From Phyllobacterium sp. YR531 (GTDB lineage Bacteria; Pseudomonadota; Alphaproteobacteria; Rhizobiales; Rhizobiaceae), in assembly GCF_000282595.1 (NCBI RefSeq), contig NZ_AKIZ01000038.1:124001-188000 (forward strand): a DNA stretch of 64,000 nt, read 5' to 3'. Both the position numbers and the translations under genes were made by a program. The notes under the pieces are model-generated. The model did not search any database and was not told the origin of the DNA. It saw nothing but the letters and a program-made list of their open reading frames with translations. Below, in pieces: positions 1 to 64,000 of the stretch (within the stretch, counting starts at the first letter, position 1; each line of letters starts with the position of its first letter).

Positions 1-522
1 CTGGGCGGATCGATCCATGAGCGCTGGGGCAAGCTCGATATCATGATTGCTAATGCTGGCGTATTGGGCACCATTTCGCCAATCGGCCATGTCGAAGCCA
101 AAGTGTTCGACAAGCTGATGACAATAAATGTCTCCAGCGTCTGGCGGCTCATACGGACAACAGACCCTCTGCTGAAGCTTTCTGATGCCGGGAGGGCTCT
201 GTTGCTCTCTTCCAGCGTTGCCCATTCAGCGCGCGCCTATTGGGCTCCCTATGCCGCCTCCAAGGCTGCCGTTGAGGTGTTTGCACGTAGCTGGGCCGAG
301 GAAACCAGACAGACAAAATTGCGGGTCCATTCAGTCGACCCGGGTGCGACGCGCACCGCTATGCGTGCGCAGGCTGTTCCAGGCGAAGATCCGGATACCT
401 TGCCAACGCCGGCCGAGGTTGCTGCAAAGATTGCCTTGCTCTGCGATCCGGCCATCGATGAAACCGGCAAGCTTTACAATGTGCGCTCCGGCAAATTGCT
501 CAGCTACAATAATCCCGGTTAA
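1..522 (+). CDS. SDR family NAD(P)-dependent oxidoreductase, 5'-truncated by window edge
   Basis: The reading frame is open from base 1 to the TAA at 520-522, so the N-terminal Rossmann glycine motif lies outside the window. The visible part starts within the region that leads to the classic N-A-G motif (codons near 49-60). It then carries a catalytic Ser region (SSSVAHS) and the Y-x-x-x-K active site (YAASK, around 250-265). This is a classical short-chain dehydrogenase. The substrate cannot be told from sequence; the layout resembles YciK-like SDRs. Its stop overlaps the end of the convergent AraC gene by 4 bases. Family call is secure; function beyond oxidoreductase is not. Confidence 0.9.
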   Translation: MGGSIHERWGKLDIMIANAGVLGTISPIGHVEAKVFDKLMTINVSSVWRLIRTTDPLLKLSDAGRALLLSSSVAHSARAYWAPYAASKAAVEVFARSWAEETRQTKLRVHSVDPGATRTAMRAQAVPGEDPDTLPTPAEVAAKIALLCDPAIDETGKLYNVRSGKLLSYNNPG

Positions 523-1571
523 CCGGCGAGGCGAATAATATTGGTTTCGTCGAGATGATTGTTTCGGGCACGCCACGCTTTAGGGCTCATACCGGTGACA
601 CGCAGAAACTCCCGATTGAAATTTGACTTGGTTTGAAAGCCTGCATCAAACATGATGCGGGTGATGGGCTCATCGGTTTCTGCAAGAAGTTTGCAAGCCT
701 CCTTCACGCGATAATCATTGACATATTGCGAAACACTCATCGCTTTGACGCGATTAATGGCGTTGGATACCTGCCTTACTGAAAGCCCCATTTTCCGTGC
801 CAGCCGGTTTAAGTTGAGATCAACATCGCGATATGGCTGACGCGATTGCATCAACTCATCGAGCGCTGTGGCAACCGCTGCATCATCCGATGTTGGTTGG
901 CTGGATAGCACCGCCTCTTCCACGCTTTCATCAACTGCCGGTTGACTGGCACCTGCGACGGTTGCGGCAGTTCCAAGCACCAGCAAGCCAATAATGTTGG
1001 CTATAGCGACGATACGACCGGAATAGATGCCTCCCGTTTCGGCAAAGTCGAAAGTTACCAAAAGATCGATCACAGCTGAGCCCACAGTGGAAAAAGCAGT
1101 CAACTGCAACGCGCGATAGGATGTGATGACACCATCCAGTCGTGACGCGCCAAGCACGTTGGGGCCAGCCCAGGCGAGCTGCACAAGTGCTGCCCCATAA
1201 CCCAGGAAAATCAGAATGATCGTCAGTGAAATGGGGTCCGGCCAGAACGCTACGAAACCGGCAACCAGCAATGTCGGAATGGTATGCAACAACAGATAGG
1301 GTCGCTGTGAAGGCGGTCGTTCAGTCCGCAGACTATCAAAACTGAGCCACGCGAGTGTCGGGGCGGCAGCGGCCAATATCGCCTGAAGCGGCAAAATTTC
1401 TACAAGGTCGTAACCCCAGCGCACTCCGATAACGACCGATTGTACAGCAGCGACGATCAGCCAAGCCAGAAAAAACGGGTGTGAGCCTCCTTCGTCCTGC
1501 CGCCGGATCATTTGGATCAGCAGTATGAAAAGCAACAGGGCGACAACAAAGGGCAATGGCACAAAAAGCAT
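519..1571 (-). CDS. AraC-family transcriptional regulator with N-terminal membrane domain
   Basis: A 350-residue protein in two parts. Residues about 1-215 form roughly seven hydrophobic segments starting at the N-terminus (FVPLPFVVALLLFILLIQM). After a short acidic linker, residues about 245-340 are an AraC-type double helix-turn-helix (LARKMGLSVRQVSNAINRV, then ITRIMFDAGFQTKSNFNREF and the G-M-S-P-K-A-W-R signature). This matches membrane-anchored AraC regulators that sense a signal in or across the inner membrane. It ends against the SDR gene and its 5' end faces the secreted proteins at 1719-3461, which are plausible targets (inference). Ligand unknown. Confidence 0.88.
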   Translation of the reverse strand: MLFVPLPFVVALLLFILLIQMIRRQDEGGSHPFFLAWLIVAAVQSVVIGVRWGYDLVEILPLQAILAAAAPTLAWLSFDSLRTERPPSQRPYLLLHTIPTLLVAGFVAFWPDPISLTIILIFLGYGAALVQLAWAGPNVLGASRLDGVITSYRALQLTAFSTVGSAVIDLLVTFDFAETGGIYSGRIVAIANIIGLLVLGTAATVAGASQPAVDESVEEAVLSSQPTSDDAAVATALDELMQSRQPYRDVDLNLNRLARKMGLSVRQVSNAINRVKAMSVSQYVNDYRVKEACKLLAETDEPITRIMFDAGFQTKSNFNREFLRVTGMSPKAWRARNNHLDETNIIRLAG

Positions 1572-1718
1572 ACGTCAGTTCCGCATGAGACTTGGGCTCA
1601 ATATGACCTTAATCGTGATCGCGGACGACCTGAATTATGATCAAGGTCGAAAATATCCAAGCAATGCCGCTCCCTGCTGTTGGCGCTAATCCAAGCGCCG
1701 CACTTCAAGGAGATCAAA

Positions 1719-2426
1719 ATGCCGGGATTTTTTGCTTCACTTATCCTGCTCTTCACCACTCTCACACCCGTTGCGGCACAAGCTGAAACTGCAGCCCAAT
1801 TGGATGTGACCGCAATCAAGCAGGTGAATATTACCGGCGACAGCAGCCGTGTGGATTTCACCACCTCAAACACAGCTGCCTATACCGCGACTGTCACAGG
1901 CACTCGGACAAGCTGGCTTGCCAGTTGGTATTCCAATTGGTTCTCGAACCGCTGCGATACGAAAACAACAACTGAAATCAAAGATCAGACATTAACGATT
2001 GACGTTACTGAGACTCCACTTCTTAGCGTCTCAGATTGCGAGGTTCGGATTATCGTCAATCTGCCCAAGGGCGCTGACATCGATATCGAACAACATGCAC
2101 TACTTGCCCATTTCTCCGGCGATTATCGCAGTATTCACATCCGTGGGAATGCTGCGGACTTTTCGTTGGATGGCTATGTCTCCAAACTGGATATCAAAGG
2201 CGACGCGGTACGCAGCGATGTTCGGTTTGACCGAAGCAGCAATAGCGAAACGATCCATCTGGATTCTCGCGCGCTAGATGCCACGTTCAGCTTTTTGAAA
2301 GACACACCGATCAGCTATGCGGTGAATGCCAAAGCATCTTTCATCGACAGCAAACTTACCAACACACCCGGTGCGAAACCTTCAATCGACATCACGAGCG
2401 ATTACGTCCGCGCGACCATCCGTTGA
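1719..2426 (+). CDS. Secreted beta-rich protein of unknown function
   Basis: I chose the ATG at 1719 because AAGGAG lies at 1707-1712; the upstream in-frame ATG at 1680 has no such site. The 235-residue product begins with a signal peptide (hydrophobic core FFASLILLFTTLTPVAA, likely cleavage after AQA). The mature part is a long run of short alternating beta-strand-like stretches with repeated 'I-x-G-x-x-x-x-x-F' spacing, as in DUF4097/DUF2807 putative-adhesin beta-solenoids. Two cysteines at about residues 86 and 115 could form a disulfide. It is followed 45 bases later by a secreted hydrolase and may be co-transcribed. No enzyme motif is seen; the adhesin-like fold is inference. Confidence 0.7.
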   Translation: MPGFFASLILLFTTLTPVAAQAETAAQLDVTAIKQVNITGDSSRVDFTTSNTAAYTATVTGTRTSWLASWYSNWFSNRCDTKTTTEIKDQTLTIDVTETPLLSVSDCEVRIIVNLPKGADIDIEQHALLAHFSGDYRSIHIRGNAADFSLDGYVSKLDIKGDAVRSDVRFDRSSNSETIHLDSRALDATFSFLKDTPISYAVNAKASFIDSKLTNTPGAKPSIDITSDYVRATIR

Positions 2427-2471
2427 GAATCCCGCCGAAACATCCGCAATTAACAAGATGGAACTCCAATC

Positions 2472-3461
2472 ATGAAAGCTCTTAAAGTAGCGGCCTTCCT
2501 CGCATTTGCCACATGCACCACTTTTCAGCAGGCCCAGTCTGCCGGATTGAAATTCATGGAAATACCTTCTGACAATCACGGGCCGACACTGACTGGAGCA
2601 GTCTGGTATCCATGCAACGGCAAACCGGAAAAAGTGGACATCGGATTCGACTATTCACTGGCAGTGAAAGACTGCCCCGTGAGTGGCAAAAATCGCCCGC
2701 TTATAGTCATCTCGCACGGCGTAGGCGGATGGATAGGCAATTATCACGGACTTGCTGAAATGCTTGCAGATAATGGATTTGTCGTCGCCGCGATCAACCA
2801 TCCGCGCGATAGCGGTCAGTCCAAAACCCGCGATCCTGGCGACATCGCCGCCATGACACAGCGTCCTACCGACATGAAAAGGTTGATCGATTATCTTGTT
2901 GGTCCCGGATCTTACGCAAATCAAATCGATGCATCGCGTATAGGTGTGTTTGGCTTTTCGAGAGGCGGCAATACGGGACTTGCAATGATTGGCGGGAAGC
3001 CCGACTGGAAGTTGCTGCTTAATAATTGCCCGATCTACCCTGGCAACCGCTTTTGCGAGCAGATCAAAGCGGGTTCCGTCGTGGAAATGGAAAGTGATGC
3101 CCGCATCAAGGCCGCTGTTATTGTGGATCCCGCAGGTGGAAGCCTCTTTACTGCCGAAGGTTTAAAAGGAATATCCGTCCCCGTTCAATTGTGGGGCTCA
3201 GAGCGTGGCGTGGATGGAGTTTCGCCCGAAGACACTGCAAATATCATCCGCAATATGTCAACGAAGCCTGATTTTCAGTCTGTGCCAAAATCCAACCACT
3301 TCTCATTTCTGCCTCCCTGCACTTCTGATTTTGCAAAACTCGCGGCTGAATCAGGCGATACAGAGCTTTGTAGCGACGATCCGGGCTTTGATCGCGTCGC
3401 ATTTCACAAGCAGTTCAATGCCGACATTCTCGCATTCTTCAGTAAGCATTTGAGTGAATGA
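2472..3461 (+). CDS. Secreted alpha/beta hydrolase (dienelactone hydrolase/PAF-acetylhydrolase-like)
   Basis: A 329-residue protein with a signal peptide (MKALKVAAFLAFATCTTFQQAQSA, cleavage near residue 24). It has an alpha/beta-hydrolase core: an oxyanion-region H-G-V-G-G (VISHGVGG), the nucleophile elbow G-F-S-R-G-G near residue 166, an acid candidate in the VDPAGG stretch and a late His in NHFSF. The pattern 'G-A-V-W-Y-P-C' at the mature N-terminus is typical of periplasmic predicted dienelactone hydrolases (COG4188-like). Several cysteines are consistent with periplasmic disulfides. It follows the secreted beta-rich protein on the same strand and converges on pssA. Substrate not deducible. 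Confidence 0.85.
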   Translation: MKALKVAAFLAFATCTTFQQAQSAGLKFMEIPSDNHGPTLTGAVWYPCNGKPEKVDIGFDYSLAVKDCPVSGKNRPLIVISHGVGGWIGNYHGLAEMLADNGFVVAAINHPRDSGQSKTRDPGDIAAMTQRPTDMKRLIDYLVGPGSYANQIDASRIGVFGFSRGGNTGLAMIGGKPDWKLLLNNCPIYPGNRFCEQIKAGSVVEMESDARIKAAVIVDPAGGSLFTAEGLKGISVPVQLWGSERGVDGVSPEDTANIIRNMSTKPDFQSVPKSNHFSFLPPCTSDFAKLAAESGDTELCSDDPGFDRVAFHKQFNADILAFFSKHLSE

Positions 3462-3477
3462 CCCGACCGGCTTGGTC

Positions 3478-4320
3478 TCAGGAAGAGGCTTCCGTCGCCT
3501 CTTCCTCTGTCGGGACAGCGGCAGCATCCGCGGCTTCAAAGCGTTTCCAGGCTCTGTAGCTGAAAGGCAGCGAGAGAAAGAAAACAATGGTGGTAAGGGT
3601 CAGCGTTTCCCAAGTGTAGCTCATCAGGAAGGCAACATAGACAACAATGAACAGGAATGTCGGCATGACCCAATCGGAACGCAGTTTGGTTCCCGCTGCC
3701 TTGCCGCTGTAAACCGGCAGGCGGCTGATCATCAGTACCGCAACACCGACAGTGTAAGCGGCGGCAACAAAAGCAAATGTGCGCGTAGGTACGAGGCCGA
3801 GAAAACCGAGATATACAGGCAACATGACAAGCATCGCGCCAGCCGGTGCCGGAACACCGGTAAAGAAATTATTCTGCCAAAGAGGTTTGCCCACAACGTC
3901 AAGCATCACGTTGAATCTGGCAAGCCGCAGACAGCAGGCAATGCAGTAAAGCAGTGCCGCAATCCAACCGAAGGACCGAGCCTGATCCAGCATATAGGCA
4001 TAAAGCACCAAGGCCGGGGCAACACCGAAATTGACGATATCAGCAAGCGAATCCATTTGTGCACCGAACTTGGACGATCCCTTCATCATCCGGGCAATTC
4101 GGCCATCAATACCATCCAAAAATGCAGCAAGCAGCACCATCGAAACGGCTAGCTCAAACCTGTTCTCAAAAGCCAACCTTATGCCTGTCAGTCCCGCACA
4201 TATCGCCAGAACTGTAATGACATTAGGCGCAAGATAACGCATCGGAATGCGCGCGCCTTTCGGCTCGACGTTCTGACGATTCTCGTCAAACAATGGGTCT
4301 GTTTCCGTTTCTGGCAACAT
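3478..4320 (-). CDS. pssA: CDP-diacylglycerol--serine O-phosphatidyltransferase
   Basis: PssA makes phosphatidylserine from CDP-diacylglycerol and L-serine in the inner membrane, the first step to phosphatidylethanolamine. The 280-residue protein has the CDP-alcohol phosphotransferase signature D72-G73-x2-A-R77-x8-G86-x3-D90-x3-D94, all residues present, and several membrane helices (for example from residues 98, 160 and 215). It lies 3 bases downstream of psd, whose product decarboxylates PssA's product, so the two form a pathway operon. Length is usual for the Rhizobiales form. Its last residues are acidic and Ala/Glu-rich (EEEATEASS). Confidence 0.96.
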   Translation of the reverse strand: MLPETETDPLFDENRQNVEPKGARIPMRYLAPNVITVLAICAGLTGIRLAFENRFELAVSMVLLAAFLDGIDGRIARMMKGSSKFGAQMDSLADIVNFGVAPALVLYAYMLDQARSFGWIAALLYCIACCLRLARFNVMLDVVGKPLWQNNFFTGVPAPAGAMLVMLPVYLGFLGLVPTRTFAFVAAAYTVGVAVLMISRLPVYSGKAAGTKLRSDWVMPTFLFIVVYVAFLMSYTWETLTLTTIVFFLSLPFSYRAWKRFEAADAAAVPTEEEATEASS

Positions 4321-4323
4321 TGA

Positions 4324-5022
4324 TCAGCTTATCCGGACAAGCGGAGCGTTTGGCACGCCGCCAAATTCAGCGAGAACAGATTCACCGCCGACGGCAGTCT
4401 GGCCGACGGCAACGCGAGGTACGAAGCCCTGCGGCAGGTAAACGTCAACACGCGAACCGAAACGGATCAGGCCAAAGCGCTCGCCGATGGAAATTGCATT
4501 GTTCTCGTCGACCCAGCATACAATGCGGCGGGCAACCAAACCAGCAACCTGCACAACCGCAACTTCGCCGTTCGGGCTTTCGATTACCAGCCCATTGCGT
4601 TCGTTTTCGGCACTCGCCTTATCAAGCTCGGCATTCAGGAACTTACCGGGCTTGTGAACGATGGTAGAAATCTTCCCACGCACGGGCGCGCGGTTGATGT
4701 GGCAGGAAAACACGTTCATGAATACAGAAATGCGGGTCATCTCCGCATCGCCCATTCCAAGTTCCCGCGGTGGCACTGCTGGACCGACTGCAGAAACGAG
4801 GCCGTCAGCTGGGCTTACCACAAGCTTGTCGTCGGTTGGTGTTACGCGCTGCGGATCGCGATAGAAATAAATGCACCACGCGGTGAGAATCAAACCGATC
4901 CAGAATAGCGGTCCCCAGAGATAGCCAAGGATGAGTGTCGCAACGGCGAAACCCGCGATGAACGGATAGCCTTCCTTGTGTATGGGTACGAAGGTATTGC
5001 GGATCGTATCAACGAGGCTCAT
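4324..5022 (-). CDS. psd: Phosphatidylserine decarboxylase proenzyme
   Basis: This enzyme converts phosphatidylserine to phosphatidylethanolamine. At 232 residues it is the short PSD-A type found in alphaproteobacteria. Two N-terminal membrane helices (residues about 20-52) are followed by the catalytic domain with 'HINRAPVRG' (about 108-116). The self-cleavage site is R-F-G189-S190, where the Ser would become the pyruvoyl group. It is the first gene of the psd-pssA pair, and the order matches Brucella and relatives. The ATG at 5022 is the only good start. Confidence 0.96.
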
Positions 5023-5146
5023 TCATCTATCCCTGATTTAGCAGCATCAAATGTCGTTTAGTGCCGCCTGTCATGTCGTAACAAGACGGCTATTTTTCAA
5101 CGAGTTTGCGCGTTCATATCGGAGATTGGCAGCCGGAGCAAACCAT

Positions 5147-7033
5147 TCACGCTGGCAGAGCAGGCTTTCCACGGACAACAACACCAAGATCATCCTCAGC
5201 CTGTACGCGGCGCAGACGTTCTTCGGCCTCTGTCGCTTCACGCTGACGATTCCACATCGAAGCATAAAGGCCCTTGATCTTCAAAAGCCTGGTGTGCGTA
5301 CCGCGCTCAGCAATGACACCATCTTTCAAAACGATGATCTCATCAGCGCCGATAATCGTTGAAAGCCTATGGGCAATAACCAGCGTCGTGCGGTCGCGGC
5401 TGACCAGATCGAGCGCAGACTGGATCTCGTGTTCCGTAGCGCTGTCGAGAGCAGAGGTAGCCTCATCAAGTATGAGAATCGGTGGTGCTTTCAAGATCGT
5501 CCGCGCAATGGCGACACGCTGCTTTTCACCGCCGGAAAGCTTGAGCCCACGTTCGCCGACCATGGCCTGATAGCCTTCAGGCAAAGTATCGATAAACGGC
5601 CCAATCTGCGCAAGTTCTGCAGCGTTACGCATTTCCTCATCATTGGCGCTTATGCGGCCATAACGGATGTTATAGGCAATCGTATCATTAAACAGGACTG
5701 TGTCCTGCGGCACCATGCCGATAACAGAGCGCAGGCTTTCCTGGGTTACGTCGCGGATATCTTGCCCATCGATGCTGATGGAGCCATTTTGGATATCGTA
5801 AAAACGGAACAACAGACGTGATAGTGTCGACTTGCCTGCACCAGATGGTCCAACGATTGCGACTGTCTTGCCTGCTGGTACCTCGAAGCTGACGCCCTTC
5901 AGAATTGGCCGTTTTGGGTCATAGGCAAATTGCACATTGTCAAAGCGGACAGTGCCATGATCGATAACCAATGGCTTGGCATCGGGTTTATCCATTACCT
6001 CCTGTTCGACATCAAGCAGATCAAACATCTGTTCAATGTCGGTCAATCCCTGACGCACTTCGCGATATATGAACCCGATAAAGTTGAGCGGAATGGATAG
6101 CTGCATCAGCATGGCATTGATGAAAACAAAATCGCCAATCGTTTGCGTACCGGCCATGACTTCCCTGCCCGACATGATCATCATCACGGCCATGCCGATG
6201 CCGAAGATCACCGCCTGACCGAAGTTCAGCCATCCAAGCGACGTCCAGATACGGGTGGCAGAGACTTCGTATCGCGCCATTGCACCATCGAAGCGGGTAG
6301 CCTCCATGGTCTCGTTGCCGAAATATTTAACTGTCTCGAAATTCAACAGTGAGTCTATCGCCTTGGAATTGGCGTCGGTATCGGACTCGTTCATATCGCG
6401 ACGGATATTGATACGCCAATCGCTGGCGCGCACTGTGAACCACGTATAGAGCCACACCGTGGCAACCACGACCGCCACGTAAGATAAGCCATATGTGACT
6501 GCAAAAATCACAGCAGTCATCAAGAATTCGATGATTGTCGGTGCCGTGTTGAGGATCGTAAAACGGACAATGGTTTCAATGCCCTTGGTTCCACGTTCGA
6601 TAATGCGCGAAAGCCCACCCGTGCGTCGCTCCACATGAAAGCGCAGGGACAGTTGGTGCATGTGCACGAAGGTTTTATAGGCGAGCTTGCGGACGGCATA
6701 TTGCCCAACGCTGGCGAAAAGCGCATCGCGCAACTGGTTGAGCCCGGCCTGCACAATACGCGCGAGATTATAGGCGGCGACCAGCATAAGCGGGCCGATG
6801 AGCAAAACTGGCAGCAGTTCGGAAACCTCCAACTTGCCGTTTAGCGCATCGGTCGCCCACTTGAAGAAATAGGGAACGAGGATCAGCACGACCTTGGAGA
6901 TAATGAGGTAAAAAGTTGCCCATACGACGCGCATGCGCAGATCAGGACGTTCTGATGGCCACATATAAGGCCACAAGTTGCGAATTGTCTGGAGGGTCTT
7001 TCCGGACTCTGAAGATACGGTCTTATCGGGCAC
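5147..7033 (-). CDS. ABC transporter, ATP-binding/permease, Atm1/HMT1 type
   Basis: A 628-residue half-transporter that would work as a homodimer in the inner membrane. Residues about 35-340 are the six-helix permease domain; the nucleotide-binding domain follows. Walker A is GPSGAGKST at 395-403, the signature LSGGEKQR at 499-506, Walker B LILDEAT at 519-525, and an H-loop His in IAHRLST. The permease carries family motifs near 'NFETVKYFGNE' shared with mitochondrial Atm1 and Novosphingobium Atm1, which export glutathione-linked sulfur or metal species. Start is GTG at 7033, 2 bases after the ArsR stop, so translation is probably coupled and repression by ArsR likely (inference). Confidence 0.92.
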   Translation of the reverse strand: MPDKTVSSESGKTLQTIRNLWPYMWPSERPDLRMRVVWATFYLIISKVVLILVPYFFKWATDALNGKLEVSELLPVLLIGPLMLVAAYNLARIVQAGLNQLRDALFASVGQYAVRKLAYKTFVHMHQLSLRFHVERRTGGLSRIIERGTKGIETIVRFTILNTAPTIIEFLMTAVIFAVTYGLSYVAVVVATVWLYTWFTVRASDWRINIRRDMNESDTDANSKAIDSLLNFETVKYFGNETMEATRFDGAMARYEVSATRIWTSLGWLNFGQAVIFGIGMAVMMIMSGREVMAGTQTIGDFVFINAMLMQLSIPLNFIGFIYREVRQGLTDIEQMFDLLDVEQEVMDKPDAKPLVIDHGTVRFDNVQFAYDPKRPILKGVSFEVPAGKTVAIVGPSGAGKSTLSRLLFRFYDIQNGSISIDGQDIRDVTQESLRSVIGMVPQDTVLFNDTIAYNIRYGRISANDEEMRNAAELAQIGPFIDTLPEGYQAMVGERGLKLSGGEKQRVAIARTILKAPPILILDEATSALDSATEHEIQSALDLVSRDRTTLVIAHRLSTIIGADEIIVLKDGVIAERGTHTRLLKIKGLYASMWNRQREATEAEERLRRVQAEDDLGVVVRGKPALPA

Positions 7034-7035
7034 TT

Positions 7036-7395
7036 CTAATCCTCAAACACGTTTTCGCGCCGAACTTGCGGCTGCGATGGAACGCTTTTCTCTGGCGGGC
7101 AGCAGAGCTGCGCCATATTGTTTACAAGCTTCGCGACGCGAGCAAATGCCGCCGGATCAATGCTGTAATGCGAGCTTTGACCCGATTGACGGTAACGAAC
7201 CAAACCGGCTTCCACCAAAATCTTGAGATGCTGCGAAACAGTTGACTGAGCAAGGTCAAGACCAGCAACGATATCTTTGCAGCATGATGCATCACGACAA
7301 GATAGCTGGCGGACTATGCGCAATCGTGCTGGATGGGCAAGAGCCGCCAGTACGCGCGCGGTTTCAATATCTTCAAGGATTTTCTGGCAAGTCAT
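7036..7395 (-). CDS. ArsR/SmtB-family winged-helix regulator
   Basis: A 119-residue repressor with the ArsR fold: an N-terminal helix, then 'ALAHPARLRIVRQL', then the recognition helix region 'LAQSTVSQHLKILVEAGLV' and a beta wing (SGQSSHYSID). It is cysteine-rich: Cys3 near the N-terminus, a cluster 'LSCRDASCCKD' at about residues 31-41 in the helix before the recognition helix, and 'LCC' near residue 100. This suggests thiol- or metal-based sensing, though the exact metal cannot be named. It is the first gene of a two-gene operon with the Atm1-type exporter 2 bases downstream, and an inverted repeat lies directly upstream of its start. Confidence 0.9.
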   Translation of the reverse strand: MTCQKILEDIETARVLAALAHPARLRIVRQLSCRDASCCKDIVAGLDLAQSTVSQHLKILVEAGLVRYRQSGQSSHYSIDPAAFARVAKLVNNMAQLCCPPEKSVPSQPQVRRENVFED

Positions 7396-7400
7396 CGTTC

Positions 7401-7416
7401 ATCGTCGATAGACGAT
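7401..7416. promoter_or_regulatory. Inverted repeat at the arsR start, probable ArsR operator
   Basis: A perfect 6-bp inverted repeat, ATCGTC-GATA-GACGAT, lies 5 bases upstream of the ArsR ATG (7393-7395) and overlaps the expected ribosome-binding region. ArsR-family repressors commonly bind such short A+T-flanked palindromes at their own promoters. The repeat is seen; the binding is inferred. Confidence 0.55.
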
Positions 7417-7482
7417 ATATGTGTTCGATGCAACACTATTGCAAATGTTTTGCGTAAAAACCTGCGCTTGAAGCAAATCTTT

Positions 7483-8712
7483 CTATTGAATCGCCGGCTT
7501 GTCTTTTTCCGGCAACGCGAAAACCTGTCCCGGGAAAATGCGATCCGGGTTTCTTATCTGCTCTTTATTGGCAAGATATATGGTGGTGTAACGCACACCC
7601 TCGCCATAGGTGCGGCGTGAAATTCGCCACAGATTATCACCACGGCGGATGATGACCGAACCCTCGACGCTTTGCAGGGGAGCTGTCGCGTCGCCCGTGG
7701 CGACTTGCGCTGTCGTGCTCTCAACTGCGGGTGCCGCCGCTTCATTGGCAGCAGGTGCAGGCGCAACCGCCGAAACACGCTCGCCTGCCTCACGCTTGAA
7801 TGGGACTGCCGATCTTGCAAGGACAGTCACTCCATCTGCTGCAAGCATATCAGCCCGCACGATGTAATCGCCGACAGCCAGTTCCTTGACAGTTTGCACC
7901 AGAAACCGCCCCTCTGGCGTCGTCATGGTCGAGCCGAGCAGATCGCTGTTTGCATATACTTTTACTGTTGAACCAGCTTCCGCAGTTCCCGCGATGAAAA
8001 GTTTATTACCTTCAATTTCAACAGCTTCCACAGCAATTCTCGCTTTTACAGCTGGCTGAACGGCTGGCTTGTCGCCTTTTGGAGCAGCTGTAGCGATGGC
8101 TGGTGCTGCATCGGGTGCAAGCGTGGCTTCGGGGGTCGTAATCATGCGGCTTGGCTGACCTGATTGCTCAACAAGAGCCAGAACCTGTCCGGTCTTGGTC
8201 TCGGGAATAGAGACAATCGCCGTTTCAACCGAAGTCATTGCAGTCCCATTGGTTCCTGTAGAACGCAGCACGAGCTGATAATCGCCCGGCTTTAATGGAT
8301 CATCGAGAGCGATTACAAAATCACCGCTGTCATTGGATTTTGTGGTGCCGATGATTTTTGAGCGTGAAAGAAGATCAACGCTTGCGTTGGGAGCAGCCTT
8401 GCCAGCAATGACGATAGAGCCCGAGGGCTCGACCCGCAGCACATCAAAAGTAGGAGCACTGGCAGTTGCTGGTGCAGGTGCCGGATCGGCCTGCGGTATT
8501 GCCGCCTGCTGCGTTGGCGCATCTTGCGCGGCGGGTGCAGGTTGTGTCGCGGGCACGGCGGGTGTTGCGGGTTTTGCTGATGTATCAATATCGGCGATAG
8601 CTGCCGGTCTATCAGACCCTATTTTACCTGAAATATCTGCCACATAAAGCGCGACCAGACCCGCCGCTACAACGGCACTGAACCCCAATAATGCTAATCG
8701 TGTGCTGAGCAT
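7483..8712 (-). CDS. LysM-domain protein with repeated Ig-like domains
   Basis: A 409-residue envelope protein. It starts with a short cytoplasmic end and a membrane anchor (residues about 5-26, LLGFSAVVAAGLVALYVA), then an Ala/Pro-rich linker (about 40-90). Two Ig-like (DUF-type, bacterial 'Ig-like' adhesive) stretches follow, each with 'I-A-G-x-A-x-x-x-x-x-V-x-(V/L)' and 'D-x-x-G-x-F-(V/L)' patterns near 95-160 and 230-300. A C-terminal LysM domain (GDNLWRISRRTYGEGVRY..., ending FPGQVFALP) binds peptidoglycan. The protein would bridge inner membrane and cell wall. No catalytic domain is present. Conserved in Rhizobiales; exact role unknown. Confidence 0.88.
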   Translation of the reverse strand: MLSTRLALLGFSAVVAAGLVALYVADISGKIGSDRPAAIADIDTSAKPATPAVPATQPAPAAQDAPTQQAAIPQADPAPAPATASAPTFDVLRVEPSGSIVIAGKAAPNASVDLLSRSKIIGTTKSNDSGDFVIALDDPLKPGDYQLVLRSTGTNGTAMTSVETAIVSIPETKTGQVLALVEQSGQPSRMITTPEATLAPDAAPAIATAAPKGDKPAVQPAVKARIAVEAVEIEGNKLFIAGTAEAGSTVKVYANSDLLGSTMTTPEGRFLVQTVKELAVGDYIVRADMLAADGVTVLARSAVPFKREAGERVSAVAPAPAANEAAAPAVESTTAQVATGDATAPLQSVEGSVIIRRGDNLWRISRRTYGEGVRYTTIYLANKEQIRNPDRIFPGQVFALPEKDKPAIQ

Positions 8713-8873
8713 TGTTTTTTACCCTCTTCTTCTTTTTGCTCTAGCGTCTTTTATGCTCCTCTACAAGAAACGACGCAAATTCAGCCTATTATACCTTTTA
8801 TCTAGATGAAGCGGTAGGGTGTCCCGATTTGTCGCGCTTGACTGTGGGCGAAGCAAAAGGCACCAAATAATAC

Positions 8874-9479
8874 ATGAGCAAGATTCGATCCATTTGTGTT
8901 TACTGCGGTTCATCGCCGGGCCGTGATCCCATTTACAAACACAGCGGCAAGCTGCTTGGCAATTCGATTGCTGAACACGGGCTTGAGCTTGTCTATGGTG
9001 GTGGCACCAAGGGCATAATGGGCGCAGTTGCAGACGGCGTCATGTCTGCCGGCGGTAAAGTTACAGGTATCATCCCGAAATTCCTTATGAACAAGGAAGC
9101 GACCGAACATTCCCTGCAGCAATTGTCGGAATTGATCGTCACCGAAGATATGCATGAGCGTAAGCACAAAATGTTTGAACGCTCTGATGCCTTTGTTACC
9201 CTCCCCGGCGGTATTGGGACAGTTGAAGAAATCGTAGAGATCATGACCTGGGCGCAACTCGGCCGCCACAGGAAGCCAATGGTGTTCGCCAATATTAACG
9301 GGTTCTGGAATCCAATGCTGGCCTTGATCGATCACATGAAGGCCGAAGGATTTGTTCATACGTCACATTTGGTCAATCCGATTGTGGTAGACAAAGCCGA
9401 AGATATTGTTCCTGCGATCCTTAATGCTGCGTCAAAGGGTGATCGGGAAGGCAACGAAGCTATAATCGAACGGCTCTGA
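8874..9479 (+). CDS. LOG family protein (TIGR00730, Rossmann fold)
   Basis: 201 residues with the LOG family hallmark P-G-G-x-G-T-x-x-E (PGGIGTVEE, about residues 110-118) and the preceding 'R-K-H-x-M' and 'Y-G-G-G' motifs. Family members are nucleoside 5'-monophosphate phosphoribohydrolases that release free base (cytokinin activation in plants, purine nucleotide turnover in bacteria); they were once called lysine decarboxylases by mistake. It is followed 21 bases later by the ZntB/CorA gene on the same strand and may share its transcript. Confidence 0.93.
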   Translation: MSKIRSICVYCGSSPGRDPIYKHSGKLLGNSIAEHGLELVYGGGTKGIMGAVADGVMSAGGKVTGIIPKFLMNKEATEHSLQQLSELIVTEDMHERKHKMFERSDAFVTLPGGIGTVEEIVEIMTWAQLGRHRKPMVFANINGFWNPMLALIDHMKAEGFVHTSHLVNPIVVDKAEDIVPAILNAASKGDREGNEAIIERL

Positions 9480-9500
9480 CAGGATGAAGGGATCAGCATT

Positions 9501-10490
9501 ATGGACGCGCTCGATCCCAAATCTGCTTCACTCAAGACAGATGATTTCGTCATCATTCATGACTTTGACTTTGATGGTGCGCTTGTCACCAAGTCCGCTA
9601 CACAGACGAATTGGGCATGGAAAAGTTACGCACTGGTAGACGTCCGTGCGAAACGCAATCTGGAAATTCACCCCGAAATTCCGGAAGCTGTGAAGGAAAC
9701 CCTGCTCGCTGCCGGTGATCAATATCAGATTAGCTATGAAGACGGCTGGCTGTTCGGCGAGCTTCCTGATCTGCAGCATGAGCATTATGGTGATGCGGGC
9801 AAACTTGGCTATTTCCGGTTCGCCTTGAACGACAAGCTTTTCATCAGCGGGCGCAGGTATCCACTGCAGTCGGTCGACGATGTCAGGCAGTCCATATTGC
9901 GTGACAAAATCAGGCTTGAGACGCCTCTTGATCTGTTCAATGCCATATTCAGACGCTTTCTGGAGTTGCTGAAAGCGGAAATCGCCAAGCTTTCAGAGAC
10001 GCTGGACGCAATCGAAGATCATATCGTTGGTGAAAACTGGCAAGGTGAGCGCGAACGGCTTGTGCCTGTGCGACGCCAGATTGTACTTTTTCATCGCCAT
10101 CTTACCGCAGCGACAAGTCTTTTCCGGCATATAGACCATGCCGACCGGCGTGCCTTTCCAGAAAAACTGGATGATCTGATCGAAGGATTGTCACGCAGAG
10201 CGGAGACACTGCACGCGGAAGGCGAGCAGTTGCAGCAACGTGCCCGGCTGCTGCAGGACGAACTGATGGCAAAGCTGTCAGATCAGTCGAATCAGTTTCT
10301 TTACATATTGTCGATCATGACAGCTGTTTTGCTGCCGACTACTGTTATCAGCGGCCTTTTTGGCATGAACACCGGCGGACTGCCATTTCTGGAAAGCCCG
10401 CACGGCTTCTGGATAGTGGCTTTTGTGGCGCTGTTTATCTCGGTGATGGTTTATCTGTTTGTCCGCAAGATCGGCGGATCACGGCGTTAG
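9501..10490 (+). CDS. zntB: CorA-superfamily metal transporter, ZntB-like
   Basis: 329 residues with the 2-TM-GxN architecture: a large N-terminal cytoplasmic domain with a long alpha-helical stalk (residues about 140-260, rich in Glu/Leu/Arg) and two C-terminal membrane helices. The pore signature is G-M-N, here G-M-N-T-G-G-L-P-F at about 290-298. The 'TGG-P' continuation resembles ZntB (zinc) more than CorA (magnesium), where 'GMN-F/E' is common, so I prefer ZntB with some reserve. The 3' end overlaps the convergent rarD by 12 bases. Confidence 0.85.
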   Translation: MDALDPKSASLKTDDFVIIHDFDFDGALVTKSATQTNWAWKSYALVDVRAKRNLEIHPEIPEAVKETLLAAGDQYQISYEDGWLFGELPDLQHEHYGDAGKLGYFRFALNDKLFISGRRYPLQSVDDVRQSILRDKIRLETPLDLFNAIFRRFLELLKAEIAKLSETLDAIEDHIVGENWQGERERLVPVRRQIVLFHRHLTAATSLFRHIDHADRRAFPEKLDDLIEGLSRRAETLHAEGEQLQQRARLLQDELMAKLSDQSNQFLYILSIMTAVLLPTTVISGLFGMNTGGLPFLESPHGFWIVAFVALFISVMVYLFVRKIGGSRR

Positions 10491-11435
10491 CTGAGCTGCA
10501 ATACGCGCCTTTCGTGCGTCGTGCAGCATCGACCACGTATAAATCGCCAAGGCTGACCAGATTAAAGCGAATGCTATGAACTGAATGTGCGAGAACGGCT
10601 CACCGAACACGAAGATCGCACTCAAAAATACGATGGTTGGTGCGATATATTGCATAAGGCCAATGGTGGTGTAGCGGAGCAGCTTTGCACCGAAGGCGTA
10701 AAGGATAAGGGGCACTGCAGTTGCCGGACCTGCAAAAAGCAACAGGCCAATATCATGGGCACTGCCATGCACGAAGTGGCTCGTACCCTGCATGACAGTC
10801 CAGCCGATAAGGGCAAGTGAAGGGATCGAAAGGATCAGAACCTCCAGCATGAAACCTTGGGTCGGGCCAATCGGCAAGGTCTTGCGGAAGAAACCATAGA
10901 AGCCGAAGCTGAAAGCGAGCACCAGCGATATCCATGGCAGTCCGCCTGAATAGACCGTGAGCAGGATTACGGCACAGGCTGCAAGCGCAACGGCGACCAT
11001 CTGCGGCTTGGAGAGGCGCTCACTCAGGAACACTGCACCGAGAACAACATTGACCAGCGGGTTTATGTAGTAGCCCAGTGCCGTATCAATCGCATGGCCG
11101 GAGCCAATCGCCCAGACATAAGTGCCCCAGTTAATAGTGATAAGGCAGGCCGTAAGTGTGGCCATCGCCAGCATACGCGGCGTGGTCAAAGCGATCTTGA
11201 GATCGCCGAACAAGCCAAGCCACCAAAGCAGGATACCCGCAATCGGAACGGACCAGACAATGCGATGCGCCACGACTTCAAGCGCGGGCATATGTGCGAC
11301 CGTTTTCAGGTAGAATGGAAGAATGCCCCATAGAAGGTAAGCGGAGAGAGCGAAAATAAAGCCCTTCCTACCATCGGACATGCCCGGCAAAGGCGCGGCA
11401 CCAATTGCGGCATTCATTTTTGCTTGTTCGCTCAT
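10479..11435 (-). CDS. rarD: EamA-family transporter RarD
   Basis: A 318-residue integral membrane protein with about ten hydrophobic helices, the two-EamA-repeat architecture, and RarD-specific stretches 'GFIFALSAYLLWGILPFYLK' and 'AIGSGHAIDTALGYYINPL'. RarD is related to chloramphenicol-sensitivity protein and drug/metabolite exporters; substrate not known. The N-terminus has an extra 20 residues compared with E. coli RarD. A long palindrome lies upstream of its start (11484-11518). Convergent with the ZntB gene. Confidence 0.92.
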   Translation of the reverse strand: MSEQAKMNAAIGAAPLPGMSDGRKGFIFALSAYLLWGILPFYLKTVAHMPALEVVAHRIVWSVPIAGILLWWLGLFGDLKIALTTPRMLAMATLTACLITINWGTYVWAIGSGHAIDTALGYYINPLVNVVLGAVFLSERLSKPQMVAVALAACAVILLTVYSGGLPWISLVLAFSFGFYGFFRKTLPIGPTQGFMLEVLILSIPSLALIGWTVMQGTSHFVHGSAHDIGLLLFAGPATAVPLILYAFGAKLLRYTTIGLMQYIAPTIVFLSAIFVFGEPFSHIQFIAFALIWSALAIYTWSMLHDARKARIAAQLTP

Positions 11436-11483
11436 GGTGCGAAGTCCTAGCGGTCAGCCTGCATTGCGTCCATTGAATTCGCC

Positions 11484-11518
11484 TGATCAAAACATCAAGC
11501 TGTTTGATGTTTTGATCA
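11484..11518. repeat. Perfect 15-bp inverted repeat between cimA and rarD
   Basis: Arms TGATCAAAACATCAA (11484-11498) and TTGATGTTTTGATCA (11504-11518) are exact reverse complements around a 5-base loop, followed on the plus strand by TTTTT (11519-11523). Both flanking genes read on the minus strand, in which direction no T-run follows the hairpin, so it is not a standard terminator for cimA. It sits about 50 bases upstream of the rarD start and could be an operator or an mRNA stem. The structure is seen; function is open. Confidence 0.7.
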
Positions 11519-11537
11519 TTTTTCTAAGCAGAATTGA

Positions 11538-13151
11538 TTATTCCGCTGCAATTTTGCCAGCAAGATCGCGATTTTTCATCAGTTTATAGACTACGGAGTC
11601 CATCAACGCCTGAAAAGACGCATCTATGATGTTGTCGGATACGCCGACAGTCCACCAGCGCACATTGCTCGAATCCGTCGATTCGATCAGAACGCGGGTG
11701 ATCGCCTCGGTACCACCATTGAGGATACGAACCTTGAAATCCGCCAAAACGAGATCGTTTATCTCATCCTGATAACTGCCCATATCCTTTCGCAAGGCCA
11801 AGTCGAGTGCGTTCACGGGTCCGTGGCCTTCCGCCACTGACATGCGCATTTCACCATCGACTTCCATGCGGACAACAGCTTCCGAAACAGTCTTGATATT
11901 CCCGTTGGAGTCGAAGCGGCGTTCAACCATACAGCGAAAAGAATCCACCTTAAAAAACTCCGGCACGGTGCCGAGTGTACGCCTTGCGAGCAGTTCAAAA
12001 CTCGCATCGGCACCTTCATAGGCGTAACCTTCCGCTTCATGTTCTTTGACAAGCGAGATCAGCGTATCAAGCCGCGGGTCAGTCTTGCTGACGGGTATGC
12101 CCCGCCGCTCAAGCTCGTTGATGAAATTCGACTTACCGCCCTGATCCGAGATCATGACCTTGCGGCGATTGCCGACCGTTTCCGGCGGCACGTGTTCATA
12201 AGTAGCCGGTTCCTTGATCAAGGCAGAGGCATGAATACCGGCCTTTGTGGCAAAGGCCGATGAGCCGACAAACGCGCCTTGTGCATTCGGTGCACGGTTA
12301 AGCAGCTCGTCGAAGCTGCGTGACAGGCGCGACAGGCCTTTCAATTTTTCAAGGCTTATACCCGTTTCGAACCGGTCCGCCCACGCAGGCTTGAGCATCA
12401 ATGTCGGGATAATTGTTATGAGATTGGCGTTGCCGCAGCGCTCACCGATGCCATTGAGGGTGCCCTGAACGTGGCGAACGCCTGCATCGATTGCGGCAAG
12501 CGAATTAGCAACAGCTTGTTCCGTATCATTATGCGCATGAATGCCGAGATGGTCGCCCGGAATGAGCTTTGTAACTGCTTTAACAATTTGCGTTATCTCG
12601 GCAGGCTGCGTGCCACCATTCGTATCGCAAAGGACGACCCATCGTGCGCCTGCATCATAAGCGGTTTTCGCACATGCTAAAGCATAGTCAGGGTTCGCCT
12701 TGTAACCATCGAAGAAATGTTCGCAGTCGACAATGGCTTCCTTGCCGGCATTGACGGCTGCTTTTACAGATGCGTCGATGGATTCAATGTTCTCTTCGTT
12801 TGTGCAGCCCAACGCGACGCGAACATGATAGTCCCAGCTTTTGCCAACGAAACATACTGTATCGGCTGATGAGCCGATAAGCGCGGCGACACCCGGATCA
12901 TTGGAAACAGAGACGCCAGCGCGCTTTGTCATGCCGAATGCAGCAAACTTTGCGCTGTTTGTCCGCTTTTCCGCGAAGAAAGCCGTATCCGTGGGGTTTG
13001 CGCCGGGATAACCGCCTTCGACATAGTCAAAGCCAAACTCATCAAGCATTGCAGCAATGACTTTCTTGTCCTCGACTGAAAAATCGATCCCGGGTGTCTG
13101 CTGCCCATCACGCAAAGTCGTGTCGAAAAGATAAATGCGTTCTTTGGTCAT
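11538..13151 (-). CDS. cimA: Citramalate synthase
   Basis: CimA joins pyruvate and acetyl-CoA to (R)-citramalate, giving an alternative route to 2-oxobutanoate and isoleucine. The 537-residue product has the HMGL-like TIM barrel (LFDTTLRDGQQTPG near the N-terminus, HAHNDTE metal motif, 'GTLNGIGERCGN') and a C-terminal LeuA dimer/regulatory domain. Overall length and the 'TTLRDGxQTPG' variant fit the CimA/TIGR00977 family rather than LeuA. I take the ATG at 13149-13151, which overlaps the stop of the upstream GFA gene as ATGA; an upstream in-frame start at 13175 would overlap that gene further. Confidence 0.92.
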   Translation of the reverse strand: MTKERIYLFDTTLRDGQQTPGIDFSVEDKKVIAAMLDEFGFDYVEGGYPGANPTDTAFFAEKRTNSAKFAAFGMTKRAGVSVSNDPGVAALIGSSADTVCFVGKSWDYHVRVALGCTNEENIESIDASVKAAVNAGKEAIVDCEHFFDGYKANPDYALACAKTAYDAGARWVVLCDTNGGTQPAEITQIVKAVTKLIPGDHLGIHAHNDTEQAVANSLAAIDAGVRHVQGTLNGIGERCGNANLITIIPTLMLKPAWADRFETGISLEKLKGLSRLSRSFDELLNRAPNAQGAFVGSSAFATKAGIHASALIKEPATYEHVPPETVGNRRKVMISDQGGKSNFINELERRGIPVSKTDPRLDTLISLVKEHEAEGYAYEGADASFELLARRTLGTVPEFFKVDSFRCMVERRFDSNGNIKTVSEAVVRMEVDGEMRMSVAEGHGPVNALDLALRKDMGSYQDEINDLVLADFKVRILNGGTEAITRVLIESTDSSNVRWWTVGVSDNIIDASFQALMDSVVYKLMKNRDLAGKIAAE

Positions 13152-13642
13152 TTGCCCGTCTCTTTCACAGGCCATTCGTCCGTATCATAATCAGGATGCT
13201 GATACGATCTCATCGTTTTAACAAACTCCACGGAGTCCGGATCACTTTCCGAGGTATATCCCGGGAGATCATGCAGTGTATCAACGTATGGAAGCTTGTC
13301 CTCAAGCCCCCATTGGACAGTCGGCGCGAGGTCTTCCGGTTCGTCAAATGCGCCGATGGCAAGCGCTATGCCATCAGGCGCTTCGTAAGTGAGTGGAGTT
13401 CCGCATTCAGAACAGAAGCCGCGTTTTACATGATTGGAAGACTGAAAACGCTTTGGCTCACCGCGAGTCCACTTCAAATCCGAATTGGTCACTGAAACAA
13501 GCGGTGCAAAGAAGTTGCCGAATGCTTTCTGACACATTCGGCAATGACAGATGGATGGTTTTCCCAGCGCGCCTTCGACGCGAAAACGCACAGCGCCGCA
13601 CTGACATCCGCCGGTGTAGATTGGTCTGTTGTCCAAACTCAC
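13148..13642 (-). CDS. GFA-family zinc protein (glutathione-dependent formaldehyde-activating-like)
   Basis: 164 residues with the GFA fold (Mss4-like). Zinc ligands are visible as C-Q-C-G-A-V-R-F, then C-H-C-R-M-C-Q-K and C-S-E-C-G-T. Many GFA proteins have no proven formaldehyde role; they bind zinc and sometimes glutathione. It begins with GTG at 13642, overlapping the cysS stop by 4 bases (GTGA), and ends in an ATGA overlap with cimA, so cysS-GFA-cimA should be translationally coupled. Function in this operon is unknown. Confidence 0.88.
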
Positions 13643-15093
13643 CTCTTCACCTCCCAGGTTGTCACCCGCTCACCAGTAGCGGCATCCTTGCCGTCCTTCA
13701 GTTGAATGCCTTTTTCCAGCAATTCATAACGGATGGCGTCTGCCTCAGCAAAATCCTTGGCACCCAGCAAATCGAGCCTTTGTTTAACCTTTGCCTCGAT
13801 TTCAGCAACGAATTCGGCTGACATTTCTTCAGCATCACTGCTCAGATCGATTCCAAGCAAGGCGAACGTTGCCTTGTACGCAGCAGGGTCCAACGACTTT
13901 GATTTGCGAGCAGATGCCAGCCAGTTGATAAGACCCGGCGTCGCGAGGTCATCTGACAATATCTCCAGAGCTTCATCGGGTATCCATCCGACTGCCGCAG
14001 AGCCAGCATATTCCCGCGACTTTGCAAGAATGTTTTCTGCCTCCTCCAGCCGGTTTATGCTGAAGTCGATCGGCTCGCGGTAATTGGTCATCAGCATGGC
14101 AAGGCGCAGCACAGCACCCGGCCACTTCCGGTCACCGAACGTCGTTGTCTCCAACAATTCATTGATGGTGAAGAAATTGCCGACGCTCTTGGCCATCTTC
14201 TGGCCTTCGACCTGAAGAAAACCGTTATGCATCCAGATATTTGCCATGCGTTCCGTGCCGAATGCGCAGCACGACTGCGCTATTTCGTTCTCATGGTGCG
14301 GAAAGACGAGATCAATGCCGCCCGCGTGAATATCAAAGACATTCTTCATGGGATCATCACACTGCAATCCGCCCCCGAATGGCTCCAGAAGCTTGGCCAT
14401 CGACATGGCAGAGCATTCAATATGCCAACCGGGACGGCCCAGCCCATCGATTCCTGCCGGTGATGGCCAACCTGGCTCGTCCAGCTTTGAGGGCTTCCAC
14501 AACACGAAGTCCATTTCATCACGCTTGTATGATGCAACATCGACACGCGCACCAGCCAGCATATCGTCGGCGGAGCGGCGTGCCAGTAAGCCATAGCGCG
14601 GGCCCTTTGCAGCATTCATTGCAGATGGCGAAAACAGCACATGCCCGTCAGCCACATAGGCAACGCCGCGTTCTACCAGACGATCAATCATCGCGACCAT
14701 CTCGGCGATATATTCTGTCGCGCGGGGCTGGGACGATGGCTGCAGATTACCGAGAGCAGTGACATCCGCCTGAAACTGGGCATTTGTGGCTTCCGTGACT
14801 TTGCGGATAGCCTCGTTCAAGGGAAGCTCTGGAAAATCCCGAGCGGCACGCGCGTTGATCTTGTCGTCCACATCCGTGATGTTGCGCACATAGGTAACGT
14901 GATTTTCGCCATAGGTGTGGCGCAACAACCGGAACAATACGTCAAATACGATTACCGGGCGGGCATTACCGATATGAGCGTAGTCATAGACCGTCGGTCC
15001 GCAGACGTACATGCGCACATTCTTATTATCGATTGGTTCGAAACTTTCCTTCGAACGGGTCAGTGTATTGTAGAGGCTGATGTGATGCGGCAT
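13639..15093 (-). CDS. cysS: Cysteine--tRNA ligase
   Basis: A class I aminoacyl-tRNA synthetase of 484 residues. The HIGH motif is present as H-I-G-N ([12 protein letters not shown], near residue 40), KMSKS as K-M-A-K-S ([12 protein letters not shown], near 280). Zinc ligands are C in [12 protein letters not shown] in HIECSAMS and the H-H-E in FPHHENE. I chose the ATG at 15093 (MPHHISLYN...); the longer frame to 15105 begins with TTG. Upstream is a 380-base region with little annotated content, so this is probably the promoter-proximal gene of cysS-GFA-cimA. Confidence 0.96.
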
Positions 15094-15155
15094 GGGTCGT
15101 CTCAATGTTCAGGTTCAAGAATAGACGATATCAACGGACGGGTCGCTTGACCGGC

Positions 15156-15374
15156 TTATTCGCATCTTTGGTACTGAAAATTTGAGATGAAAACGGCCGG
15201 GCCAGCAAGCGCTAGCTGATAATGTTCCGACAGGTAATAATAATCGTGACTGGCAACGTTTTCATGGGCGTCTTTATGATTGAGCGCGTGGCAATCGTCA
15301 AGCGTCTGCCACCGCAATCCCTGTGTGGCATATTTGTCAGGATCATAATCGTTAATGCAAATTAACCGGAAAGC
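15156..15374 (-). pseudogene. Possible remnant of a small coding gene
   Basis: One minus-strand frame is open between a TAG at 15375-15377 and a TAA at 15156-15158 and reads like a real protein: about 72 codons including 'DYDPDKYATQGLRWQTLDDC' and 'SHDYYYLSEHYQLALAGP'. Codon usage looks normal for the region. There is no ATG or GTG in this frame near its beginning, only an internal TTG, so it is either decayed at its 5' end, frameshifted from the ATG in the neighbouring frame at about 15345, or coincidental. I do not recognise the family. Confidence 0.3.
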
Positions 15375-15441
15375 CTAAAATCCTCCCGGAAAGTGCCTTT
15401 TTTCCGGCCAATTTGACCGGGATTCCTGAGCCTCGAAATAA

Positions 15442-15457
15442 AGGGGAATAGTCCCCT
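15442..15457. promoter_or_regulatory. Short palindrome upstream of the small ORF at 15477
   Basis: AGGGGA-ATAG-TCCCCT is a perfect 6-bp inverted repeat 19 bases upstream of the ATG at 15477. It could be an operator or a 5'-UTR hairpin controlling the small gene; no regulator is suggested by context. Confidence 0.35.
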
Positions 15458-15476
15458 GTATCAAAGGACCAGACTG

Positions 15477-15644
15477 ATGATCCCGACACAACAAACAGCC
15501 AAGCCGCGAGAAAGCATCTTTGCTGACCACCTTGCCTCACAATACCGCGCGATCGGACCCGCTGCCATTCAGGCTGCCGTTCTCAATTCCATCCGCCAGC
15601 GTCCGCCTTTGAAGCTTGCTTCAATTGTTCAGGAAACGGACTAA
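15477..15644 (+). CDS. Small hypothetical protein, 55 residues
   Basis: An ORF too short for usual calling: ATG at 15477, TAA at 15642-15644. The product starts MIPTQQTAKPRES and continues IFADHLASQYRAIGPAAI, then QAAVLNSIRQ and ends LASIVQETD. It is amphipathic and probably helical, without signal peptide or cysteine. An A/G-rich AAAGGA precedes the start by about 7 bases. Its 3' end overlaps the convergent LysE gene by 24 bases. The composition looks protein-like, with Ala/Ile/Gln-rich helix heptads, but I cannot name a family. Confidence 0.5.
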   Translation: MIPTQQTAKPRESIFADHLASQYRAIGPAAIQAAVLNSIRQRPPLKLASIVQETD

Positions 15645-16235
15645 CAGACTAATTGCTATACCGGCCATCACCAGGCCGATGATGACGTCAAGCACACGCC
15701 AGGCAGCAGGCCTGGCAAAGACCGGCTGCAAAAGCCTCGCGCCATAGCCGAGGCCGAAAAACCAGACGAAAGACGCTATCGCCGCGCCAGCGCCATATGC
15801 CGCGCGGTTGGCTCCTTCAAAGCGCGCCGAAAGGCCGCCGAGCAAAACCACCGTATCAAGGTAGACGTGAGGGTTGAGGAAAGTCAGCGCAAGCACTGTG
15901 CCGATGGCGACTTTCAATGACCCACTGCCTGCGCGAGCAGCCTGCATCGCTTCGGGATGTAAAGCGCGCCTGAACGCCACTGAGGCGTACCAGAAAAGAA
16001 ATACTGCCCCGCCGAGGGTAACGATTGAAATAAGTTTGGGCGACTGGGCAATCAGCGTCCCCAGACCTGCCACCCCAGCCGTGATAAGCAGTGCATCAGA
16101 CAAGGCACATATAAAGCTCAAGATGAAGACGTGTTCCCGCAGCAAACCCTGACGCAATATGAAAGCGTTCTGAGCGCCGATGGCGATGATCAGCGACGCG
16201 CCAAGAAGAAATCCGGATAGTGCGGCTGAGAACAT
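15621..16235 (-). CDS. LysE/ArgO-family amino acid exporter
   Basis: A 204-residue membrane protein with six predicted helices and the LysE-family start 'GFLLGASLIIAIGAQNAFILRQGL', which contains the conserved G-A-Q-N-A-F-(I/V)-L-R-Q-G motif, and 'LTFLNPHVYLDTVVLLGG'. LysE/ArgO proteins export basic amino acids such as arginine and lysine. No LysR-type regulator (ArgP/LysG) is adjacent; the nearest neighbour is the YedK gene upstream. Family call secure, substrate by homology only. Confidence 0.92.
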   Translation of the reverse strand: MFSAALSGFLLGASLIIAIGAQNAFILRQGLLREHVFILSFICALSDALLITAGVAGLGTLIAQSPKLISIVTLGGAVFLFWYASVAFRRALHPEAMQAARAGSGSLKVAIGTVLALTFLNPHVYLDTVVLLGGLSARFEGANRAAYGAGAAIASFVWFFGLGYGARLLQPVFARPAAWRVLDVIIGLVMAGIAISLLVRFLNN

Positions 16236-16269
16236 TCGGCGAGGTATCCTGATGATTGGTTGGAGCGGA

Positions 16270-17034
16270 TTAGAATAGTTTCATCTGCGTATCAGCTTCT
16301 ACGGGCTTGGTGCGAGCAGATTTTTTGGGATCGTTCAAATTTTCCAGCACCCTCTCCTGAATGTCTGGACCGCTATTGGCAACTTTGTTGACCTTGTCCG
16401 ATACTGGAATGGCTTCGAAGAAATCCGCCTGTGCGGGCTTCATCAAATCAGCGACGTGGCGCGGCTCCTGCGTTTTGCAATCGAGCCACCGCGCAAAATC
16501 CTTCTGCTCGATGACGACAGGCATACGGTCGTGAATGGGCCGGATATCTTCACTGGCGCTAGTGGTCAAAATTGCGCCTGTATCCATCTCTGAACCTTCC
16601 GCATTCGCCCAAGGTTCATAAAGGCCTGCAAACGCAACAATTCCGCCATTGCGGGGGCGTATCCAATAGGCTTGGGATTTTTTGTCGCCGGTACGTCGCC
16701 ATTCATAAAATCCGGACGCTGGAATGAGAGCACGGCGATGCCGCATGGCTGTCTTGAAGGATGCTTTTTCAATCGCCGTTTCGGATCGCGCATTGATCAT
16801 CAAAGGATAATCAGCAGTATTTTTCACCCAACCTGGAATGAAGCCCCACCGGACAAGCAGCGCCCGGCGGTCAGAGCGATTGCTGCCGGGAGGCGGTGTT
16901 TCGCCACTAACCACCATAAGAATCGGTTGCGTTGGAGCAATATTGAAGCGTGGCGGGAAATCCTCAAGCTCCATGAGCGCAAGATAGGCTGCGATTTCTT
17001 CTGGAGTTCCGAGGAGTGAAAAACGTCCACACAT
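16270..17034 (-). CDS. yedK: SOS response-associated peptidase, HMCES/YedK family
   Basis: Protects abasic sites in single-stranded DNA by forming a covalent thiazolidine link through Cys2. The 254-residue protein starts M-C-G-R-F, giving the required N-terminal Cys after Met removal, and keeps the other conserved residues: N in 'INARSET', E in 'GFYEWRR' and H in 'IHDRMPVV'. C-terminal 25 residues are lysine- and asparagine-rich and lie outside the fold. It is monocistronic, between a LysE gene and a divergent Nudix gene. Confidence 0.94.
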   Translation of the reverse strand: MCGRFSLLGTPEEIAAYLALMELEDFPPRFNIAPTQPILMVVSGETPPPGSNRSDRRALLVRWGFIPGWVKNTADYPLMINARSETAIEKASFKTAMRHRRALIPASGFYEWRRTGDKKSQAYWIRPRNGGIVAFAGLYEPWANAEGSEMDTGAILTTSASEDIRPIHDRMPVVIEQKDFARWLDCKTQEPRHVADLMKPAQADFFEAIPVSDKVNKVANSGPDIQERVLENLNDPKKSARTKPVEADTQMKLF

Positions 17035-17134
17035 GTTTTAACCTGCTTTTGTGCCGGCAGAATTTCCGCACTCGAACCACTTGCTCAAGTAGCACCATCT
17101 TGTCAAATCGAGTTTCAGCGCCTACCGCTTTGAT

Positions 17135-17566
17135 ATGGACCAAATTCCCCTTTCCGCAACTGTTGATGGCGTTTCAACCGTCTGTATCCGCGATGGTGCT
17201 TTTCTATTGGTTGAACGAGGTCGCGAACCTTCCAAGGGCTGGCTGGCATTTCCAGGCGGAAGGCGGGAAGATGGCGAGACACCACAAGAGGCCGCAATAA
17301 GGGAATTGCAGGAAGAAACCGGTATTGTTGCTGCAATGGTAACTTACCTCACAACAGTTACATTCGATTATTCCACACCGGAATTTCCCGCCCCCAAACC
17401 CTTTCGTCTTGCTGTTTTCCGTGCCCATGACTTCTTTGGTGAGGGAATTGCAGCTGACGATGCTGCAGCGGTCCATTGGCTCCGGCTAGAAGAGATGGCG
17501 CATTTCGATGTCACCGAAAGCGTGCTGGATGTCGCCAGAGAACTCGCACAGGACTTTAAAAGCTGA
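17135..17566 (+). CDS. NUDIX hydrolase
   Basis: 143 residues with a complete Nudix box: G-x5-E-x7-R-E-x-x-E-E-x-G-I, seen as GRREDGE...AAIRELQEETGI at about residues 48-70. Such enzymes hydrolyse nucleoside diphosphates linked to another moiety; the ADP-ribose/MutT-like substrate class cannot be separated here. Starts at ATG 17135 in a divergent arrangement with yedK. The TIGR02301 gene follows on the same strand 79 bases on. Confidence 0.92.
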   Translation: MDQIPLSATVDGVSTVCIRDGAFLLVERGREPSKGWLAFPGGRREDGETPQEAAIRELQEETGIVAAMVTYLTTVTFDYSTPEFPAPKPFRLAVFRAHDFFGEGIAADDAAAVHWLRLEEMAHFDVTESVLDVARELAQDFKS

Positions 17567-17645
17567 GGGTATTAACCACACATGCCTTGAAGCTGCCTTG
17601 CTTTCGGGTGACAAAGGCTTGGGGATTTCAGCTCAAGGCAGTTTT

Positions 17646-18014
17646 GTGCGGCGAATAGCGTTTATCATATTGGCATTGACGGCTATCGCGCGCACGGCAC
17701 CTGCCCATGCAATTGATCCGCTTTACGAAACCAAACTGATAAGACTTGCAGAGGTCTTGGGCTCCATCCATTCTTTACGCAACATATGCGGCGAGAGCAG
17801 CAGCCAGTGGCGCGACAGGATGGACGCGCTTCTGCTGGCAGAAAATCCTGATCCCGTACGGAAAGCCCGCCTGATTGCCAGTTTCAATCGAGGATACCGG
17901 ACCTTTAACGAGACCTATTCGACCTGTACCAGTCAGGCAATTGCGGCGATTGACCGCTATGAGCAGGAAGGAACAAAGCTTTCTTCCGAGATCGTATCGG
18001 GCTATGGAAATTAA
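17646..18014 (+). CDS. TIGR02301 family secreted protein
   Basis: I place the start at GTG 17646, which yields a signal peptide directly (VRRIAFIILALTAIARTAPAHA) and a 122-residue protein; a longer frame to 17508 would put 46 non-signal residues in front and overlap the Nudix gene. The mature part 'IDPLYETKLIRLAEVLGSIHSLRNIC' with two cysteines, and 'RASFNRGYRTF...TYSTC', fits the alphaproteobacterial TIGR02301 family, of unknown function. The two conserved Cys probably pair in the periplasm. Confidence 0.8.
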   Translation: MRRIAFIILALTAIARTAPAHAIDPLYETKLIRLAEVLGSIHSLRNICGESSSQWRDRMDALLLAENPDPVRKARLIASFNRGYRTFNETYSTCTSQAIAAIDRYEQEGTKLSSEIVSGYGN

Positions 18015-18116
18015 CCAGGCTTTAACTGTTGAAGCCAATGAACCGCATTTTAAGCAAAACCTATGGTATTGTTTAGCGGCACTTTAAGAATTGGCTCCGG
18101 CCAAGGATGGTACACC

Positions 18117-18374
18117 ATGAACATGACCTCGACAGATCTCGATAAGCTGGTTGCCGAAGAGAAAAAACTCGTAGCGATCGAATATCAGAATGAAGTCTGG
18201 GCTGATGGTACGCTCGAGGGCATCGAACCGGAGATCATGGCGGAAGCCGCTTTTGCGACTGCATTGGTTGAGCTAATCCGTGATAACGGGGAAGTGTCCG
18301 CATTGGCCTTGATCGAAGCTTTGCGCGAACGTATTGCTGCTGGCGAGTTTTCGACGAATCGCATTCTGCAGTAG
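18117..18374 (+). CDS. Conserved small cytoplasmic protein, unknown function
   Basis: 85 residues from ATG 18117, preceded by AAGGATG; an upstream in-frame ATG at 18063 lacks a site. The sequence is acidic and helical (LDKLVAEEKKLVAIEYQNEV, 'ELIRDNGEVSALALIEALRERI'), with no membrane segment or cysteine. It may be a DNA- or protein-binding helical bundle; I recognise no named domain. It lies between TIGR02301 and a secreted proline-rich protein on the same strand. Confidence 0.7.
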   Translation: MNMTSTDLDKLVAEEKKLVAIEYQNEVWADGTLEGIEPEIMAEAAFATALVELIRDNGEVSALALIEALRERIAAGEFSTNRILQ

Positions 18375-18394
18375 TTCAATTCCGGGTGACACCT

Positions 18395-19189
18395 ATGCTT
18401 GAAAAGCGCCTTTCCGCTTATCCCTTCGCCAGAGTCTTTATGCTGGCGACTGCGGTATGCGCGTTAAGCATACCTGCATGGTCTTCAGGCTCAAGCAACC
18501 CGGTACAGCTCGCGTTAAGCGAACTCAAGAAAGAAGAATTGCCGCAGGCAACGGAACCCACACAGCCAAACAGCAATCAGCCCGCGAGTGAAACACATAC
18601 ACCTCCTCCGGCCGCCACAGAAAAGCCCGCTGCAGCACCGGCCGAGCCAGCTACAGAAGATAGTGAGGGCACTGCCAAAGCGACCAATCCGGCAATGCCG
18701 AATGCCAAGGATGGTGCAGAAACTCCTGAGGTCCAATATGATCTCAGCAAACTGCCCTTTCCGGTGCAAAAAATGCACCAGCTGATCCTGGAAGCTGCAA
18801 AATCTGGCAATATTGATGCGCTGCGTCCGCTTATCGGATCTGGCGATGACGTAACCATGCTTTCGCTTACTGAAGTTGATGGTGACCCCCTCGCCTATCT
18901 GAAAAGCCAGGCAGGTGATCCGGATGGTCAGGAAATCCTGGCTATTCTGGTGGATGTGCTGGAATCCGGCTATGTGCATCTTGATGCAGGCACTGCAGAT
19001 GAGTTGTATGTCTGGCCGTACTTCTTCGCCTATCCTTTAGACAAACTTGATGCGAAGCAAAAAGTTGAAATGTTTCAAATCGTGACCGCAGGCGATTATG
19101 ATGAAATGAAGCAGTTCGGCACCTATGTGTTCTACCGTTTGGGCATTACGCCAAAGGGTCGCTGGCGCTTTTTCGTAACCGGCGACTGA
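18395..19189 (+). CDS. Secreted protein with Pro/Ala-rich linker, unknown function
   Basis: 264 residues from ATG 18395 (an in-frame GTG at 18386 is possible). A signal peptide (FARVFMLATAVCALSIPAWSSG) leads to a low-complexity Pro/Thr/Glu/Ala stretch (about 50-105), which is typical of periplasmic linkers, then a folded C-terminal domain (about 115-264) that begins 'PFPVQKMHQLILEAAKSGNIDALRPLI' like an ankyrin/helical repeat and ends 'GITPKGRWRFFVTGD'. Found in Brucellaceae as a hypothetical protein, function unknown. Confidence 0.75.
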   Translation: MLEKRLSAYPFARVFMLATAVCALSIPAWSSGSSNPVQLALSELKKEELPQATEPTQPNSNQPASETHTPPPAATEKPAAAPAEPATEDSEGTAKATNPAMPNAKDGAETPEVQYDLSKLPFPVQKMHQLILEAAKSGNIDALRPLIGSGDDVTMLSLTEVDGDPLAYLKSQAGDPDGQEILAILVDVLESGYVHLDAGTADELYVWPYFFAYPLDKLDAKQKVEMFQIVTAGDYDEMKQFGTYVFYRLGITPKGRWRFFVTGD

Positions 19190-19214
19190 CTTTTTCAAAA
19201 TATTTTTTAAACGA

Positions 19215-19241
19215 TGTCACATCCGGACGGGCTGTCTCGTC
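19215..19241 (+). promoter_or_regulatory. ECF41-type promoter upstream of the AhpD-like gene
   Basis: TGTCACA at 19215-19221 and CGTC at 19238-19241 are separated by exactly 16 bases. This matches the ECF41 -35/-10 consensus (TGTCACA, N16, CGTC). It ends 39 bases before the start codon of the AhpD-like gene at 19281, leaving a short 5' leader with AGGAG at 19269-19273. The motif is seen; its use by the sigma factor encoded downstream is inferred from the conserved ECF41 arrangement. Confidence 0.8.
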
Positions 19242-19280
19242 TCGTGTTCAGGCAAATAAATGCCGAACAGGAGAAAGATC

Positions 19281-19736
19281 ATGAAAGCCAGATTAAACCC
19301 CATCAGCTTTGACGCCATCAAGCCAATGCTTATCATGAGTGACAGCGTTGAAAGCGACGGCGTCGAGAAAAGCCTGCAAGAACTCGTCAAGATGCGGGCA
19401 TCGCAAATCAATGGCTGCGCCTATTGCCTTGATATGCACTCCAAGGACGCACGCAAGCATGGGGAAACTGAACAGCGCATTTATTTGCTGAACGGCTGGA
19501 GAGAATCGCCACTATATAGTGAGCGTGAGCGCGCGGCATTGGCATGGACAGAGGCATTGACCCTCGTCTCCCAAACCCATGCGCCAGACAGTGATTATGA
19601 AGTTTTGAAGCTACATTTCACGGAGGAGGAGATTGTGAAGCTGACCATGCTTATCGTCACCATCAACGGCTGGAATCGCATCGCGATCGGCTTCCGCTCC
19701 ATCCATCCGGTAGCAAAAGCCAGTGTCGCAGCCTGA
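19281..19736 (+). CDS. Carboxymuconolactone decarboxylase/AhpD-like protein
   Basis: 151 residues from ATG 19281 (AGGAG 7 bases before; the ATG at 19260 has no site). It has the AhpD-like C-x-x-C-x-x-x-H motif (NGCAYCLDMHSKDARKHGE, about residues 45-60) used in peroxidase or disulfide chemistry. This is the 'COE' partner type that is usually found beside ECF41 sigma genes. It overlaps the sigma factor gene by 14 bases and carries the ECF41 promoter upstream, so the pair should be co-expressed and positively autoregulated. Confidence 0.92.
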   Translation: MKARLNPISFDAIKPMLIMSDSVESDGVEKSLQELVKMRASQINGCAYCLDMHSKDARKHGETEQRIYLLNGWRESPLYSERERAALAWTEALTLVSQTHAPDSDYEVLKLHFTEEEIVKLTMLIVTINGWNRIAIGFRSIHPVAKASVAA

Positions 19737-20613
19737 CAGTACGGTCGACACGTTCAGCCGCCTCAGACCGCGACTGACCCGGATAGCATATCGCATGCTC
19801 GGTTCGGTTACTGAGGCGGAGGACATTGTTCAGGAGGGCTTTATTCGTTGGCACCAGACCGAAAGGTCAGAGGTGCGTAACGAAGAAGCCTACCTTGTCC
19901 GCATAATTACGCGCCTGTGCCTCGATCATCTGAAGTCGGCCCGGGTTCGCAGGGAAAAATATGTAGGTGACTGGCTGCCGGAACCAATATTCAATCCGAC
20001 TGAAGAAGAACCCGAAGGCGATGTTACCCTGACCCTGATGATAGCGCTCGAACGGCTTTCGCCACTTGAGCGAGCAGCATTTCTTCTGCACGATGTGTTT
20101 GGTCAGGACTTCAAACAGATTGCCGACACTATTGGACGGGATGCTGCAACATGCCGCCAACTGGCAAGTCGAGCGCGCAATCACGTGCAAAAGGCCAAGC
20201 CGCGTTTTCCGGTTTCGGATGAACAAGGCAGCAAGATTGCGGCTGCTTTTTTCAACGCCTCACGCACGGGAGATACAAAGACACTTCAAAGTCTGCTTGC
20301 CGATGATGTCGTCATGTATGCAGATGGCGGTGGTGTTAGGCTCTCGGTCATCAATCCCATTCATACGGCGCAAGATATCGCACGGTTCTTTGAAGGAATT
20401 TCGCGACGCGCAGAATTCAAGCTTCCGACATTGCTGCATGAGGGGCTCATTGATGGACTGCATGGTTTCGCGACGATGGAGTCCGACGATCTGCCGCAAA
20501 CAACCGCCCTCGAAATCGAGAACGGGAAGATCACGGCTATCTATGTGATGCGTAACCCTGAAAAACTGCAGCATTTGCAATTTGCCAAATCGCCAGCAAA
20601 AGGTACAGCATGA
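19723..20613 (+). CDS. RNA polymerase ECF sigma factor, ECF41 (SigJ-like) with SnoaL-like C-terminal domain
   Basis: 296 residues. Sigma2 region at about 10-75 (RLTRIAYRMLGSVTEAEDIVQ), sigma4 at about 105-160 (RLSPLERAAFLLHDVFGQDF), and a C-terminal SnoaL/NTF2-like domain. The C-terminal domain carries ECF41 hallmarks: D-G-G-G at 201-204 (here DGGGV rather than DGGGK) and N-P-E-K-L at 278-282 (consensus N-P-D-K-L/V). In this family the extension is a built-in regulator in place of a separate anti-sigma factor. Start is GTG at 19723, inside the end of the AhpD-like gene. Confidence 0.94.
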   Translation: MSQPDSTVDTFSRLRPRLTRIAYRMLGSVTEAEDIVQEGFIRWHQTERSEVRNEEAYLVRIITRLCLDHLKSARVRREKYVGDWLPEPIFNPTEEEPEGDVTLTLMIALERLSPLERAAFLLHDVFGQDFKQIADTIGRDAATCRQLASRARNHVQKAKPRFPVSDEQGSKIAAAFFNASRTGDTKTLQSLLADDVVMYADGGGVRLSVINPIHTAQDIARFFEGISRRAEFKLPTLLHEGLIDGLHGFATMESDDLPQTTALEIENGKITAIYVMRNPEKLQHLQFAKSPAKGTA

Positions 20614-20641
20614 GACCCGTCTTGGCGAAGTAAGGTGATTT

Positions 20642-21430
20642 ATGAGAACGATGACGATGTATCAGGTGGACGCGTTTACCACCGAGCTTTTCCGCGGTAA
20701 TCCTGCTGCCGTTTTGGTATTGGATGACTGGCTTCCAGTGGAAACCATGCAGAATATCGCAGCCGAGAACAATCTGGCGGAAACTGCATTCTTGAAGCGC
20801 AATGTAAACGGTTGGGATTTGCGCTGGTTCACGCCGGTACATGAAGTGAATTTTTGTGGTCACGCCACTCTTGCTTCCTCGCACGTGTTGCTACACGAGC
20901 TTGGCGTAGAGGGTGAGCTGGCATTTGAGACGAGAGTTGGCACTCTCCGCGTCAACAAAAAGGATGCCGGTTATCAGCTGGATTTTCCAAGCTTTGCACC
21001 AGAACCGGTAACAGACCTTCTCCCCGCGCTCAAAGACATAACGGGACGTGACAACATTATCGCATTCCAGAACTTCGAGAATGTTTTCGTTGAACTTGAG
21101 GACGAGCAGGCAGTGATCGATTTCATTCCGGATTTGCCAAAGATAGCCAGACTCGATCCTTTCGGATTAGTAATCACCGGCAAAGGCAATGAGCATGATT
21201 TCGTATCACGCTATTTCGTTCCACATGCCGGGATTCCGGAGGATCCTGTAACAGGATCGATTCACTCGACGCTTGTGCCCTATTGGGCGGCAAAGCTTGG
21301 CGAGAACCACCTATCGGCCTACCAACGCTCGCAACGTGGCGGGCATCTTCTTTGCGAGCTAGCCGGTGATCGTGTTCTGATCACTGGTTCCGCAGTGACC
21401 TTCATGAAGGCGGAGATTTATTTGCCGTAA
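20642..21430 (+). CDS. PhzF-family isomerase/epimerase-like protein
   Basis: 262 residues with the diaminopimelate-epimerase-like fold of PhzF: 'VDAFTTELFRGNPAAVLVL', active-site E in 'NNLAETAFL' and 'NFCGHATLASSHVLL', and a mid-protein 'GIPEDPVTGSIH'. The biochemical substrate is unknown; members isomerise small carboxylic acids. Begins 28 bases after the ECF41 gene (AAGGTG before ATG 20642), so it might belong to the ECF41 regulon. Converges on BrnA. Confidence 0.92.
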   Translation: MRTMTMYQVDAFTTELFRGNPAAVLVLDDWLPVETMQNIAAENNLAETAFLKRNVNGWDLRWFTPVHEVNFCGHATLASSHVLLHELGVEGELAFETRVGTLRVNKKDAGYQLDFPSFAPEPVTDLLPALKDITGRDNIIAFQNFENVFVELEDEQAVIDFIPDLPKIARLDPFGLVITGKGNEHDFVSRYFVPHAGIPEDPVTGSIHSTLVPYWAAKLGENHLSAYQRSQRGGHLLCELAGDRVLITGSAVTFMKAEIYLP

Positions 21431-21441
21431 GTCTCAGGCCA

Positions 21442-21723
21442 TCATTTGCTTTTTCTGTGCGCTTCCACATAAGCCCGCAGCACCGCGTTCATGCGTGTAA
21501 GATGGCCTTTTCCGTGTGCTTTGAACCAGTCAATGATGTCCGTGTCCAATCGCAAATGGACAGAAGTTTTGCCTTTAGGCAAAATAACACGGGCGCTTTC
21601 CCAAAAGTCCTCTCCCAAGGATTCAGCTTCAGGTGCGCAATCATATTCCGCTTGCCCTTCTTTATCTGATGTCCTCGCAATTTCACTGAGAGAGTATTTT
21701 GCGGTAGTAGATTTCTTGCTCAT
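21442..21723 (-). CDS. brnA: BrnA family antitoxin
   Basis: 93 residues; the C-terminal half has the BrnA ribbon-helix-helix-like motif 'KTSVHLRLDTDIIDWFKAHGKGHLTRMNAVLRAYV', which binds DNA and neutralises BrnT. The N-terminal 45 residues are acidic and would contact the toxin. It overlaps the 3' end of brnT by 41 bases, giving toxin-first order as usual for BrnT/BrnA. Confidence 0.92.
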   Translation of the reverse strand: MSKKSTTAKYSLSEIARTSDKEGQAEYDCAPEAESLGEDFWESARVILPKGKTSVHLRLDTDIIDWFKAHGKGHLTRMNAVLRAYVEAHRKSK

Positions 21724-21970
21724 TTTTACCTGCCTTTTGGGCGCTGATGATACGTATCGTTGTCTTGTTTCGTCGCGTGTAAACGACGCGGTAAAGTACC
21801 CGGCCCAGCGCTATAATACGAATCTCGCCATAATCCTCACGGTCATCAACTCGCTCTAAAATCTCATTGGCAAAAATCTTCGCAGCATTCTTAAATGAAA
21901 CTCCGTGTTTCAGTAAATTGGACGCAGCCTTGTGCACGTCCCATTCGAACTGCAATTCCAAGTTCAGCAA
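21683..21970 (-). CDS. brnT: BrnT family toxin (RelE-like RNase)
   Basis: 95 residues with the BrnT signature F-E-W-D-x-x-K-A-x-x-N-x-x-K-H-G-V-S-F, then 'RED(Y)GEIRIIALGRV' and the C-terminal 'RIISAQKAGKNEQEIYY'. BrnT is a ribosome-independent mRNA-cleaving RelE-fold toxin. There is no ATG in frame at the N-terminus: the start is TTG at 21968-21970, with AAAGG 9 bases upstream. The weak start may keep toxin level low relative to antitoxin. Start choice is less certain than the identity. Confidence 0.92.
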   Translation of the reverse strand: MLNLELQFEWDVHKAASNLLKHGVSFKNAAKIFANEILERVDDREDYGEIRIIALGRVLYRVVYTRRNKTTIRIISAQKAGKNEQEIYYRKILSQ

Positions 21971-22005
21971 TATACATAACCTTTATATACATAAATGTGT
22001 ACACA
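21971..22005. promoter_or_regulatory. Repeat-rich brnT leader, probable BrnA operator
   Basis: Immediately upstream of brnT, the 8-mer TATACATA occurs twice (21971-21978 and 21986-21993), 15 bases apart, and TGTGTACACA at 21996-22005 is a perfect 10-bp palindrome. The region is strongly A+T rich. BrnA proteins autoregulate their operon by binding such promoter repeats. The repeats are seen; BrnA binding is inference. Confidence 0.5.
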
Positions 22006-22038
22006 ATATCAATTTCTAAAATGATTATCTGGTTTAGT

Positions 22039-23367
22039 TCAGGCGAGCGCCTCGCCAAAAAGCACTGGCTCACCCTGTGATGGCGTGACGATTTCACCTT
22101 CCCACATGACCCTTATGCCTCGAACAATCGTTCCTACAGGCCATCCGGTAACAATCTTGCCGTCATAGGGTGTCCAGCCGGCTTTTGAACCAACCTGTTC
22201 GTTGGTGATGGTCTCACGGCGCTTCATATCCACAATTGTCAAATCTGCATCATACCCGACGGCAATGCGCCCTTTGCGCGCCATCCCAAAGAGACGGTTT
22301 GGGCCATGTGAACTCAGATCAACAAAGCGTTCAATCGACAAGCGCCCAGCATTCACATGATCAAGCATGATTGGGACAAGGGTTTGCACGCCCGTCATGC
22401 CCGAAGGAGATGCCGGGTACGGTTTTGCCTTTTCCTCCAATGTGTGCGGCGCATGATCTGAGCCGAGAACATCCACGATCCCCTGCCCGATACCTTTCCA
22501 GACACCGTCACGATGACGGGAATCGCGCACTGGTGGATTCATCTGGATCAGTGTGCCGAGCGTCGCATATTGGCTGGCATCAAGTGTCAGGTGATGAGGC
22601 GTGGCCTCACAGCTCGCCACATCCTTATGCTGACTAAGAAAATCAATCTCTTCAGCGGTAGAAATATGCAGAACGTGGATGCGGGCGCCGGTTTCGCGGG
22701 CAATTCGAACAAGCCGCTCAGTACATTGAAGTGCTGCTGTTTCATCGCGCCAAACCGGATGCGATGACGGATCGTTTGGGATGCGGAAATTTTCTCGCTC
22801 ACGCAGACGGAATTCATCTTCGGAATGGAAAGCCGCGCGGCGGCGGGTATTTTTAAGAATTGAACGAACGCCCTCATCGTCTTCAACAAGAAGATCACCT
22901 GTTGACGATCCCATAAATACCTTGATGCCCGCAGCACCCGGTAGGCGCTCCAATTCTGGAACATCATGCGCATTGTCACGCGTACCGCCAACCCAGAAAG
23001 CGAAATCGCAATGCATGCGATGCTTGCCACGCCGAATCTTGTCTTCCAGTGTTTCAGCGGAAGTCGTCAAAGGTTTCGTATTCGGCATTTCGAAGACTGC
23101 GGTTACACCGCCCAAAACAGCGGAGCGTGAACCAGTCTCAAGGTCTTCCTTGTGTTCAAGTCCCGGCTCGCGGAAATGCACCTGACTATCAACAACGCCC
23201 GGAAGGATATGCAAACCCGTTGCGTCAATGATTTCGCCTGCTGATGCCGTACCAAGATTGCCAATGGCTGCAATACGCCCATTGGTGATACCAATATCGC
23301 GCAAACCGACGCCATCCTGATTAACCACCATGCCGCTTCGATAAATCGTGTCGAATGTTTGCACCAT
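22039..23367 (-). CDS. pyrC: Dihydroorotase-type amidohydrolase (PyrC class I)
   Basis: 442 residues from ATG 23367, chosen because GAAGGAG lies 6 bases upstream; the longer frame to 23454 would overlap the divergent ygfZ start. It forms the amidohydrolase barrel: 'VHFREPGLEHKEDLETG', 'HVLHISTAEE', 'ATPHHLTLD', and the metal-binding Asp in 'GSDHAPHTLEEKAKP'. In pyrimidine synthesis the enzyme closes carbamoyl-aspartate to dihydroorotate. The first metal motif reads Q-V-H instead of the usual H-x-H, see findings. Divergent from ygfZ. Confidence 0.85.
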   Translation of the reverse strand: MVQTFDTIYRSGMVVNQDGVGLRDIGITNGRIAAIGNLGTASAGEIIDATGLHILPGVVDSQVHFREPGLEHKEDLETGSRSAVLGGVTAVFEMPNTKPLTTSAETLEDKIRRGKHRMHCDFAFWVGGTRDNAHDVPELERLPGAAGIKVFMGSSTGDLLVEDDEGVRSILKNTRRRAAFHSEDEFRLRERENFRIPNDPSSHPVWRDETAALQCTERLVRIARETGARIHVLHISTAEEIDFLSQHKDVASCEATPHHLTLDASQYATLGTLIQMNPPVRDSRHRDGVWKGIGQGIVDVLGSDHAPHTLEEKAKPYPASPSGMTGVQTLVPIMLDHVNAGRLSIERFVDLSSHGPNRLFGMARKGRIAVGYDADLTIVDMKRRETITNEQVGSKAGWTPYDGKIVTGWPVGTIVRGIRVMWEGEIVTPSQGEPVLFGEALA

Positions 23368-23441
23368 TTGCATCTCCTTCACCTTGCGAACCTGTTCTGA
23401 GCGGATTACGTAACAGCAACAGATAAGGCAAGGATAATGCA

Positions 23442-24290
23442 ATGCCATCGGCACTTTTAAACGGAAGAGCGATCCTGAGTGTTACGGGCGAGGATGCCGA
23501 AAGTTTCCTCCAGAACCTTATCACCACCGATCTAGACAATCTGAAAACCGGAAAACTCAGGCCGGGTGCTCTGCTCAGCCCTCAAGGCAAGGTAATGTTT
23601 GAGTTCCTGATCTCGCGATCACCTGTTGGTCTGCGTCTGGACACTTTGCAGTCTGCTGCGGAAGATTTCGCCAAACGGCTGAGCCTCTATAAACTTCGCG
23701 CAAAAGTACAGATTTCCGTGGATTTAGAATCGCTTGTGGTTGTCTCTTGGGAGAGTGAATCAGATATTTCAGATTATGATTCAACTGTTCGCGATGAACG
23801 CTTTCCAGAGACGGCAAATGTCTATCGGCATTATAGCGGTACTATCGCCAAAGAGAATAACGATGCGTGGACGCGCCTGAGAATTGTGTATGGAGTGGCG
23901 GAAGCACCCGCAGACTTTGCACTTGGCGATGCATTTCCGCATGACATCAATTTCGATCAAACCGGCGGCGTTTCCTTCAAGAAGGGCTGCTTCATTGGTC
24001 AGGAAGTCGTTTCCCGCATGCAGCATCGGGGAACTGCGCGACGGCGTATCCTGATCGTCGATAGCCTGGCAGATTTACCGCCAACCGGAACAGCCATTGC
24101 AGCCAATGGGCGCGAGCTTGGTATACTGGGAAGTATTGCAGGGCGGTGCGGACTGGCACTTGTCCGGATAGACCGTGTGAAAGACGCAATGGATAGCGGC
24201 ACACCCATTTTGGCAGGAGATATAGCTATCGACCTTGCCATTCCGCCCGAACACCGATTTACATTTCCCGTGACTGCGCAAGAAGCGTAA
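23442..24290 (+). CDS. ygfZ: Folate-binding protein YgfZ
   Basis: 282 residues of the YgfZ/GcvT-like family, a folate-dependent factor that supports iron-sulfur cluster enzymes. The diagnostic motif K-G-C-[FY]-x-G-Q-E (FKKGCFIGQEVVSRMQHRG) is present in the last third. N-terminus 'LLNGRAILSVTGEDAESFLQNLITTDL' is typical. Begins at ATG 23442, divergent from pyrC, and is followed 13 bases downstream by an HD hydrolase in the same direction. Confidence 0.94.
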   Translation: MPSALLNGRAILSVTGEDAESFLQNLITTDLDNLKTGKLRPGALLSPQGKVMFEFLISRSPVGLRLDTLQSAAEDFAKRLSLYKLRAKVQISVDLESLVVVSWESESDISDYDSTVRDERFPETANVYRHYSGTIAKENNDAWTRLRIVYGVAEAPADFALGDAFPHDINFDQTGGVSFKKGCFIGQEVVSRMQHRGTARRRILIVDSLADLPPTGTAIAANGRELGILGSIAGRCGLALVRIDRVKDAMDSGTPILAGDIAIDLAIPPEHRFTFPVTAQEA

Positions 24291-24303
24291 TCGGGGAGTT
24301 CTA

Positions 24304-24942
24304 ATGTCAGGAAGGGCCAAGCCCAAAGACGAACGCACGGCCAAGCCAGAAATGCGGGCTTGGCAACGCATGTTGTCGGGACGCAGGCTTGATCTGCTCG
24401 ATCCCTCGCCACTGGATATCGAGATTGAGGATATTGCGCAGGGTTTGTCGCGGGTCGCTCGCTGGAATGGACAAACGACTGGCGAGCATGCTTACTCTGT
24501 CGCTCAACACTCGCTGCTTGTTGAAGACATCCTTGGCCGGCTCTTCCCGCAGGTAACCACCGAGCAAAGGCTGATCGCGCTTTTGCACGATGCGCCGGAA
24601 TATGTCATTGGCGATATGATTTCCCCCTTCAAAGCAGTGGTGGGCGGCGATTACAAAGCAGTCGAAACGCGATTGCAGCACGCCATACATTTGCGATTTT
24701 CACTCAGCCCTACTGTCAAACAGGAACTTCGCACGCAGATAAAGCGGGCGGATGCTGTAGCTGCCTATTATGAGGCTACGCTGCTTGCCGGCTTCTCGCC
24801 AAACGAAGCGGTCGAGTTTTTCGGACGTCCGCGCAATATTGATCCTCACGGCCTCGACTTAAAACCTCTTCCGACCCAAAATGCCCAAAACACATTTTTG
24901 TTGCGCTTTGCCGCGCTAGATCAACAGCGCTCCAAAGGATAG
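24304..24942 (+). CDS. HD-domain hydrolase, YfbR-like (5'-deoxynucleotidase family)
   Basis: 212 residues with H-x-Y-S-V-A-Q-H, then 'LLHDAPEYVIGDM' providing the H-D metal motif and the E, and a later 'IKRADAVAAYYEA' Asp. This is the HD-domain phosphohydrolase architecture of YfbR 5'-deoxynucleotidases (COG1896). It lies between ygfZ and a dual-specificity phosphatase, spaced 13 and 3 bases, so an operon is likely. Substrate assigned by family only. Confidence 0.88.
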   Translation: MSGRAKPKDERTAKPEMRAWQRMLSGRRLDLLDPSPLDIEIEDIAQGLSRVARWNGQTTGEHAYSVAQHSLLVEDILGRLFPQVTTEQRLIALLHDAPEYVIGDMISPFKAVVGGDYKAVETRLQHAIHLRFSLSPTVKQELRTQIKRADAVAAYYEATLLAGFSPNEAVEFFGRPRNIDPHGLDLKPLPTQNAQNTFLLRFAALDQQRSKG

Positions 24943-24945
24943 AGT

Positions 24946-25467
24946 ATGCCTCATCTTGTCGTTTCACCTGTATCCCGTATCGCTGAAACAGCAACGCGTT
25001 TTGGTGCGCGCGATATGCTTACCCTGATGAATGTTGGCTCCCGTTTCGACCGCCCGGTCGAGATTGAGGAGGCACGGCATTTATTCATTGGTTTCAATGA
25101 CATCAACGAACCATCTGAGGGAATGATTCACCCTTCCGTCGATCATATAAATCAATTCATAGCATTTGGGCGGCGCTGGGACCGGAAAGCTCCCCTGCTC
25201 ATCCATTGCTATGCCGGCGTTTCACGCTCCACTGCCAGCGCCTATATTACAGCGCTGGCTCTTAATCCCGAATTGGATGAAACGAGACTTGCGCGGACGC
25301 TGCGCCGAAACGCGCCCTCCGCTACGCCGAATGCCCTGCTGATTGCTCTTGCCGACGATCTGCTGGGGCGTAAAGGCCGGATGGTTGATGCGATCAAGGC
25401 CATCGGGCGTGGCGAGGACGCCTTCGAAGGCACTCCCTTTATACTGCCGCTGACGGCCGACACATGA
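24946..25467 (+). CDS. Tyrosine/dual-specificity protein phosphatase family protein
   Basis: 173 residues with the P-loop C-x5-R of cysteine phosphatases: H-C-Y-A-G-V-S-R-S (about residues 86-94). 'FNDINEPSEGMIHPSVDHI' upstream contains the general-acid Asp candidate. Similar proteins in Rhizobiales are annotated 'tyrosine phosphatase family protein'. It begins 3 bases after the HD gene and its stop overlaps the next start as ATGA (25464-25467), so translation is coupled to the NadQ-like regulator. Confidence 0.9.
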   Translation: MPHLVVSPVSRIAETATRFGARDMLTLMNVGSRFDRPVEIEEARHLFIGFNDINEPSEGMIHPSVDHINQFIAFGRRWDRKAPLLIHCYAGVSRSTASAYITALALNPELDETRLARTLRRNAPSATPNALLIALADDLLGRKGRMVDAIKAIGRGEDAFEGTPFILPLTADT

Positions 25468-26417
25468 CGACAGCGCTTAACGCAGTTGAAATCAATCTGA
25501 GTGCAGCAATCGCTGCAGTCGCCAATAATGATCCACTCATCCTTACAACTGCTTCCGGTGGCGAGCCAGAACGGGACGAGTTGCCGTTTGGTCCATTCAA
25601 TCCGCTTGAGCACCGCACGTTCGAAACCGGATTGCGTGAGTGGGTAGCCGAACAGACACCGCTTCAGCTTGGATATGTCGAGCAGCTTTATACTTTTGGC
25701 GATCGCGGCAGGCACAAAACCATTGAAGACCGCGGATTACATGTCGTCTCGGTGGGATATTTGGCCCTCACCCGCATCACTGACAACAGCAGTGAGCAGC
25801 TTCGTAAGTCCGGCGCGCGCTGGCGCAACTGGTATTCTTTCCTGCCATGGGAAGACTGGCGCGGAGGCAAGCCCGCCATGATTGACGAGGATATCCGTCC
25901 AACACTGCAGGTATGGGCTCATGCATTGCCATCACGGCTCAGCCGCCTGCGTATGGCATTTGGCGATGAGAATATCGCATGGGATGAGGAACGAGCGCTG
26001 GAGCGCTACGAACTTCTATACGAAGCCGGACTTATTGAAGAAGCGGTTCGGGATGGAAGGGTTGATCGCCCGCCCTCAAGCTGCCTACCAGGATTGGCCA
26101 TGAGTTTTGATCATCGGCGTATACTGGCCACCGCAATTTCCAGGCTACGCGCCAAGCTGAAATACCGTCCTGTAGTCTTCGAATTGATGCCACCTACTTT
26201 CACTTTGACGGCGCTTCAGGAAACTGTTGAGGCAATTTCCGGGCGTCATCTCCACAAACAGAACTTCCGCCGTCTTGTCGAAACGACGGAATTGGTGGAA
26301 CCGACCGGTGCCGAACAGACGCAAGCGCGCGGGCGCCCCGCCGCACTTTACAGATTCAGGCACAATGTTCTTGAAGAGCGCAATGTGGCGGGCTTAAGGG
26401 TGGGAAATCGGTCATAG
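25464..26417 (+). CDS. nadQ: NadQ-like Nudix-related transcriptional regulator of NAD biosynthesis
   Basis: 317 residues with a Nudix-fold N-terminal domain (about 1-190) that lacks the catalytic Nudix box and a C-terminal winged helix-turn-helix (about 220-315; LTALQETVEAISGRHLHKQNFRRLVETTELVEPTG). This matches the NrtR-like architecture and the COG4111/NadQ family, which comparative genomics assigns as a repressor of nadABC in Rhizobiales. The nadABC operon is in this same window at 38.2-41.8 kb with a candidate operator. The name NadQ is recalled, not searched. Overlaps the phosphatase stop by 4 bases. Confidence 0.62.
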   Translation: MTTALNAVEINLSAAIAAVANNDPLILTTASGGEPERDELPFGPFNPLEHRTFETGLREWVAEQTPLQLGYVEQLYTFGDRGRHKTIEDRGLHVVSVGYLALTRITDNSSEQLRKSGARWRNWYSFLPWEDWRGGKPAMIDEDIRPTLQVWAHALPSRLSRLRMAFGDENIAWDEERALERYELLYEAGLIEEAVRDGRVDRPPSSCLPGLAMSFDHRRILATAISRLRAKLKYRPVVFELMPPTFTLTALQETVEAISGRHLHKQNFRRLVETTELVEPTGAEQTQARGRPAALYRFRHNVLEERNVAGLRVGNRS

Positions 26418-26426
26418 GAGCGGAAG

Positions 26427-26945
26427 ATGAACGTTAAGCCTACATCCATTAATGCTGATGGGATTTTCGAACCATTTTCTTCCAGCGATGTGCCTGTGGA
26501 AGAATGGTCGCAAGGCACACGTTTCGGCAGCAAATACCAGTACCTTTCAGGATATGGCGGCTCGACCCATGTAGGAGTTCAGCTTGAGGAGCTTGCTCCA
26601 CGCATGGAGTCGAGTCTCAATCATTATCACATGCTGGAAGAAGAGCAGGCCTTTGTCCTTGAAGGCGAGATGACCTTGAAGCTAGGCGACAAGACCTATG
26701 TTATGGAAGCGGGAGATCATGTTTGCTTTCCAGCGGGTCAGAAAGTCGGGCATTCGTTTTACAACCATAGCAAAGCGCCCTGCCGTTTTCTCATGATCGG
26801 AGAAAAAAATCCGAATGAGGTGGTGTTTTATACGGAAAATCAACGTGTTGGCGTTCGTTTGTTGGGCGAAGGTTATTCGAAGTCCTCACAAATAGAATAT
26901 TGGGAGGGTGTTGAAATAAATAACCTGCCTGACGGATTACGTTGA
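26427..26945 (+). CDS. Cupin-domain protein
   Basis: 172 residues with a single conserved cupin barrel: 'HYHMLEEEQAFVLEGEMTLKLG' (metal ligands H-x-H/E) and 'EAGDHVCFPAGQKVGHSF' (motif 2 His). It is probably a small metal-binding protein or isomerase-like enzyme; substrate unknown. It lies 9 bases after the NadQ-like gene on the same strand, so it may be co-transcribed. No signal peptide. The following 230 bases are AT-rich with no gene seen. Confidence 0.85.
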   Translation: MNVKPTSINADGIFEPFSSSDVPVEEWSQGTRFGSKYQYLSGYGGSTHVGVQLEELAPRMESSLNHYHMLEEEQAFVLEGEMTLKLGDKTYVMEAGDHVCFPAGQKVGHSFYNHSKAPCRFLMIGEKNPNEVVFYTENQRVGVRLLGEGYSKSSQIEYWEGVEINNLPDGLR

Positions 26946-27173
26946 GTAAAAGCTGTAATAGTTACCCGTTATCTGTTATACTGTTTCAGACACAACTGAA
27001 GCGCGTTCTTGGACACTTTTGGGCGCAATCATTGCGGGTAGAATTTTTTATAGTTATAGAGGTCGCAAGCTGACATTTTTCACAGTCTTTGTGCTTCAGA
27101 ATTACTGCAATATTTTTGAATTAATTAAGAAGATCAATATTTTAACAAATACCTATCATAGTCGGACCTTTCC

Positions 27174-29198
27174 ATGCTTACCGTCCTGTCCTGTTTGAAA
27201 ACGGAACATCATCCGCTACCAATTTTCATTGCTGTGATAATATGCGGAACGGGGTCATTGCTTGCCATGCGATTATTTGCACGCACGCTTAGAACTTCGG
27301 GGGCATCACAGGCTTATTGGCTTGTCCTGTGCGCTCTGGTGTGCGGCGGAACGATATGGACAACGCATTTCATCTCGATGCTCGGCTACAAGAATTCGTT
27401 GGTATATGGGTTTGACCCTGCTCTTACCCTGTTGTCATTGGGTGTTTCAGTGCTCATGGCTGGCATGGGACTAGCCTACGCCACCCTCAGAAAAACCAGA
27501 TGTGCGCCGGAAATTGGTGGTGGTTTTATGGGCTTCGGTATTGCGATCATGCACTATATTGGCATGGCTGCTTATTCCGTTTCAGGGAGGTTTGTTTGGG
27601 ATAATGTATATGTTACTGCATCAGTATTGCTCGCAGTAATTTTTGGCGCATTCGCCACCAGCCTGGTTGCACGGCCAACCAACCGCTTTACAAAATATGG
27701 AGGAGCAATCAGTCTATTTCTGGCAATTTGTCTCCTCCATTTTACAGGAATGACCGCGGTATCCATCATTCCTGACAGCACTGTTGTCATCAAGAACGAG
27801 CTTTTGCATGCGGATCTACTGATAGCCGGAATTTCAGTGATTATGGCTATTATTCTGGTTATCGGGGCAGCTTCCTATCTTATCGATCTCAGTAGTGCCC
27901 AGGAAGCAGCCCACCAGTACCGGAAGCTGGCTATGCATGACGCCCTTACAGGGCTGGCCAATCGTGCTCACCTGAACGTTCATCTTGCTAGCATCCTTTC
28001 CAGTCGTCCCGATAACTCGCGGATTACTGTTGCCGTCATTGATCTTGACCGGTTCAAAGAAATCAACGACGTTCACGGCCATCCGGCAGGCGACGAAGTT
28101 CTGAGAGAGTTTTCGTATCGTCTGAGAAAAATGCTGGGACCCGAGATTTTTGTTGCGCGAACCGGTGGCGACGAATTTGTCGCAATTCAAACAAGTGCGT
28201 TATCCGAAGATTCATTCTATCCGCTTGGGCAAAAAATCGTCGATATCGCCCTGCAGTCCATACAATTTCAGGGCCAGGATTTATTGATCTCCGCTAGCGT
28301 GGGAGTAGCGCAGGCTCCCGAAGACGGCATAATCGCCGGTGACCTGCTCAGTAAAGCCGATCTGGCTCTTTACCGCGTAAAAGAAACCGGCCGGAACAAT
28401 CACAGTCTTTATGAAAAAAGTATGGACGAGAAGATGCGCTCTCGAAGCGGTCTGGCCATTGACCTGAAGCTTGCACTGGAGCGCTCAGAATTCGAGCTAT
28501 ACTTTCAGGCGCAGAACGATACGCAATCGCGTGAGATTGTGGGATTTGAAGCATTACTTAGATGGCGTCACCCAAAACGCGGCATGGTTTCTCCATTGGA
28601 GTTTATCCCGATTGCTGAAGAGACAGGATTAATCCATGATATCGGGGTCTGGGTGTTAAGCGAGGCTTGTAAGGAAGCAGCCACATGGAACAGAAAACTG
28701 AAAGTTGCGGTCAATGTCGCACCAACGCAGTTAGCTTCTAGAAACCTTTCCGATCAAGTAAGCGAGGTTTTGAGGCTTACGGGGCTCGAACCGGAACGTC
28801 TCGAACTTGAAATCACCGAAAGCGGGATTATTGCCGATCAAGAGCACGCATTGCAGGCAATGCAAAAGCTCAAAGCGTTAGGCGTCAAGATTGCGATGGA
28901 TGACTACGGTACAGGGTATTCTTCCCTTTCGACACTTAGAAATTTTCCCTTCGACAAGATCAAAATTGATCGGGAGTTCATTAAATCTCTCAACGTCGAC
29001 ACCCACTCAGCTGCGATTGTGATGGCAACGCTCACCCTGGGATTAAATCTCGATATTCCAGTTTTAGCTGAAGGTGTTGAGACTGAGGATCATATAGCAT
29101 TTCTGTCCGACGCCGGATGTGCCGAAGTACAGGGCTTTTTGTTTGGGCGCCCCATACCACAGGCCGACCTGCAGACGCTTATGAAGGCTGTCACCTAG
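27174..29198 (+). CDS. Membrane diguanylate cyclase/phosphodiesterase with MHYT, GGDEF and EAL domains
   Basis: 674 residues. Seven-helix MHYT sensor (about 1-245) with three metal-binding-type motifs: T-H-F-I-S-M near 63, M-H-Y-I-G-M near 126 and L-H-F-T-G-M near 194. GGDEF domain with the intact G-G-D-E-F at 331-335, then EAL domain with E-A-L at 459-461 and the catalytic loop 'DDYGTGYSS'. The protein can in principle make and degrade cyclic di-GMP, with MHYT sensing diatomic gas or copper-like signals. Its TAG stop (29196-29198) is at the junction with a 259-bp mobile element. Confidence 0.95.
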   Translation: MLTVLSCLKTEHHPLPIFIAVIICGTGSLLAMRLFARTLRTSGASQAYWLVLCALVCGGTIWTTHFISMLGYKNSLVYGFDPALTLLSLGVSVLMAGMGLAYATLRKTRCAPEIGGGFMGFGIAIMHYIGMAAYSVSGRFVWDNVYVTASVLLAVIFGAFATSLVARPTNRFTKYGGAISLFLAICLLHFTGMTAVSIIPDSTVVIKNELLHADLLIAGISVIMAIILVIGAASYLIDLSSAQEAAHQYRKLAMHDALTGLANRAHLNVHLASILSSRPDNSRITVAVIDLDRFKEINDVHGHPAGDEVLREFSYRLRKMLGPEIFVARTGGDEFVAIQTSALSEDSFYPLGQKIVDIALQSIQFQGQDLLISASVGVAQAPEDGIIAGDLLSKADLALYRVKETGRNNHSLYEKSMDEKMRSRSGLAIDLKLALERSEFELYFQAQNDTQSREIVGFEALLRWRHPKRGMVSPLEFIPIAEETGLIHDIGVWVLSEACKEAATWNRKLKVAVNVAPTQLASRNLSDQVSEVLRLTGLEPERLELEITESGIIADQEHALQAMQKLKALGVKIAMDDYGTGYSSLSTLRNFPFDKIKIDREFIKSLNVDTHSAAIVMATLTLGLNLDIPVLAEGVETEDHIAFLSDAGCAEVQGFLFGRPIPQADLQTLMKAVT

Positions 29199-29458
29199 GG
29201 TCAGGACCTGTTAATCTGGTCGCAATGGTATGAAGCTTTTCGGTTGTCCAGGATGAGAAAAGGCGAAGGCAATGTGGTTCATTGTCGAGACTTTGCGACA
29301 AACTGGACGGGCGAAAAGACCATATCTTGCGGACGCCAAAATGGAAGCTGCAGTGTCGAACCACTTGGCCGGAGGGAAGATCCCCCCTTCGCGCTTCTCC
29401 TCGCATCTTCATGCCATTGTAGGCGCCATTGCGATCATATTAATAGGTCCTGACCCTA
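29196..29458. mobile_element. MITE-like non-autonomous insertion, IS5-type ends
   Basis: A 259-bp element (29198-29456) with long terminal inverted repeats: starting from GGGTCAGGACCT on each side, about 31 bases align with 3 mismatches (left 29198-29228, right 29426-29456). A TA dinucleotide flanks each end (29196-29197 and 29457-29458), consistent with a 2-bp target duplication. The ends resemble IS5-family (IS427-group) termini. No transposase frame is visible; short frames inside are not coding. Target site lies in the stop codon of the upstream gene, and both outcomes keep a stop (TAG now, TAA without it). Confidence 0.8.
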
Positions 29459-29506
29459 AGCCAGAATCGGCTGATTGGCATCCTCTTCAACGATCACATC
29501 TGTTGC

Positions 29507-30391
29507 TCAAGCTTTGGTCGGAACAATCCTGATAAGGTTTCCCCATGGATCAACGATTTCGCGTTCTTCCTTTGCATTCGTTGAGGTAAATTCCGCCCAA
29601 GCCAAACCGGAACGGTCATTGTCGCGACGACCAGCACCACGACTTTGCCATGCGTTTGCAGCTACGTGGTGGTGGTAACCACCGGTAGACATGAAAACCG
29701 CAGCCGCTCCATAAGCAGCAACCGTGTCGAGACCGAGTTCACTCTGCCACCATGTTTCGGCTTCCTTTGCATTACCTACACGTAAGTGAAGATGGCCCAC
29801 CATGGTTCCGTCAGGAGCACCAGACCAAGGCCGGCCATCCGTTTCCGCAAGAAGATTACCCACGTCAAGCGGCTCGGTAGCCATCGCCACTGTCGAGCCG
29901 TTCCATGTCCATTTTTCATGGGGGCGGTCGGCATATATTTCAATGCCATTGCCTTCAGGGTCAGTGAGGTAAATGGCTTCACTCACCAGATGGTCTGATG
30001 CGCCGACAATTGGGATGCGTCGGTCAATTGCGCGTTTGGCCCATTGTGCAAGATCCGCGCGCTCGGGCAGGAGAAAAGCTGTGTGATAAAGCCCCGCGCT
30101 TTGTGGATCATCCGCCCGGACCGTAGCCTGTTCTATTTCAAGCAGCGGTGTTTCACCGGCACCAAGGGTGATTGATTGACCTTTGCGCGAAATCTCACGC
30201 AAGCCGACGACATCCTGATAATAGGTTGAAAGCAAATCAGCATCCTTGGCCTTGATCCCGATCTTTGAGACATAGGTTGGGGCTTTAGCAGCAAAAGATA
30301 CATCGTTCATTTTTGCCTCCGTGCGGATATTTACCGCCGTTCCGACAAGCGCAATAGCTCCACCAACCAATTCGCGGCGTGTGAATCTCAT
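29507..30391 (-). CDS. VOC superfamily dioxygenase/glyoxalase-like protein, possible Tat signal
   Basis: Up to 294 residues, two VOC (glyoxalase/extradiol dioxygenase, CatE-like) domains: 'VSKIGIKAKDADLLSTYYQDVVGL' near the N-terminus and 'VGHLHLRVGNAKEAETWWQSELGL' in the second half; metal ligands are likely the His of 'YHTAFLL', 'GHLHL' and a Glu late in each domain. The first 26 residues (MRFTRRELVGGAIALVGTA...) look like a twin-arginine signal. An in-frame ATG at 30310 (NDVSFAAK...) has its own GGAGG, so a cytosolic form is also possible. See findings. Confidence 0.85.
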   Translation of the reverse strand: MRFTRRELVGGAIALVGTAVNIRTEAKMNDVSFAAKAPTYVSKIGIKAKDADLLSTYYQDVVGLREISRKGQSITLGAGETPLLEIEQATVRADDPQSAGLYHTAFLLPERADLAQWAKRAIDRRIPIVGASDHLVSEAIYLTDPEGNGIEIYADRPHEKWTWNGSTVAMATEPLDVGNLLAETDGRPWSGAPDGTMVGHLHLRVGNAKEAETWWQSELGLDTVAAYGAAAVFMSTGGYHHHVAANAWQSRGAGRRDNDRSGLAWAEFTSTNAKEEREIVDPWGNLIRIVPTKA

Positions 30392-30576
30392 TTGCACTCC
30401 TCGTTATGTTTGTTTCGTTGGTGTGAAAATCGGCTTTCTGCGTTGTCAATTCAAGACAGACGCAGGCGAACAAGCTGTTCACTTATACTGAACGATAGGG
30501 CTGCGATTGTTTACCAATCAGAGCGGCGGTCGAGTTCGATATTGCGTACCGGCTTCAACTTTCTTAAATACGGCCC

Positions 30577-31125
30577 ATGAAAGTAAAAGACACCGATATC
30601 ATCATCATTCCAGGTTATACGAACTCCGGCCCTGATCACTGGCAAAGCCGTTGGGAAAGCAAACTTTCCACAGCTCGCCGTGTTGAACAGGCTGAATGGT
30701 CAAAGCCAGTTCGCGACGATTGGATTGCCGAAGTCGTCAAAGCAGTCAATGAAGCGACGCGGCCAGTTGTTGTAGTGGCGCATTCGTTGGGCGTCCCAAC
30801 ATTCATCCATGCCATCCCGCAGATTGGCGACAAGGTCAAAGGGGCGTTTCTCGTCACACCGCCCGATGTGTCCAATCCCAAAATTCGGCCAAAGCATCTC
30901 ATGACTTTCGGTCCCTACCCGCGTGAACCTTTTACATTCCCCTCAATCGTTGTTGCCAGCCGGAACGATCATTATTGCAGCTACGAGGTCGCCGATGATC
31001 TGGCGGCGGCTTGGGGATCGCTTATCGTAGATGCGGGAGAGTCTGGGCATATCAACGCTGATTCAGGCCACGGCCCGTGGCCTGAAGGGTCAATGGTGTT
31101 TGCTCAGTTTTTATCAAAACTTTGA
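30577..31125 (+). CDS. RBBP9/YdeN-family alpha/beta hydrolase
   Basis: 182 residues of the small serine-hydrolase family (DUF1234/RBBP9-like). The nucleophile elbow reads A-H-S-L-G (about residues 66-70), Asp is in 'ASRNDHYC' and the catalytic His in 'SGHINADSGHGPWPEG' near the C-terminus; all three are present. Cytoplasmic, no signal peptide. Converges on and overlaps the DUF4166 gene by 22 bases. Substrate unknown. Confidence 0.9.
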   Translation: MKVKDTDIIIIPGYTNSGPDHWQSRWESKLSTARRVEQAEWSKPVRDDWIAEVVKAVNEATRPVVVVAHSLGVPTFIHAIPQIGDKVKGAFLVTPPDVSNPKIRPKHLMTFGPYPREPFTFPSIVVASRNDHYCSYEVADDLAAAWGSLIVDAGESGHINADSGHGPWPEGSMVFAQFLSKL

Positions 31126-31661
31126 TTTATAGGCTCCAACCACCCTCGATAATGTATGATCAGACCAGTTAACGGGTGCGATATTTCCACGTTGAAATGC
31201 ATACGACCGTTTTCAGTATACTCATAAGAATTCGACGCGGGGCATAGAAATAATGGCATTGGAATACGCCAAATATCCCAATGCCGCATTTCAAGTGTCA
31301 ATCGTTGCTCCGTGCATTGCAAGGCCATTGCAAAAGTAATTGGCCCAAACCTTTCGCACAGCAACTTGCGATAGCGCCCCTCTCCCGCAGATTGCCGGCT
31401 GGAAAACCTGTGGCCGCCAAAATTTCTCCGCCAGATTTCATCACTTCCCGCCTTGATGAAATCCACGGTAACTGTCGTACTCTGCAGGCTTCTTGGGAAA
31501 CCTGCGATTGAGGCAACACAACGAGCCAGAATGTTGCGACCGCGCTCGACGCTTGCCGTTCCCGTAGCGCCCTGAACTCCATCGTGCAGGGCGCGGATTT
31601 CCACCGGCAAAATCGCCCAATCAGGCCCGGTAATTCGCTGAAACAATGCTTCGCCACTCAT
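31104..31661 (-). CDS. DUF4166 domain-containing protein
   Basis: 185 residues from ATG 31659-31661, overlapping the stop of the upstream DCC gene as ATGA; a longer frame to 31808 would run through that gene. The family features 'GRNILARCVASIAGFP' and 'HWDIWRIPMPLFLCPAS' are visible. DUF4166 is often found next to DCC-type thiol-oxidoreductase genes or in saccharopine-dehydrogenase-like fusions; function unknown. The product is mainly beta-stranded, with no signal peptide. Confidence 0.85.
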   Translation of the reverse strand: MSGEALFQRITGPDWAILPVEIRALHDGVQGATGTASVERGRNILARCVASIAGFPRSLQSTTVTVDFIKAGSDEIWRRNFGGHRFSSRQSAGEGRYRKLLCERFGPITFAMALQCTEQRLTLEMRHWDIWRIPMPLFLCPASNSYEYTENGRMHFNVEISHPLTGLIIHYRGWLEPINQSFDKN

Positions 31662-32107
31662 CCTAAAAACCGATCCGCCTCGTGTTGGTCCGGTAAATAG
31701 CAAGTGCTGCGAACCCCGAACCATTTGAGGCGATTGCGGGCAACAAGATCGTAAAGCCAATCCCGTATTGCACGAGGGATAATTCTGGCGGCATATGCAA
31801 GCGACCAAGGAAATCCCAACAGTTCCAAAACCCGCAAAGACCCATCTGACTTGATACGAACCAAGCCGTTCTCGAGCAGTATGTTTGAATCATAGTCCTG
31901 AGAAACCAGCCCGTAATGCCGATATATTGCGCTGCCAAGCGGCGATTGTGCTGACAGAAAGCGAAAATGCGGCCGCTTGTCGACACGCAGAAGGAAGTTG
32001 ACAAATCCCGAGCAGAGAATGCAGTTGCCATCAAAGATCAGGATGGGACGATCATCAGGAAAGTCGGGAATGGATGTATCTGCGCGATAGCTGAAGGCTT
32101 GGCGCAT
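31658..32107 (-). CDS. Thiol-disulfide oxidoreductase DCC family protein (DUF393)
   Basis: 149 residues beginning the core with 'LIFDGNCILCSGFVNFLLRVDKR', which carries the C-x-x-C (C29, C32) and the D-x-x-C-x-x-C hallmark of the DCC family (thioredoxin-like fold, electron transfer role suggested). 'LSAQSPLG' and 'SDGSLRVLELLGFPWSLAYA' are typical. It is translationally coupled to DUF4166 (4-base overlap) and starts 8 bases after the HpcH/HpaI aldolase gene's stop on the same strand. Confidence 0.92.
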   Translation of the reverse strand: MRQAFSYRADTSIPDFPDDRPILIFDGNCILCSGFVNFLLRVDKRPHFRFLSAQSPLGSAIYRHYGLVSQDYDSNILLENGLVRIKSDGSLRVLELLGFPWSLAYAARIIPRAIRDWLYDLVARNRLKWFGVRSTCYLPDQHEADRFLG

Positions 32108-32115
32108 GATTGTGT

Positions 32116-32880
32116 TTACACCTCAATTGCATTCAGCAAACTCTGAACGCCATCGGTCAGATAGGTTGTGTCGACAGCGAGAGGAAGAAACGTATAGCCC
32201 AGCCCGGTAAAACGTTTGGCCAGTGCCGCATTGCCTGCATAAATTCCGGCAAGTTTGCCAGCGGCTTTTGCACGCCGGGCGATCTCTGTCAAAGGCTCTA
32301 CGATTGCATTGGAACCGGCATCAACTTCGGCACCATTGCTCCATGCGATAGAGAAATCCGATGGGCCGACAAACACGCCATCAATTCCATCCACTGCGAG
32401 AATATCGTCCAATGCCTCATAAGCAGCACGGGTTTCGATCATGGCAAAGGATAGAGTTTCAGCATTTGTCTGCGCCAAATATCCTCCGGAACCACCCGCC
32501 ACATAGCCGCCGGGACGCCCGCGCAATTGGCCCCATGAACGTTGTCCCAGTGGTGGATATTTCATGGCCGCTGCAAATAGCTTTGCATCCGCCACTGTGT
32601 TGATCATGGGTGCAACGACAGCCTCAACCCCGATATCCAAGGCTCTGCTTGCCATATCAAACCGGCCAACCGGCACGCGAACAATGGTGTGTTTCCCTGC
32701 ACTGCGCAGAATGCCGGTCAAAGCAACAATGCTGGCCGTATCATGCGCACCATGTTGCATATCAAGCAAAACAGCGGAAAGCTGGGTACGGCAAAGCGCT
32801 TCCATGACCAGTGTGTCCGTCAAATTGGACCAGCCGGAATAGATGGTTTCTCCAGCCCTCAGACGCGACGCTAATGACAT
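32116..32880 (-). CDS. HpcH/HpaI aldolase family protein
   Basis: 254 residues of the class II (metal-dependent) pyruvate aldolase family: 'LDMQHGAHDTASIV' (catalytic His), the active-site 'RVPVGRFDMASRALDIGVEAVVAPM', 'RGRPGGYVAGG' and 'MIETRAAYEALDDILAVDGIDGVFVGPSDFSIAWS', which contain the metal-binding E and the conserved G-P-x-D. Typical reaction: reversible retro-aldol of 2-oxo acids giving pyruvate and an aldehyde. Substrate unknown. The gene heads a likely three-gene operon with DCC and DUF4166. Confidence 0.92.
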   Translation of the reverse strand: MSLASRLRAGETIYSGWSNLTDTLVMEALCRTQLSAVLLDMQHGAHDTASIVALTGILRSAGKHTIVRVPVGRFDMASRALDIGVEAVVAPMINTVADAKLFAAAMKYPPLGQRSWGQLRGRPGGYVAGGSGGYLAQTNAETLSFAMIETRAAYEALDDILAVDGIDGVFVGPSDFSIAWSNGAEVDAGSNAIVEPLTEIARRAKAAGKLAGIYAGNAALAKRFTGLGYTFLPLAVDTTYLTDGVQSLLNAIEV

Positions 32881-32985
32881 GATTCTTTACCTTCCCTGTT
32901 ACCGCTCATATTGCGAACAGGGGTGAATGCGGGTCAAGGTCAAACGAAACAAAATCATAAGCGGTGTCGTCGCCAACAACCCGCC

Positions 32986-33011
32986 AAATAAAAAACCGCC
33001 CCGTGGGGCGG
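32986..33011 (-). terminator. Intrinsic terminator after the zeta-subunit gene
   Basis: Read on the minus strand, a perfect 7-bp G+C stem (CCGCCCC / GGGGCGG on the top strand at 32996-33011) is followed by a T-tract (top-strand A-rich 32986-32995). It lies 27 bases past the stop of the DUF1476 gene. Confidence 0.85.
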
Positions 33012-33037
33012 CCTGAACCAGACAATCCGGATTGAGC

Positions 33038-33358
33038 TTACGAAGCGCTTTCGATCTGGCGGATCGCTTCAATCATCAGCTCTTCCATGGTTCGGCGGAT
33101 GCGATGATCCGACTTGTCGACACCAGCAGCATCAAAATCTGCGCGAATCTTGCGGAATACGTCCTCGTCGCCAGCCTCGTGAAAATCTGCAATGATGACT
33201 TCCTTGGCATAGGCTTCGGCTTCTTCACCGGTCTTGCCCAGCTTTTCAGCAGCCCACAGGCCAAGCAGCTTGTTACGCCGTGCTTCTGCACGGAATTTTA
33301 CTTCCGCGTCATGGGCATATTTGTTTTCGGCTGCGTTCTTGCGATCTTCCATGCTCAT
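33038..33358 (-). CDS. ATP synthase inhibitor subunit zeta (DUF1476)
   Basis: 106 residues, all helical and highly charged, matching DUF1476, the zeta subunit that inhibits the alphaproteobacterial F1Fo-ATPase when ATP hydrolysis would occur. N-terminal 'MSMEDRKNAAENKYAHDAEVKFRAEARRN' contains the inhibitory intrinsically flexible region; C-terminal 'DEDVFRKIRADFDAAGVDKSDHRIRRTMEELM' is the four-helix part. Stands alone, away from the atp operon, with its own terminator. Confidence 0.93.
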   Translation of the reverse strand: MSMEDRKNAAENKYAHDAEVKFRAEARRNKLLGLWAAEKLGKTGEEAEAYAKEVIIADFHEAGDEDVFRKIRADFDAAGVDKSDHRIRRTMEELMIEAIRQIESAS

Positions 33359-33660
33359 CTTTTATTGCTCCCGCAAATTGTTGGGTAATCCCTATATATC
33401 TGGTCTTGCGGCGTTTTTCAGGCAGAACCATATATAGACCGTGTCAAAGCCTCATATAAACACTTCCCAAAAAATCGGAAGTCTCAATTCAACTTCATTG
33501 CCAGCCGACCGATAACTGCACTTTTCGCGCCTCTATAATCCATAAAATGGGGGAGCTATACAATGGATCATTGTGAAATGCTTGCTTTTGCGATAGTTAG
33601 CGCGCCAACATGACGGCGTAGAACAGTGCCGACCGATAACTCCAATACCAGAGATTTTAA
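33359..33660. other. Leader region between the zeta-subunit and purC genes
   Basis: 302 bases without an ORF. It holds a good -10 box TATAAT at 33534-33539 and a 14-base exact direct repeat (GCCGACCGATAACT at 33504-33517 and 33628-33641), the second copy close to the purC start. The 33392-33437 stretch also holds CTATATAT and ATATATAG in inverted orientation. I cannot assign these to a known regulator or riboswitch. Confidence 0.5.
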
Positions 33661-34425
33661 ATGAACCGTCGCCGCCGTGTCTACGAAGGCAAAGCCAAAA
33701 TCCTTTATGAAGGACCAGAGCCAGGCACCCTGGTGCAGCACTTCAAAGATGATACGACAGTGCTCCACCCGAAGAAAAGCGAAGTGATTGACGGCAAAGG
33801 TGTCCTCAACAACCGCATTTCCGAGTATATTTTCACGCAGCTAAATCGCATGGGAATACCGACCCATTTCATCCGCCGCCTTAATATGCGCGAGCAGTTG
33901 ATCAAGGAAGTCGAGATTATTCCGCTGCAGGTAGTCGTACGCAACATTGCGGCAGGATCGCTGGCGAAGCGCCTCGGGATTGAAGAGGGCACTGTATTGC
34001 CACGCTCAATCATCGAATTCTATTACAAGAATGACGAACTTGACGATCCCATGGTATCCGAAGAGCATATTACGGCTTTCGGATGGGCTGCGCCACAGGA
34101 AATAGATGACATCATGGCGCTGGCCATTCGGGTCAATGACTTCCTGAGCGGGCTGTTTCTTGGTGTCGGCATCCAGCTTGTCGATTTCAAAATCGAATGC
34201 GGCAGGCTATATGAAGGCGACATGATGCGCATCGTTCTCGCCGATGAGTTCACGCCGGATTCGGCAAGACTTTGGGATAGCCAGACTGCTGAAAAGATGG
34301 ATAAAGACCGATTTCGCCGCGACATGGGTGGGCTTATTGAAGCCTATCAGGAAGTTGCGCGCCGTCTCGGCATAATGAATGAAAACGATCAGACGCGCCC
34401 GAGTGGGCCAGTTCTGGTTAAATAA
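33661..34425 (+). CDS. purC: Phosphoribosylaminoimidazole-succinocarboxamide synthase
   Basis: PurC makes SAICAR from CAIR, aspartate and ATP in purine synthesis. 254 residues with '[18 protein letters not shown]' (the nucleotide-binding N-terminus), '[11 protein letters not shown]', '[15 protein letters not shown]' and '[11 protein letters not shown]', all in their normal places. Followed after 22 bases by purS and then purQ, giving a purine operon. The leader upstream carries a repeated 14-base motif. Confidence 0.97.
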
Positions 34426-34447
34426 GCACTCGACGGAGAAACAGGTA

Positions 34448-34687
34448 ATGAAGGCACGTGTCACTGTAACCTTGAAAAATGGTGTACTTGACCCGCAGGG
34501 CAAGGCAATTGTCGGCGCGCTCGGCAGTCTTGGTTTTGATGGCGTTGGTTCCGTGCGTCAGGGCAAGGTCTTCGATGTTGAGCTGGATACCAGCGACAAG
34601 GCGAGTGCCGAGACAAAGCTCAAGGCTATGTGCGAAAAGCTGCTCGCAAATACAGTGATCGAAGATTATTCGGTGGAGCTTATCTAA
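34448..34687 (+). CDS. purS: Phosphoribosylformylglycinamidine synthase subunit PurS
   Basis: A 79-residue small subunit that bridges PurL and PurQ in the three-part FGAM synthase. 'MKARVTVTLKNGVLDPQGKAI' and 'VRQGKVFDVELDT' match the family. I use ATG 34448 since the in-frame ATG at 34379 lies in the purC coding region. purQ starts directly after its stop (34685-34687), so the two are adjacent without a gap. Confidence 0.96.
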   Translation: MKARVTVTLKNGVLDPQGKAIVGALGSLGFDGVGSVRQGKVFDVELDTSDKASAETKLKAMCEKLLANTVIEDYSVELI

Positions 34688-35356
34688 ATGAAATCCGCAG
34701 TCGTTCTCCTTCCCGGCCTTAATCGTGACCGCGATATGATTGCGGCGCTGACAAAAATCTCCGGCGTCGAGCCACATACTGTTTGGCAGACTGACACGGA
34801 AATCCCGGATGTCGATCTGATCGTTATTCCTGGCGGCTTTTCCTATGGCGACTACCTGCGTTGCGGCGCAATTGCTGCGCGCATGCCGGTCATGCAGGCA
34901 ATTCGCGAAAAGGCTGATAAAGGCGTCATGGTGATGGGCGTTTGCAACGGCTTCCAGATCCTGGTCGAAGCAGGCCTTCTGCCGGGAGCATTGATGCGCA
35001 ACGCCTCGCTGAAGTTTGTCTGCCGTCAGGTCAAGCTCGAAATAACCAACGCCAATACACCCTTTACCCGCGGCTATTCGCAAGGGCAGATCATCAGCAG
35101 CCCGGTTGCTCATCATGATGGCAATTATTTCGCCGATACCGAGACACTTTCCCGCGTCGAAGGTGAAGGTCAGGTCGTGTTCCGTTATGCCGAAGGCACC
35201 AATCCAAACGGCTCGATCAATGACATTGCCGGAATTATCAACAAACAGGGCAATGTTCTAGGTCTGATGCCTCACCCGGAAAATCTGATCGAGGCCGCTC
35301 ACGGTGGAACGGACGGTCGTGCACTGTTTGCAGGTATTCTCGGGGTTGCCGCCTGA
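34688..35356 (+). CDS. purQ: Phosphoribosylformylglycinamidine synthase subunit PurQ (glutaminase)
   Basis: 222-residue class I glutamine amidotransferase that supplies ammonia to PurL. Nucleophile Cys in 'GVCNGFQIL' (about residue 86) and the His/Glu pair near the C-terminus in '[14 protein letters not shown]'. Starts right after purS. The large subunit purL is not in this window; in Brucellaceae it is encoded apart. Confidence 0.96.
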
Positions 35357-35435
35357 GTAGAATCCTATACGTTTGATTGAATGCTGTTTCAGCGGGGAGT
35401 GCGTTGGAACAGCGTTTCAAACGGAGGAAACAGAC

Positions 35436-36095
35436 ATGAAACTTTATTCGCGGCCATTATCCCCCTATTCCTCCATCGTACGCTGCATAGCCTACTATAA
35501 AAAAGCTCCGATCAAGGTTGTTGCGCCGCCGCCGGGCTTTCCGATCCCGGAAGAGTTCCGCGCAATATCACCCTTCAACCGCATTCCGGTTTTGATAACC
35601 GGCTCAGGGCTTACAATCATCGAAGCCTCGGTGATTGCCGAATATCTCGAAGAACATTTTCCCGAGCCATCACTATTGCCGGCCGATTCTCGTGACCGTG
35701 CCATTGTGCGGATGACGACGCGTATTGCTGAACTGGAAATTCTGGCTCCGGTGATGGAGCTATTCGAATTGTTCTATCTGAAGTCCAAGGATGATGCGCG
35801 CATTACCAAACTGTTCAAGCAGATGGAAACCGGGCTGACAGAACTCGAAAAAGTCTTGGGAACCGGTCCTTATGCGTTGGGCGATCAGATGACATTGGCG
35901 GATGCCTGGCTCACCCCTACCCGTTTCGTTTTCAACAACTTCCGGAAAATGTCAGGTAGAGAAGATCTGCTTGATGCTTTTCCGAAGTTCGACGCCTATC
36001 AGCAACTTATTGTTCAGGATTCGGACCTATCACTCGTCTGGTACGAGATGTCGGACGGCCTTAAAGTGTTTCTGAAAGAGCTTGAACCCGCCTGA
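35436..36095 (+). CDS. Glutathione S-transferase family protein
   Basis: 219 residues from ATG 35436 (GGAGG 8 bases before; the frame upstream to 35373 is unlikely). N-terminal thioredoxin-like domain begins 'KLYSRPLSPYSSIVRCIAYY', with Ser in the usual catalytic position, and has 'FNRIPVLI' (cis-Pro) and 'ASVIAEYLEEHFP'. The C-terminal helical domain is at about 85-219. Reaction not known. It follows purQ on the same strand after 79 bases. Confidence 0.9.
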   Translation: MKLYSRPLSPYSSIVRCIAYYKKAPIKVVAPPPGFPIPEEFRAISPFNRIPVLITGSGLTIIEASVIAEYLEEHFPEPSLLPADSRDRAIVRMTTRIAELEILAPVMELFELFYLKSKDDARITKLFKQMETGLTELEKVLGTGPYALGDQMTLADAWLTPTRFVFNNFRKMSGREDLLDAFPKFDAYQQLIVQDSDLSLVWYEMSDGLKVFLKELEPA

Positions 36096-36159
36096 ACCCT
36101 CATAAAATTTGTGCCGCAACTGTGGCGACCGGTACTTGACCGGGTACTGGAGAATGAAC

Positions 36160-36576
36160 ATGAAAGCACCGGCATTCGGCATCGCCGTACTCATTTCACT
36201 TGCGGCGCTTGCCGGGTGCCAGTCCAGCAGTAAGCCGGGCCCCGGTGGACTTGCATTCTCATCCAGCAAGGCAGCTCTTCCTACCATGGAACGTGTTGCA
36301 TTGGCTGCTAACAGTTGCTGGTTCAAATCCGGCGATTCAAGCTTCAAGCCTTACCGCCTTGCGCCTGAGTTAAACTCCTATTCGGGTCGCCCGCGTATTT
36401 TGGTCGTACCCGGCAATAATCCCGGCGGACGCCCGCTTCTCGTTGTCCACGCCGAGGGCAACCCTGCCAAAGTGGAGGCGTTTGGCCCTCTGATGGGCAA
36501 TTCCTTGGGCAATCGCATCGCTACGGATGTGCGTCGCTGGGCCGATGGTCAATCGGACTGCAACGCCAAGGGTTAG
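36160..36576 (+). CDS. Lipoprotein, unknown function
   Basis: 138 residues from ATG 36160 (GGAG about 7 bases before; the ATG at 36154 is too close to that site). Signal sequence with a clear lipobox L-A-G-C (ISLAALAGC), so the mature N-terminal Cys would be lipidated. The rest is 'SSSKPGPGG' then a small domain (SCWFKSGDSSFKPYRLAPEL, VVPGNNPGGRPLLVVHAEG) of unknown fold. Converges on panB with 4 bases between. Confidence 0.8.
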   Translation: MKAPAFGIAVLISLAALAGCQSSSKPGPGGLAFSSSKAALPTMERVALAANSCWFKSGDSSFKPYRLAPELNSYSGRPRILVVPGNNPGGRPLLVVHAEGNPAKVEAFGPLMGNSLGNRIATDVRRWADGQSDCNAKG

Positions 36577-36580
36577 AAGG

Positions 36581-37396
36581 CTATTTCAGCGGGTAGACAT
36601 TCTCATCGCCGGGAAACTGGCGCGAGCGTACATCTTCAGCGTAAGATTTGACTGCTTGGTCGATTGCCTCACCCACGGCGCCATAGATTTTGACGAAACG
36701 CGGCGGCCTTGGATTATAGCCAAGCATGTCTTCAAGCACGAGGATTTGGCCATCGCACTCGCGCGAACCCCCGATTCCGATGGTGGGAATGGCGATTTCG
36801 CGTGAGATTTCCGCTGCCAATGGTTCGACAACACCTTCGACAACCACTGAAAACGCTCCGGCATCTGACACTGCCTGAGCATCCGCTTTGATGAGTGGCC
36901 AAAGTGCAGTGTCGCGCCCTTGGGTCTTGAACCCACCAAGTGTGTTGATCGATTGCGGCGTCAGACCAATATGGGCCATTACCGGTATGCCGCGCTGAGT
37001 AAGGAAGCGAATGGTTTCAGCCATCTGTACTCCGCCCTCAAGTTTTACAGCGCCGCAGCCGGTTTCCTGCATGACACGGGACGCACTGCGAAAAGCAGCT
37101 TCGGGGCTTTCTTCATAGGAACCAAAGGGCATATCGACGGCGACCATGGCTTTTCTGGAGCCCCGCACGACGGCTTTACCATGCATGATCATCATGTCGA
37201 GGGAGACACCCAACGTCGATTCCATGGCGTATAACACCATACCAAGGCTGTCGCCGACGAGAAGAATATCCGCGTGCTCATCGGCAATGCGGGCAGTTGT
37301 GGCATGATAAGAGGTCAAGGCAACAATGGGAGTTGCACCTTTACGGCTTTTGATTTCCGGCGCAGTTACCCGGCGCGTGACGATCTGCTGGCTCAT
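36581..37396 (-). CDS. panB: 3-Methyl-2-oxobutanoate hydroxymethyltransferase
   Basis: PanB transfers a hydroxymethyl group from 5,10-methylene-THF to 2-oxoisovalerate, the first step to pantothenate. 271 residues from ATG 37396 (GGGGAG 5 bases before), containing '[16 protein letters not shown]', '[25 protein letters not shown]', metal-binding Asp/His in '[11 protein letters not shown]' and '[12 protein letters not shown]'. It is the last gene of the minus-strand nad-pan run, 19 bases downstream of panC. Confidence 0.96.
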
Positions 37397-37415
37397 AGTG
37401 CTCCCCTGATTTGGC

Positions 37416-38261
37416 TCAGCCAATAACCTGCTGATCGATCAGCCGTACTTTCCCAAATCGCACTGTCAAAAGAACGACGACAGGCTGTTTGAATTTACCC
37501 GACACAGGATCGAGTGTTGTTGCGTCCCGGATATCGACGGATTCAATATCGCCACGCTTTTCTGTTTCGAGCACAGCGCGCACGGCATTGCGTATCGCCG
37601 GCACAGATCGTTGACCGTCTTTTACCAGTTGCTCCGCTTTTGCCAGCGACTTCGCCAAGACGACCGAAGCTTTGCGGTCTTCAGGCCTCAACATCGCATT
37701 GCGAGACGAGCAAGCAAGTCCGTCATTCTCGCGCACAGTAGCAACGCCGGTGATTTCAATCGGCATATCCAGATCAGCCACCATGCGGCGAATGATCGTC
37801 AGTTGCTGATAGTCCTTTTCGCCGAAGAAGGCATGATCCGGCTGCACGATGTTGAAAAGTTTGGTGACAACTGTCGTAACGCCGCGAAAATGCCCCGGCC
37901 GGATTTTTCCTATCAGTATGCGCGAGAGCAGTGGATTATCGACGATCGTATGCGCGCCGGGCCGGTAAATTTCAGCAACTTCGGGCGTGAACACATATTC
38001 CACGCCCTCTGCCTCCAGCTTGGCAAGATCGCCTTTCATGTCACGCGGATAAGCTGCAAGGTCTTCGTTTGGGCCAAACTGTGTTGGATTGACGAAAATC
38101 GAAACAACGGTAATGTCGCAAACACGTTTTGCCTCGTGCACCAGCGCCATGTGACCGACATGCAGATAACCCATCGTTGGAACCAGGCCGATAGATTTTC
38201 CCTTTTGGCGTTCAGACTTCAGCGCAGCGCGAAGTTGCGCAATTGTAGCGATGACCTTCAT
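37416..38261 (-). CDS. panC: Pantoate--beta-alanine ligase
   Basis: PanC joins pantoate and beta-alanine to pantothenate with ATP. 281 residues with the nucleotidylyl-transferase motif H-V-G-H in '[15 protein letters not shown]' (usual H-I-G-H region), '[20 protein letters not shown]', '[16 protein letters not shown]' and the KMSKS-like '[12 protein letters not shown]'. Its ATG overlaps the nadC stop by 4 bases. Confidence 0.96.
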
Positions 38262-39127
38262 GTCAGTACGATGTCCAGTCCAATATCCAGCGTTGGTGCC
38301 GCCATTGTTATTTTCGATGTTGAAATGTAGTCAACACCCGTTTCCGCAATGGCTTTGATCGTGTCGAACGCAATCCCTCCGGAAGCTTCCAGCTTGGCAC
38401 GCCCGGCATTAATTTTCACGGCTTTTTCAAGCAGTTCCGCACCCATGTTATCAAGAAGAATCACATCGGCATTTACGCTGAGTGCCTGTTCGAATTGATC
38501 CAGCCCATCTACCTCTACTTCGATTTTGACCAAATGTCCTGCATAGGCCCGTGCAGCAAGGATGGCTTTGGCTACACCGCCAGCAACAGCGATATGATTA
38601 TCCTTGATCAAAATGGCATCGTCGAGGCCAAAGCGATGATTTGATCCCCCCCCGCATTTCACCGCATATTTGGCAAAGGCGCGCATGCCGGGAATGGTCT
38701 TCCGGGTGTCGCAGACTTTCGCATTCGTATGGGCGATCAAATCGGCAAACTTTGCCGTGTAGCTCGCAATTCCGCTCAGATGCATGAGAAAGTTCAAGGC
38801 GACGCGTTCTGCAGAGAGGATTGACCGGGCATTTCCCTCAATGCGCGCAATGTTGTCCCCGGGCGCTACCCGCACCCCATCTTTGGTGAGCGCGACAAAC
38901 TTCAAAGAAGGATCAATCAGAGTAAACGCGGTGCGGGCAAAACCCATGCCGCATATTGTCCCCGCCTCCCGGCTGGAAAGCACAGCCCGGGCCGTAGCAT
39001 CTTCCGGCAGCGTGGCATTGGTCGTGATGTCTCCGGCACGGCCCAGATCTTCCAGTAGAGAAGCCCGCACCGCATCTTCAACAAGCAACTGCGGCAGGGA
39101 CGGCGGATATTGTTGTTGCGAAGCCAT
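38258..39127 (-). CDS. nadC: Nicotinate-nucleotide pyrophosphorylase (carboxylating)
   Basis: NadC (quinolinate phosphoribosyltransferase) turns quinolinate and PRPP into nicotinate mononucleotide. 289 residues with 'CDTRKTIPGMRAFAKYAVKCGGGSNHR' (substrate-binding Arg/Lys/His cluster), 'DAILIKDNHI' and 'VEVDGLDQ'. Stop and start overlap: 1 base with nadB upstream, 4 bases with panC downstream, so translation is coupled across the whole set. Confidence 0.96.
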   Translation of the reverse strand: MASQQQYPPSLPQLLVEDAVRASLLEDLGRAGDITTNATLPEDATARAVLSSREAGTICGMGFARTAFTLIDPSLKFVALTKDGVRVAPGDNIARIEGNARSILSAERVALNFLMHLSGIASYTAKFADLIAHTNAKVCDTRKTIPGMRAFAKYAVKCGGGSNHRFGLDDAILIKDNHIAVAGGVAKAILAARAYAGHLVKIEVEVDGLDQFEQALSVNADVILLDNMGAELLEKAVKINAGRAKLEASGGIAFDTIKAIAETGVDYISTSKITMAAPTLDIGLDIVLT

Positions 39128-40686
39128 CAGGCAAACTCCATCAATTCACTTACCGTCATCTCGGCATCTGCCAGTGTCAGAAATGTCCTGTGCTGCCATT
39201 CAGGGCGTTTCTCGGGGAAATCCGTACGGAAATGCCCGCCGCGGCTCTCATGCCGCCTCAGAGCGCTTATAGCGACCAGCTTGGCCGTGGCAAGTACATT
39301 GCGGAAAGCAGCGTCGGAATTCAGCTGCTCCAGTTCCACGATGGTTTTCAATCCAGCCATCATGCCGTCCCTGTCACGGATCACGCCAAAGCTCGCACTC
39401 ATGGTCTTGCGCAGGGTCGTCATGTCTGGCGTGTCGTCTTCAGCCACCAGATCATCTCGATCAACAGACCCTTTGAACCAATCTGCGGACACTCCTTGAT
39501 TGACCTCACCGATTTTGGCGGCAATTCGAGCCGAAAACACGACAGCTTCCAACAGAGAATTGGAGGCCAGCCTGTTGGCACCATGGGCACCTGTAGAAGT
39601 ACATTCGCCACATGCCCACAAGCCATCAATGGAAGTCTGCCCGTCCGCATCCGTCAGAATGCCACCCATGAAATAATGCGCGGCGGGAACAACAGGAATG
39701 GGTTCTATCACCGGATCAATACCCGCATCGCGACAGTATTTATACACTGTTGGAAATTCGTCGGCGAATGATGCCCCTACTGCTTTCGTGCAATCCAGCC
39801 ACGCACCGCGTCCGCTCATGACTTCAGCATAAATCCCCCGTGCTACAACGTCGCGCGGTGCCAGCTCAGCGTCAGGATCGATTGCAAGCATAAAGCGCTC
39901 GCCATCACGATTGATCAGCGTAGCACCATGGCCTCGCAATGCTTCCGTTGCCAGAGGTGCCGGGTCTTTGTTCACATCAAGCGCGGTTGGGTGGAACTGA
40001 ACGAATTCCATATCGGCCATCATGGCACCGGCGCGGGCGGCCATGCCAATACCCTCGCCCCTCGCCTCTGACGGATTTGTCGTCACGGCATAAAGGTGAC
40101 CAATTCCGCCCGTGGCGATTACGACTGTCCGTGATGACAGTTTCACCTGCGAACCTCGCCCCGCCTCAGTGCGGGCGACAACGCCAGTCACTGAATCGCG
40201 ACTTGTTATGAGATCTTCAACAACATAACCTTCCATCACGCGTATTGAGGGCGTGTTTTCGACGGTCTTTACCAGTGCCTGCATGATGGCACGGCCCGCC
40301 ATGTCACCGCGAACACGAACAATGCGGCTTTCCGAATGGGCCGCCTCGCGTGAAACCTGAAGCTTGCCTTCAAGGTCCCGGTCAAATGGAACACCATATC
40401 CAAGCAGATCATGAACGCGCGAGGCTGCCTCGCTGGCCATCAGTGATGCGATAGCTTCATCGACTATGCCATCTCCTGCTGCAACCGTATCAGCAACGTG
40501 CTTTTCCTTTGTATCACCCTCGGAAACGGCAGCGGCGATACCCGCTTGCGCCCAGGCCGAAGAGGCGCCGCGTCCTATCGGTGCTGCGGCAAGTATGGTG
40601 ACTGGGCGGGGTGCCAGTTTCAAGGCACAAAACAGGCCGGCCAGTCCGCCGCCAATGATGATGACGGGATCGGAATGAGTTGCCAT
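39127..40686 (-). CDS. nadB: L-aspartate oxidase
   Basis: NadB oxidises L-aspartate to iminoaspartate with FAD. 519 residues with the dinucleotide-binding '[17 protein letters not shown]' at the N-terminus, the '[17 protein letters not shown]' loop, the '[14 protein letters not shown]' and '[16 protein letters not shown]' FAD/substrate motifs, and a C-terminal helical domain. Lies 17 bases after nadA and overlaps nadC by 1 base. Confidence 0.96.
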
Positions 40687-40703
40687 AAGCGTCGCCTCCG
40701 GCT

Positions 40704-41792
40704 TTAGTTGTTCAGATTGACCATGCGTTCAACGGCAAGCCGCGCACGTTCTCCAACCAATGGATCAACGTGAATTTCGTCGCGCATATAGACAAGGCTT
40801 TCCAGAATATTGGGCAGCGTAATACGTTTCATATGCGGGCAGAGATTGCATGGCTTGATGAACTTCACCTCCGGCACTTCCGACTCGATGTTGGATGCCA
40901 TCGAGCATTCGGTCACAAGTAGAACCTTGGCCGGGCGATTGTCTTTAACATAGTCGATCATACCTTTGGTCGAGCCGGTGTAATCTGCAATTGCAACGAC
41001 TGATGGCGGGCATTCAGGATGCGCAATGATCTGAATTTCAGGGTCAGCAGCGCGATAGGCAAGAAGTTCATCGGCGGTAAAGCGCTCATGCACTTCACAG
41101 TGGCCCTTCCATGTCAGAATTTTCACGTCTGTCTGCGCCGCAACGTTTTGTGCAAGGAATTCGTCAGGGATGCACAGAACGCGGTCTACACCGAAGCTCT
41201 CAACGACCTGCACGGCATTTGCCGACGTGCAGCAAATATCGCTCTCAGCTTTCACTTCGGCAGAAGTGTTGACGTAAGTGACAATCGGAACACCAGGATA
41301 GGTTTCGCGCAGCAGCCGAACATCGGCGCCGGTAATCGACTCTGCCAGTGAACAACCCGCTTTCATGTCGGGGATCAGTACAGTTTTCGATGGATTGAGC
41401 AGCTTGGATGTCTCGGCCATGAAGTGGACGCCACATTGCACAATGATTTCCGCGTCGACCTTTGTCGCTTCCTTGGCAAGCTGGAGCGAATCCCCAACGA
41501 TATCCGCAACGCAGTGAAAGATTTCCGGCGTTTGGTAGTTATGGGCGAGGATAACGGCATTGCGCTGCTTCTTGAGACGATTGATAGCAGCCACATAAGG
41601 CGCATATACAGGCCATTCAATGCGGGGAATGTGATGAGCGACACGTGCATAAAGGTGCTCGGTTTCCGCAGCCACCTCAGGCGTATATGTCAGGTCAGGC
41701 ATTTCAAGGATGCCAAAACGGTCCGCCGCGGACTGACTGGAGGAACTGCTTTTTACAGCAGATTTGATGCGGGCAGTGTTGGTCATATCCAT
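40704..41792 (-). CDS. nadA: Quinolinate synthase A
   Basis: NadA condenses iminoaspartate with dihydroxyacetone phosphate to quinolinate using a [4Fe-4S] cluster. 362 residues; cluster ligand candidates are C in '[13 protein letters not shown]', C in '[13 protein letters not shown]' and C's in '[14 protein letters not shown]'. '[10 protein letters not shown]' and '[14 protein letters not shown]' are family motifs. Start is ATG 41792 (AGGAGG 3 bases before) or the second ATG at 41786 (9 bases); the ATG at 41840 is too far from a site. A palindrome sits 57 bases upstream of 41792. Confidence 0.96.
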
Positions 41793-41848
41793 ATTCCTCC
41801 TGGACATCCAATGTGGCTTGACCTTGGAAGGCCCTACCATCGATCATT

Positions 41849-41867
41849 TATACTCAATATGAGCATA
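41849..41867. promoter_or_regulatory. Palindrome upstream of nadA, candidate NadQ operator
   Basis: A 19-bp near-perfect inverted repeat, TATACTCA-ATA-TGAGCATA, with one mismatched pair, lies 57 bases upstream of the nadA start. A second, wider pair GATCAT (41842-41847) and ATGATC (41871-41876) surrounds it. Because the window also encodes a NadQ-like regulator, this is the best candidate operator for nadABC. The repeat is visible; binding is inference. Confidence 0.5.
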
Positions 41868-42014
41868 TTTATGATCAAAAGAAAAACGGCAAGGCCGTCA
41901 CGTCCTAAATAGGGGATTATTTCGTCGGCTTCAAGAGCCTGATTTCTAAACTTTAGTGGCAAATATTGCCGTGCGGCAGACTTTCGACCGCCCGCACTGC
42001 AACTCATAAATCTG

Positions 42015-42236
42015 TTAGCTGGAAGTTTTGTAGTAGTTTTTGCCGTAATAGCGTCTGCTTTCCCGCTCCCGCTTATATGGGCTGTCCCCTCCGATACGCT
42101 GGGTGCAGTCAGTGAACACTGTGGGGTTCCTGTCAGTCGGCCTATCACACCAGACCAAAGGGCTCACACTGCCAGAATTGGCACAGCCCGTAAGGGTCAT
42201 AACTCCCAGAGCTAAAGCTGACAGAGCTAGTTTCAT
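42015..42236 (-). CDS. Small lipoprotein, unknown function
   Basis: 73 residues from ATG 42236 (GAGGAA 6 bases before). Lipobox L-T-G-C (ALALGVMTLTGC) gives a lipidated Cys18. The mature part is short and polar, with two further cysteines (near residues 30 and 44) and Tyr/Lys/Arg-rich end 'RYYGKNYYKTSS'. Isolated between nadA and GH5 genes. Real because of signal and site, function unknown. Confidence 0.7.
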   Translation of the reverse strand: MKLALSALALGVMTLTGCANSGSVSPLVWCDRPTDRNPTVFTDCTQRIGGDSPYKRERESRRYYGKNYYKTSS

Positions 42237-42355
42237 CGCATTTTCCTCAATATTTCAGCGCTAGATACAACGCATTCCGTTCTGGTACACTACATCCCTA
42301 TTTAGGGCCTAATCACATCTGTTCAATTGCATGAGATTGATATTATCCGTCAGCC

Positions 42356-43534
42356 TCAAGGTTTGAGGCGCTTGCTAATGGGTTCAAACTCAGCCGTTGC
42401 CTGACGTTTTACCGGATCGGGCTTGTTTGCTTCGATGGCCTCCCAGTATTTCCAGTTCACTTTCCCGGAACCCAGCTCGTAATCCATGCCATCCCAACTA
42501 TCTTCCCGGAAACTGTAAAATGCCCAATGCAGCCTGTCAGCATCCAAAGCAGTGAGGACATCCTCCAGATAGGATTTGCATCCCGCAAGGCGGCGCATGC
42601 ACCCGAATTCGCCAGCCACCAACCGATTAAGCGGCACCCCACGCGCCTTTGCCCAATCGACCGGCATTGCGAGGTATTGCGATACTTTCTGCGCATTCCA
42701 TTCAACGTTGGAGCCACCGAAAGGCACAGAACCCGGATAAGCATAGGGATTTTCCCGTTTCATATTTGGTGCGCTTGTCGCCTCATAGGGCTCATACATA
42801 TGAAAACTGTAAAGAACCTTCTTGTCCGTGAGAGCTGATGGCCAGTATCCAAATGCATCAGCTGCAGCATACCAACCGGCATCCACCATTATCGGCGTTG
42901 AAGGATCGACTTTCCTTATTTCCGATATCAGAAACTCGTAGAAGGCTGGCAGATCACGCGCACTACCTTTTTGCTCATCGTACCATGTTTGCATCTCATC
43001 GGCGGAGGCATGCTCTTTAACGCCCCCCATCTTTTCTGGGGCAGGTTCATTGATCAGATTGTAAGCTGCTATGGATGAATCATCTTTCAGAACTGCGGCT
43101 AACTCTCGCCAAAACCGCGCCGCATCCTGCCATCTCGCCCTGTCCCGCCAAAGGCGATCATCGAACTTTCCATTATTGTTTTGCGCCCAGCGCATCCATG
43201 GCAATGACAAGGGTGCAATGACGACTTTCAAACCGGCTTTGTCGGCACGTGATAAGGTTTGTTTCAAGATTGCCAAATCTTCCGCCGGTATTCCGTCGTA
43301 ACGATCTGCATCACCCATCAAAAAATCGCGCCGGGCAGGCTTCCATTTGTCATAAGACAGGCGAACCCAGCTTGCCCCGTATTTTCGCAACGCATCGAAA
43401 TAGGCCTGATCGGGTGGAAGCCGGTTAAAACTATTGCCGCCGTGCTGCGGCTGGTCCCAAAAATTGATGAGGTCCGCAGCCTTCACATTGGACATCAAGC
43501 CAAGGAAAAGAATTATCGCAGCCAGAATACGCAT
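42356..43534 (-). CDS. Secreted glycoside hydrolase family 5 (cellulase-like) protein
   Basis: 392 residues from ATG 43534 (a G-rich GGGGG lies 8 bases upstream); longer frames reach into the PTS leader. Signal peptide (MRILAAIILFLGLMSNVKA). GH5 barrel with the acid/base Glu in 'NLINEPAPEK' (about residue 170) and the nucleophile Glu in 'VAGEFGCMRR' (about 315). Sugar substrate could be beta-glucan or beta-mannan; not deducible. It lies downstream of the PTS genes on the same strand, but with an apparent terminator between them. Confidence 0.85.
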   Translation of the reverse strand: MRILAAIILFLGLMSNVKAADLINFWDQPQHGGNSFNRLPPDQAYFDALRKYGASWVRLSYDKWKPARRDFLMGDADRYDGIPAEDLAILKQTLSRADKAGLKVVIAPLSLPWMRWAQNNNGKFDDRLWRDRARWQDAARFWRELAAVLKDDSSIAAYNLINEPAPEKMGGVKEHASADEMQTWYDEQKGSARDLPAFYEFLISEIRKVDPSTPIMVDAGWYAAADAFGYWPSALTDKKVLYSFHMYEPYEATSAPNMKRENPYAYPGSVPFGGSNVEWNAQKVSQYLAMPVDWAKARGVPLNRLVAGEFGCMRRLAGCKSYLEDVLTALDADRLHWAFYSFREDSWDGMDYELGSGKVNWKYWEAIEANKPDPVKRQATAEFEPISKRLKP

Positions 43535-43603
43535 ATACACCGCCCCCATGGTCAGGGGCGTTGATTGCTCGAAGAGTAAGGCTTTATTTGGCCAATATTT
43601 TGC

Positions 43604-43636
43604 AAAAGAACCGCCACCCATTTCAGTGAGCGGCGG
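43604..43636 (-). terminator. Intrinsic terminator after the PTS genes
   Basis: In minus-strand RNA, CCGCCGCUCA and UGGGUGGCGG (top strand 43611-43636) form a 10-bp stem with two G-U pairs around a 6-base loop, followed by UUCUUUU. It comes about 20 bases after the PTS IIB stop and before the GH5 gene, suggesting the PTS transcript ends here. Partial read-through remains possible. Confidence 0.6.
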
Positions 43637-43655
43637 CCGGACGATTTGTGCAGGC

Positions 43656-43943
43656 TTAACTCTTGAGAATTGTTTCAATCTTATCGAGCACGTCATCCTT
43701 GCCGATGCCGGTGAGGAAGGCAAGTGTCGTGATCGCAGGTTTGCCAAGGTCTTTCGGTAACTGCGCGGTTGATACAACAAGATCGACGTCTGCCAGATGG
43801 CTGACAACTTCTGTAGTTTTACACTGCCGTGTTGCAATGCTTATGCCGCGTTTTTTTAATGCATCCTCTACGGCATGGGCAACAACGGTCGATGTTGCAA
43901 TACCCGTCCCACAAGCAAATAATACGGTCTTCGGCTTGGTCAT
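43656..43943 (-). CDS. PTS sugar transporter subunit IIB, galactitol (Gat) type
   Basis: 95 residues. The phospho-Cys is in 'VLFACGTGIATSTVVAHAVEDAL' (C11), the standard GatB motif C-G-T-G-I-A-T-S-T. It would receive phosphate from IIA and pass it to the sugar imported by IIC. Third PTS gene in order IIC-IIA-IIB, 28 bases after IIA. In Gram-negative alphaproteobacteria, sugar-importing PTS genes are uncommon. Substrate specificity cannot be told. Confidence 0.92.
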   Translation of the reverse strand: MTKPKTVLFACGTGIATSTVVAHAVEDALKKRGISIATRQCKTTEVVSHLADVDLVVSTAQLPKDLGKPAITTLAFLTGIGKDDVLDKIETILKS

Positions 43944-43971
43944 AAATGCCCCCCTGATTCACGCTTGCAAT

Positions 43972-44433
43972 TTAGCCGAGTAAGCGTGAAACGTCTTCCA
44001 CGGATTTCGATTTAATCAATGCGTCAATTGTCTCAGGTGACTGAATTGCACCCGCGATTTCCTGAAGCATTTCAACCTGTTTGTCCTTGTCATTAAGAGC
44101 CATGAGAAAGACCAGTCTGACCGGCAGCTTTTCATCCGGATCTTCCATATTGGAGAACGAGACCGGTGCCGTCAGCGCGGCAAATGCCAGACCCGGCTTC
44201 AAAACATGCTCGGGATCTGTATGCGGTACGGCAACATTATTATCGCCGCCCAGTGGCAGCCCGGTCGGCAGTTGGGCTTCCCGTGCCAGAACAGCCTCTG
44301 CAAAGCTTGGTTTAACATACCCGAGGGAATGAAGCCGCTCTGCCAAAAGCCGTATCACCTCTTGATCACTTTTGGCCTCGACCCCGAGAAGAATGGCTCC
44401 GGGGTCGAGGTAGTTCATTAAGGCTTGCGCCAT
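43972..44433 (-). CDS. PTS sugar transporter subunit IIA, fructose/galactitol type
   Basis: 153 residues with the phosphohistidine in 'NVAVPHTDPEHV' (about residue 68) as in the mannitol/fructose-type IIA (PTS_EIIA_2) domain. Preceded by 'REAQLPTGLPLGG'. Gene spacing 23 bases from IIC. No EI or HPr-type gene lies nearby, so the general PTS proteins must be encoded elsewhere if the system works. Confidence 0.92.
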   Translation of the reverse strand: MAQALMNYLDPGAILLGVEAKSDQEVIRLLAERLHSLGYVKPSFAEAVLAREAQLPTGLPLGGDNNVAVPHTDPEHVLKPGLAFAALTAPVSFSNMEDPDEKLPVRLVFLMALNDKDKQVEMLQEIAGAIQSPETIDALIKSKSVEDVSRLLG

Positions 44434-44456
44434 TTGGTAACTCCACTCAATACGAC

Positions 44457-45860
44457 TCAGTTTGTTTCAGTGATCTCATCATCTGCACCGGCTGCCCTCT
44501 CCCAGGCAGCTGTGTTACGGCGATAGGCCCAGAACGAACCGGCGATAATGACCGCCAGAACAGCAAGGCCAATCGCACCGAGATTATTGATGAGAGCCAT
44601 GACAACATAAGGTATCCAGAGGAAGCCATCGACCACGCTGGTAATCTGAACCGCATTTGCAGGCATCTGGAAGCCCGAAGACTGCGCTGCTGCGGTGAAG
44701 AGTGGTGCGAGTGCGTTGGCGACGTAGAAACCAACGGCCAACGTGAATGTACCGACGATGACCATGCGGAACACATTACCCTTCAGCAAGGGTGCAGTCA
44801 TCGCGACAATAAACGGGATAACTGCCAAATCCGCAAAAAGGATTACACGGTTTCCGGGCAGAATCACTGACAGGATGATGGCAATCGGAACGAGGATCAG
44901 CGAAGAAGAAATTGCCGCTGGATGGCCGATCAGGATAGCTGAGTCGAGCCCTACGAGCAGTTCACGATCACCGGTCCGTTTGCGCACAAACTCCTGTGCA
45001 GCATCCGATACTGGCAGCAGACCTTCCATGAGGATTTTGACCATGCGAGGCAATAGCAACATTACTGCAGCAAGTGTCATGCCGGTCTGGAGAACCTTGG
45101 TGAGAACAACACCAAAATCACCGGCATTGTAGTAAGCGATAATGCCGAGCACCAAACCAATGATCAGCCCAAGAATGACCGGCTCACCGAAAACACCAAA
45201 GCGTTTTTCAAATGTTTCGGTATTGAGTTCGATCTTGTTGATGCCCGGAATGCGATCCATGATCCAGTTGAGAACGATAGCGATGGGCAAAATCTGAGCG
45301 GATGCCAGATGTGGCACGGAAATGCCGGGAATACCGTAAAACTTCTGCACGGCTTTCGCCGACCAGTCAGCAAACAACAGGCAAAGCGCCACCATCAAGG
45401 CAGCTACAATCAACCCGTAAACAAGACTGTTGGTTGCCGCTACGGCAAGCGATCCGATGAATGCAAAGTGCCAGAAATTCCAAACGTCAACGTTCAACGT
45501 GCGTGTCATACGCGTTAGAAGCAGAACAATGTTGACGGCGATTGCGATGGGAATCACCCACAAGCCCACCGATGAACCGAAGGCGATGGCGGCAGCAGAC
45601 GGCCAGCCCACATCGACGATATCTCGCTGAATTCCAGTATTGGTCACGATTGCCTTTGCCACATCGCCTATCGAGGTAAGCATAAGGCCGAGAACAAGAT
45701 TAATACCTATAAAGGCAACGCCAATCGTCACTGCCGCGCGGAACGCCCGGCCAACTTTTGCTCCCAGTATCAAAGCAATGATAAATATGACGATAGGCAA
45801 CAGGACAGTTGGTCCCATAGTGTCGACAGCGGCTTTCAAGCCGGTCAAGAAATTGTCCAT
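44457..45860 (-). CDS. PTS galactitol-type permease subunit IIC
   Basis: 467-residue membrane protein of the EIIC-Gat family with about 11-12 helices and the family start 'FLTGLKAAVDTMGPTVLLPIVIF' and 'GIPGISVPHLASAQILPIAIVLN'. ATG 45860 is preceded by GGAGGAAGT. It is the transport channel for the sugar phosphorylated by IIA/IIB. In E. coli, gat genes are followed by dehydrogenase and aldolase genes (gatD, gatY); here no such genes appear, and a GH5 glycosidase follows instead. Confidence 0.92.
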   Translation of the reverse strand: MDNFLTGLKAAVDTMGPTVLLPIVIFIIALILGAKVGRAFRAAVTIGVAFIGINLVLGLMLTSIGDVAKAIVTNTGIQRDIVDVGWPSAAAIAFGSSVGLWVIPIAIAVNIVLLLTRMTRTLNVDVWNFWHFAFIGSLAVAATNSLVYGLIVAALMVALCLLFADWSAKAVQKFYGIPGISVPHLASAQILPIAIVLNWIMDRIPGINKIELNTETFEKRFGVFGEPVILGLIIGLVLGIIAYYNAGDFGVVLTKVLQTGMTLAAVMLLLPRMVKILMEGLLPVSDAAQEFVRKRTGDRELLVGLDSAILIGHPAAISSSLILVPIAIILSVILPGNRVILFADLAVIPFIVAMTAPLLKGNVFRMVIVGTFTLAVGFYVANALAPLFTAAAQSSGFQMPANAVQITSVVDGFLWIPYVVMALINNLGAIGLAVLAVIIAGSFWAYRRNTAAWERAAGADDEITETN

Positions 45861-45905
45861 TACTTCCTCCCCCGCGGTCCTCCTCGACCGCACCCCACAG
45901 AACTT

Positions 45906-46012
45906 TTGCATTCTGCAATGAATTAATGTTCAGCACAGCGCCGCCATCAAGTCAACGACTTCATCAGCCCATGTGTCGGCTCGCCACATTTGCTATGAAA
46001 AAGTTGCAGAAT
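45906..46012. promoter_or_regulatory. Inverted 9-mers in the PTS promoter region
   Basis: ATTCTGCAA (45910-45918) lies within the palindrome TTGCA-TTC-TGCAA (45906-45918), and its reverse complement TTGCAGAAT occurs at 46004-46012 (within TTGCAGAATTTCAA). Both lie upstream of the IIC gene and downstream of the PaaI gene, so they could be operators for a PTS regulator. No regulator gene is adjacent. Pattern seen; function inferred. Confidence 0.35.
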
Positions 46013-46040
46013 TTCAACAAATTTTATTCAATTGTACCAA

Positions 46041-46559
46041 TTATTTGGCTCTGACAAAGCTTTCGAGTGGGAAAATCGAACAAGTCTCGGTACCGTGCGC
46101 AAGCAGTTTGCCGTTCTGGTCTTTCAGGAATGCTTCGGAGGTGGCAAGTGTGCGTCCACGATGGATTAACCGGCCTTCGCAGAACACCATGCCCATCCCG
46201 GGACTCAATGGTCGTACCAAGTTTACTTTGAACTCTGCCGTTGTATAGGCTTCACCCGGCTTCAGAGTGGTCATGACACAACATGCCAGCGCCGAGTCCA
46301 TCAACGTTGCAATCCAACCGCCATGCACACCGCCCATAGGATTGAGGTGCTCTATCGATGGTAGGCCTTTAAAAACCACACGATCCTGTTCCACCTCATG
46401 CAACGTGAAAGAAAGTGTCTTGGCAATATGGGGCGCTGGATATTCTCCGCGAAGCATTGCCTGCAGTATCTCGAGACCACTGCGAACCGCCAGATCGCCC
46501 AATGGCAACTTTCCGACACCCCCAGGGAAGTCGATAGTGCTTACGACGTCATCACTCAT
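46041..46559 (-). CDS. PaaI-family thioesterase (hotdog fold)
   Basis: 172 residues with the hotdog active-site helix 'PMGGVHGGWIATLMDSALACCVMTTL' (H-G-G, then D), then 'TAEFKVNLVRPL', 'RGRTLATSEAFLKDQNGKLLAHGTETC'. Such enzymes hydrolyse acyl-CoA thioesters, often hydroxyphenylacetyl-CoA-like. It starts at 46559, overlapping the recO end by 8 bases, so it is the last gene of the recO cluster. Confidence 0.9.
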   Translation of the reverse strand: MSDDVVSTIDFPGGVGKLPLGDLAVRSGLEILQAMLRGEYPAPHIAKTLSFTLHEVEQDRVVFKGLPSIEHLNPMGGVHGGWIATLMDSALACCVMTTLKPGEAYTTAEFKVNLVRPLSPGMGMVFCEGRLIHRGRTLATSEAFLKDQNGKLLAHGTETCSIFPLESFVRAK

Positions 46560-47331
46560 GATGAACCGGCCTTTCTTCGGCGGACGCGCTCTCGCCGTCG
46601 CTGTTTTTTAATGATCTGGCGATAGCGTTCAAAAAGCCGTCACGTGCTTCAGGCGCTTTTTGCGCGCGGGGTTCCCATACATGTCTTGTGAAGAAAAAAC
46701 TGGTCAAACGAAATGCATCGCTGATCTCAGTCATAGACAGGGCCCGGATATTTGAACTGACCATGAAGGGTGGCATGACCAGCAACTTGTCCGCCCATGG
46801 TGCACCCGCATCGCGTGAAACTGCCCTGCCCGATTTGGGAGAGACATAAGTCAGATCGCTGGCAATACCTGTTGCGGCACAACTCTTCAAATCAAGGCCG
46901 AAACCAAGTTCTTCCAGCATCAACACCTCGAAACGCAACAGCAATTCACCAGCGATCATGGTGTCTTCACAATGTTCGAGAATGACCGCGAGTATTTCGA
47001 AGAGATTCTGATGCGGGTCGCGTTCGGGTAAGAGACGTAAATGAGAAGCTGCGAGCTGCAAGCCATATAATGCAACCGGTTGCTCGATGAGCCGTGCTGC
47101 CGAAAAGCTAACCGGCTCAACCTGCATCATGCCCAGATGTTCATCCATACGGGCACGCCAGATAACATCGACACGGTTTCCGGCTTGCAGCAATGGCTGC
47201 ATGCGACGTGAACGGCCGCCACGCACCAAGCCAAGATGACGGCCATGCTCGCGGGTCATCAGTTCAAGTATGGCACTGGTTTCCCCGTGCCGTCTTGTCC
47301 CAAGGATGATGCCTTCGTCCCGCCATTCCAT
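46552..47331 (-). CDS. recO: DNA repair protein RecO
   Basis: 259 residues; RecO loads RecA onto SSB-coated DNA in gap repair. N-terminal OB-fold with 'MEWRDEGIILGTRRHGETSAILELMTREHGRHLGLVRGGRSRRM', then the helical region and C-terminal 'DAFRLTSFFFTRHVWEPRAQKAPEARDGF'. The RecO zinc-finger cysteines of other clades are reduced here (C's in 'EHCEDT' and 'LKSCAAT'). It is 18 bases downstream of era, as in many Rhizobiales. Confidence 0.93.
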   Translation of the reverse strand: MEWRDEGIILGTRRHGETSAILELMTREHGRHLGLVRGGRSRRMQPLLQAGNRVDVIWRARMDEHLGMMQVEPVSFSAARLIEQPVALYGLQLAASHLRLLPERDPHQNLFEILAVILEHCEDTMIAGELLLRFEVLMLEELGFGLDLKSCAATGIASDLTYVSPKSGRAVSRDAGAPWADKLLVMPPFMVSSNIRALSMTEISDAFRLTSFFFTRHVWEPRAQKAPEARDGFLNAIARSLKNSDGESASAEERPVHHE

Positions 47332-47349
47332 AGCCGAGACTTGGCGCTA

Positions 47350-48288
47350 TTACTGCGGAAATTCAAGCCCCATTTCGCGATAGCGCTCGGGATCATTGCC
47401 CCAATTGTCACGAACCTTGACGAAAAGGAACAGGTGAACCTTCTGCTCCAGGATTTCCATCAACTCCTTGCGCGCAGCCTGACCAATCGATTTTATGGCC
47501 TGACCCTCATGACCAAGAACAATCTTTTTCTGGCTGTCACGTTCGACATAGATGACCTGCTGAATCCGGACTGAACCATCCTTCTTCTCTTCCCAGCTTT
47601 CGGTCTCGACTGTCGAGGAATAAGGCAGCTCATTATGCAGGCGCAGATAAAGCTTTTCGCGGGTGATTTCGGCGGCCAGCATGCGCATTGGCATATCGGA
47701 AATCTGGTCTTCAGGATAATACCAAGGACCTTCCGGCAGGTTTTCCGCCAGATACTTCAGCAAATCCTTACAACCATAACCTTTGAGCGCCGAAATCATG
47801 AAGGTCTGATCAAATTTGACCTTTTCATTGGCCTTTTTGGCAAGTTCAAGCAGCATCGGCGCTTCGATGCGATCAACCTTGTTCAGGACAAGTATGACTT
47901 TGCGCTTCTTGTCACGCAGGCTTTCCAGAAGAATTTCAGCCTCATCATCAATGCCCTGTTCGACATCGATGAGTACCAGAATCAGATCAGCATCCTTTGC
48001 GCCGCCCCAAGCAGTGGTCACCATGGCACGATCAAGGCGGCGTTTGGGTTTAAAAATACCGGGCGTGTCGACCAGCACCATCTGTGTCTGCTCGTGTATG
48101 ACAATACCGCGAACTAGCGCCCTTGTCGTCTGTACCTTGTGCGTCACGATCGAGACCTTGCTGCCAACAAGCTGGTTCACCAGCGTTGACTTACCGGCAT
48201 TTGGTGCACCAATCAGGGCAATAAAGCCCGAACGTGTCGGAACGGCTTGTTCAGCTTCGCTCGCGGGTGTCTGTTCCTGTTCAGTCAT
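47350..48288 (-). CDS. era: GTPase Era
   Basis: 312 residues from ATG 48288 (overlaps the rnc stop by 8 bases; the frame upstream to 48342 would overlap further). Era is a GTPase that helps 30S subunit maturation. G1 'GAPNAGKST', G3 'DTPGIFKPKRRLDRAM', G4 'LNKVD', then a C-terminal KH domain with 'GHEGQAIKSIGQAARKELMEIL' for 16S rRNA 3'-end binding. Sits in the lepB-rnc-era-recO operon. Confidence 0.96.
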   Translation of the reverse strand: MTEQEQTPASEAEQAVPTRSGFIALIGAPNAGKSTLVNQLVGSKVSIVTHKVQTTRALVRGIVIHEQTQMVLVDTPGIFKPKRRLDRAMVTTAWGGAKDADLILVLIDVEQGIDDEAEILLESLRDKKRKVILVLNKVDRIEAPMLLELAKKANEKVKFDQTFMISALKGYGCKDLLKYLAENLPEGPWYYPEDQISDMPMRMLAAEITREKLYLRLHNELPYSSTVETESWEEKKDGSVRIQQVIYVERDSQKKIVLGHEGQAIKSIGQAARKELMEILEQKVHLFLFVKVRDNWGNDPERYREMGLEFPQ

Positions 48289-48997
48289 TTCCTGTGTCTT
48301 CCTGCGTCTTCTGTCGAACGCCTTCACGATAAAGCAATGCAATGGCGGCTTCCTGTTCCGCCAGACGCTTGGAACGGCCTTTGCCTGTCGCTGGCTCGAA
48401 GCCTTTTACGTTGACCCGGATCGTAAATTGCGGGTCATGATCAGGTCCGGTTCGTTCAACAACGCTGTATAAAGGTTGGGCTCCATCCTGCTGATGTGCC
48501 CATTCCTGCAATTCAGTTTTAGGATCGCGCTGGGCGGAATTACTTCCTTTTGACCGCGCGTTCCAATATCTCTCGATGAAAGGTTGCGCCGCTTCGAGCC
48601 CGCCGTCCAGATAAATCGTTGCGATCAAGGATTCAACGACGTCCGCGCGCAGGCTTTTGAGACGTTTGTCCGCCAAACCTTTTACATCAGAACCAGTCTT
48701 GATGAACTCGTGTAGACCAATTTCGTCTGCAACAGCAGCGCAGGTATCAGCATTCACAAGCGAGTTGAGCCGCAAAGACAGCTCGCCTTCCGCAGCCGTT
48801 GGATAGGCACGAAACAGCATATCCGCAATAACAAGCCCAAGCACCCGGTCGCCAAGAAACTCCAGCCGCTCATAATCCGAGCCTGCCGACGGGCGCGCAC
48901 TTGAGTGTGTCAGCGCACGTTCAAGCCGCCCGAGATCACGAAAGACATGCTTCGTTTTTTCTTCAAGTTTTTGAACGGCTTCGGCTGACAGACTCAT
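48281..48997 (-). CDS. rnc: Ribonuclease III
   Basis: RNase III cleaves double-stranded RNA in rRNA maturation. 238 residues: nuclease domain with signature 'ERLEFLGDRVLGLVIADMLF' (about 43-62) and acidic residues in 'ADVVESLIATIYLDGGLEAAQPFI', then a dsRNA-binding domain (about 165-230) with 'PKTELQEWAHQQDGAQPLYSVV'. It overlaps era by 8 bases; lepB is 7 bases upstream. Confidence 0.96.
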   Translation of the reverse strand: MSLSAEAVQKLEEKTKHVFRDLGRLERALTHSSARPSAGSDYERLEFLGDRVLGLVIADMLFRAYPTAAEGELSLRLNSLVNADTCAAVADEIGLHEFIKTGSDVKGLADKRLKSLRADVVESLIATIYLDGGLEAAQPFIERYWNARSKGSNSAQRDPKTELQEWAHQQDGAQPLYSVVERTGPDHDPQFTIRVNVKGFEPATGKGRSKRLAEQEAAIALLYREGVRQKTQEDTGND

Positions 48998-49004
48998 TTT
49001 CAGA

Positions 49005-49778
49005 TCAATTTTTCTGGACCGAATTCGGCGCTGCGTTAACGCTGTGCAGCAAGCGATCGAATCTCAGTTCAGATGGCCAGCGCCAAATTTCAAGCGGGCT
49101 TGCCTTGCCGGCAATAGAGAAGAAGATAATGTTTGCACGCCCGATAAAATTCTCAATCGGAACATAGCCCACATCGAAACGGCTATCGCTGGAATTATCG
49201 CGATTATCGCCCATCATGAAATAGTGCCCGGCAGGTACAACAAATTCGCGCGTATCATCACCAACGCTGTTGGGTATCAGGTCCAAAGTGTCATAGGTAA
49301 TGCCATTCGGCAGGACTTCGCGATAAACATCCACCGGACCAGATGCTTCAGTAATATCCGGATTATCGATCTGGCCAACCTTCTCACGAGGCACAGCAAC
49401 ATCATTGATGTAAAGCACACCACTGCGCATCTGAATCTTGTCACCCGGCAGGCCTATGACGCGCTTGATGAAATCAAGTGACGTATCATTTGGCTTGCGG
49501 AATACGGCGATATCGCCGCGCTGCGGATCACCACTCCAGATGCGTCCCGAAAACAGCTCCGGAGCGAACGGGATCGAATATTTCGAATAGCCATAGGAGA
49601 ATTTCGAAACGAAGAGATAGTCACCTTCCAACAGCGTCGGACGCATGGAACCGGAAGGGATGTTGAACGGCTGGAACAGCAGTGTCCGGATGACCAGAGC
49701 AAGCAGGAGCGCCTGCACGATGACGCTGACTGTCTCGCCAAGACCACCGGAATTTTTCACAACAGCTTTATCGCTCAC
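49005..49778 (-). CDS. lepB: Signal peptidase I
   Basis: Cleaves secretory signal peptides at the inner membrane. 257 residues with one N-terminal membrane helix, catalytic Ser in 'FNIPSGSMRPTLLEGDYLFV' (about 39-45), catalytic Lys in 'DFIKRVIGLPGD', and box E 'MMGDNRDNSSDSR'. Length is normal for Rhizobiales. It is 7 bases before rnc, and followed after acpS at the upstream side by an 87-base gap. Confidence 0.96.
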   Translation of the reverse strand: MSDKAVVKNSGGLGETVSVIVQALLLALVIRTLLFQPFNIPSGSMRPTLLEGDYLFVSKFSYGYSKYSIPFAPELFSGRIWSGDPQRGDIAVFRKPNDTSLDFIKRVIGLPGDKIQMRSGVLYINDVAVPREKVGQIDNPDITEASGPVDVYREVLPNGITYDTLDLIPNSVGDDTREFVVPAGHYFMMGDNRDNSSDSRFDVGYVPIENFIGRANIIFFSIAGKASPLEIWRWPSELRFDRLLHSVNAAPNSVQKN

Positions 49779-49865
49779 GCTTCTTATATCTCCAAAACAG
49801 AATGTGCCCCCTCTTAACCGCTGAGGGCTCTGGGAGCAATGCCGCTGATTGCCCTTTGAATACGG

Positions 49866-50270
49866 CTATTCTTCGATTTTCAACGCCTCGATGATCACGA
49901 AAGCTTGTGCCAGAGGGAAATCATCAGTGATGGTCACGTGGATACGCGGATTAAAACCTGCCGGGATAAGCTTTGCCAATCGGTCCGCCGCACCATTGGT
50001 GAGCTTCATGGTCGGTGCGCCGCTGGGCAGATTGACGACGCCCATATCCCGCCAGAATACGCCTTGTGCGAGCCCCGTACCGAGGGCTTTGGCGCAAGCT
50101 TCCTTGGCGGCAAAGCGCTTCGCGTATGATGCCGCGCGTTGGTTTCGTCGTTCGGATTTCGCTTGCTCAATGGGCGTGTAGACCCGATCGATGAAGCGCT
50201 TTCCATGGCGCTCAAGGGTTTTTTCAATCCGTCTGATATCGATCAAGTCGCTTCCGACGCCAACAATCAT
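49866..50270 (-). CDS. acpS: Holo-[acyl-carrier-protein] synthase
   Basis: 134 residues; adds the phosphopantetheine arm from CoA to ACP. Metal-binding Asp in '[15 protein letters not shown]' and Glu in '[14 protein letters not shown]' are in place. ATG 50268-50270 overlaps the stop of the DUF2062 gene. This is a classic member of the lepB/rnc neighbourhood. Confidence 0.95.
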
Positions 50271-50824
50271 GGGGTTTCAGTGATCTTTTGCAGTTGAACA
50301 ACCGGACGTCTGCTCTGAAAACTGGCGACAGCCCAGCGAATTGGAAAATAAGCAAGAGCAGCCGCAGCCAAGCCAAGCGGCACCGCTCCAATCAACATTG
50401 GTTCAATCAAAGGATGCCACAAGACACCGAAATCAAGGTGACGCAGCATTCCGCCAAGATGCGGCGGCAGAGGATCGCCGCTCAAGTTTCCTGTCATGAC
50501 GAAGCGGCCGACTTCCAGCGTAGCAGCCCAAATGAAGGGCAGAATCAAAGGGTTGCCCAATGTTGTGCCGATAACGGCCGCAGCGATATTACCGCCGATA
50601 AGCCAGGCAATTGCCAGAGCTACGGCAATATGAACGCCAAGAATCGGAATGAATGCGGCAAATATTCCGCAGGAAAAACCGATTGCTATGGAATGGGGCG
50701 TTGCGCGCAGACGCAGCACGCGCTTGCCGAAATAGCGCAACGACCGGCTAACCGAGCGGCGCGGCCAGAGCGCGAGGCGAATCCGCTCGCGAAAGCCGGG
50801 AACGTTGCGCTGCCTGAAGAGCAT
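50267..50824 (-). CDS. DUF2062 domain-containing membrane protein
   Basis: 185 residues from ATG 50824 ([11 protein letters not shown]...; the longer frame to 50869 has weaker support). A basic N-terminus is followed by two clear membrane hairpins (around 60-85 and 90-115, and 140-165). The DUF2062 motif '[26 protein letters not shown]' with '[24 protein letters not shown]' is present. Its role is unknown. Stop overlaps the acpS start by 4 bases; it lies between pyrE and acpS as in Brucella. Confidence 0.9.
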
Positions 50825-50884
50825 TTGGTTCAGTCCTCTTATCCAAAGTGCAAGCCAGAGGACTCGCACTGGACATCTGTTCGA

Positions 50885-51463
50885 TCATATATTGCGGCTA
50901 CCCGGTTTAACGGGCGGAATTGCGGCAAGTTCCGGCGGAAGCTTGTCTGCAGGATAAGCCGGAACTTCATACTCCGCCAGTGCAATCAACGGAACACCGA
51001 CATCACTTTTCCCGGCAGACCGGTCGATAATGCAAGCGGCGGCAACAACCTCAGCGCCCAATTCCTGCAAGCATGTCACGGTTTCGCGGATGGAAAGGCC
51101 GGTCGTTACAATATCTTCGACGATGACGACGCGTGCGCCTTTTGCAATTTCAAAGCGGCGGAGCTTGAAGGTGCCGTTCTCACGTTCGACCCAGATTGCT
51201 GGAACACCCAGATGGCGTGAGGTTTCATAAGCAGGGATAATGCCACCGATCGCCGGTCCAACGACATAGTCTATTGGTCCCAGATCAGCATTTTTAATCT
51301 TTTCAGCAAGTCCGCGGCAAACGCGTTCAGTTTTATCGGCATGCATGAAAACGCGGGCTTTTTGCAAGAATACCGGGCTGCGCAATCCCGATGTCAGAAT
51401 AAAATGGCCTTCCAAAACCGCACCGGCCTCGCGGAATACATCCAGGACTTCGTTTGTGTTCAT
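50885..51463 (-). CDS. pyrE: Orotate phosphoribosyltransferase
   Basis: 192 residues from ATG 51463. PyrE adds phosphoribosyl from PRPP to orotate. The PRPP-binding loop is '[18 protein letters not shown]', and N-terminal '[26 protein letters not shown]' is the type-II pattern seen in Rhizobiales. It follows rsh on the same strand after 28 bases. Confidence 0.95.
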
Positions 51464-51491
51464 GCTTTCCCCGCTAAAGATTCTAAATTTC

Positions 51492-53696
51492 TTAGCCGTT
51501 GACGCGCTGAGCGTCACTGACGCAATTGCTCTCTTTGAGTTTAGACAATATCCGATTGAGATGCTTCAGGTTCCAGACTTCGAGATCAACGATCATCTGG
51601 GTGAAATCCGGCGCAGTCCGAACCATCGATAGATTGTGAATATTGGTTTCGTTCTCTGCGATGATCTGTGCAATCTCAGCCAATGAACCCGGCGCATTGA
51701 TTGCCGAAATGTTGATCCGTGCCGGGAAACGGTCACGACGGCTCTCGTCCACATCCCACCGCACGTCAATCCAGCGTTCCGGCTGATCGTCGTAAGCCAT
51801 GAGTGCCGAAGACTGAATCGGATAAATCGTCATACCAGAACCGGGCTGGAGAATACCGACAATGCGATCTCCCGGCACTGCGCCCTCGGGCGAGAAGTGC
51901 ACCGGCATATCATGGCTTGCGCCGCGAATAGGCAAGGCTTGCGGGCCGCCGGGTTCGGCACCCTCAGGCATCTTGAAGATCATGCCGGAAGTATTGCGGA
52001 AGTTCACCCAGCCCTCTTCACGCTCGCTCGGAGTAGGCTTCACCTTGGCGTCTTGATATTCTGGATAGACTGCCTTCATAACATCGGATGACGGGAGTTC
52101 GCCGCGACCTACAGCGGCTAGAACATCATCGATTTCCTTACGTGCAAGTCGTGGCAGGCCTTTCTTCAGCTCATCGCGTGAATAGACCTTCCCTGCCCGC
52201 TCAAACGCGCGTTCAAGGATTTGCATGCCCAATCCGGAATATTGCTTGCGTACGGCAAGGCGGGTCGCGCGACGGATCGCTGCTCTTGCTTTGCCTGTAA
52301 CAACGATACCTTCCCATGCTGCTGGCGGCGTCTGCGACTTTGAACGAATAATGTCGACTTCATCACCATTATGCAAAACCGTCATTAGCGGCATGATGCG
52401 GCCATTCACCTTGGCGCCGACGCAGCTGTCGCCGATGTTCGTATGAACAGCATAGGCAAAATCGATTGGTGTCGCGCCGCGTGGCAGTGCAATCAGCCGG
52501 CCTTTTGGCGTAAAGCAGAATACCTGATCCTGAAACAGTTCGAGCTTGGTATGTTCGAGAAACTCTTCCGGATTGTCGCCTTCCGCCAAAGCCTCAATTG
52601 TCTGGCGAAGCCATGCATAGGCGTTGGTTTCCGTAGAGATAACGTGCGGGTTTTGCGCACTACCACGATCCTTGTAGATCGAGTGTGCAGCCACGCCATA
52701 CTCAGCGATATCGTTCATCTCGCGGGTGCGTATCTGCAATTCCACACGCTGGCGCGATGGACCAACAATCGTAGTATGGATCGAGCGGTAATCGTTCTGC
52801 TTGGGTGTCGAGATATAGTCCTTGAAACGGCCCGGAACCATCGACCATGTGGTATGGATGATACCAAGCGCATTATAGCAATCCGCCACAGTATCAACGA
52901 CAACTCGAAAGCCAAAAATATCGGATAATTGCTCGAACGAAAGCCCTTTGCTCTCCATCTTGCGGAAGACGGACCAAGCCTTCTTCTGCCGGCTTTTAAC
53001 GCTCGATTTGATGCCGTTCTTTTCAAACAGGCTGGAGAGATCAGTTTCGATCTGCTGCAGCGTGGCGCGATTCTTCTCCATCAACTCGGCGAGCCGATTG
53101 GTTACCGCATTGAAGGCCTCAGGATTAATATAGCGGAAAGCAAGCTGTTCCAGCTCTTCGCGCATATCCTGCATACCCATGCGGCCAGCCAATGGCGCAT
53201 AGATATCCATCGTCTCTTCCGAGATGCGCAAGCGCTTGTCTTCAGGCACATGGTGAAGTGTGCGCATATTGTGCAAACGATCGGCAAGCTTGACGAGGAG
53301 AACGCGAACATCATCTGAAATCGCCAGCAGCAGCTTGCGTAGATTCTCGGCCTGAACAGCTTTCTTGGAGACAAGATCAAGCTTTTTAAGTTTGGTCAGG
53401 CCTTCAACAAGCTTGCCGATATCCGGCCCGAAAAGTGTATCAATCTCCTGGCGCGTTGCTGACGTATCTTCGATAGTATCATGCAGAAGAGCGATAGCGA
53501 TTGTTGCTTCGTCGAGATGCATGTCCGTCAGGATTGCCGCCACTTCCAGCGGATGAGAAAAATAAGGGTCGCCCGATGCGCGCTTCTGATGCCCGTGCTT
53601 CTGCATTGCATAAACATAGGCTTTGTTAAGCAGCGCCTCATTGACGTCAGGCTTGTAACGCTGAACACGCTCGACAAGCTCATACTGACGCATCAT
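51492..53696 (-). CDS. rsh: Bifunctional (p)ppGpp synthetase/hydrolase RSH
   Basis: 734 residues. Order: HD hydrolase domain ('[14 protein letters not shown]', '[16 protein letters not shown]' near 70-85), synthetase domain ('[26 protein letters not shown]', '[16 protein letters not shown]'), TGS ('[30 protein letters not shown]'), helical region, and a C-terminal ACT domain ('[36 protein letters not shown]'). Alphaproteobacteria have this single bifunctional enzyme. ATG 53693 or 53696 follows GAGG. rpoZ is upstream, giving the rpoZ-rsh order. Confidence 0.96.
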
Positions 53697-53775
53697 GGAC
53701 GGGCACCTCACACACGGAATTCACATACATACTGTAGAGTATGCAGCCTATATGGTAATTGCGTTACCAAGACGC

Positions 53776-53806
53776 AAAAATAATGCGCCGCAGAAGCTGC
53801 GACGCA
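53776..53806 (-). terminator. Intrinsic terminator between rpoZ and rsh
   Basis: TGCGCCGCAG (53784-53793) and CTGCGACGCA (53797-53806) form a 10-bp stem with one G-U pair in minus-strand RNA and a 3-base loop, followed by an A/T-rich tract equal to TTATTTTTG. A second stem TATCGCG...CGCGATA is at 53829-53848, closer to the rpoZ stop. It lies past rpoZ and before rsh, so the latter has its own promoter. Confidence 0.8.
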
Positions 53807-53853
53807 TCAAAAGCCGAAATTGGCTGCTTATCGCGCTTTCACGCGATATTTGA

Positions 53854-54252
53854 TTAGTAGTCGTCGCTTTTTTCCGGGGCCACAAGACCCTCGATGCCAG
53901 CCAGCAATTCTTCTTCAGACATGGAGTCGAAGGAAACATTGTCATCGTCGTCAGCTGCAGTTTCAGCAACCTGACCTTCGATTGCAGCAACCGGTACAGA
54001 TGCGGCAGCTTCAGGTTCATCAACTTCAACATGCTTCTGCAAGGAATGAATGAGGTCTTCCTTCAGGTCGCCTGGCGACAGCGTTTCGTCTGCAATCTCG
54101 CGCAGCGCAACAACGGGGTTCTTATCATTATCGCGATCGATAGTGATCGCAGCGCCTTGCGAAATAAGACGGGCGCGATGGCTGGCAAGCAGAACCAGTT
54201 CAAAACGGTTCTCTACCTTGTCAACGCAATCTTCAACAGTGACGCGGGCCAT
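53854..54252 (-). CDS. rpoZ: DNA-directed RNA polymerase omega subunit
   Basis: 132 residues. The N-terminal '[34 protein letters not shown]' is the omega core with the conserved A-x-x-R-A motif region; the tail (about 75-132) is acidic ([28 protein letters not shown]) as in Rhizobiales. Omega stabilises beta prime and is where ppGpp binds with beta prime in many Proteobacteria. It precedes rsh, matching functional linkage to the stringent response. Confidence 0.95.
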
Positions 54253-54553
54253 GAACTGCCCCTTTCATTTTTAAACGAATTAGCGGATTACTGCGGACAT
54301 AACGCGGTTGCAGGCAAAAAACAAGCAAAAGCGCGTCACAGATTCAACGCGTTCGAATGTTAGAGGTGAAAATCAACCGAATATTGAACACTTCTGTCTA
54401 GTTATGTGTACAAAATTGCAAGCCGGGGTATTGGCTTTTCTGCGAACTCGACGTACTTAATATATTAGACTTTCGTATAAGATCAGATCGGGCTACTTTA
54501 CAAAACAAGCTCATTTGAAATTGACGCTCAGATTTTCGAAATGGAACCTTATT
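54253..54553. other. Divergent promoter region between rpoZ and NYN genes
   Basis: About 300 bases without an ORF I can support. It must contain the divergent rpoZ and NYN promoters. AT-rich patches (54455-54485) are visible, but I see no clear repeat, riboswitch or operator. The NYN start has only a weak GGAA preceding it. Confidence 0.4.
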
Positions 54554-55129
54554 ATGTTTGACCCACGGGAAAAGATCGTCTTGTTCATTGACGGTGCAAA
54601 TCTATATGCAGCTTCCAAGGTACTTGGATTTGATATTGATTACCGCAAGTTGCTCACAGCTTTTCAGAAGCGTGGGTATTTGTTGCGGGCTTATTATTAT
54701 ACTGCACTAGTTGAAGACCAAGAATACTCTTCAATTCGCCCTTTGATAGACTGGCTAGACTATAACGGTTACAAGGTTGTAACCAAGCCTGCTAAGGAAT
54801 TTACTGATTCTGCTGGCCGTCGTAAGATCAAGGGCAATATGGACATCGAACTTGCTGTCGATGCTATGCAACTTACTGATACAGTAGATCACTTTGTTAT
54901 CTTCTCCGGAGACGGCGATTTCCGCTCTCTAGTAGAAGCTCTGCAGCGGAAAGGCCGCAAGGTCAGCGTTGTTTCAACGCTTTCAACCCAGCCGCCAATG
55001 ATTTCCGACGAACTGCGCCGTCAGGCTGACCACTTCATCGACCTAACATCGCTACGCAATGAAATCGGCCGCGAGGCTTCAGAGCGTGCGCCACGTCAGC
55101 GTATCGAAGAAGAACAAGTCGAATATTGA
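54554..55129 (+). CDS. NYN domain-containing protein (LabA/DUF88-like nuclease)
   Basis: 191 residues from ATG 54554; a longer frame to 54515 has no site. PIN-like NYN fold with Asp residues 'KIVLFIDGANLYAAS' (D13-type), 'GNMDIELAVDAMQL' and 'IFSGDGDFRSLVEAL', which make the metal site. Such proteins are predicted RNases or RNA-binding proteins. A conserved neighbour of rpoZ in Rhizobiales, with an unexplained role. C-terminus is basic/charged (ERAPRQRIEEEQVEY). Confidence 0.9.
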   Translation: MFDPREKIVLFIDGANLYAASKVLGFDIDYRKLLTAFQKRGYLLRAYYYTALVEDQEYSSIRPLIDWLDYNGYKVVTKPAKEFTDSAGRRKIKGNMDIELAVDAMQLTDTVDHFVIFSGDGDFRSLVEALQRKGRKVSVVSTLSTQPPMISDELRRQADHFIDLTSLRNEIGREASERAPRQRIEEEQVEY

Positions 55130-55148
55130 GCCTTTAAACAGGATCAAG

Positions 55149-55180
55149 AAAATGCCGCATGGAAATCCGTGCGGCATTAT
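55149..55180. terminator. Hairpin after the NYN gene, likely terminator
   Basis: AATGCCGCA (55151-55159) and TGCGGCATT (55170-55178) make a 9-bp stem with a 10-base loop, 20 bases after the NYN stop (55127-55129). T-tract after it is weak (ATGCTTTC). The A-run before it (AAGAAA) could serve terminating transcription from the opposite strand too. Confidence 0.55.
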
Positions 55181-55195
55181 GCTTTCTAGCGACCT

Positions 55196-55849
55196 ATGAG
55201 TGTCGAACCCTCCCCAGATTGCCCGATTTGCCAGCGTTTACATGACTTTATCGCCGAGTGGCGGCTAAAGGAGCCAAACTGGCACAATGCGCCTGTACCA
55301 ACATTTTTGCCTGTTGGCGGTGTTGATTCCGTACAATTGTTGATTGTTGGTCTTGCTCCCGGCGTTCGCGGAGCCAACCGCACCGGACGACCATTTACCG
55401 GCGATTACGCGGGCGATCTGCTCTACAGCACGCTATCCGAGTATGGCTTCTCGCGTGGAACATTTGCAGCGCGCCCCGATGACGGACTGCAACTGGTGAA
55501 TGCATCCATCACGAATGCTGTCAGATGCGTTCCACCGGAAAACAAGCCGGTTGGTGGCGAAATCAGTAATTGCCGACGGTTTCTTACGCCCACTATAGAA
55601 CAATTCAGTAATTTAAGGGCTATTGTTACTCTTGGAACAATCGCACATCAGTCGACAGTCCGGGCATTTAAAAGACCGGTTGCGAAATATCCGTTCAGCC
55701 ATGGCGGGCAAAACGATATTGGCAATATCCGCATTTTCTCCAGCTATCATTGCTCGCGCTACAACACGAATACCGGGCGTTTGACAACCCCGATGTTCAA
55801 GAGCGTTTTTGCGGAAGTTCGACGCTATCTCAATGATATTACTGGGTAA
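55196..55849 (+). CDS. Uracil-DNA glycosylase family protein, type 5/UDGb-like
   Basis: 217 residues. Motif A region 'LIVGLAPGVRGANRTGRPFTGDYAG' (G-x-A-P-G-x-x-G-A...G-R-P-F) and the later 'SYHCSRYNTNTGRLT', which fits the H-x-S-x-x-N-x-x-T-G motif of UDGb, both present. N-terminal 'CPICQRL' plus 'RCVPPENKP' supplies cysteines, which may hold an Fe-S cluster as in family 4/5 enzymes. It removes uracil or related deaminated bases from DNA. Convergent with smpB. Confidence 0.9.
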   Translation: MSVEPSPDCPICQRLHDFIAEWRLKEPNWHNAPVPTFLPVGGVDSVQLLIVGLAPGVRGANRTGRPFTGDYAGDLLYSTLSEYGFSRGTFAARPDDGLQLVNASITNAVRCVPPENKPVGGEISNCRRFLTPTIEQFSNLRAIVTLGTIAHQSTVRAFKRPVAKYPFSHGGQNDIGNIRIFSSYHCSRYNTNTGRLTTPMFKSVFAEVRRYLNDITG

Positions 55850-55865
55850 ATTCTAGAACCAGTTA

Positions 55866-56354
55866 TCAGCCACGATCCCGCAGCAGTCGGGATTTCTCCC
55901 GGTTCCAGTCGCGTTGCTTTTCAGTCTCGCGTTTATCGTGCAGCTTTTTGCCGCGGGCAACTGCAATCTCCAGCTTCGCCCTGCCCTGATCGTTGAAATA
56001 GAGTTTCAGCGGCACAATTGTCATGCCTTCACGATCCACCGATTGACCAAGGCGCGACATTTCACGCTTGCTTATCAATAGCTTACGATGGCGACGCGGC
56101 TGATGATTGAACCTGTTCGCCTGTAGATATTCAGGGATATAGGAGTTGATCAGCCAGAATTCACCATTTTCGAAACTTGCATAGCTCTCGGCAATATTCG
56201 ACTGGTTGTTACGAAGGGATTTGACCTCAGTACCAGCCAGAACGATGCCAGCCTCTAGCGTGTCGAGAATCTCGAAATTGAAGCGAGCTTTACGGTTTTC
56301 GGCAATGATTTTGCGAACCGTTATGGGTTTTGAAGCAGTTTTGGGCTTATTCAT
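55866..56354 (-). CDS. smpB: SsrA-binding protein SmpB
   Basis: 162 residues; SmpB carries tmRNA to stalled ribosomes. '[29 protein letters not shown]' and '[42 protein letters not shown]' are in place, followed by the basic tail '[27 protein letters not shown]'. Lies 24 bases past dapA, the usual Brucellaceae order. The tmRNA gene itself is not in this window. Confidence 0.96.
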
Positions 56355-56378
56355 GCAATATATATGGGATTTCTAACC

Positions 56379-57260
56379 TTAATTCACCAGTCCCGCGTGA
56401 CGCATTGCCTGATCGATACGGGCCGCAGTGGCAGCTTCGATCTGAACCATAGGGGAGCGCAGTGCATTTTGTATTTTGCCGAGCTTGGAAAGCGCGTATT
56501 TCGGGCCGCTGGGATTTGGCTCAATGAACATAGCCTTGTGCAATGGCATCAATTTATCCTGTATTTCCAACGCCTTGGCATAATCTCCGGCAAGTGTTGC
56601 CGCCTGAAATTCAGCACAAAGGCGTGGTGCCACGTTGGATGTCACTGAAATGCAACCTACGCCGCCGTGAGCATTGAAACCTAGCGCGGTAGCATCTTCG
56701 CCGGACAATTGAATGAAGTCCTTACCACAGCTAATGCGCTGCTCAGAGACGCGTTCGATCTTGCCCGTCGCATCCTTGACGCCAGCGATGTTCTTGAAAT
56801 CATTGGCCAGTTGACCCATCGTTTCCGGCGTCATGTCTATAATCGAGCGACCCGGAATATTGTAAATGATGATTGGCAGTGATACGGATTCAGCAATCGC
56901 CTTATAGTGGGCGTAAAGACCGCGCTGGCTGGGCTTGTTGTAATAGGGTGTGACAACCAAAATTGCATCCGCGCCCGCCTTTTCAGAAAACTCAGCTAAT
57001 TCAATGGCTTCGCGGGTATTGTTTGATCCGGCGCCAGCGATAACGGGCACTTTTCCAGCCGCTTCCTCAATGCAAACCTCGACAACACGCTTGTGTTCCG
57101 CGTGGGAAAGCGTTGGGGATTCGCCGGTTGTACCAACGGGGACAAGGCCATTTGTTCCCTCTTCTATTTGCCAGGAAACAAAGCTGCGAAAGGCTTTTTC
57201 GTCAAACGCACCATCATCGAGAAATGGCGTGACGAGTGCGGTAATTGAGCCTTTCAGCAT
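56379..57260 (-). CDS. dapA: 4-Hydroxy-tetrahydrodipicolinate synthase
   Basis: 293 residues; condenses pyruvate with aspartate semialdehyde on the way to lysine and diaminopimelate. Substrate motif '[17 protein letters not shown]' (T44-T45-type), catalytic Tyr in 'YNIPGRS', Schiff-base Lys in 'IAGVKDATG', all present. Length normal. It heads a two-gene dapA-smpB unit; 576 bases of non-coding DNA lie upstream to the divergent slt gene. Confidence 0.96.
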
Positions 57261-57836
57261 GGGAAACTCCAGAATAACAATCGATTTTCAACTTTCCTTA
57301 GCCGGAAAGAAGGTGGCGCACCATAGTCGGACGAGCCTTACGGCACAAGTTCATTTGCGTTATGAAAATCAACAACCTCACGCAACCATTTTACATGCGA
57401 AAGTTGCTATTTTGCTCCCAAATTTTGCGATTTTGCTCGCGTTTTTATGATTTTTCCCAGAGAGCTTCTCTCCAATTCGAAAAAACACGACTCACATGGC
57501 CTTTTTTGCACGCTGCATGGTCAATTTGGGGCAACAGCCACCCAAATTAATGAAACGATCGTTCAATTAAACAATCATTCAAATGATGATGAGCCGGTAT
57601 TTCTTCAATATCAGCAATCTGCTGCCCAATTCTCTTTTCACACTTCCGTGATCGCAACGATCAAGTTTTGAGTTCGAACGGGAAACAGGGGCTTGTTGCC
57701 TTTGATCTGTTCAAATCCAATCGAGCGGGATAACCTTTCGTTAATACCGCTTTCATACGTCCGCCATTATTATCTGGTTTACAGGTCTCTGGATCAGGGG
57801 CCATGGATCCAACCCTTTGAATAACCGGTAGTCTGT
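57261..57836. other. Intergenic region between dapA and the lytic transglycosylase gene
   Basis: 576 bases with no ORF I support. The frames that are open there are short and low in coding signal. It is AT-rich in places with three near-repeats of TTTTGC (57412-57440) and the string CGATCGTTCAATTAAACAATCA. This region must hold the divergent promoters for dapA and slt. No riboswitch-like fold is apparent, and I cannot see a lysine-riboswitch pattern. Confidence 0.4.
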
Positions 57837-59930
57837 ATGCTGAGAACTTCTGTTTTGCGTCTTGTTCTTCTCGGATCCGCCTGCGCCCTGGCGGTAACGA
57901 CGACCCATGCCCAAAATGGCGTGCCAACACCTACATTGCGTCCCTTTGCCCCGACCCAGACGCGGGCTAATCCGGCCATGCAGGCGATCACCCATCCGGA
58001 CCCTGTTACGACGTCTGGAATAGCGCAGCCTTCCAAGCCGTCAGCCATCGCCGGAAGCTTGAAGAGCGGACTTGATGCAATTTCGTCCGGTGATGTACGG
58101 CGTGCGGTTGGCATTCGTAATGGCCTGCCTGCTCAGGCGCTGGACCGCCATATCCTGACATGGGCAATCGGTCTCTCCAATGCTCCAGGTCTCCCCTCTT
58201 CCGAGATTGCCAATGCTGCGGCAGAGCTTCCGGGCTGGCCGGGCATGGCCACTTTCCGGAACAATTCCGAACGGGCGCTTTACAAGGAAAATCCGGCGCC
58301 TTCGGTTGTTATCAATGCCTTTGGAAATACTGCGCCACAGACAGTGGAAGGCGTTGTCATTCTTGCCCGCGCCCATGTTGCTAACGGCAATGCCCGTGCG
58401 GCACAGGCAGTACTGGGACCGTTCTGGCGCAGCAAAAAGCTTGATGACAATCAGGAAGCAATGGTCCTGAAGGAATTTTCGCAGGTCATTTCGCGTTCCG
58501 ACCATCTGACACGAATGCTGACCATGCTTTACGAAGGCAAGGTCAAATCTGCCGGCCGTGTTGCCAAGCTTGCCAATGCTTCCTCGCTTTATCAGGGTTT
58601 TGCTGCTGTGCTGCAAAAGTCCCCCGATGCGGGCAAGAAGCTGGCTGAGGTCGACGGGTCATGGAAATCTAATGCCGCCTATATTTTCGCCAAAGCGCAG
58701 TATTTGCGTCGTCAGGAAAAATACAAGGAAGCGGCGGACGTAATCAACACGGCACCCCGCGATGCTGCTTCGCTTGTAGACCCGGATGCGTGGTGGACGG
58801 AGCGTCGTGTACTCTCGCGTGAATTGCTGGATATTGGCGATGCCAAACGTGCTTACCGTGTGGCTGCCATGCACAGCGCTGAAACGCCAAGCGTGGCCGC
58901 GGATGCGGAATTCCACGCGGGATGGTATGCCTTGCGGGCTCTTCGTGATCCGAAAACTGCGCAACGCCATTTCGCTCGTATAGCGGAAATCTCATCGCGG
59001 CCAATGTCAGCATCACGTGCTTATTATTGGCTGGGCCGTGCGGCTGAAGAAGGCAGTGCAGGCAGCGCCCGTGACTATTATGCACGCGCTTCCCGCTACG
59101 GCACGACATTCTACGGCCAGCTGGCCGCTGCCAAACTCGGCCAGAACAGTTTGCAATTGCCCTACCCCAAGCCAACCGATGCCGAGCGTAATCGCTTTGC
59201 CGGTCGCGAAGCGGTACGTGCGATACAGCGGCTCGAACAGACAGACTATGACAGCCGTGCTGCCATGCTCTACACCAGCCTTGCTCAAGAACTTGATAGT
59301 CCCGGCGAGCTGGCTTTGCTGGCCGTAATGGCCGAACGCAAGAACAACCATTTTGTTGCCCTTCGTGTCGGCAAGGCAGCCGCGCAACGCGGTATTGATG
59401 TGGGCGCACTTTCGCACCCCGTCGGTGCGATTCCGGGCAATGCCAATATTTCCGGGTCGGGAACTGCCCTTGCCTATGCGATTGCACGGCAGGAAAGCGA
59501 GTTTAATCCCGGTGCCGTTTCAAGTGCCGGTGCGCGTGGCCTGCTGCAACTCCTGCCCGGAACTGCCAAAGGTGTGGCAACACGTGCAGGCATGAATTAT
59601 TCGCAGGCCCGCCTGACCACGGATGCCGCCTATAATGCCACGCTCGGCGCGAAATTCCTCGGTGAGCAGATAGCGAAGTTCGATGGTTCGTATGTGCTTA
59701 CATTTGCCGGTTACAATGCCGGACCGACGCGCGCCAATGAATGGAAAGCCAAATATGGCGATCCCCGCGGCAAGTCGGTAGATGAGGTTGTCGATTGGAT
59801 CGAGCGGATTCCCTATACCGAAACACGCAATTATGTGCAGCGGGTCATGGAAAACTATCAGGTCTATAAAGCACGGCTAACCGGCAAGGCTCAGATCGAA
59901 AGCGACCTGACGGCAGGTCGCCGCGGCTGA
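57837..59930 (+). CDS. Lytic murein transglycosylase, soluble Slt70-like
   Basis: 697 residues. Signal peptide (LRTSVLRLVLLGSACALAVTTTHAQ), then a long alpha-superhelical region (about 60-500) that forms a ring, then the C-terminal GH23 catalytic domain with 'AYAIARQESEFNPGAVSSAGARGLLQLLPGTAKGVA', the catalytic Glu in RQESEF, 'GAKFLGEQIAKFDGSYVLTFAGYNAGP' and 'ERIPYTETRNYVQRVMENYQVYKA'. It cleaves the MurNAc-GlcNAc bond in the periplasm. A terminator follows at 59964-59994. Confidence 0.93.
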   Translation: MLRTSVLRLVLLGSACALAVTTTHAQNGVPTPTLRPFAPTQTRANPAMQAITHPDPVTTSGIAQPSKPSAIAGSLKSGLDAISSGDVRRAVGIRNGLPAQALDRHILTWAIGLSNAPGLPSSEIANAAAELPGWPGMATFRNNSERALYKENPAPSVVINAFGNTAPQTVEGVVILARAHVANGNARAAQAVLGPFWRSKKLDDNQEAMVLKEFSQVISRSDHLTRMLTMLYEGKVKSAGRVAKLANASSLYQGFAAVLQKSPDAGKKLAEVDGSWKSNAAYIFAKAQYLRRQEKYKEAADVINTAPRDAASLVDPDAWWTERRVLSRELLDIGDAKRAYRVAAMHSAETPSVAADAEFHAGWYALRALRDPKTAQRHFARIAEISSRPMSASRAYYWLGRAAEEGSAGSARDYYARASRYGTTFYGQLAAAKLGQNSLQLPYPKPTDAERNRFAGREAVRAIQRLEQTDYDSRAAMLYTSLAQELDSPGELALLAVMAERKNNHFVALRVGKAAAQRGIDVGALSHPVGAIPGNANISGSGTALAYAIARQESEFNPGAVSSAGARGLLQLLPGTAKGVATRAGMNYSQARLTTDAAYNATLGAKFLGEQIAKFDGSYVLTFAGYNAGPTRANEWKAKYGDPRGKSVDEVVDWIERIPYTETRNYVQRVMENYQVYKARLTGKAQIESDLTAGRRG

Positions 59931-59963
59931 CTTGAGTTATCTGATCGTTTGAGAAAGGTTAGT

Positions 59964-59994
59964 CCTCCCTGCCCGCAGCAGGGAGGTATTTTTA
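59964..59994 (+). terminator. Intrinsic terminator after the lytic transglycosylase gene
   Basis: CCTCCCTG (59964-59971) and CAGGGAGG (59979-59986) form a perfect 8-bp stem with a 7-base loop, followed by TATTTTTA (59987-59994). It is 34 bases after the slt stop. Confidence 0.88.
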
Positions 59995-60010
59995 TAATGG
60001 AGCGAGTATC

Positions 60011-60901
60011 GTGAGCGGTTCTTTCAACGAAGTCTTTTTCGATGCGCCAGACGGGTTGAAGCTTTATGCCCGCGTTTACAACTCCACAGTCGAAAATGAA
60101 AACCTGCCGCTTGTCTGTCTTCCCGGATTGACGCGGAACAGCCGGGATTTTCACGAGCTTGCGCTGACACTTGCCAGCCATCCGGAAACACCGCGTAAAG
60201 TCGTGACATTCGATTATCGCGGTCGCGGGCTTTCGGCCTACGATCCGGATTGGAAAAACTACAATATCCGGATTGAAGCAGGCGATGTGCTGGCAGGTTT
60301 GAAGGCGCTCAACATCGAGCGGGCGGTTTTCCTCGGCACCTCGCGCGGCGGACTCGTTATCCATGTCCTCGCAGTCGTCTTCCCGCACATCCTGAGCGGC
60401 GTGATCTTCAACGATATCGGGCCTGAGATCGTTGCAGAAGGCTTCAGACAGATCCGTGATTATCTGTCGACCGCGAAAGCTCCCGCCGATTGGCAACAAG
60501 CCGCCGCGTTGCAAAAAGCAGTGCATGGCAAGGCTTTCCCCGCTCTGACCAATGCCGATTGGGACCGCTTTGCCCATGCCATCTATCGCGACGAAAACGG
60601 TGTTATCCGTTCAGATTATGATGCCAATCTTTTAAAAACGCTCGAAGGAATTGATTTCAGCGCGAAACTCCCGGATCTCTGGGCACAGTTTGAACTGTTG
60701 AAGGACTTGCCGCTGCTGGTAATCCGAGGAGAAAACACCACGCTTCTGGCGCAGGAAACAGTTGATGAAATGACCCGCCGCCACCCCGCATTGCAATTCA
60801 TCAATGTCAATGGACAGGGCCACGCACCGTTTCTTGAAACCGGGCGGTTGCCAGAACTGATTGCTGCTTTTGCAGCAGGTGTCGATTTGCGTGGGAGTTA
60901 G
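60011..60901 (+). CDS. Alpha/beta hydrolase
   Basis: 296 residues, cytoplasmic. Nucleophile elbow G-T-S-R-G-G (FLGTSRGGLV, about residues 110-115), oxyanion region 'LPLVCLPGLTRNSRDFHEL', acid in 'VIRGENTTLLAQETVDEM' and His in 'VNGQGHAPFLE'. Esterase/lipase-like with unknown substrate. It starts 16 bases after the slt terminator, probably with its own promoter, as it lacks a shared transcript. Confidence 0.9.
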   Translation: MSGSFNEVFFDAPDGLKLYARVYNSTVENENLPLVCLPGLTRNSRDFHELALTLASHPETPRKVVTFDYRGRGLSAYDPDWKNYNIRIEAGDVLAGLKALNIERAVFLGTSRGGLVIHVLAVVFPHILSGVIFNDIGPEIVAEGFRQIRDYLSTAKAPADWQQAAALQKAVHGKAFPALTNADWDRFAHAIYRDENGVIRSDYDANLLKTLEGIDFSAKLPDLWAQFELLKDLPLLVIRGENTTLLAQETVDEMTRRHPALQFINVNGQGHAPFLETGRLPELIAAFAAGVDLRGS

Positions 60902-60943
60902 TCAGACAGCAGTAATGCTGTGCGTGGTTCGCCCTTCGGCAAG

Positions 60944-61537
60944 CTAATTTGCAACTTTTCTGGCAGCTTTAGGCTTAGCTGATTTCACCAAAGCCCCGGC
61001 CTGCTTGACCCAATTCTCGCGCACTGCCCTGCCTGTGAAACCGATTTCGATACTCACCCAATCGGCCTGTTCAACAGTCCAGGCAGCAATCTGGTCAAAA
61101 TGATATATGCCGAGGGCGAAGAGCTTCGATTCAATGACCGCTCCGATACCGTCAATTTCAATCAGCTTGTCAGGCTTGCCTCGGCGGGCGTTTTTCAAAG
61201 AAGCGGGACGATTGGCATCATCCTGACGGGGATTGCGCAATGCGGGTTGAAGTTCAACCTTATTTAATGTGGATTTTCGAGGCGCGTTGACGCGCCCAGC
61301 TGGAACCGGCTCTGCCGGCGGGATCATGGCAGCGGCCGCGACAGCTGATTTCTTCACATCGTCGTTGCCAGCCACAAGCGTGGATTGAGAGGCAAGACGC
61401 AGATCGGCAGCACGAGTGGAGCTTTCAGCAGCCGAAGGTTTCTTCGGTGATAAGCGCCTGAAAATATTACCTAAAATAGCGCCAATGATAAAGGCTGCCG
61501 CAATGAGAAACAACGCTTGAAGAATGAATGTGACCAT
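60944..61537 (-). CDS. Membrane-anchored helix-hairpin-helix protein, unknown function
   Basis: 197 residues. One N-terminal membrane helix (ILQALFLIAAAFIIGAILGNIF), a flexible Pro/Ala/Lys linker (about 60-120) and a C-terminal helix-hairpin-helix-like domain ('DKLIEIDGIGAVIESKLFALGIYHFDQIAAWTVEQADW', ending in a basic tail) of the kind fused to the end of alphaproteobacterial NADH dehydrogenase subunit E and other proteins. The function is unknown. It lies 3' to the 32-residue peptide gene and the BON protein on the same strand. Confidence 0.8.
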   Translation of the reverse strand: MVTFILQALFLIAAAFIIGAILGNIFRRLSPKKPSAAESSTRAADLRLASQSTLVAGNDDVKKSAVAAAAMIPPAEPVPAGRVNAPRKSTLNKVELQPALRNPRQDDANRPASLKNARRGKPDKLIEIDGIGAVIESKLFALGIYHFDQIAAWTVEQADWVSIEIGFTGRAVRENWVKQAGALVKSAKPKAARKVAN

Positions 61538-61566
61538 CGCGTTCTATCTCCCGCACTCAAACAGAT

Positions 61567-61665
61567 TCAACTGATTTTTCCGTCACTGGTTGACCAGCCA
61601 ACATAGAATCCCACCAAAATGGCGACAAGCAGGAAGAGCCATAATTGCGAAATCATGTACCACAT
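61567..61665 (-). CDS. 32-residue single-pass membrane peptide
   Basis: ATG at 61663-61665, stop at 61567-61569. The sequence starts MWYMISQLWLFLLVAILV and continues GFYVGWSTSDGKIS: one hydrophobic segment and a short polar tail. A good ribosome site, GAGGGAG, lies 8 bases before the start, and the start is 13 bases after the stop of the BON protein gene, consistent with translational coupling. It was missed by ORF calling because of length. The family is unknown to me. Confidence 0.7.
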   Translation of the reverse strand: MWYMISQLWLFLLVAILVGFYVGWSTSDGKIS

Positions 61666-61678
61666 CCAAGTGCTCCCT

Positions 61679-62341
61679 CTAACCGCCTTGCCCGGACGGT
61701 GCGACCAACTTGATTTCACTTAAAGCAGCATCTCCGGGAAGCGGCTTCTTCAAGGCATCATTTATAGCAGTATAGTCGGTGGCACTCGCCGCCGTGCCCC
61801 TGATCGTATAGGTTTTTCCCGAGATTTCCACTTCGCCATTGGTCAATTGTGCGGCCTGTCCCAAAGCAAATTGCGCAAGATCAAAGAAGGCGGGTGGTGC
61901 GCCGCGCGCAACTGCCATTTCATCCAGAATCTCTATGCCCGGCATGGCAAGCTCTGCAGCAGCAAGAATTTTTGCACGCATATCGCCATAAGGAACATTG
62001 CCTGAAAGCAGGATTCCATCATCCGACTTGGTGACAACAAAGGAAAATGGCTCCGCAAGCGGCAAAAGGGTGGTTTGATTGTCGACAATGCGCACGCCGG
62101 TGATGTCATTGGTGATTTTCAACGCATCGGCCAGCGCTTCTTCCGATGGTGCAACGCCCTTCAGGATCAGATCGCGGCCGTCGACTTCAGCGCTGGCCCA
62201 GTCATTTTGCGTTTCGAGCGCTGCGTTCGCCGCATCGGTGATGCGTGCATCAATCGGACCGGCAAGAAACCAGCCGGCAAGAACTGTGAGAAGCGCGATG
62301 GTGATGATACCTGGCCAGAACCAGCTCTTTAAGGCGCGCAT
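61679..62341 (-). CDS. BON-domain envelope protein, OmpA-associated N-terminal type
   Basis: 220 residues from ATG 62341 (the longer frame to 62410 has no site). One N-terminal membrane helix (SWFWPGIITIALLTVLAGWFLAG), then two BON-like repeats: 'ARITDAANAALETQNDWASAEVDGRDLILKGVAPSEEALADAL' and 'MRAKILAAAELAMPGIEILDEM...TNGEVEISGKTYTIRG'. In many Rhizobiales this region forms the N-terminus of a longer OmpA-family protein; the OmpA part is absent here (recalled, not searched). It may assemble with the following membrane peptide and HhH protein. Confidence 0.75.
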   Translation of the reverse strand: MRALKSWFWPGIITIALLTVLAGWFLAGPIDARITDAANAALETQNDWASAEVDGRDLILKGVAPSEEALADALKITNDITGVRIVDNQTTLLPLAEPFSFVVTKSDDGILLSGNVPYGDMRAKILAAAELAMPGIEILDEMAVARGAPPAFFDLAQFALGQAAQLTNGEVEISGKTYTIRGTAASATDYTAINDALKKPLPGDAALSEIKLVAPSGQGG

Positions 62342-62440
62342 TTCAAACCTGTCCTTGTATTCGGCGAGTTGTACCGATGTTCTGCCTGATACGGGCAGCG
62401 ATATCAACATGCGGCGGGCAGAGAATCAGGACCTGCAAAC

Positions 62441-62473
62441 AAAAGAAAACCCGACAGCTTGCGCTGCCGGGTT
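62441..62473 (-). terminator. Intrinsic terminator after the porin gene
   Basis: In minus-strand RNA, ACCCGGCAGC and GCUGUCGGGU (top strand 62449-62472) pair with one G-U over a 4-base loop, followed by UUUUCUUUU (top 62441-62448). It is 25 bases past the porin stop. Confidence 0.85.
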
Positions 62474-62497
62474 CCAATCAACCAATCCAGTAAAGGA

Positions 62498-63580
62498 TTA
62501 GAAGTTACGCTGGAAACGTACGATACCTGTGAAAGCGTCGTCGCCTGAACCACGATCTTCGTCAAACGAAGCGTAGTTTACTTCTGGAGTGATTACGAAG
62601 CCTGGTACGATTTCGTAGTTCACGTTCAAAGCAGCAGCGAATGTGCCCTGTTCTTCGTAAGCAGCCTGGAAGTTAACAGTTGCCTTTTCGGAAACCTTAG
62701 CGGACAGACCGCCCCAGATTGCGTAGTCGCCGTTCCATGAACCGTAGTAGTTGCCGCCTTCGGAAACAACATCAAAGTCGTCTTCGTTGGACTGATAACC
62801 ACCCATGATGAAACCGGATACAGTGTCGGTGAACTTAACGTCCAAACGAACCTTACCAGCGAACTCTTCAACAACTGAGTCGTAAGCTGCAACAGCGGAG
62901 ATACCACCCCAAGCCTGTTCAAACTTCACACCAGCAACAACGTGTGGCATGTAGTCTTCGATCAGGTGAGAAGAGTCACCCTGTTCCAAGCCGATCAAAG
63001 CGGAGAAACCGTTGCCGCCAGCAAAAGTGTAGCTGATCTGGTTTGTACGGCCGCCTGCATAAGCGATCGCGTCATCTGTGATCACGTTACCAGCAGAACC
63101 GGTCCATGTATCATACAGGGAGTCGGAAACACCAACGCGGAAACCACCGAGTTCGATGTAAGCGTGCGAGATGTAGCCGCCGTTGCTGTAGTATGAACCA
63201 GCATCGTCAACACCATTGTCGTCGTTGCCGCCGTATGCCTTGTGATCGAAACGTGTTTCGATGAAGGAACGCAGTGTGCCAAGCTCTGTTTCGCTACGTG
63301 CGTCGAAACGAACGGTCGCACGTGCCTGCTTTGCCCATGTGCCAAGCTCAGCGCCGTTGTAAGGATCGTCACCAGCTACTGCATCGTAACGAACGTAACC
63401 GCTGATCTTCAAGCAGGTTTCGGTGCCTGGGATGTAGAAGAAGCCAGCGCCGTATGTGTCGCAAACGCGAACATATTCGACAGGCTCTGGTTCAGCGACG
63501 ACAACTGCGTCTGCAGCGCGTGCGCCGGATACTGCAACGAGGGCTGCAGCGGAGCCGAGAAGTAGGCTCTTAATGTTCAT
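62498..63580 (-). CDS. omp2b: Porin, Omp2b-type (porin_2 family)
   Basis: 360 residues from ATG 63580 (GGAGG 6 bases before); a longer frame exists to 63664. Signal peptide (MNIKSLLLGSAAALVAVSGARA, cleavage near residue 22). Mature N-terminus 'EPVEYVRVCDTYGAGFFYIPGTETCLKISGYVRYD' with the two Cys typical of Brucellaceae Omp2 porins. Strands repeat at about 20-residue spacing and the C-terminus is 'GIVRFQRNF' with the terminal Phe for BAM assembly. Length matches Brucella Omp2b (about 362). No omp2a copy is in view. Confidence 0.92.
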   Translation of the reverse strand: MNIKSLLLGSAAALVAVSGARAADAVVVAEPEPVEYVRVCDTYGAGFFYIPGTETCLKISGYVRYDAVAGDDPYNGAELGTWAKQARATVRFDARSETELGTLRSFIETRFDHKAYGGNDDNGVDDAGSYYSNGGYISHAYIELGGFRVGVSDSLYDTWTGSAGNVITDDAIAYAGGRTNQISYTFAGGNGFSALIGLEQGDSSHLIEDYMPHVVAGVKFEQAWGGISAVAAYDSVVEEFAGKVRLDVKFTDTVSGFIMGGYQSNEDDFDVVSEGGNYYGSWNGDYAIWGGLSAKVSEKATVNFQAAYEEQGTFAAALNVNYEIVPGFVITPEVNYASFDEDRGSGDDAFTGIVRFQRNF

Positions 63581-64000
63581 TTCTGACCTCCAGTCAAAGT
63601 TAAAAATGGGTCTGGGCATTCCAATTTGGCTGAAGGACAACCTGTCCCCATCCCCTAAGTGCAAGAAGAAATGCTGTAACGCCCTTCCTCTCGACAGACC
63701 ATACTCGCCAGCGCTCGCGTTTCAACCACGAATGTCCTCTGGTACGCCTTGTGCAGGCTCTATGACCGGGCGCTGTTGCACAAAAGCCACGAAATCGCCG
63801 TCCCGTCTCCAATATCTTTACCACTCAGTAATATAGGTAACCCGAATTTTAATAAAATCCGCACGCACTTGCCGGTATTGGAACGGCTCTTCTGTGCAGA
63901 ATCGGCCATTACTAAGCGGTGAAATGCGAGTCACTGAATCGAATCAAGCCTTTGACCGGCAAATCTGTCCGCCATCGCACGGGGCAGTGGAATCATTCTG
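63581..64000. other. Upstream region of the porin gene to the window end
   Basis: 420 bases without an ORF I can support. It should hold the porin promoter and a long leader. The ORFs that exist in this region have poor coding signal. I see no tRNA or other RNA. Confidence 0.4.

Follow-up and report, generated by a model that had tools for sequence, protein, structure and literature searches.

An ECF41 sigma factor operon in Phyllobacterium sp. YR531 with a promoter conserved across the genus

We analyzed a 64,000-nt stretch of the Phyllobacterium sp. YR531 genome (the window; GCF_000282595.1, NZ_AKIZ01000038.1, positions 124,001-188,000, forward strand), to which all coordinates refer. It very likely carries an ECF41 module, whose sigma factor would both have its brake built in and transcribe its own CMD-sigma operon. 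Recognition of the promoter by this sigma factor, the brake and the loop would follow from what is described for related factors in the relevant parts of PMC3426412, PMC6180224 and PMC8999054, and gating by a signal is likewise suggested by analogy; the genes, their motifs and the conservation of the promoter were observed directly. The operon is real, well explained and ordinary, a known kind of ECF41 unit and a close cousin of that in Sinorhizobium meliloti. Small new points are a genus-wide DGGG[V/I/N/Q/L]R motif in the sigma factor, a conserved leader, and an unlinked site upstream of an epimerase-type gene in one species.

In the proposed scheme, RNA polymerase carrying the ECF41 sigma factor would start at TGTCACA-N16-CGTC, and the transcript would cover both the peroxidase-like CMD gene and the gene of the sigma factor itself; in this genome it probably extends through PhzF. 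The SnoaL-like extension would keep the sigma factor at low activity via the sigma2-sigma4 linker (WLPEP), an autoinhibition that a signal, probably a small molecule, would relieve. By transcribing its own gene, the sigma factor would create a positive loop confined to one operon. The overlap of the two genes and the GTG start may also indicate translational coupling that holds sigma output low.

Gene content and ECF41 assignment

The sequence-only reading had proposed an order of TGTCACA-N16-CGTC, 39 nt, an AhpD-like gene, an overlapping sigma gene, 28 nt and a PhzF gene, and its coordinates were confirmed (Table 1). A 16-nt spacer separates TGTCACA from CGTC, and the 39 bases between CGTC and the CMD ATG at 19281 (19242-19280) include AGGAG at 19269-19273. 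An ATG at 19260 was rejected as the CMD start because an extra base in the leader of 12 of 16 genus rows puts that site out of the CMD frame. The CMD and sigma open reading frames (ORFs) overlap by 14 nt, with the GTG start of the sigma gene (19723) placed within the end of the CMD gene; GTG occupies the same place in 12 of 17 genus rows, and the other five are printed from a later codon.

Table 1. Features of the operon, in window coordinates, with the basis of each assignment
Feature	Position	Strand	Basis
-35 element TGTCACA	19215..19221	+	Sequence; consensus in PMC3426412; TGTCACR in 20/20 genus genomes
-10 element CGTC, with conserved CT before it (19236-19237)	19238..19241	+	Sequence; promoters of 111 relatives
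Predicted transcription start	19250 (A), or 19251 (G)	+	Analogy with S. meliloti SMb20029 (PMC6180224, Table 1)
Leader block conserved in the genus, consensus TTGTGTnCAGGCAACTGAATGCC, with a possible GGCA/TGCC stem of 4 bp	19242..19264	+	13 genus rows
CMD/AhpD-like gene (COE partner), 151 aa, C46-x2-C49-x3-H53	19281..19736	+	Pfam, TIGR00778
ECF41 sigma factor gene, 296 aa, GTG start	19723..20613	+	Pfam, NCBIfam, PDB match
WLPEP codons, residues 84-88, sigma2-sigma4 linker motif	19972..19986	+	Sequence; PMC3426412
SnoaL-like C-terminal extension, codons 174-282	20242..20568	+	Sub-cut-off SnoaL_2; SigJ alignment
DGGGV, residues 201-205	20323-20337	+	Sequence
NPEKL, residues 278-282	20554-20568	+	Sequence
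PhzF-family isomerase gene, probably co-transcribed	20642..21430	+	Pfam PhzC-PhzF 194.4 bits; 28-nt gap

The protein encoded by the first gene bears out the proposed AhpD-like partner: it matches Pfam CMD (PF02627; 77.4 bits, cut-off 23) and TIGR00778 ahpD_dom (64.9 bits, cut-off 27.8), and its C-x2-C-x3-H residues C46, C49 and H53 are identical in 125 of 125 CMD rows. It was assigned as CMD/AhpD-like and not as AhpD proper (TIGR00777, 29.8 bits; curated cut-off 191.95).

The ECF41 identity of the second protein was upheld by the presence of sigma2 and sigma4 only, the WLPEP linker, a C-terminal extension and the adjacent COE gene. Pfam Sigma70_r2 (61 bits) and Sigma70_r4_2 (44.1 bits) both scored above their cut-offs, and no further sigma region was found. 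The protein matched NCBIfam SigJ (NF007214, 378.3 bits, cut-off 271) and fell below the cut-off for NCBIfam SigX4 (314.1 vs 323.25 bits); the nearest solved structure by sequence is SigJ 5xe7 (E 2.1e-42, sigma residues 8-283). The extension runs for about 130 residues beyond sigma4. SnoaL_2 reached 23.9 bits there (E 6.3e-5), under the Pfam cut-off of 27, and hence the label "SnoaL-like" is weaker than the presence of the extension itself. A predicted structure model of moderate confidence (pLDDT 72.4, pTM 0.49, residues 204-210 below 50) has helices and strands across residues 166-282. Linker residues W84 and P86 were invariant in all 118 rows of a table that omits L130-L133.

YR531 encodes one ECF41 gene, and the next sigma matches in its genome are only 26% and 25% identical. 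Among 16 loci with related sigma factors, 14 (12 Phyllobacterium records and two Rhizobiales isolates) share 71-86% identity, and the remaining two are actinobacterial (36-37%). L130, L132 and L133 (and L131, which lacks a strict promoter) combine ECF41-like sigma factors with a divergent CMD gene; the extensions of L130-L133 are without DGGG and NPxKL, and two of these sigma factors occur in one genus. Three other loci (L084, L096 and L097) have two ECF41-type promoters approximately 2.0 and 1.4 kb 5' of the sigma gene. Close to the farther promoter is a distant CMD gene (42-43% identical), which suggests a longer ECF41 cluster.

A Pfam scan of the neighbors of the sigma gene (CMD, PhzF, BrnA/BrnT and a 267-aa protein) found no recognizable separate anti-sigma gene beside it. 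The 267-aa ORF, which has no Pfam match, lies on the same strand just 5' of the promoter (18386-19189). The BrnT toxin/BrnA antitoxin pair (21442-21970, minus strand) is directly behind PhzF and convergent to it.

In 12 of the 20 genus genomes, PhzF itself immediately follows the sigma gene. The other eight were counted merely as non-adjacent because their loci extend only about 100-150 bases past the sigma gene. In L016-L018, the two genes are separated by 864-979 bases that contain a reverse-strand ORF, and PhzF was not found within 3.5 kb downstream in L006, L010 and L013. The relatives fetched from other genera, many with only 1.5 kb of flank, showed no PhzF match close to the sigma gene. 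No terminator-like site is listed in the 28-base gap between sigma and PhzF genes in the window. PhzF is likely to be co-transcribed with the sigma gene here, and this arrangement is so far confined to part of the genus. The sequence-only reading suggested that the regulon may extend to PhzF, which is plausible only within this species and some members of the genus.

Promoter conservation, start site and leader

The motif by itself proves little, because its genome counts equal those of a reversed control. A loose form matched once in the 64-kb window (shuffles averaged 0.07 matches, and 7 of 100 contained at least one). Across the whole genome, this form gave four sites, as did the reversed pattern, and a longer form allowing one mismatch gave 10 against 10, the operon site being the sole perfect one. 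Such counts would fit a chance match, with the operon read from another promoter. The case for the promoter hence rests on conservation among relatives. A refined motif derived from genus loci (TGTCACRT-N12-TCTCGTCT, 16-nt spacer, at most one mismatch) was found in all 20 genus genomes, with 22 sites in total against none for the reversed control; 20 of the 22 sites precede both CMD and sigma genes, and their location relative to this operon is constant. Sixteen of the 20 genus loci had served to refine the motif, and the four independent ones (L217, L218, L229 and L230) match too. Moreover, the elements are nearly invariant within the genus (0.07 differences per site in the -35 and 0.00 in the -10 element) in contrast to 0.61 for the 40 bases preceding them (13 rows). 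The site is also identical to the mapped promoters described in the relevant parts of PMC3426412 and PMC6180224. A chance site is thus extremely improbable, and the assignment as the cognate promoter, which in the window matches the published ECF41 consensus exactly, holds.

The same pairing of promoter and operon was found beyond the genus. Among 165 rows (window included), the promoter occurs within 800 bases before the sigma gene in 106 of 112 with CMD directly upstream (spacer of 16 in 94 and of 17 in 12). Where CMD is not directly upstream (53 rows), 19 have it. Another tally, covering 111 promoters from relatives, gave a spacer of 16 in 99 and 17 in 12; a T precedes CGTC in 105 and a C precedes that T in 94, and CGTC is followed by T at position 2 in 97 and G at position 3 in 94. 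Given the mapped promoters of relatives and this conservation, a self-targeting, co-transcribed module, as originally proposed, is likely.

A genome scan for further targets, suggested in the sequence-only reading, recovered the operon site, but no second target in the YR531 genome rises above the control. The three other loose matches were discarded, as the total was no higher than for the reversed pattern (4 vs 4): those in L002 and L004 are inside ORFs of 106 and 452 aa, and that in L001 has no ORF of at least 90 aa within 900 nt downstream. The operon agrees with the rule of one operon per ECF41 factor throughout a genus, and the refined promoter is specific enough for clean genome scans. 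Of the two refined-motif sites outside the operon, the one in L232, within ORFs on both strands, was taken as chance. The other gives Phyllobacterium calauticae (G349) a second ECF41-type site (L206:1501-1530 = G349:C41:39901-39930, minus strand), located on another contig 45 bases 5' of an unlinked NAD-dependent epimerase-type gene, a candidate target. The encoded protein matches Pfam Epimerase (64.2 bits), and the gene was found in one of 20 genus genomes (E 1e-15). Epimerases are one of three COE classes.

Transcription is predicted to start about 9 nt after CGTC, with A at 19250 or G at 19251 as the first base. This follows from the S. meliloti 39-mer printed in a table of PMC6180224, whose final base is a G nine positions past CGTC, and from the base at position 9, a purine in 102 of the 111 promoters (G in 78, A in 24). 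We took the last base of the 39-mer as the start, since rows ending in lower case suggest so (the bold mark is lost in the text version). A start 7 nt after CGTC, as first suggested, fits less well.

The region downstream of CGTC is also conserved. Differences per site across 13 non-redundant genus rows (L009, L011 and L015 were omitted as near-copies) were 0.15 at leader positions 1-9, 0.16 at positions 10-17 and 0.05 at positions 18-23, compared with 0.52 over the ten bases that open the spacer and with 0.39, 0.35 and 0.55 for first, second and third codon positions of CMD. The genus leader is nearly as conserved as the promoter itself. This contrast with third codon positions could indicate a second control element, either a hairpin at the 5' end of the RNA or a DNA operator, beyond the start region contacted by polymerase. 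The window leader folds well from 19242 (-14 kcal/mol, z -4.0, reached by 0 of 200 shuffles), and the structure drawn for it has 91% of cells paired, a share that drops to 28-56% when the structure is slid, as expected for one derived from the same sequences. However, the fold from 19242 takes in 8 nt upstream of the predicted start, and from 19250 the z-score is -1.1 (29 of 200 shuffles). Six folds of leaders from four named relatives and one isolate (L005, L007, L013, L016 and L018 twice) gave z-scores of -0.5 to +0.3, covariation was not above shuffles (292 of 500 reach it), the GGCA/TGCC stem being too nearly invariant to give any, and no Rfam match to the leader was found. An RNA hairpin is thus unsupported by fold energies, covariation and Rfam. 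The most divergent genus row (L030) also has a different leader.

Conservation in other genera bears on the same question. Rhizobium-type leaders (28 rows) differ at 0.16-0.18 per site at positions 1-17 and at 0.30 at positions 18-23, and two more genera keep less of the leader (0.17, 0.36 and 0.72 in g51, five rows; 0.35, 0.29 and 0.64 in g17, four rows). Polymerase contacts at the start would explain the part shared across genera. Overall, we consider a second control element in the leader unlikely.

Position 205 in the C-terminal extension

The sequence-only reading gave DGGGK and NPDKL as the C-terminal consensus motifs of ECF41 factors; the words DGGG and NPDKL are absent from the main text of PMC3426412. 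Alignment of the YR531 sigma factor with ECF41 proteins, a check put forward with the original proposal, recovered DGGG and NPxKL but not the Lys of DGGGK, which is Val here, whereas K or R is present at position 205 in 127 of 165 rows (K 115, R 12, other 38). According to the sequence-only reading, the DGGGV variant (Lys to Val) may affect the built-in regulatory domain. The variant is a lineage trait and does not mark a change in one gene: all 20 genus genomes have V, I, N, Q or L at residue 205, Arg comes next in every case, and promoter and partner are intact.

Changes at this residue were traced on two trees. The relatives fetched were part of the matches listed (80 places from one listing, and those with loci from others). 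L024-L027 and L029 were omitted because they come from contigs already represented by L005, L006, L009, L010 and L018, and L154, L155, L158 and L167 are duplicates. The first tree held 122 rows, and in it the 26 that lack the Lys (the genus and two other genera) formed one clade (support 100/98). A wider quick tree added 53 rows from the order and class and left out 10, giving the 165 rows counted above; those left out (L019, L020, L119, L123 and L128-L133) are long-branched or without DGGG, and include L020, with DGGG and no basic residue at 205 or 206, and four lacking DGGG. In this wider tree, position 205 changes between basic and non-basic at least six times on supported branches (nine by parsimony), and the 26 rows are split, although the splitting forks are weakly supported (38 to 84). 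A single event, which held in the 122-row tree, hence did not hold in the wider one.

The shared lack of Lys in the genus and two other genera, together with several further positions that differ between the Lys-less clade and its sister, may mean that this sigma factor is regulated differently from canonical ECF41 factors, for example through a looser latch or another ligand. We give this little credence, given the breakup of the clade and the repeated changes in the wider tree. Moreover, the promoter is kept in 34 of the 38 rows without a basic residue at 205, and the upstream CMD gene in 31. A basic residue at position 206 is present in 35 of these 38 rows, compared with 67 of the 127 with a basic 205, but a tree-aware independent-pairs test of the association was not significant. 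Nor is a basic residue always kept at one of the two positions, as L088, L091 and L092 (QV) and L020 (LA) have neither. Because of this test result and the three of 38 rows without both, a moved latch charge is only a suggestion. In the structure model, residue 205 is in a predicted loop with pLDDT below 50.

Combining both features, the Phyllobacterium module could be read as a two-layer switch, in which the basic latch residue has moved from 205 to 206 (DGGG[V/I]R) and the 23-nt leader controls the CMD-sigma-PhzF transcript. This reading is doubtful, more so than either feature taken separately, and we retain an ordinary ECF41 module with a fused brake. The repeated change of this Lys, mostly beside a basic next residue, nonetheless offers a natural set of variants for testing that brake.

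Relation to described ECF41 systems

Among the papers listed by a literature search, none dealt with this operon. ECF41 factors are described in the main text of PMC3426412 by a WLPEP linker, a C-terminal extension of about 100 residues and COE neighbors, with the promoter TGTCACA-n16-CGTC and the COE/ECF operon as the sole detectable target. According to the same text, truncation indicates that the extension sets ECF41 activity, COE-then-ECF in one direction accounts for 107 ECF41 loci (29%), and no reproducible phenotype is reported. The brake acts at the linker, as summarized in the relevant part of a review (PMC8999054). In the Rhodobacter sphaeroides RSP_0606-ecf41Rsp and Bacillus licheniformis ydfG/ecf41Bli systems, the promoter, the CMD target and the extension are similar to those here (relevant parts of PMC3426412). 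Control by the extension was shown there by truncation and is predicted here, and the B. licheniformis -10 element is TGTT, unlike CGTC in the window. Mycobacterium tuberculosis SigJ (5xe7) shares the linker motif and the C-terminal extension by sequence comparison, and its D-S-N-G-K aligns to D-G-G-G-V.

The closest described counterpart is the SMb20029-rpoE9 locus of S. meliloti (L053). In the part of PMC6180224 that deals with RpoE9, SMb20029 is its single target, with a mapped start at the promoter, on evidence from overexpression rather than native autoregulation. That locus lacks a PhzF match within 3.5 kb on each side, in contrast to YR531, and has DGGGKR in place of DGGGVR and a different leader. 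As in Phyllobacterium, a CMD gene is followed by the sigma gene under the same promoter with a 16-nt spacer, and the sigma factor and CMD protein are 58% and 59% identical, respectively, to those in the window.
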